A stretch of DNA of 21,762 nt, from the IMG/VR virus record IMGVR_UViG_3300030117_002262, positions 1-21,762 of that record, one strand, 5' to 3'. Below are positions 1 to 21,762 of the stretch, piece after piece. A program made the position numbers and the translations under genes. Below the pieces are notes generated by a model. It had not been told where the DNA came from, did no database searches, and saw only the letters and a program-made list of their open reading frames with translations. Source of the stretch: a virus. How positions within the stretch are numbered: the first letter of the stretch is position 1; every line of letters begins with the position of its first letter.

Positions 1-1
1 A

Positions 2-55
2 TTAGAGTATGGTCGGAAGCATTTGAGTCCTGCTAACATAGGTACAGTTTCTTAA
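2..55 (+). CDS. C-terminal end of upstream gene, possibly major capsid protein (partial)
   Basis: An open frame enters from the left edge and stops with TAA at 53-55. The last residues read LEYGRKHLSPANIGTVS. In T7-like phages the gene before tail tube A is the major capsid protein, whose C-terminus often carries an 'LRPE/LxPxxxG' type strand, so a capsid tail is plausible from position and from this short stretch. Only 17 codons are visible. Frame 1 is also open up to a TAA at 34-36, so the frame choice is an inference. Identity is uncertain. Confidence 0.4.
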   Translation, partial: LEYGRKHLSPANIGTVS

Positions 56-68
56 CTAACTAAATATT

Positions 69-266
69 ATGGCAGCTCCAACAGCAGTTGGTGAATACGG
101 TTCCTGCCAAGGAACAGAGACCCGTATCTCGCCTTCTGATACAAGTGGATCAGGTTCAGCTTCAGCTGTAGCCTCCACAACTAAAAACTTACGTCTTGCC
201 TATTCTACCGTTGGTAGTTCAGGTACAACAGACACATGTGCAGTTGTCGCTGGACAATACACATAA
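69..266 (+). CDS. Small Ser/Thr/Ala-rich protein downstream of capsid
   Basis: A 65-residue protein starting MAAPTAVGEYGSC. It is rich in Ser, Thr, Gly and Ala, has two cysteines (about residues 13 and 57), and has no membrane segment or signal peptide. It starts 13 bases after the preceding stop and ends seven bases before a strong terminator, so it is probably cotranscribed with the capsid gene at high level. No Shine-Dalgarno sequence is visible before the ATG. I do not recognise the family. A small capsid-associated (decoration or cement) protein is an inference from position, size and composition only. Confidence 0.6.
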   Translation: MAAPTAVGEYGSCQGTETRISPSDTSGSGSASAVASTTKNLRLAYSTVGSSGTTDTCAVVAGQYT

Positions 267-272
267 CTCAAT

Positions 273-297
273 GGGGGGCTTCGGCTCCCCTTTTTTT
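273..297 (+). terminator. Intrinsic terminator, T-phi-like position
   Basis: A GC stem with a TTCG tetraloop is followed by seven T: GGGGGGC (273-279), TTCG loop (280-283), GCTCCCC (284-290), then T7 (291-297). The stem is 7 bp with one G-T wobble. It lies between the capsid region and tail tube A, the place where T7 carries its T-phi late terminator after gene 10. It probably allows partial read-through, so that capsid transcripts exceed tail transcripts. Confidence 0.9.
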
Positions 298-313
298 ATT
301 CAAATTTTTAACT

Positions 314-946
314 ATGACTACCACGACTGTAACCATCGATACCGAACTATCCGCAGTGAATGCAATTCTTGGTAGTATTGGTCAATCCCCCATCTCTGGT
401 ATAGATTTTAATAACCCTGAAATATCTTTTATATATAATATATTAAAAGAAGTAAACCAAGATGTCCAGAATGAGGGTTGGACTTTTAATCTTGAATATC
501 ATATAAAAGAAAATGTAAGTACATCAGATAATAAAATTATAATTGGATCAGATGTTATTCGTATAGATAATACAGATGAGTGGGATAGAACCCGTGACTT
601 TGTACGACGAAAAGATTCTGATGGTATTTGGAAAATGTATGATAGAGTAAACCATACATTTGAATATCCAGATGATGACCATTTCTTTGTTAATAAAGTA
701 AGATTATTGGAATTTGAAGATATACCTTCTGTATTCCAAAGATATATAATTTATAAAGCATCCGGTAGAGCTGCTGTTCAATTAGTATCTAACCAACAAT
801 TACAACAAATGTTAGCTACTTATGAGCTACAAGCTAGAGCTGCCTGTTTAGAATATGAGTGCAATCAAGGTGATCATTCATTCTTTGGATGGCCAGATGA
901 ATCAGCCTATCAACCTTACAAACCTTATCAAATGCTTAGAAGATAA
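314..946 (+). CDS. Tail tubular protein A (T7 gp11-like)
   Basis: A 210-residue protein, close to T7 gp11 (196). The N-terminus (TELSAVNAILGSIGQSPIS, about residues 10-28) is the typical gp11 opening, followed by a conserved 'EVNQDVQNEGWTFN' stretch near residues 46-59. In T7-like phages this protein forms the gatekeeper ring joining portal and nozzle at the vertex. The frame is open further upstream to a TTG at 236, but ATG 314 fits the family start and avoids running through the terminator. No clear Shine-Dalgarno is present. Its TAA shares one base with the ATG of the next gene, implying coupled translation. Confidence 0.9.
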   Translation: MTTTTVTIDTELSAVNAILGSIGQSPISGIDFNNPEISFIYNILKEVNQDVQNEGWTFNLEYHIKENVSTSDNKIIIGSDVIRIDNTDEWDRTRDFVRRKDSDGIWKMYDRVNHTFEYPDDDHFFVNKVRLLEFEDIPSVFQRYIIYKASGRAAVQLVSNQQLQQMLATYELQARAACLEYECNQGDHSFFGWPDESAYQPYKPYQMLRR

Positions 947-3900
947 TGGCAAGTGTCACACAGAAAGTACCTAATTATGTTTTAGGAATTGCACAACAAC
1001 CTGACGAAAAAAAATTTCCAGGACAAGTAGTAGACCTAGTTAATGGTGTACCTGATGTAGTTGAACAATTACATAAACGACCAGGAAGTTCTTTAGTTAG
1101 TACTATATCACCATCCACCGCATCCCACACAAAATGGTTTAACATTTATACAAAAGATGACGAACAATACATTGGACAAGTTGGTGCAGATGGGGCAGTT
1201 ATTATATGGAGATGTAGTGATGGTGCTATCATACCCGTGGATTATGCAAATATTGCTGGTACAAATAAAGCTACATATTTAGATAACCAAGCTTTATCAG
1301 ATGAAAAGTCTTCAGATATACAGGCGTTAACAATTAATGAAACTACCTTCTTTGTTAACAGACGTAAGACTGTTGCAATGAAAACAGACGCAGCAGATAA
1401 ATCACCTCCTAGATTAAATGAGGCTTTTATAGCATTAGATACTATATCTTATGGTAAACAATACGCATTAGATATTTACTCTCCTGAGAATAATACAACA
1501 TTTTCATATCCACGTGCTACAAGTATTGTAGTAGATGAAGTTGTATCCCTTGATGGTTCAAGTACAGCTTCAGCTACCGTAGGTGCTGGTGATTGTAAAG
1601 GTATGGGTAGAGAATATGTAACAGTAAATACAGGCACAGCAATTGGATCTACCTCTCCTCCTAACACTAGTTCAGGTGGTAAGAGTAATCTAAGGTATGA
1701 GATGGATACTCGCTGTACACCACAACCTGATGACGATGATGATAACGATAACTATCATGATGCCTATAACCCATATTGTAAATTACAATTTGGTGGTGAA
1801 GGTTGGACAACAAACGATACACATCAACATACCTCCCAAAAAGGGCTGACTACAACAGTAACAATTAAGAACCATGTAACAGTTACATCCAGAGCTAACA
1901 TAGCTATGGTACGTCCTGATCCTACCTCATCTAATGCGGAAGAGCATGTGTCAGCAGATGGTATATTAGGGGATTTAAAAACAACTTTAGATGCTATCAG
2001 TGGTACTGGTATTACATGTACTATTGTGGGAAATGGTTTACATTTATATAGTAAAGATAAGTTTGGTGTCACATCTCCTGAAAAAACATTAATGAACATT
2101 ACAACTAGTGAAGTTAATAATGTTGCAGATTTACCAAGTTCATGTAGACATGGTTATGTAGTACGTGTAGTAAATAGTGATGAAGATGTTGATGATTATT
2201 TCTTGCGATTCCAAGCAGAAGGAATAGAAGCAGATATAACACAGTCAGGTACATATGCTAGATCAAGTAATACTGTAACTATTACAGCAACTTCGCATGG
2301 TTTAGAAAATGGGGATCAAGTTATAGTAGACTTTACCAGTGGAGCTGCTACTGATGGGTTCTATACTATAGCTAATAAAACTACTAATACTTTTGAGATT
2401 ACAGACGCAGCTTCTGGTACTATTAGTGCAGGTGAAACTTGTACATTTACACCAGCTCGATTCGGAGAAGGCATCTGGGAAGAGGTAGCAGAGCCTGGTA
2501 TAGAAATAGAGATAGATAATACAACAATGCCTCTAGCCCTTACCAGGGTGCTTCCAGGTACATTCTCTATTAATGGTGGTGGATCTACTACTTACTCTAA
2601 TGGAGCATTTAGATTTTCTTATCCTGATTGGGGTAAACGAGACTGTGGTGATGATATCACTAACTCTAAACCTTCTTTTGTAGGACAACAAATACAGAAG
2701 ATGGTATTTTTTAGGAATAGAATTTGCATATTAAGTGCTGAAAATATAATCCTATCTAGAGTAAATAACTTCTATAATTTTTGGGTAAAAACTGCAATGG
2801 CAATTTCCAATGCAGATCCTATTGATTTACAATCTAGCTCAACATTCCCAACTAAATTATATGATGCTGTTGAACAGGCTGGTGGATTAGTTATCTTTAG
2901 TGCTAGTGAACAGTTTCTATTAAGTTCAGGTGCTGAAGCTCTCTTGACTCCTGAGACTGCTAAGATTAGTTATTTATCATCTTACGGTTTTAACCCTGAT
3001 ACTACGCCTATAGAACTAGGTACTACTATAGGATTCTTAAATTCACAAGCTAAACATTCTAGATTTTATGAAATGGCAGCTGTGTCTCAAAGAGAAGAAC
3101 CTGAAGTTGTAGAACAAACTAAAATAATACATAATTTATTTCCTGAAAATACCAGTATGATGACTGGTTCTACGGAAAATAAAATGGTATTATTTGGTAT
3201 AGATAGTACATTACATACAGCATCTAATGAAGTATGGGGTTATAAATGGCATCAAGCAGAAGGTAGAAGATCTCAATCTGCATGGTTTAGATGGACATTA
3301 TCTAATAATGTAGTATTCCATACTATTATGGATGACGTATATTATACTATACTAAATACAGGCAGTACATATACACTAGAAAAATTTGATATAAAATTAA
3401 AAAGTGATACTTTATTAATTGGTGATTCACCAGATCAAAATAGAATATTTTTAGATACTAAGAAAACATTTGCATCAGGAGATCTTACATATAATGGGGC
3501 CACTGATGTAACTACCTTTACGCTAGGAGCTGGGTATTACAGTTCTCGTACTCTTACAGCTTATACTATTACAGATAGTGATGCTAGAGGTAGAAGTTAT
3601 GATATACCAGCATCTGCTATTTCAGGTACAGCTCCTAACCAAACAATCACATTACCTGGAAATTGGAAGACTTCTTTAAAAGATGGGTCTTCTGTAAATA
3701 CAGATGTAGTGATTGGATATGAGTATGAGTTTGAAGTAGAGCTACCTAAGATTTATATGACTAGACCAGAGGGAAATTCTATAGCTTCTGAAACTCGTGG
3801 ATCTTTAGTTATACATAGAATGAACTTTGACTTTGGAGATGTAGGTGTAATAGATGTTACATTAAAACGTAAGGGTAGAACAGATTATACATATACAGTT

Positions 3901-4092
3901 GAATCATTAGAATGGGATAATATTTTAGCCAGTACACCTGCAATAGCAAATACATACTTACATACTATACCAGTCTATGATAGAAACACAAATTTAACAG
4001 TACAAATTAAATCAAATCACCCATCTCCTGCTACCATTTTCTCTATGAATTGGGAAGGAGATTACTCAACTAGATATTACGCCCGTGTCTAA
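946..4092 (+). CDS. Tail tubular protein B (T7 gp12-like), enlarged
   Basis: A 1048-residue protein, against 794 in T7 gp12. The start 'VPNYVLGIAQQPDEKKFPGQVVDLVN' (about residues 9-34) and the N-terminal and C-terminal strand-rich segments are typical of the nozzle protein, which forms the tube through which DNA leaves the virion. Extra material sits in the middle: a run of acidic residues (DDDDDNDN, about 262-269), and a segment around 437-500 with the pattern TxTSHGLxxGDQVxVxF...TDGFYTIxNxTxxTFEIT. Automatic annotation often labels that pattern 'ubiquitin-activating enzyme E1 FCCH-like' in marine phage tail proteins; it is a small beta domain there, not an enzyme. The start overlaps the gp11 stop by one base, and the end overlaps the next GTG start by eight bases. 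Confidence 0.9.
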   Translation: MASVTQKVPNYVLGIAQQPDEKKFPGQVVDLVNGVPDVVEQLHKRPGSSLVSTISPSTASHTKWFNIYTKDDEQYIGQVGADGAVIIWRCSDGAIIPVDYANIAGTNKATYLDNQALSDEKSSDIQALTINETTFFVNRRKTVAMKTDAADKSPPRLNEAFIALDTISYGKQYALDIYSPENNTTFSYPRATSIVVDEVVSLDGSSTASATVGAGDCKGMGREYVTVNTGTAIGSTSPPNTSSGGKSNLRYEMDTRCTPQPDDDDDNDNYHDAYNPYCKLQFGGEGWTTNDTHQHTSQKGLTTTVTIKNHVTVTSRANIAMVRPDPTSSNAEEHVSADGILGDLKTTLDAISGTGITCTIVGNGLHLYSKDKFGVTSPEKTLMNITTSEVNNVADLPSSCRHGYVVRVVNSDEDVDDYFLRFQAEGIEADITQSGTYARSSNTVTITATSHGLENGDQVIVDFTSGAATDGFYTIANKTTNTFEITDAASGTISAGETCTFTPARFGEGIWEEVAEPGIEIEIDNTTMPLALTRVLPGTFSINGGGSTTYSNGAFRFSYPDWGKRDCGDDITNSKPSFVGQQIQKMVFFRNRICILSAENIILSRVNNFYNFWVKTAMAISNADPIDLQSSSTFPTKLYDAVEQAGGLVIFSASEQFLLSSGAEALLTPETAKISYLSSYGFNPDTTPIELGTTIGFLNSQAKHSRFYEMAAVSQREEPEVVEQTKIIHNLFPENTSMMTGSTENKMVLFGIDSTLHTASNEVWGYKWHQAEGRRSQSAWFRWTLSNNVVFHTIMDDVYYTILNTGSTYTLEKFDIKLKSDTLLIGDSPDQNRIFLDTKKTFASGDLTYNGATDVTTFTLGAGYYSSRTLTAYTITDSDARGRSYDIPASAISGTAPNQTITLPGNWKTSLKDGSSVNTDVVIGYEYEFEVELPKIYMTRPEGNSIASETRGSLVIHRMNFDFGDVGVIDVTLKRKGRTDYTYTVESLEWDNILASTPAIANTYLHTIPVYDRNTNLTVQIKSNHPSPATIFSMNWEGDYSTRYYARV

Positions 4093-4582
4093 ATACACCC
4101 ACCCAATTACAATGGAAGCTGCTGTAGAGGTAGCTTCTAATCTTCGTGATGATGATTATAGAGAAGTGTTTGAGGGCCACGGTCACTTTCCACTTCTCTT
4201 TATACCATTAACTGCTTTCCAAGGTGAAACTGTTTACTTCACTCATCCAGACGGTAGGATTGCCGGACTGGCTGGAGTTGAACCTGATGGGAAAATATGG
4301 ATGTTATGTACTAACGTCATCCATGATTCCCCTCGACTGTTTGCTAGACAAGCTAAGAGATGGATTGAAAGCAGAGAAGAGAAACTCCTTTGGAACATTG
4401 TAGATAAACGGAATACCGCTCATCTAAAACTTCTAAAGTTTCTGGGATTTAAGTTCTTAAGGGAGCTTAAGCATGGTCCCAACAATATAACCTTTATAGA
4501 ATTTTGCCGTGTGCGAACCAACAGCGATAGCAACAGCAGGAAGCAGCATATTAGGAGCAGTAGGTCAACAAGCCGCTGCTGA
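4085..4582 (+). CDS. Internal virion protein A-like (T7 gp13, DUF2833), GNAT-like fold
   Basis: A 165-residue protein between tail tube B and gp14, exactly where T7 has gp13 (138). The N-terminal pattern (ITMEAAVEVASNLRDDDYREV) and the 'NTAHLKLLKFLGFKFL' stretch near residues 110-125 look like a shortened GNAT acetyltransferase fold, which is characteristic of this family; no acetyltransferase activity is established for it. The start is GTG at 4085, overlapping the gp12 stop. An ATG at 4112 would remove the first predicted strand, so I keep the GTG. The last 24 codons overlap gp14 in another frame and have low-complexity Ser/Arg composition, so this tail is probably not conserved. Confidence 0.78.
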   Translation: MSKYTHPITMEAAVEVASNLRDDDYREVFEGHGHFPLLFIPLTAFQGETVYFTHPDGRIAGLAGVEPDGKIWMLCTNVIHDSPRLFARQAKRWIESREEKLLWNIVDKRNTAHLKLLKFLGFKFLRELKHGPNNITFIEFCRVRTNSDSNSRKQHIRSSRSTSRC

Positions 4583-5270
4583 ACAAGCCACTTCTGCTAA
4601 AAACAGAGCTAAACTAAAAAACCACGAAAGGAATAATATAGATTATTTAACACAAACTACGTTAAATAATGCTAAATGGAAGAATGATGTACAGCTACAG
4701 GATATACAACAGGATCAATATTATATGGCAATGATGGATCAGTGGACAGAAACTGATCGACAACTTGATAAGATCTTTGCACAAGGTTCTTATAAGATGG
4801 AGGCTGCTATACGTAAAATGTATCAGAATGATTATGCTGGTACTATGACAGGTAATACAGCTGCACGATTAGCTGCTAAGTCTGTTAAAGAAATGGGTTA
4901 TGAAAAATCCAAAACATTACATGAGATGATGTTTGCTGAAGAATCAAGTTGGATGGATAAAGATAGATATCATTCTGAAGTTGAAGCTAAACGAGCCGAG
5001 GCTTATGATAAAATAAGGTTCTCACCAATACATGGTCATGCACCCCCATCACCAATTATGGACGCAGCTCCTAGTAGAGCTGGTATGTTCATGAGTATAG
5101 CTGGAAGTGTTATTACAGGCTTTGCTGGTGCTAAAGCAAATACACCCCCAAATATATTTAATGATACTAGCGGTATGGGTTTTGCTCGAGCACATAGTAT
5201 TACATCATCTCCAGGCTATACTCCTTTTGGTAGTGGTTATACTACATCTCCATATAATGTTTGGAAGTAA
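4509..5270 (+). CDS. Internal core protein (T7 gp14-like)
   Basis: A 253-residue protein starting MCEPTAIATAGSSILGAVG from GTG at 4509. The MCEP start followed by a small-residue hydrophobic helix is typical of gp14 in marine T7-like phages. A second glycine/alanine-rich hydrophobic segment lies near residues 192-212. In T7, gp14 is ejected and forms a pore in the outer membrane at infection; these helices fit that role. The middle (about 20-165) is charged and alpha-helical. The gene begins 74 bases inside gp13 in a different frame and ends two bases before the gp15 ATG. Confidence 0.82.
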   Translation: MCEPTAIATAGSSILGAVGQQAAAEQATSAKNRAKLKNHERNNIDYLTQTTLNNAKWKNDVQLQDIQQDQYYMAMMDQWTETDRQLDKIFAQGSYKMEAAIRKMYQNDYAGTMTGNTAARLAAKSVKEMGYEKSKTLHEMMFAEESSWMDKDRYHSEVEAKRAEAYDKIRFSPIHGHAPPSPIMDAAPSRAGMFMSIAGSVITGFAGAKANTPPNIFNDTSGMGFARAHSITSSPGYTPFGSGYTTSPYNVWK

Positions 5271-5272
5271 CC

Positions 5273-7498
5273 ATGAGCTCATATAACGAAAACATAGCGA
5301 GGCTAAAACAAGCCTCTTCCTCTAATACCGCTGCAGCTAATCAGTATGAAACACAAGCTGCTATATCTGAAGGTAATTGGCATATAGATCATGCTAGAAA
5401 AGTAGCAGATGGATTAGGTGAATTTTCCACTCAATTAAAAGAGTGGCGTAAAAAAGATATTGAAAAGAAACTAGAACGTGGTAAACAGGAAGCTAGAAGA
5501 GAAAGGACAGAAAATGCTCAAAGATTAATAGAAATATCTGAAGAGCTTAAAACTGTTAAAGCTGAAGATACTAGATTCCATGAATTAAAAGCTGAACAAC
5601 TTAAACTAGCTGGACCTGATGGTTACCCTGAAGCTGATAGAATTGCTAACTTATCTAGATGGGGTCAGGTTGGGTATGCTAGAGAAAAGATCCGTGTATT
5701 TAATGAAAGCTTTGATGATCAGCTTACACACTGGATGCAAAACAGTGAGCAAGCTATTACTATCCAAGGGATAACATTTACACCAAAAGAAATGAGGGAC
5801 CATAATATAAATGGTCTACCATTCAAAGAAGCTGCTATCGAAGTAGGAACTGAATTCCTTAGAGAGCAAGCTGGTATGAATAGATATACCCCAGAGATGC
5901 ATAAGCTCGCTGGTACTAGTGATTCAATAACCAAAGCTAAAGAGGGTCTTTTAGAGAAGTATAGAGAAAGATATAATATTGATGCTTCTATGCAGACTAG
6001 AGCTCAAGCTAGTTTAGATTGGTCTCACTCTGCCAGAACAGGTGATGATCTATATCGGTTGCTTCTGAAAAATTCTGCTACAGTTAATGAATCTAATCAA
6101 ATACTAGGTAATGCTGGTGGTTGGGATCAAGTTATGGGTCATTTAGCACAAGAAGGTATAGCTTTGTCTGACCCTACTTATGCTGATAAAATTGGTAGTT
6201 TAGAAATTCCTCCAGCTTTATCTCAAAAATTAGGTATCAAACCTGGTACTACATATGCTCAACAATGGCCTCAACGTTTTTCAACTTTGAAGTCTAGTAT
6301 TAAAAAAGGTTATGTAGAAGCTACTAATGCTGAATTATCATTTCAAAAAGCTGATGGTGTAAAGTTACAAGCTGAATTTATAGAAGAGGCTAGAAAACGT
6401 CCTTTATCTTCACAAGAGGTAAATGAATGGAAACGTAAGTTTGGACAAGCTGGATTACCTATACCAGCTAATGTAACTAATTACGAAACTCTTAGTGATA
6501 GAGATGAAAGAGAAGATAAAGAGGCAATTGAAGCTCTAATGGCAAGCCAAAATGGATATATAACTAATGAGCAATTAGATTCATTTCATCCAAAAGCTGC
6601 ATTAGAACATAGAGAAAAAGCAAGTAAATTAGAGAAAGGAGCTCTTAAAGAATTTGATGCTGAAAAGAAAATTAAAGCTCATCTTGATACAGCCTTTACA
6701 AATATGGGTATTAAGGGTAATGAAAAAAGCCCTGCCTATATAGAAGCTATGGCTAATGCTAAAGCTGACTATGCTAAAAAATTTAATATGTATGTTGGTA
6801 TGGGATATGAACCAGAAATGGCAAGTCACTTAGCTTTACATGCTGATCAAGTTGAAGATCTAAATGGTAAACCTATTCCAGATTCAATGGGTGTCTTAAC
6901 TGAAATTCAAAAAAATGGTGAAGGTAGTAAGTATGTTATTACTGGACAGTCTGTTGAAAAATCTCTTAAACCTGGACATCTACGAGTCGGTCAAATCAAA
7001 ATGGCTAAAGATGAAATATTAAATGATGCATCTAGTGTTACTAAGAAAGTAATAGGTGGTGATTACGGTCATCGTCAAATTACAACTATTAAAAATAACA
7101 TAGATAAGTATGGTCCTAGAGGATTATATATGGATAAAGGTGCATTAGAATATTATAAAGGTATAACCCGTGGACGTAGTGCAAGAGAAGGTGGTTACTG
7201 GGGATTAATAGATGCTCAATTAAAAGCAGCTGGCCATGAAGGTTTAAATCCAGAATCACGTCCAGCTATCCTTGATATAACTACAGGTAAAGATAAAGAT
7301 GGTAATATTATTTCAGATGCTCGTGGACATTCAAATGTAAACAGAAGTATTGCGAGAGCTATGCAACATCCATCAACAGCCACTAATTTATATATTACTA
7401 ATATGTTAAAAGATACAGCTAATTATGGATATGCTACTAATTCTGTATGGGATAATCCAGAAAATCTAGCCCCTTGGTTAGGAGGTTTGTATGGATGA
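5273..7498 (+). CDS. Internal core protein (T7 gp15-like)
   Basis: A 741-residue protein, close to T7 gp15 (747), lying between gp14 and gp16. It is almost all alpha-helical by composition. A charged, probably coiled-coil region at about residues 50-115 (repeated E/K/R with WRKKDIEKKLERGKQEARRE) is followed by Ala-rich helices. In T7, gp15 assembles with gp16 as a channel across the periplasm for DNA ejection. The frame is open to a TTG at 5261, but ATG 5273 lies just after the gp14 stop and gives MSSYNENIARL, the likely true start. Its TGA overlaps the start of gp16. Confidence 0.85.
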   Translation: MSSYNENIARLKQASSSNTAAANQYETQAAISEGNWHIDHARKVADGLGEFSTQLKEWRKKDIEKKLERGKQEARRERTENAQRLIEISEELKTVKAEDTRFHELKAEQLKLAGPDGYPEADRIANLSRWGQVGYAREKIRVFNESFDDQLTHWMQNSEQAITIQGITFTPKEMRDHNINGLPFKEAAIEVGTEFLREQAGMNRYTPEMHKLAGTSDSITKAKEGLLEKYRERYNIDASMQTRAQASLDWSHSARTGDDLYRLLLKNSATVNESNQILGNAGGWDQVMGHLAQEGIALSDPTYADKIGSLEIPPALSQKLGIKPGTTYAQQWPQRFSTLKSSIKKGYVEATNAELSFQKADGVKLQAEFIEEARKRPLSSQEVNEWKRKFGQAGLPIPANVTNYETLSDRDEREDKEAIEALMASQNGYITNEQLDSFHPKAALEHREKASKLEKGALKEFDAEKKIKAHLDTAFTNMGIKGNEKSPAYIEAMANAKADYAKKFNMYVGMGYEPEMASHLALHADQVEDLNGKPIPDSMGVLTEIQKNGEGSKYVITGQSVEKSLKPGHLRVGQIKMAKDEILNDASSVTKKVIGGDYGHRQITTIKNNIDKYGPRGLYMDKGALEYYKGITRGRSAREGGYWGLIDAQLKAAGHEGLNPESRPAILDITTGKDKDGNIISDARGHSNVNRSIARAMQHPSTATNLYITNMLKDTANYGYATNSVWDNPENLAPWLGGLYG

Positions 7499-10400
7499 AT
7501 TAACATTTGACCCAGCTAATACACCTAACACAGATACTACTCAAAATATAGAAGGTTATGATGCTCATGTTGAACAAATACAACAAGCATATCCTGAACA
7601 AGATTGGAGAACACCTGCACAAGTAGAGGCGGAAGAACAAGGTCAAGTTGAAGGACAAGCTCCTGTACAACAACCAGATCAAATTACTGATGTAGCTAAC
7701 CAAGTAGCAGATCAAGTTGGTCAACAATTAGGTATTACCCCACAACCACAAGAAGCTCCACAAGAGCAGCCAGAGGTCGAGGAACGTACTCCTGGTAGGT
7801 TTGCTGACCAAGTAGACCCTACTACAGGTTTAGTATCGGTAGAAGCTCTTAGATCTGCAAATGTCAGTGATGAAGTTATTAGGTTTACTAATGCTCAATA
7901 TGACTGGTTACCTGAAGAAAAGACAGATTTTGATGGATGGAGAGAAGCTGGTGGTGATAATAACTTAGAAGCTACTTTAGCTTTCGTTAATAAAATACGA
8001 AGCTCTCAAGACTATATAGATAGATATGATGGTAATGGTGACGGACAGTTTACCATATCAGATTACTATGATACATCCCGTTTGGGACCACTATCCCCTG
8101 AACGTGAACAGCAATTAACTGAAGAATGGTTAACAAGTTTACAGAATAAAGATTTAAAAGCTAGGTTTGGTTCTTTAGTAACTTTAGAACCTATGCTTGA
8201 GTATAGACATCAACGTAGAAAAGGCGTTTTAGCACCTAATGATGAGTTAGATGGTGAGCAAATGCGAGCTAGTTCATTAGCAGCATGGAGTGTTAATACA
8301 GAAATGGTATTATCAGCACCTGAAAAAATTGCTTCAGGATTCCACGCAGCTGCAAATGATGATGATCCTGACACATGGTTTGATTGGAATGCCATGGAGT
8401 CAAAGGATGCTAAACTAGATGATTGGGTCATGGGTCATAAGAACCCTATGTCCAAAGCATATATGGTTAATAATCCTATAAACAGGGTGTGGAGTGATCC
8501 CATCATGTTTGAATTAAACAGGTATGCTCCTGCTGTTGCTATCGCTGGTGTTGCTTTACCAGCCTCTGCTACTGCTATTACTACAGGTGGTGCTGGTTTA
8601 CTAACAGCTAAAGGAGCTGGTATGGCTGCTTTAACAACAGGTAAAGCCTTTGGTGTAACCTGGGCTACAGAAACTATTCCTACTAACATGTTTGTTGATA
8701 TGAATCATTCTGCTATGCAGACTTTTCATAGTACAAACAAACAAGCACAAAAGTTAATAGATGCACACCCAGAATTACATATTACTGGAAATCAATTAGC
8801 TCATGGAATAGAAAGCCCTTTCAGTAGAAAACTAGAATTCATGCGTGGTGAAATGGGCTGGGATGCTGGTGGCCTATTAGCTGGTAATATATTATTCAAA
8901 TCACTTGGTAAAGGATTCAAACAATTATCTAAAGGAAATTGGAATCAACTTCAAACAAGTACTAAAGCTATACCTAAGATACAAGATCCAATAGATATTT
9001 ATAAAGCTAGATTACAAGTTAAAGATGATCTAATGGAAGCTGCTATTGATCAAACAAAAATGGCAGCTGAAGGTCCATCTAGTAAATGGTCTGATCCTTG
9101 GGCTACAGATGGTGATTTAGATTCAACATATGGTGCATATAAGAATCCCAGCTTTATGGCTGGACAAGGTAATGCTAGTATCAGAGGAAGCGTATATGAT
9201 GTAACGAATCAATTTAATGAATTGAAGCATCAAATCGGTATTGAAGGTGGTACAGTAGATGAATTATTTACACCTATTGAACGTGCTGAATTTGGTAAAT
9301 ATGGTATACCTGATAATTGGTTTGATAAAAATGTAGATGTCTTTATGACAGATTCTACAGAACAACTCAAACGTCTTAATCCATTAAATCGTAATTTACG
9401 TAATTTAGCTGAAGATCAATTAAGAAATATTCAAGAGATTCTAGGTAGAGATGCTGCAAGATTAGATCCAGAAGAATTCTGGGGTAAAGCATTTATTGAT
9501 ACACCAATTAAACCGAATGAAGTTTTAAGTGATGTAAAGAAATTTGTTGTTAAAAACTTGCAAGTACAAGATGCTGTTAATAATTCATTACTTAGAAGAT
9601 TAAGAGATTATGCTGATGCTACAGGTGAACAAATAGGTAAAGCAGATATTTTTGCTAAAGATGGACCTATGCGTAATGTAGCTAAAAACCTAGCAATGGG
9701 TTTAACTGAAGTTAAGAAAACTCAATTTACTTGGGATCTTGCTGCTAAGAGAATGAAAGAAACTGGCGGTGAATTAACTGAAGATATGGTCAGAGAGATT
9801 AATGAAACAGTAGCACAAAGATCAGCTAAACTAACAAAAGAAACAAATGATGGTGTTAGGTTAATGATGCAAGTGCTAGAAACTAGCGACTCTGACGAAT
9901 TAGCAGAAGGTATATTAGATGTATTTAAAGTATCTAATGATATTCATAACTGGAAAGACTTTGATAGTTGGATGAGGCAAAAGATTAGTGGTGGTGAGTT
10001 TAACGGTAAAGTTAAAACAGGTGCATTAATACATGAACTCCAAGGGGTTATGGTTAATAGTATCCTTAGTGGACCTAAAACTCCTATGAGAGCTCTTATG
10101 GGTACTACTGTTAACTCTTATCTAAATGCTATCAATGAAGCTGCAGGTGCTACTTTAAGAGCACCATTTACTGGTGATGTAGCAAGTAGAGCTGCGTCTG
10201 TTGCTAAGTTAAAAGGTATGTTTGAACTTATACCTGAAGCTATGGAAGTATTTAGAAAAAATCTAAAATCCAAATTCAATGCAGATATAGCTGATATTAG
10301 AACTAGATACTCTGAACCAATGTCAAGAGGTGATAATAATTGGCATCTATTTGAACAGTGGACAGAGAAAAATGGTAATATTGGTGATAAAGCTGCCTTT

Positions 10401-12068
10401 CGTATAGCAAATATAGCAAGAAATCTTAACAATAATAAACTACTTAGTTGGTCTCCACGTGCTTTAGCAGCTACTGATGAAACATTTAAATGGTTATTAA
10501 CTAGAGCTAGATCTAAAGAGATTGGTATGAGACAAGCTTTAGAAGTTGCTGGTAGAGATGGTGTTGAATTTTCACCAGATCTTATGAAGCAAGCTGAAGA
10601 TATTCATATGAAGAATCTCTTAGATGCTGATGGTAATATAGATATAGGACAAGATTCATGGCTTGAAAAACAGTTTAAAGAAGTAACATTAACTTCTGAG
10701 TTAAATGGCTTCGCTAAAGAACTAGATACTTTATTAAAAGATAAACCATTAGTAAGACCTTTCTATTTATTTGCTAGAACAGGTATTAATGGGTTAAACT
10801 TTACATATAAGAATACACCATTACTTGGTGCTTTACATAAAGAATCTATAGATATCTTAAGACATACTGGTGATGATTTTACACCATTATTTAAGTATGG
10901 TATTGAGAATGCTAATGATTTAGCTAATGCTAGAAATTTATTTACAGGTAGACAGGCAGTTGGTGCTGCAACAGTTATGACCTTCGCTGGTATGTACATG
11001 GGCGGTCAATTGACTGGTAATGGTCCTGCTGATAGGAAGCTAAGACAGAGTTGGATGAATGCAGGCTGGAAACCTAATCATGTATATATAGGTGATGTCG
11101 GTTTTGATTATACTTCCTTAGAACCATATAATACTATCTTCTCTGCTATTGCTGATATAGGTGATAACATGGAACTTATGGGTAGTGAGTGGGCTGAAAA
11201 ACGTTTACAAGCAGCAGCATTTGTTATAGGTAGAGGTTTAACTGGTAAAACATATATGTCTGGATTAGACCAGATGATGCAAATAGCACAGATGAAACCT
11301 GGTGCTCTTGATAAAGCTGGTGCTAATATATTAAATAATAGTATACCTTTAGCAGGTATGAGAAATGAATTTGGTAAATGGGTTAATCCTCATATGAAAG
11401 AATTAAATTCTGATATGTGGAGTTCTATTAGAAATAGAAACCAAGCATCTGAATTCTTAGCAGGTGAAGATTCTTTACCAGAAAAAAGTGATATGTTAAA
11501 TGGTAAGCCAATTAATAATTGGAATATTGTTGGCAGATCGTTTAATGCAGTTTCTCCTGTTAGTTTAGATATTAGAAGCAAATCACCTGGTAGAAAACTT
11601 TTATTAGATAGTAACTACGATCTTAAATCTACAGTATATTCTTATGGTGGTTATTCATTTGTTAAAGATAATCAAGTAAGAGCACATTTCCAAAATGCTA
11701 TAGGTACTGTACCGGTTACTGTTGGATTTAAAAAGTTTAAGAATGTAGAGGAAGCTTTAGATCATCTTGCTTCAAGAAAGGATGTTCAAAACTCTATGGC
11801 AAAGATGCAAGCTGATTCTAAAAATCCAGGTCAATGGGATATGGATCCAAATAATTATCCACATAATACACTTATAGATAATTTAATGAATCAAGCTAGA
11901 GCTAGAGCTTGGGCTAAAATCCAACAACCAGATCATCCAGCATATAGATGGGTCGAGAAATTGAAAAAGAAAAAAGATGGTTTGGATACTAGAACTAGAG
12001 ATAATAGACAAGGTATTTTAGATTTAAACTACCCGACACAGAAAGTAGAACGATTCCCTAAGAACTAA
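7491..12068 (+). CDS. Very large internal virion protein (T7 gp16-like)
   Basis: A 1525-residue protein, against 1318 in T7 gp16. In T7 this protein is part of the ejectosome and crosses the inner membrane. The N-terminus (about 1-100) is Gln/Glu/Pro-rich and probably disordered. I see no lytic transglycosylase motif where T7 has one. Instead there is a calcium-binding EF-hand loop, D180-G-N-G-D-G-Q-F-T-I-S-D191, with all coordinating positions present. Glycine/alanine-rich hydrophobic stretches occur near residues 343-380 and 1150-1175 and could touch membrane. The rest is long charged helices. The start is supported by GGAGGT four bases upstream (7481-7486), and the gene overlaps gp15 by eight bases. 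The stop abuts the fibre ATG. Confidence 0.87.
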   Translation: MDELTFDPANTPNTDTTQNIEGYDAHVEQIQQAYPEQDWRTPAQVEAEEQGQVEGQAPVQQPDQITDVANQVADQVGQQLGITPQPQEAPQEQPEVEERTPGRFADQVDPTTGLVSVEALRSANVSDEVIRFTNAQYDWLPEEKTDFDGWREAGGDNNLEATLAFVNKIRSSQDYIDRYDGNGDGQFTISDYYDTSRLGPLSPEREQQLTEEWLTSLQNKDLKARFGSLVTLEPMLEYRHQRRKGVLAPNDELDGEQMRASSLAAWSVNTEMVLSAPEKIASGFHAAANDDDPDTWFDWNAMESKDAKLDDWVMGHKNPMSKAYMVNNPINRVWSDPIMFELNRYAPAVAIAGVALPASATAITTGGAGLLTAKGAGMAALTTGKAFGVTWATETIPTNMFVDMNHSAMQTFHSTNKQAQKLIDAHPELHITGNQLAHGIESPFSRKLEFMRGEMGWDAGGLLAGNILFKSLGKGFKQLSKGNWNQLQTSTKAIPKIQDPIDIYKARLQVKDDLMEAAIDQTKMAAEGPSSKWSDPWATDGDLDSTYGAYKNPSFMAGQGNASIRGSVYDVTNQFNELKHQIGIEGGTVDELFTPIERAEFGKYGIPDNWFDKNVDVFMTDSTEQLKRLNPLNRNLRNLAEDQLRNIQEILGRDAARLDPEEFWGKAFIDTPIKPNEVLSDVKKFVVKNLQVQDAVNNSLLRRLRDYADATGEQIGKADIFAKDGPMRNVAKNLAMGLTEVKKTQFTWDLAAKRMKETGGELTEDMVREINETVAQRSAKLTKETNDGVRLMMQVLETSDSDELAEGILDVFKVSNDIHNWKDFDSWMRQKISGGEFNGKVKTGALIHELQGVMVNSILSGPKTPMRALMGTTVNSYLNAINEAAGATLRAPFTGDVASRAASVAKLKGMFELIPEAMEVFRKNLKSKFNADIADIRTRYSEPMSRGDNNWHLFEQWTEKNGNIGDKAAFRIANIARNLNNNKLLSWSPRALAATDETFKWLLTRARSKEIGMRQALEVAGRDGVEFSPDLMKQAEDIHMKNLLDADGNIDIGQDSWLEKQFKEVTLTSELNGFAKELDTLLKDKPLVRPFYLFARTGINGLNFTYKNTPLLGALHKESIDILRHTGDDFTPLFKYGIENANDLANARNLFTGRQAVGAATVMTFAGMYMGGQLTGNGPADRKLRQSWMNAGWKPNHVYIGDVGFDYTSLEPYNTIFSAIADIGDNMELMGSEWAEKRLQAAAFVIGRGLTGKTYMSGLDQMMQIAQMKPGALDKAGANILNNSIPLAGMRNEFGKWVNPHMKELNSDMWSSIRNRNQASEFLAGEDSLPEKSDMLNGKPINNWNIVGRSFNAVSPVSLDIRSKSPGRKLLLDSNYDLKSTVYSYGGYSFVKDNQVRAHFQNAIGTVPVTVGFKKFKNVEEALDHLASRKDVQNSMAKMQADSKNPGQWDMDPNNYPHNTLIDNLMNQARARAWAKIQQPDHPAYRWVEKLKKKKDGLDTRTRDNRQGILDLNYPTQKVERFPKN

Positions 12069-14852
12069 ATGGCACATACAAAAGTAACAAAAACCTATTC
12101 CCAGAACACGGGAGTGGCGAATACATTTAGCTACTCTGGGAGTTTTGATGTATTTAAAGGAACTGAAGTTGTAGCATTATTAGATAATGTAGCATTAACA
12201 TATACAGCTTCAACAATTAATGAATCCGCCTCCCCTAGAGAATATTCAGTAGATACATCAGCTAAAACCATACATATTGGGGGAGCGGATTTATCTAGTG
12301 GTACTATAATAATAAGACCTGAGACTGATATGGGAGCTCCTACACCAAGAGCTACCTATGCACCAGGTTCATCTATTACATCTGAAGACCTCAATAATAA
12401 CCAAACGCAATTAATGCGTAAGGCTATGGAGTATGATGAAACTAAGATGTCAACTACTGGTGATACCATGACGGGTCACCTTACTATGGGTGAGGATACT
12501 ACAGTTATATTTGAAGGTGCAACAGACGATGGATATGAGACAACTCTTACGGTTGCTGATCCTACTGCTGATCGTACAATTACTCTTCCTAACGTAACTG
12601 GAACAGTAGTAACAACAGGAGATACAGCAACAGTTACAGCTACTATGCTGGCAGCTGATTCTGTTGATTCTTCTGAGTTGGTAGATGGTAGTATAGATTC
12701 AAGTCATATATCAAGTAGTGCAGTTACAACAGCTAAGGTTGCAGCTGACGCAATTACAGGAGCTAAAATTGCAGATGACGCTATAGATTCTGAACACTAT
12801 ACAGACGGTAGTATTGATACTGCACATATAGCTGACTTAAATGTTACTACAGCTAAAATAGCAGCTGATGCGATAACAGGAGCTAAAATAGCTGACGATG
12901 CTATCAACTCTGAGCATTACACAGATGGTAGTATTGACACAGCTCATATAGCTGACTTAAATGTAACAACTGCAAAGATAGCTGCTGATGCTATAACAGG
13001 TGCTAAGATAGCTGATGACGCTGTAGATTCTGAACATCTAGCAGCTGATTCTATAGATGCTGAACATTATGCAGCTGCATCCGTAGACGCTACAGCTTTA
13101 GCTTCTAACGCTGTTACTACAGCTAAGATTACTGATGCTAACGTAACTACAGCAAAAGTAGCAGATGATGCTATTACTATTGCTAAGGTAGGCTGTGAAC
13201 AAACAACCATATCTGACAGTGATTCCCATATTCCTACATCAGGAGCTGTTGTTGATTATGTTGCAGCACAGATAGCACCTATTGGTGGTCTTGAAGTAAT
13301 AGCAGATGAAGATAATTTCCCTTCAACTCAACCAGCTTCTGGTGTTGTAATATCAATTGCTGATGCAGCTGGTATTGTTGTCAGTGGAAGTGGATCTTCT
13401 ACTACTGCACGTACAGCTGGTAATGGATCTGATAATGTTACTATTAATAACTTCCCTTCTAGTCTTTATAGTGAAACACTAGCTAGTGGTGTAGGTCTTA
13501 TGGTCACATCTACTGGATCAAGTAATACATATAATTACCATAAACTCTTAGCAGCTGAAACTGATGTTAAACAGTTATCTGATGATATCAATGACTTCAA
13601 TGCTAGGTATCGTGTAAATGCTGGAGAACCTGGATCTAATAATGATGAAGGTGATTTAGTATTCGACACTAATGCTAATAAGATGAAGGTCTATGATGGT
13701 TCATCTTGGGGAGAAGTTACATCAACTGGTGAATTTAAATACTTATTCTTATGTCCTGCAGGTGGAAGCGGAAGTCCTACTTTAGATGGTAGTATTGCTA
13801 CATATGACCTTAGAGAATCTAGCAATTCAGGTACAGCAGCTAGTATAACAAATGCAGCACAACTTATTGTAAGTGTTAATGGTGTTGTACAAAAAGCTAA
13901 TACAGGTACTAGTGCTCCTGCAGAAGGATTTGCATTAGTAGATGCTAATACTATTGTATTTGGATCGAACTTAGCTAGTGGTGATTCCGTATTTATTATA
14001 CAGATAGGTTCAGCTGTAAGTATTCCTACACCAGGAGATGGTACAGTTGTAGAAGCTAAGATTGGTAGTGGAGCTGTAACAACAGCTAAGATTGCTGATT
14101 CTAATGTTACTGTTGCTAAAATGGCAGCTAACTCAGTAGACAGTGATCAATATGTTGACGGAAGTGTAGATCATGTTCACTTAGCAGCTGATTGCGTAGA
14201 TGGTGATAATATCCAAGATGATGTTATTAACTCAGAGCATATAGCAGCAGGTGCAATTGATTTAGAACATATGTCTTCTGAATCAGTTGATGAAGATAAT
14301 CTACATATATCTAATGCTGGTTCTAATGGACAATTCCTATCTAAACAATCTGGTAATTCAGGTGGTTTAACTTGGGCTACTGTATCAACAGAAAAAGGAT
14401 TAGATGGTGCTCATATTTGGAGAGTAAGTGCCGAATTTACTGGTGATGCTCAGCCTATAACTAGTAATTGGGAACAAGACGATAGTACTGGTGCTGGACG
14501 GGTAGGTACTGTTATGAGTGAAAGCTCTGGAGTATTTACATTTCCAAGTACAGGTATTTGGTATCTAGAACACACGGGTGTTTTTTATAACAGTGGTTCT
14601 GAAGATGCTACTAATCTTTATATTCAAGTAACTGAAAATAACGGTTCTGCTTGGACTACTACTGGAGAAGTATGGGTTTCTCAGTCAACTGGTTATTTTC
14701 AAGCTAAAGCTGCTACAACGTTGGATTGTACAAATACAAGTACTCATAAAGCACGATTTGCAGTTAATACAAGTAGTGGTAGTACAAGTTACCAAACAAG
14801 TTCAACTGTAAATAAATGTTATGTAATGTTCTTGAAACTAGGAGAAACATAA
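12069..14852 (+). CDS. Tail fibre protein (T7 gp17-like N-terminal domain)
   Basis: A 927-residue protein. Residues 1 to about 125 match the T7 tail-fibre N-terminal domain, which anchors to the gp11/gp12 tail (VTKTYSQNTGVANTFSYSG, then a strand-rich region ending in SEDLNNNQTQLMRKA). Next comes a 'GDTMTGHLTMG' motif (about 135-145), common at the start of phage fibre shafts, then a long series of short repeats (AxTxAKIADDAIxSEH...) from about 195 to 375, including two almost perfect 40-residue copies. A second short repeat block lies around 660-750. Residues 753-927 form a head domain shared with the protein at 15178-15897, starting NGQFLSKQSGNSGGLTW and ending in a CYVMFLKLGET strand. The head is probably a trimeric receptor-binding jelly-roll; that is inference. 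Confidence 0.88.
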   Translation: MAHTKVTKTYSQNTGVANTFSYSGSFDVFKGTEVVALLDNVALTYTASTINESASPREYSVDTSAKTIHIGGADLSSGTIIIRPETDMGAPTPRATYAPGSSITSEDLNNNQTQLMRKAMEYDETKMSTTGDTMTGHLTMGEDTTVIFEGATDDGYETTLTVADPTADRTITLPNVTGTVVTTGDTATVTATMLAADSVDSSELVDGSIDSSHISSSAVTTAKVAADAITGAKIADDAIDSEHYTDGSIDTAHIADLNVTTAKIAADAITGAKIADDAINSEHYTDGSIDTAHIADLNVTTAKIAADAITGAKIADDAVDSEHLAADSIDAEHYAAASVDATALASNAVTTAKITDANVTTAKVADDAITIAKVGCEQTTISDSDSHIPTSGAVVDYVAAQIAPIGGLEVIADEDNFPSTQPASGVVISIADAAGIVVSGSGSSTTARTAGNGSDNVTINNFPSSLYSETLASGVGLMVTSTGSSNTYNYHKLLAAETDVKQLSDDINDFNARYRVNAGEPGSNNDEGDLVFDTNANKMKVYDGSSWGEVTSTGEFKYLFLCPAGGSGSPTLDGSIATYDLRESSNSGTAASITNAAQLIVSVNGVVQKANTGTSAPAEGFALVDANTIVFGSNLASGDSVFIIQIGSAVSIPTPGDGTVVEAKIGSGAVTTAKIADSNVTVAKMAANSVDSDQYVDGSVDHVHLAADCVDGDNIQDDVINSEHIAAGAIDLEHMSSESVDEDNLHISNAGSNGQFLSKQSGNSGGLTWATVSTEKGLDGAHIWRVSAEFTGDAQPITSNWEQDDSTGAGRVGTVMSESSGVFTFPSTGIWYLEHTGVFYNSGSEDATNLYIQVTENNGSAWTTTGEVWVSQSTGYFQAKAATTLDCTNTSTHKARFAVNTSSGSTSYQTSSTVNKCYVMFLKLGET
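12750..13049 (+). repeat. 120-bp tandem repeat in the fibre gene
   Basis: Two full units (12750-12869 and 12870-12989) are followed by a partial third (from 12990 to about 13049), with an exact 120-base period. The first two units encode the same 40 residues except for one Asp/Asn change, yet by my hand count they differ at 22 of 120 bases, nearly all at third codon positions. The repeats form the fibre shaft at residues 228 to about 327. Confidence 0.9.
14840..14845 (+). promoter_or_regulatory. Ribosome binding site for the first fibre-companion gene
   Basis: AGGAGA lies six bases before ATG 14852, inside the last codons of the fibre gene. It supports that start over an in-frame TTG further upstream. 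The matching AGGAG at 15885-15889 has the same relation to ATG 15897, so the signal is part of the duplicated unit. Confidence 0.7.
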
Positions 14853-15178
14853 TGACAAGACCAACACATATAGAAAACTATTTAATAACAGTTCGTACAG
14901 GGCAATGGTTCGGTTGGTCTGACTCTAAAAATAAAATCTATGCCAATTTAATTGTGCATGATGGTGGGTCTAAACCTAGTGAAACAGATTGTACTAATGG
15001 ACTAAAAGCATTACAAGATGCTTGGGATTTAGAGAATGATTCTTATAAATCTAAACGTAGAGAATCTTATGATTCAATTCAAGAACAATTAGATCAACTT
15101 TACTGGGACAAAAAGAATGGCACTAACAAGTGGGTCGAAGCCATTGACAAAGTAAAATCTGACAATCCAAAACCATAA
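14852..15178 (+). CDS. Fibre-companion protein, copy 1 (possible fibre assembly factor)
   Basis: A 108-residue soluble protein, MTRPTHIENYLITVRTGQWF..., with a conserved middle (NLIVHDGGSKPS) and a helical end carrying the pattern KRRxSYDSIQEQLDQLYW...W...I. This C-terminal pattern, RRxxYPxxxxQLDxxYxxGxxxWxxxI, is widespread in phage proteins encoded next to tail fibres, often labelled XkdW-like or tail-fibre related. A role in folding or capping the fibre is inferred from position. Its ATG shares one base pair region with the fibre stop (TAATG), and its own stop overlaps the next start in the same way. Copy 2 lies at 15897-16214 and is similar over its whole length. Confidence 0.75.
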   Translation: MTRPTHIENYLITVRTGQWFGWSDSKNKIYANLIVHDGGSKPSETDCTNGLKALQDAWDLENDSYKSKRRESYDSIQEQLDQLYWDKKNGTNKWVEAIDKVKSDNPKP

Positions 15179-15897
15179 TGGCATTAACACAAGTAAAAAC
15201 AACAGGTTTAGCTGATGATGCTGTTACGACAGATAAGTTAGCTAACGCTATAAATTCAGAAAGAACAGCTAATACAGCTAAAACTACAAATGCTACACAC
15301 ACAGGTGAAGTAACTGGTAGTGGTGCTTTAACTATTGCAGATAATATTGTAGATGAAGCTAATTTAAAAGTATCTAACGCACCAACAAACGGTCAGTTTT
15401 TATCAGCTCAGTCTGGTAATACTGGTGGTTTAACATGGGCAGCAATAAGTAGTGATACGGATATAGATTTTGCATTATGGAGAGTTACAAGTAATTGGTC
15501 TGGAAATACTGACCCTATTACAAACTTTTCTGAAAATAATCACAGCGTAGATATGGGTTATAGTAGTGGAATTTTTTCATTTCCATCTACAGGTTTTTGG
15601 CACATTATGTTTCAAACGTATCTTTATTATAATTCTGATCAAGATAACATTGAACTACATTTACTTACAACAACAAATGATAGTAGTTACTCTACACGAG
15701 CACAAGCTTATTCACACATGAATAATGACGATGGTGGTAATTTATATACTACGATTCAAGTTAGTCATATATTTGATGTGACAGATACATCTAATTGTAA
15801 AGTAAAATTTAAAACTGCTGGAACTGCTGCAAACTTTCATACTTCGTCTAGTTCAAATGAGTCTTATGCAATCTTTAAAAAATTAGGAGCAACATAA
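15178..15897 (+). CDS. Short second fibre-like protein with the same head domain
   Basis: A 239-residue protein starting MALTQVKTTGLADDAVTTDKL, which resembles the shaft repeats of the main fibre. From about residue 73 (NAPTNGQFLSAQSGNTGGLTWA) to the C-terminus (ESYAIFKKLGAT) it aligns with the fibre head at residues 748-927, including WRV near the head start, SSGxFxFPSTGxW in the middle, and the final Lys-Leu-Gly-x-Thr. It lacks the T7-type tail-anchoring N-terminus, so it cannot attach to the tail in the same way; it might trimerise onto the main fibre or form an alternative tip. It sits between the two companion-protein copies, with one-base start/stop overlaps on each side. Confidence 0.8.
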   Translation: MALTQVKTTGLADDAVTTDKLANAINSERTANTAKTTNATHTGEVTGSGALTIADNIVDEANLKVSNAPTNGQFLSAQSGNTGGLTWAAISSDTDIDFALWRVTSNWSGNTDPITNFSENNHSVDMGYSSGIFSFPSTGFWHIMFQTYLYYNSDQDNIELHLLTTTNDSSYSTRAQAYSHMNNDDGGNLYTTIQVSHIFDVTDTSNCKVKFKTAGTAANFHTSSSSNESYAIFKKLGAT

Positions 15898-16214
15898 TGA
15901 GACCTACACACATTGAACATTATTTAGTAACAGTAAGACAAGGTTGTTGGTTTGGTTGGAGTGACCCAACTAATAAAATTTATGCAAATCTTATAGTGCA
16001 TGACGGAGGTTCTAAACCAACAGAAAAGGAATGTACAGATGGACTTACTACTTTACAAGCTGCTTGGGATTTAGAATATGATAGTTACAGATCTAAAAGA
16101 AGAGCTGAATATCCAAAAATGAGAGAACAATTAGATCAAATATATAATGAAGGATTAGATGCTTGGAAGGCTTCTATCAAAGCTATTAAAGATAAATATC
16201 CTAAACCAGCTTAA
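15897..16214 (+). CDS. Fibre-companion protein, copy 2
   Basis: A 105-residue paralogue of the protein at 14852-15178, about two-thirds identical by eye: RPTHIE.YL.TVR.G.WFGWSD..NKIYANLIVHDGGSKP is shared in full, and the C-terminal KRRAEYPKMREQLDQIYNEG region fits the family consensus better than copy 1. AGGAG at 15885-15889 precedes the start by seven bases. It follows the short fibre directly, as copy 1 follows the main fibre, so each head-bearing protein has its own companion. This pairing supports a partner or chaperone role, which remains an inference. Confidence 0.78.
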   Translation: MRPTHIEHYLVTVRQGCWFGWSDPTNKIYANLIVHDGGSKPTEKECTDGLTTLQAAWDLEYDSYRSKRRAEYPKMREQLDQIYNEGLDAWKASIKAIKDKYPKPA

Positions 16215-16612
16215 TGTCAATTCCTATACCAACGCCTAATCTCCCTAAGCCTTTAGACCTGCCTAGAATCCCCTTGAAGCAGCCTTCAGCTGAGATACCA
16301 TCATATCGCCCTATGGTGATTCCTCCGGCTGATCTAGAGCCTCCTAAAGAGACTAAGGCAGAGGGAAAGGAAACAACAGAACAACCAGCTCCACCTAGTT
16401 TACGGATTCCTGTAATTGATATACAGATGCCGTTACCTACAGCAGAAGTTGTAACTACCGCTACATACGCAGCTGTAGCTGCAGTAGCAACAACAACTCT
16501 TGCTACTCCATTCTTTGATCAAATAAAGAAAAAATTGACTAAATTTTTACAAGGTAAAGTTAATAAATGGAAAGAAAACCGGAAGAAAAAAAAGGAATCC
16601 TTGGCAAGCTAA
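16214..16612 (+). CDS. Proline-rich protein with one membrane segment and basic tail
   Basis: A 132-residue protein. Residues 1-75 are very Pro-rich (MSIPIPTPNLPKPLDLPRIP...), residues 77-100 are an Ala/Thr/Val hydrophobic segment, and 104-128 are strongly basic (KKKLTKFLQGKVNKWKENRKKKK). Similar Pro-rich proteins occur after the fibre genes in marine cyanophages, but I know of no proven function. It could be a minor virion or envelope-associated lysis protein. Its start overlaps the previous stop (TAATG), and its last 46 bases overlap the holin-like gene in the -1 frame across an A8G run. Base composition here is less AT-rich than in the genes to the left. Confidence 0.7.
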   Translation: MSIPIPTPNLPKPLDLPRIPLKQPSAEIPSYRPMVIPPADLEPPKETKAEGKETTEQPAPPSLRIPVIDIQMPLPTAEVVTTATYAAVAAVATTTLATPFFDQIKKKLTKFLQGKVNKWKENRKKKKESLAS

Positions 16613-16872
16613 AAGATGCTGCTGAGGACCAAGAACACCAAATCCAAATTCTTGGTACATTTGTTAGACTTGGCGTAGTAGTTTGGTCTGGATTCATAAT
16701 AACCATGAATTATGTTGAGATACCTATGGTTAAAAAATCAGGTAACTCAGATATCACGTTCGTTGCCAGCGTATTTACGGGAGCACTTGCCACTTTTGGC
16801 TTGACCACTGGTAATAAAGGTGGAAAAGGAACTCCCGTTAATTGTCCAATGGCTAAAAAAAAGGAAGAATGA
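16567..16872 (+). CDS. Holin-like two-helix membrane protein
   Basis: A 101-residue protein: a charged N-terminus (MERKPEEKKG, then an amphipathic stretch to about 27), a first hydrophobic helix at about 28-48 (LGTFVRLGVVVWSGFIITMN), a short loop, a second at about 63-80 (ITFVASVFTGALATFGL), and a Lys-rich C-terminus (MAKKKEE). Size, two membrane helices and charged ends fit a small phage holin, and the site between fibre and small terminase is where T7 carries holin gene 17.5. No sequence match to T7 gp17.5 is claimed. The ATG lies inside the preceding gene, and the stop overlaps the next start as ATGA. Confidence 0.6.
   Translation: MERKPEEKKGILGKLKDAAEDQEHQIQILGTFVRLGVVVWSGFIITMNYVEIPMVKKSGNSDITFVASVFTGALATFGLTTGNKGGKGTPVNCPMAKKKEE
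16588..16594 (+). promoter_or_regulatory. Candidate -1 frameshift heptamer A AAA AAG (first site)
   Basis: In the frame of the proline-rich gene the sequence reads AAG AAA AAA AAG GAA, which contains the A AAA AAG heptamer in register. A -1 slip enters the holin-like frame at its codon 10 (GGA at 16594), 16 bases before the first gene's stop. This would make a fusion of about 219 residues. An 8-bp inverted repeat (16628-16635 with 16649-16656) lies downstream, but 33 bases away, further than known stimulators. Use of the site is unproven. Confidence 0.3.
16857..16863 (+). promoter_or_regulatory. Candidate -1 frameshift heptamer A AAA AAG (second site)
   Basis: At the end of the holin-like gene the codons read GCT AAA AAA AAG GAA GAA TGA. 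A -1 slip at A AAA AAG leads to GGA AGA ATG AAA, which is directly into the following signal-peptide gene. The same A8G run also looks like part of a ribosome binding region for ATG 16869, so it may simply serve re-initiation. Confidence 0.25.
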
Positions 16873-17240
16873 AAAAATGGCTTTTACTCTTCCTACTGTT
16901 ATCCCCCACGGTAGCAAGAGCAGAGTTGGTGACTCCAAATTTTACCCAAGGAAGCATGAACTCGACAACCACTACCACCCAAGAAATTACGGAGGAAATA
17001 ACAATAACAACATATGGTTCAGCATTAAACAAATGGTCTGGGGACAACATAACCCATACTTCAACCTCATCAGGAGGTATAGCCGATTCAGATTCGGTAT
17101 TCAACATGACAACAGCTGGTTCAGATTTCACTCTAGAAATCGTAACACGAGCAGCAAGTCAGGTATTAGAAGTACAGGAAATCGAAAGAACTATCGAAAC
17201 TACTGCTACTACTACCTCCTTATCGGTCTTCTCGCAATAG
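16869..17240 (+). CDS. Small exported protein with signal peptide
   Basis: A 123-residue protein. Residues 1-18 are a classical Sec signal peptide (MKKWLLLFLLLSPTVARA, cleavage before E19). The mature part is Thr/Ser-rich and predicted beta (LVTPNFTQGSMNSTTTTTQ... to TTSLSVFSQ), without cysteines. Proteins of this look are found in pairs in marine cyanophage genomes; I know of no proven function. It would act in the periplasm, outer membrane or virion. The start overlaps the holin-like stop (ATGA). Its last 76 bases overlap the next gene in another frame. Confidence 0.7.
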   Translation: MKKWLLLFLLLSPTVARAELVTPNFTQGSMNSTTTTTQEITEEITITTYGSALNKWSGDNITHTSTSSGGIADSDSVFNMTTAGSDFTLEIVTRAASQVLEVQEIERTIETTATTTSLSVFSQ

Positions 17241-17755
17241 GAATTCCTGTTAAAGCAGAAGATGAAACAAATAATGTTTCTAACCCTGTGGCGGCTGCGA
17301 CGGGAAATGTAACCAATCAAGCGGTGCAATTCCAGAATAATGGTGCTCCATCTAGACAGCAATATGGACCAAACATAAGTTGTAATGGTAGTACCATGAC
17401 ATTTAGCCCATTTTATATGGGTAATCATACGACACCATACGATGATGTAATGTCTCAACAAAGCTATACTGTAGCTGAAAATTGGGGTATGCAATTAAAT
17501 TTTATGATCCCTTTAGATAAAAGAGGATTAGAACAATGTCGTAAAATAGCAAAAAGACAAGAAGAAAAAATGCGATTGGATTATGAATTAGTACGTGCTA
17601 AAGAATGTGCTAGTTTACAGGCTAAAGGTTTTATGATTCATCCTAAGTCTAAATTATATCCATTATGTGCTGATATAATACCAATTGCTTCATATTTAAA
17701 ATCAATTCAAAAACCCGAAATTCCCAAGGAAAAGCCTTGGTACAATCCATTCTAA
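17165..17755 (+). CDS. Second exported protein, start probably ATT inside the preceding gene
   Basis: The mature sequence is clear from about 17258 onward (EDETNNVSNPVAAATGNVTNQAVQF...), with four cysteines (ISC, EQC, KEC, PLC) and a helical C-terminal part (QEEKMRLDYELVRAKECASL). Upstream in frame lies a good signal peptide: basic RSTGNRKNYRN, hydrophobic LLIGLLAIGIPV, cleavage after KA. There is no ATG, GTG or TTG close before it; the nearest ATG is 17033, which would add 44 residues that look like an out-of-frame shadow of the previous gene. ATT at 17165 gives a 196-residue product and is my preferred but uncertain start. It is a probable partner of the preceding exported protein. Function unknown. 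Confidence 0.6.
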   Translation: MRSTGNRKNYRNYCYYYLLIGLLAIGIPVKAEDETNNVSNPVAAATGNVTNQAVQFQNNGAPSRQQYGPNISCNGSTMTFSPFYMGNHTTPYDDVMSQQSYTVAENWGMQLNFMIPLDKRGLEQCRKIAKRQEEKMRLDYELVRAKECASLQAKGFMIHPKSKLYPLCADIIPIASYLKSIQKPEIPKEKPWYNPF

Positions 17756-17759
17756 AACA

Positions 17760-17915
17760 ATGATCCTAGTAATTAAACCCATCCTATTCGCCTTCTTAAA
17801 GTCAGATTCTGTTAAGAAGCTTGTAGTAGATCTATTAGAAGCTTATGTAGCTAGAACTGACAATAAGCTAGATGATCAAGCATTGAAAATTGTAAAAGAA
17901 AAACTATTCTCATAA
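17760..17915 (+). CDS. Small protein of 51 residues
   Basis: MILVIKPILFAFLKSDSVKK is followed by a helical, charged second half ending in VKEKLFS. The first 14 residues are hydrophobic and could lie on or in a membrane; the rest is amphipathic. It starts four bases after the preceding stop and its TAA shares a base with the next ATG, so it is in the same operon. Codon use is like its neighbours. Very similar short proteins occur in marine cyanophages near the paired exported proteins, as far as I recall; no function is known to me. Confidence 0.65.
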   Translation: MILVIKPILFAFLKSDSVKKLVVDLLEAYVARTDNKLDDQALKIVKEKLFS

Positions 17916-18079
17916 TGGCTAACACAAGAACAGGTCCAGATTATCTAGACCAAAAATCTAAAAAGAAAAAGAAGTCAACTTTTAAGAAAAATAAAACAAT
18001 AAAAGATTTTGGGAATGATGTTGAAGCATATGCAGCTTATCTTTCCAAGAGAACCATGAGTCCCGGTAGTGGTCGTTAA
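17915..18079 (+). CDS. Small Lys-rich protein of 54 residues
   Basis: MANTRTGPDYLDQKSKKKKK opens the protein, and a second basic stretch follows (STFKKNKTIK), then a helical part (DVEAYAAYLSKRT) and a short Gly/Ser tail. It overlaps the previous stop by one base and ends 17 bases before the small terminase. The strong positive charge suggests binding to nucleic acid or membrane surface. I do not recognise it. Confidence 0.6.
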   Translation: MANTRTGPDYLDQKSKKKKKSTFKKNKTIKDFGNDVEAYAAYLSKRTMSPGSGR

Positions 18080-18096
18080 ATTAAAAATGAAACATA

Positions 18097-18345
18097 ATGT
18101 CTAAAGCCACAGAAAAGCAGTTTAATGAACTGCATAACCTCGTCACTACTGAATTCCTTAAAAGGGTCAAGAGTGGCGAGGCTACTACTCAGGACTTAAA
18201 AGCAGCTTGTGATTGGCTGAAAGCAAATGATATAAGCGGTGTAGCATACGAAGGAAATCCACTTGACAAGTTAAATAAGATAATGCCAAAGGTAGATCGA
18301 GAACTTGTTACTAGGAGGATGTATGGCCGGCAAAAGACGGTTTAG
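18097..18345 (+). CDS. Terminase small subunit (T7 gp18-like)
   Basis: An 82-residue protein, close to T7 gp18 (89). MSKATEKQFNELHNLVTTEF...SGEATTQDLKAACDWLKANDI has the arrangement common to T7-like small terminases in marine phages: two N-terminal helices, then the ATTxDLxAAxxWLxxNxI segment (about residues 29-45). It recognises phage concatemers and brings in the large subunit during packaging. The ATG has no clear Shine-Dalgarno. The last 23 bases overlap the next gene in another frame. Unlike T7, where one or two lysis genes separate it from the large terminase, here 2.6 kb of unknown genes intervene. Confidence 0.82.
   Translation: MSKATEKQFNELHNLVTTEFLKRVKSGEATTQDLKAACDWLKANDISGVAYEGNPLDKLNKIMPKVDRELVTRRMYGRQKTV
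18313..18318 (+). promoter_or_regulatory. Strong ribosome binding site AGGAGG
   Basis: AGGAGG lies four bases before ATG 18323, inside the end of the small terminase gene. It selects ATG 18323 over the in-frame TTG at 18305 as the start of the next gene. Confidence 0.8.
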
Positions 18346-18577
18346 TGGACCGAAGTACGCTAATGGTAACCATAAATCACAACAAAAAGCGTACATGCAG
18401 GGGAACGGAAAGAAGATCCGTCTAGCTGCAGATAGATTAGCTGCTAAATTACCAGGGGGTAAAGTTGGAGATGGCTTAGATGCTTCTCATAACAAAAACG
18501 GTCCTGGTAAGCACGGTTGGGAAGCAGCCTCAAAGAACCGTGCTAGAAAAAACAGATCCAAACTACACATTACTTAA
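18323..18577 (+). CDS. Small basic protein, possibly HNH-derived
   Basis: An 84-residue protein starting MAGKRRFSGPKYANGNHKSQ, very rich in Lys, Arg and Gly, with no membrane segment. The C-terminal part, DASHNKNGPGKHGWEAASKNRARKNR, resembles the histidine loop and 'SxNR' ending of small phage HNH proteins, but the first catalytic His pair and the spacing are not convincing. An inactive or degenerate HNH-like DNA-binding protein is one possibility; this is low-certainty inference. Position directly after the small terminase suggests a packaging-related job, as HNH proteins next to terminase genes cooperate with terminase in some phages. Confidence 0.65.
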   Translation: MAGKRRFSGPKYANGNHKSQQKAYMQGNGKKIRLAADRLAAKLPGGKVGDGLDASHNKNGPGKHGWEAASKNRARKNRSKLHIT

Positions 18578-18581
18578 AATT

Positions 18582-19157
18582 ATGCCAGCACCAAATAGAA
18601 GTAGGACACAAGATCCTAACGCACCAAAATATAAATATAAACCCGTCCGAAATAGAAGTAGGACACAAGATTCTAACGCACCAAAAGCTAAATATAGAGG
18701 CGGACCAGGTAGAGGAGAGACTACATCACAAAAGAAAAGCCGAAAGGAAAGGATTAAAAGAGAAATAGAAAGAATAAAGAAAGGTGGAACAACATTTTTT
18801 AAAGGTAAAAAAGATTCCCTTACATCTTTAAAAGGAAAGCTGAAAAAGGTTAATTCAGAGATTAAAAGTTCATCTTCTAAGAAAAGTAATCTTAAAATAG
18901 CACCTGCAGGTTTTACATTAGGACATGATTATCGAGGTGCAGCTGAAGCTCAAAAAATGGCTAGAGCTAGAAAGAAATCTGGTAAAACTATAGCTCAACT
19001 AGAAGCAGAAAGAGATAAAAAAATGAAAACAACGTTGCAAGAGCGGAATGCATCTTGGAGACAAGCTAGAAAAGAAGGTAAGTTAAAAGAATGGGAAGCT
19101 AAGAATAAGCCTAAGAAGAAAAGATTTAGGAATATGGTAGATCCTAGCGAATACTAA
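18582..19157 (+). CDS. Highly basic protein with N-terminal duplication
   Basis: A 191-residue protein in which Lys and Arg make up a large share of residues. Residues 5-16 and 24-35 are near-identical copies of NRSRTQDPNAPK. Then come a Gly/Arg stretch, a charged helical region (KKSRKERIKREIERIKKGG), a short 'APAGFTLGHDYRGAAEAQKMARARKKSGK' part and a basic C-terminus. No catalytic motif is seen. Such composition suggests DNA or RNA binding, perhaps a DNA-condensing or virion protein. The start is ATG 18582, five bases after the previous stop; the frame extends upstream but only through the neighbouring gene. Confidence 0.68.
   Translation: MPAPNRSRTQDPNAPKYKYKPVRNRSRTQDSNAPKAKYRGGPGRGETTSQKKSRKERIKREIERIKKGGTTFFKGKKDSLTSLKGKLKKVNSEIKSSSSKKSNLKIAPAGFTLGHDYRGAAEAQKMARARKKSGKTIAQLEAERDKKMKTTLQERNASWRQARKEGKLKEWEAKNKPKKKRFRNMVDPSEY
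18593..18686 (+). repeat. 37-bp direct repeat, 57-base period
   Basis: Copies at 18593-18629 and 18650-18686 differ at one base (C/T). They are in frame and duplicate the peptide NRSRTQDxNAPK at the N-terminus of the basic protein. The near identity points to a recent duplication, in contrast to the diverged fibre repeats. Confidence 0.9.
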
Positions 19158-19163
19158 GGAGGT
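19155..19163 (+). promoter_or_regulatory. Strong ribosome binding site TAAGGAGGT
   Basis: A near-complete anti-16S match lies five bases before ATG 19169 and includes the stop codon of the preceding gene. It is the best Shine-Dalgarno I see in the window and suggests high translation of the next gene. Confidence 0.85.
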
Positions 19164-19168
19164 AACCT

Positions 19169-20791
19169 ATGGCAATATTAAAGCCTTTGGTAAAAGCCGC
19201 TGGTAAAGGTCTCAAAGAGGCAACCGAAAAGTTTACCAGACAAGGTGTTGAGACTACTACTAAAAATGTACTTGAAGAGGGTGTAGAGCAATCTATAAAA
19301 CACCCTCTTTCACCTAAAGATGCTGCTACTATTATTAGTGGATTAGGATTTGAAGCTAACTCTCAACAAGCTACTTATATTAACCATTATATGCATGCAC
19401 TTGATGGTCCTGGAATAATAAATACAATTCAAAAAGGAGATGTTCAAAATATTGAAAAGCTCAAAAGGTATATAACAAATTATTCTGTTTATAGAGAACA
19501 GGGTGCATTAAATGAAATTGGCCATATTGCTGATAATGGTGCAAATAATTTAATTCAAGATACTGGTAAAGCTCAGAACGCTCAAGCAGCTATGGAAGGT
19601 GCTTCTCCTAAACCAGCAGAACCAGCTAAACCTTATAACCTTTCTGAAGGTGTAGAAGATTTTATGGGTGATACAGATCTAACAACTGCTAGAGCTTGGG
19701 AAAATCCTGGTGGTGAATTAGATAAAGCCCTTGAAGATATGTTAACAGTTAAGAAAAAAACTACTATAACAACTCCTGAAGGTAAAAAACTCACTTTAAA
19801 TAAAGGTGATAAAATGACACCTGATATGTTAACAGGTAGTAAGAAAGATTATTATAATAGTTTAATTGCTACTGGATTCAAAACTTCTCCAGATGATGAA
19901 TTAGTATATGGTTTTGGTGGGCAAGAATTATCTAAAATGGCTGGATTAGAAGGTAAAGATCCAGGGTTTTCTCCTCAATTACATAAAGGAAAAAGCTTTC
20001 ATCATAAATCAATGAAAGAAATACAATCTTCTATCCATAAACGAGCTAGGGAACTTAGAGAATCAGGTGAAGCAACTACTGATGATTTAATTAATTTACA
20101 TGCTTTGTCTAATTCAATGGGTGCCCCATCAGGTAGTAGAAAAAGTGCAGGTATGTGGTTAGAAGAATTTGGCCATAATATAACACATAAACAAACTGCC
20201 CAACGTAAGGGCATAGAACCTACAACTACTAGATGGACTAATAATCCTTTAAAGAAAGGCAAATCGGGTAGACCTTCTAAACCACCTGAATTTTCAAAAG
20301 AATTATTTAATGAAGCTGTTAATGCATCTGATGAATTAGGAGTTGATTTAACTAGATTTGATTTACAATATATTAAATCTTGGTCAGACGTTGCTGAAGG
20401 CCAACAGGGTCCAATAAATCTAAAACGAGGAATTGCAAAGTGGAAAGTTTTTAGAAAAACTGATGCCTATAAAAGATTTGGACCTGATGGTGAAAGTGAA
20501 ATGTCTAGATTAATGAAAAGTACAGAGAATATGAATATTGCTGAATTAACTCAATTCCAAAAAGAAATGCTTGAAGATGTCACAAAACCTATGACAGAAG
20601 AAATGGTTCTAATGGAAGAAGTTATGGATAGTCTTACACCTAGAGAATTGATACAGTTAATGCAAAAAAAAGATTGGAATACACCTTTAAATCTTAAAAA
20701 AGCTTTAGAAGAAAACAAACGTTTTAAAGAAAGACATATTAAACAATCTAAAGAAAGAAGAGTTGAATCTGCAATTAAGGATTATTATTAA
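19169..20791 (+). CDS. Unknown 540-residue protein between the terminase genes
   Basis: Starts MAILKPLVKAAGKGLKEATEK, an amphipathic basic helix, after a very strong ribosome binding site. It has no signal peptide or membrane helix. The middle has a distinctive patch near residues 317-341: GAPSGSRKSAGMW, then LEEFGHNITHK with Glu-Glu and two His, which could bind metal but matches no motif I can name. The C-terminal 100 residues are long charged helices (EFQ/EMLEDV...PRELIQLMQKKDW). Size, helices and strong translation resemble virion internal proteins more than an enzyme; it could also be a packaging-associated factor. I do not recognise the family. Confidence 0.75.
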   Translation: MAILKPLVKAAGKGLKEATEKFTRQGVETTTKNVLEEGVEQSIKHPLSPKDAATIISGLGFEANSQQATYINHYMHALDGPGIINTIQKGDVQNIEKLKRYITNYSVYREQGALNEIGHIADNGANNLIQDTGKAQNAQAAMEGASPKPAEPAKPYNLSEGVEDFMGDTDLTTARAWENPGGELDKALEDMLTVKKKTTITTPEGKKLTLNKGDKMTPDMLTGSKKDYYNSLIATGFKTSPDDELVYGFGGQELSKMAGLEGKDPGFSPQLHKGKSFHHKSMKEIQSSIHKRARELRESGEATTDDLINLHALSNSMGAPSGSRKSAGMWLEEFGHNITHKQTAQRKGIEPTTTRWTNNPLKKGKSGRPSKPPEFSKELFNEAVNASDELGVDLTRFDLQYIKSWSDVAEGQQGPINLKRGIAKWKVFRKTDAYKRFGPDGESEMSRLMKSTENMNIAELTQFQKEMLEDVTKPMTEEMVLMEEVMDSLTPRELIQLMQKKDWNTPLNLKKALEENKRFKERHIKQSKERRVESAIKDYY

Positions 20792-20793
20792 CC

Positions 20794-20970
20794 ATGGCAA
20801 GATTATCTAAAAAAAAGAAAAAGAAAAAAAGAGATCTTTTATTAATCTCCAATGCTAATAAGATTGTTCCAATCAGAACTGAAGAATCTATTAATCAAAG
20901 ACTTTTAAAAATGACTGGTGATATAAAACGTTATGGTTATGGACCAACACGTAGAATTAAAAACAAATGA
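20794..20970 (+). CDS. Small poly-Lys protein of 58 residues
   Basis: MARLSKKKKKKKRDLLLISN with a seven-lysine run at residues 6-12, then a mixed part ending in GYGPTRRIKNK. It starts two bases after the preceding stop and its TGA overlaps the large terminase ATG as ATGA, indicating coupled translation. The Lys run is coded by A-rich DNA that is prone to slippage. It is probably a nucleic-acid-binding accessory, judging only from charge and position. Confidence 0.65.
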   Translation: MARLSKKKKKKKRDLLLISNANKIVPIRTEESINQRLLKMTGDIKRYGYGPTRRIKNK

Positions 20971-21762
20971 CCGATGTTGTCACTGCATTAAAAGATGATT
21001 TTAAACTATTCCTACAAGCTTTGTGGGAACAGTTAGATCTTCCGTCCCCTACAAGAGCACAATATTCCATAGCTGATTACTTACAAAATGGACCAAAAAG
21101 ATTACAAATTCAAGCCTTTAGAGGTGTTGGTAAATCTTGGATTACTGGTGCTTTTGTCTTATGGACCTTGTTTAAAGACTCTGAAAAGAAAATAATGATT
21201 ATATCTGCATCTAAAGAACGTGCAGATAACATGTCAATCTTCCTACAAAAACTAATCATTGAAACTCCATGGCTCAAACATCTAAGACCGAAATCAGAAG
21301 ACTCTCGTTGGAGTCGCATCAGCTTCGACGTCCTTTGTTCCCCACACCAAGCCCCAAGCGTAAAGTCGGTGGGCATCACTGGACAGCTAACAGGAAGCAG
21401 AGCAGATTTAATGATCTTGGACGACATAGAGGTTCCTGGAAACTCCATGACGGAGTTAATGCGTGAAAAATTACTTCAACTCTGTACAGAAGCTGAATCC
21501 ATCCTTACGCCGAAAGACGATTCTCGTATTATGTATCTCGGGACTCCTCAGACTACTTTTACTGTTTATCGTAAGTTGGCAGAGCGTTCGTATCGTCCCT
21601 TCGTTTGGCCAGCGAGATACCCCAAATCCCTTGCCAATTACGAAGGACTTATAGCTCCACAGCTACAATCAGACATAGACACAGGTGCTGAATCAGGTGC
21701 CTGTACTGACCCAGATAGATTTGATGATGATGACCTTATTGAAAGGGAAGCATCCATGGGAC
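20967..21762 (+). CDS. Terminase large subunit (T7 gp19-like), N-terminal part
   Basis: 265 codons are visible and the frame runs off the right edge. It is the ATPase half of the DNA-packaging motor. The adenine/Walker A region AFRGVGKSW is at residues 50-58; ISASKERADNMSIF follows at 79-92; SVKSVGITGQLTGSRADLMI is at 131-150; the Walker B is MILDDIE at 149-155 with the catalytic acidic residue; SRIMYLGTPQT, the coupling-motif region, follows. Each matches T7 gp19 in order and spacing. The nuclease domain is outside the window. The start ATG overlaps the preceding stop. From about 21280 the DNA becomes less AT-rich than the rest. Confidence 0.95.
   Translation, partial: MTDVVTALKDDFKLFLQALWEQLDLPSPTRAQYSIADYLQNGPKRLQIQAFRGVGKSWITGAFVLWTLFKDSEKKIMIISASKERADNMSIFLQKLIIETPWLKHLRPKSEDSRWSRISFDVLCSPHQAPSVKSVGITGQLTGSRADLMILDDIEVPGNSMTELMREKLLQLCTEAESILTPKDDSRIMYLGTPQTTFTVYRKLAERSYRPFVWPARYPKSLANYEGLIAPQLQSDIDTGAESGACTDPDRFDDDDLIEREASMG

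Follow-up and report, generated by a model that had tools for sequence, protein, structure and literature searches.

A hypervariable slot between the terminase genes of marine cyanopodoviruses carries a predicted HNH/EndoVII-like nuclease

Why does the terminase operon of a T7-like cyanophage carry four unannotated genes between its small and large subunit genes? The window analyzed here, the whole 21,762-nucleotide stretch of IMG/VR record IMGVR_UViG_3300030117_002262, comes from a T7-like cyanophage, a relative of Prochlorococcus phage NATL1A-7. TerS (18097-18345) and TerL (20967 to the window end) enclose four ORFs. A preliminary description had presented this four-gene block as a departure from T7 that lacks annotation and probably acts on DNA, and was right on these points; the block is real, and NATL1A-7 has an identical gene order. 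The features of the locus are as follows.

18097 to 18345, plus strand: TerS, small subunit of the terminase; borders the slot on the left (PF11123, 1.3e-17; phrog_891, 3.8e-23)
18323 to 18577, plus strand: 84-aa basic protein of the Syn5 gp50/P-SSP7 gp48 family, overlapping TerS (phrog_6437, 2.4e-6; BLAST)
18582 to 19157, plus strand: 191-aa highly basic, probably disordered protein (ORF; duplicated N-terminal segment)
19156 to 19163, plus strand: AAGGAGGT, ribosome binding site (RBS) for the 540-aa gene; overlaps the 191-aa stop codon (anti-SD duplex, -13.3 kcal/mol)
19169 to 20791, plus strand: 540-aa slot protein, with an exchanged N-terminal part (approximately residues 1-154), a middle part, an HNH/EndoVII-like core and a helical C-terminal part (alignment of 8 same-locus relatives; mosaic junction)
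19943 to 20275, plus strand: predicted His-Me-finger (HNH/EndoVII-like) core, residues 259-369 of the 540-aa protein (AlphaFold with 26 relatives; profile links)
20000 to 20005, plus strand: H278-H279, the HH ending predicted strand 1 (invariant in 8 relatives; AlphaFold model)
20174 to 20188, plus strand: H336 and H340, the HxxxH in a predicted helix (invariant in 8 relatives; AlphaFold model)
20794 to 20970, plus strand: 58-aa poly-Lys protein, ATGA-coupled to TerL (position matches 64-71-aa basic ORFs of NATL1A-7 and relatives)
20967 to 21762, plus strand: TerL, N-terminal part of the terminase large subunit; borders the slot on the right and runs off the window (phrog_38, 1.1e-61; 96% identity to NATL1A-7)

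We regard the four ORFs as genuine genes because the NATL1A-7 arrangement is annotated alike, the 540-aa homologue is full-length (62.5% identity) and dN is well below dS in the conserved part (compared with NATL1A-7, 540-aa core: dS 0.20, dN 0.058; TerL: dS 0.32, dN 0.022). The genes CYIG_00055 to CYIG_00052 of NATL1A-7 have the same order and spacing as those of the window and, as in the window, no small HNH gene accompanies them; in contrast, identity drops to 43% in the N-terminal third of the large protein and to 46% for the 84-aa gene. The NATL1A-7 slot genes are annotated as hypothetical only. Within the window, AAGGAGGT before the 540-aa gene gave the top predicted anti-SD duplex (-13.3 kcal/mol, compared with -10.9 kcal/mol for the runner-up), in agreement with the strongest RBS having been assigned to this gene, and the proposed coupling of the poly-Lys peptide to TerL was borne out by the ATGA overlap at 20967-20970. 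The description of the genes as mostly basic was correct for the 84-aa (pI 11.2), 191-aa (pI 10.8, net charge +38) and 58-aa (pI 11.2, with seven consecutive Lys) proteins but not for the 540-aa protein, which is neutral (pI 8.2, net charge +2).

The locus was compared across 74 complete loci; the slot recurred in viral contigs found by TerL and in nine named cyanophages. In marine cyanopodoviruses TerS is followed by a conserved small basic protein, represented in the window by the 84-aa gene, then in most cases by a small HNH endonuclease, then by a hypervariable slot and finally by TerL. The slot was empty in 3 of the 74 loci and is thus not essential; pelagiphage HTVC011P had no slot genes, with approximately 15 bases separating TerS from TerL. 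Most filled slots encoded large proteins without a BLAST relative in other loci, even though their TerL was 87-97% identical to that of the window, and in L012, L013, L014, L072, L017 and L077 the slot proteins had no BLAST match to those of the window at a TerL identity of 94-97%. The slot borders were tight, with replacement occurring between nearly identical flanks. Highly basic slot proteins were common among relatives, and N- and C-terminal modules were common to otherwise different slot proteins, as in the interchangeable domains of polymorphic toxins. A search for a universal C-terminal tag before TerL among the slot proteins found none, and searches of phage records with three further slot proteins gave no full-length match. 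The block is best described, from these comparisons, as this phage's version of a slot lying between TerS plus the gp50-like protein and TerL. The idea of an added cassette peculiar to the phage gives way to a general hypervariable slot of marine cyanopodoviruses; all four genes do occur together in NATL1A-7, whereas in other relatives the slot contents are often replaced and sometimes missing.

The small HNH gene was present at the TerS-TerL locus in 55 of the 74 loci, was relocated in L018, and was missing from both the complete NATL1A-7 record and the window record. A move of this gene to another place was considered in view of L018, but the complete NATL1A-7 record lacks it. The 84-aa gene had been proposed as an HNH relic, but no homology to P-SSP7 gp49 or Syn5 gp51 was found. 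Its BLAST relatives were in NATL1A-7 (CYIG_00055), P-SSP2 and P-SSP7, and a consensus of 63 sequences revealed conserved D..H and NR residues. The 84-aa gene is not a relic, since it belongs to a separate conserved gp50-like family that coexists with a true HNH gene in other phages. The HNH-like site of the block is instead predicted to sit in the 540-aa protein.

Comparison of the 540-aa protein with L001, L002 and L003 revealed a mosaic: residues 1-154 were approximately 25-43% identical and the core 91-99% identical, with the junction near codon 154. This pattern indicates that the N-terminal third has been recombined and the core kept. The N-terminal part was also considered as a docking domain common to slot proteins; the best unrelated slot protein scored 11.4 bits compared with 13.6 bits for a reversed decoy, and the match was not significant. 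Within the core, H278, H279, H336 and H340 (HH...HxxxH) were invariant in an alignment of 8 relatives from the locus, with the central Asn of the HNH motif replaced in the window family. Of 32 non-redundant large slot proteins, 17 contained HH, where shuffles gave 3.3, and 10 had a closely spaced H..H pair after the HH, where shuffles gave 0.2.

Sensitive profile and structure searches of the 540-aa protein yielded no curated or solved-structure match, but profiles tied it via L031 to a core common to many slot proteins. The 540-aa protein had no match in Pfam, PHROG or NCBIfam, including any curated HNH model; a scan of 84,980 bacterial and archaeal genomes revealed no relative, and the family and core profiles retrieved nothing from PDB sequences. 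Other slot proteins matched PHROG endonuclease VII/HNH families. The window-family profile matched L031 at 37.7 bits, and L031 scored 22.7 bits against a core profile built without it. In leave-one-out profile searches, core members were recovered at E 1e-15 to 1e-3 (Z=25000), with L069 and L037 at approximately 0.02 and reversed decoys at 3.4 bits or less. The direct window-to-core profile score was weak (4 bits; 7 at best for the window's relatives), so the link to the core rests on L031; hhalign of window against core gave a probability of 54%, with 2 of 150 column shuffles as good.

An AlphaFold model of the core (residues 259-369, 26 sequences, from an alignment hand-trimmed around the motif) showed a strand at 17-21 ending in HH, two helices, a strand at 70-74 and a helix at 75-88 with HxxxH, at pLDDT 81-94 across most of the core. 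The full 540-aa model (8 sequences) was poor (pLDDT 63). The core is predicted to adopt a beta-helical insert-beta-alpha (His-Me finger) arrangement with its histidines at the expected places. Foldseek searches of solved structures in the PDB with the full and core models gave no match, and the sole convincing match to the core model was NATL1A-7's own protein in BFVD. As no solved structure matched, the nuclease call stays a prediction.

The probably disordered 191-aa protein carries NRSRTQDxNAPK twice in its duplicated N-terminal segment, had no counterpart in a tblastn search of 50,697 phage records with a cut-off as loose as E 1, and showed at best weak similarity to its counterparts in L002, L001 and L062 (z 2.9-4.7 against other basic slot proteins); similar very basic genes occupy its position in many relatives. 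Scanning the four window proteins against Pfam, PHROG, NCBIfam and PADLOC returned nothing useful except phrog_6437 for the 84-aa protein, and the flanks of the 540-aa gene held only small basic genes, none matching a defence or immunity family.

Several known systems resemble the locus in part. The gp50-gp59 interval of Syn5 likewise lies between TerS and TerL and has a gp50-like basic protein, but it retains the small HNH gp51 and its large proteins are annotated as structural; Syn5 gp53, gp54 and gp58 had no BLAST similarity to the window and no match from the window-family or core profiles. P-SSP7 gp47-gp51 comprises TerS, gp48 (homologous to the 84-aa protein), a single large slot protein of 568 aa (gp50) and TerL; unlike the window, it retains the small HNH gp49, and BLAST found no similarity between gp50 and the 540-aa protein. 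The C-terminal part of gp50 resembles phrog_38472 'endolysin'. Among tabulated HNH/EndoVII toxin motifs are Tox-AHH ('[AG]HH, N, H, H, Y') and Tox-GHH2 ('s[AGP]HH, HxxxH') (PMC3482391), and the 540-aa protein is like Tox-AHH, Tox-LHH and Tox-GHH2 in its HH plus H..H layout and in the modular exchange of the remaining protein. Unlike polymorphic toxins, it has no Pfam match, is exchanged at its N terminus instead of at the toxin end, and is encoded in the packaging operon of a lytic phage, where the flanking genes have no immunity-family match.

The reading we tentatively favour, as plausible, is that the 540-aa protein is a late-made, accessory and exchangeable conflict protein, a nuclease of the HNH/EndoVII kind acting on DNA. 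The main slot product would be a metal-dependent His-Me finger enzyme whose active site combines the strand-borne pair H278-H279 with H336/H340 from the helix that follows. Translation would occur late, from its own strong RBS, recombination would swap the N-terminal part and retain the catalytic core, and the very basic 191-aa and 58-aa proteins may be its DNA-binding or packaging partners. The enzyme would attack the DNA of the host or of rival phages, either intracellularly or once ejected from the virion. DNA condensation by the basic proteins, which the preliminary description suggested, and ejection of any of the block's products stay conjectural. We infer the activity, target and timing, and it is the variability of the slot that suggests conflict.

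The main rival, which we consider possible but on the unlikely side, is that the 540-aa protein is the clade's packaging or maturation endonuclease, replacing the lost small HNH enzyme and helping TerL to cut concatemers as HK97 gp74 does at cos, where it stimulates cleavage (PMC9410871). The 540-aa gene lies inside the terminase operon with ATGA coupling downstream, and the small HNH gene, so common elsewhere, is missing from NATL1A-7 and the window. An HH-type slot protein was present in 19/19 HNH-less loci compared with 24/55 HNH-bearing loci (15/15 compared with 10/26 after collapsing slot types); however, the HNH-less loci are essentially one clade and a neighbour, so this association is not independent. 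Slot proteins are also far more variable than TerL, which is odd for a TerL partner, and T7 is not known to need an HNH protein beside its terminase for packaging. The P-SSP7 genome has fixed termini carrying direct repeats, and its packaging is believed to follow the T7 mode (PMC3350473). HK97 gp74 also adjoins terminase genes, but it is a small cofactor, whereas the 540-aa protein, whose HNH type is a prediction, is large, mosaic and exchangeable. Packaging replacement in one clade also forms part of a wider and rather unlikely proposal, a population-wide polymorphic nuclease locus in the terminase operon of lytic Prochlorococcus/Synechococcus T7-like phages, where proteins that look unrelated would share one very divergent HNH/EndoVII core with exchangeable ends and would be used against competing phages or host genomes.

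A slot devoted to virion proteins, be they decoration, horn or ejected proteins, is improbable; on this reading the 540- and 191-aa proteins would be structural or DNA-binding virion parts without nuclease activity. Syn5 bears a horn and knobs (PMC10575957), and its structural annotations for gp53, gp54 and gp58 fall in the same interval; the late-gene position and the frequency of highly basic slot proteins fit as well. The Syn5 and P60 slot proteins, however, are acidic and unrelated to the window's, the P-SSP7 capsid shell consists of the major capsid protein only despite the 568-aa slot protein, and the invariant HH...HxxxH is difficult to square with a purely structural protein. A slot that serves as the landing place of free-standing HNH homing-type endonucleases, with gene conversion rather than selection for phage function driving its hypervariability, would account for HNH-type proteins, tight borders and swaps between nearly identical flanks, and homing HNH genes are common in phages (e.g. 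PMC12724721). This reading is highly improbable, as slot genes are long, composed of several parts and co-directional, with basic partner genes and a translational fit to the operon, some slots hold no such gene, and the 540-aa gene recombines within the protein and does not move as a unit.

These cyanophages rank with the ocean's most abundant viruses, and their packaging operon had been regarded as a conserved core. A complete change of slot at 94-97% TerL identity points to strong diversifying pressure outside the tail-fibre genes. As the slot keeps changing and its largest product looks HNH-like, the packaging region appears to serve also as a rapidly varying site for a protein that probably attacks DNA. 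Terminase genes are among the under-recruiting 'metaviromic islands' of marine phages, a pattern that its authors called obscure (PMC3909814), and the slot might bear on their presence there. Whether a nuclease beside the terminase serves packaging or conflict becomes a testable question, and if the conflict reading is true, the slot proteins would be candidate effectors in the conflicts of picocyanobacterial phages with one another and with their hosts.

The 21,762-base virus fragment (GC content, 36%) comes from a T7-like cyanophage, of which it holds the structural half; its large terminase subunit (TerL) is 96% identical to that of Prochlorococcus phage NATL1A-7 and about 90% identical to that of P-SSP7. 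Between the small terminase subunit (TerS) and TerL lie four closely packed genes on one strand, encoding proteins of 84, 191, 540 and 58 residues. The preliminary description gave the coordinates and content of this block correctly, including its assignment of the strongest ribosome binding site in the window to the 540-aa gene. Three of the four products are very basic, and the 540-aa protein is neutral. The features are as follows.

18097-18345, TerS
18323-18577, plus strand, 84-aa gene
18582-19157, plus strand, 191-aa gene
19169-20791, plus strand, 540-aa gene
20794-20970, plus strand, 58-aa gene
from 20967, TerL
L001:19694-19909 (NATL1A-7 locus), separate 71-aa basic ORF before TerL

Elsewhere in the window, a 311-aa frame (16820-17755), the C-terminal half of which is a gp165-like protein (phrog_1755), contains in its first part a second long ORF in a different frame (16869-17240); this encodes a 123-aa protein (phrog_650) whose start resembles a signal peptide. 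A tail-fibre-like C-terminal segment and the gene following it (~110 aa, RPTHIE.YL.TVR.G.WFGWSD) are duplicated in tandem at 12069-16214 (12069-14852 plus 14816-15178; 15178-15897 plus 15897-16214).

Gene order was compared in NATL1A-7, eight other named cyanophages and 80 viral contigs retrieved through TerL, with TerS, the gp50-like protein, the small HNH endonuclease and TerL placed in each locus by profile. The 74 loci reaching TerS or the gp50-like gene were considered complete. This analysis revealed a near-constant order of TerS, a gp50-like basic protein, usually a 109-aa HNH endonuclease, a variable slot (0 to 5.4 kb; empty in 3 of 74) and TerL. NATL1A-7 carries four equivalent genes in identical order, and the block is thus not a cassette peculiar to the window. 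Only about 15 bases separate TerS from TerL in pelagiphage HTVC011P. The 84-aa gene, previously taken for a possible HNH relic, encodes a gp50-like protein: it matched relatives of Syn5 gp50 and P-SSP7 gp48, a family retaining conserved D..H and NR, and did not match the small HNH gene. The latter is absent from the window record, from the complete NATL1A-7 record and from 19 of the 74 complete loci. In one close relative it lies upstream of TerS (L018:3118-3447); the position it normally holds, behind the gp50-like gene, is filled there by a basic protein and a slot protein of the DH type.

Slot content was highly variable. Six loci (L012, L013, L014, L017, L072 and L077) combine a TerL 94-97% identical to that of the window with slot proteins that show no BLAST similarity to its own. 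Syn5 carries annotated structural proteins, and several slots (e.g. L073, L083, L088) hold only very basic proteins. In cyanophage 9515-10a a transaldolase fills the slot before TerL (L008:5358-6005), and TerL is closely followed by a 573-aa protein (L008:7932-9653) that has an EH...N...N-like pattern and a hydrophobic C terminus, as if it were a displaced slot protein. Two other relatives have an inserted 181-182-aa cupin-like gene (PPHTHPNVDSYEVAL) directly upstream of TerS (L094:1194-1739 and L096:169-717). One glycine-rich hydrophobic C-terminal module is common to slot proteins of L064, L060, L063 and L036, and another to those of L075, L074, L039, L006, L029 and L026; their occurrence beside differing nuclease-like parts is as expected from domain shuffling, and they are possibly membrane or ejection segments. 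The C-terminal 42 residues of one large slot protein (L072:4615-5865) are 57% identical to the 71-aa ORF of NATL1A-7, which suggests fusion or fission and that the two proteins are physically connected.

Relatives of the 540-aa protein were found in seven viral contigs and, as an eighth, in NATL1A-7. Protein identity to two contigs (L002 and L003) is 96-99% in the middle, core and C-terminal parts but falls to 40% and 25%, respectively, over residues 1-154; for NATL1A-7 it is 88% in the middle part, 91% in the core, 68% in the C-terminal part and 43% in the N-terminal part. The gene is thus mosaic, its N-terminal part having been exchanged, and purifying selection acts on the core. In an alignment of eight sequences (the window included, NATL1A-7 left out), the only invariant histidines were H278, H279, H336 and H340.

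A similar core probably recurs among other slot proteins. Of 32 non-redundant large slot proteins, 17 contained HH and 10 contained HH with a closely spaced H..H pair after it; shuffled sequences gave expected counts of 3.3 and 0.2, respectively. Iterated profiles from one cluster recovered 23 slot proteins, and leave-one-group-out searches regained members at 16 to 58 bits (reversed decoys, ≤3.4 bits); the aligned features were HH (or DH), a glycine, usually G[ND] and Asn, and H..H. Against this profile the window family obtained weak scores, its better members reaching 4 to 7 bits, with an hhalign probability of 54%; 2 of 150 column shuffles did equally well. Its own profile matched one slot protein, L031, at 37.7 bits, and L031 matched a core profile built without it at 22.7 bits. 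A link via L031 is therefore likely but not proven. AlphaFold modelling of residues 259-369 with 26 sequences placed the HH pair at the end of a strand, followed by two helices, another strand and a helix bearing HxxxH (pLDDT 81-94 over most of the core), a predicted HNH/EndoVII-type beta-beta-alpha arrangement with a helical insert. Foldseek found no relative of this model among solved structures. The listed layout of Tox-AHH resembles the HH, N, H, H of the core set, and that of Tox-GHH2 resembles HH, HxxxH (PMC3482391). PHROG endonuclease VII or HNH matches to slot proteins of S-RIP2, L035, L047, L062 and L066 (mostly E 1e-5 to 1e-2) lend independent support to the nuclease class.

The slot proteins, if annotated, are listed as hypothetical, and the parts of the system resemble known kinds, namely HNH/EndoVII nucleases, polymorphic toxins and packaging HNH enzymes. 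No description of the slot or shared core was found in the literature searched, which did not include the principal comparative study of this phage group (Labrie et al. 2013). Nuclease activity of the 540-aa protein is predicted, and its target and any virion location are hypothetical. Two explanations compete. In the first, the HH-type slot protein would serve the terminase in DNA packaging: where the small HNH gene is missing, such a protein occurs in 19 of 19 loci, compared with 24 of 55 where the gene is present, and HK97 gp74 is a precedent for an HNH protein aiding terminase (PMC9410871). However, these 19 loci form nearly one clade, and slot proteins vary far more than TerL, which is not expected of a TerL partner. 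In the second, a role in conflict, the slot protein would be an accessory effector; this fits its very rapid turnover, the exchange of domains within it and the fact that it is dispensable, and phage polyvalent proteins delivered with DNA are a precedent for the late-gene position (PMC5512222). We slightly favour the role in conflict.
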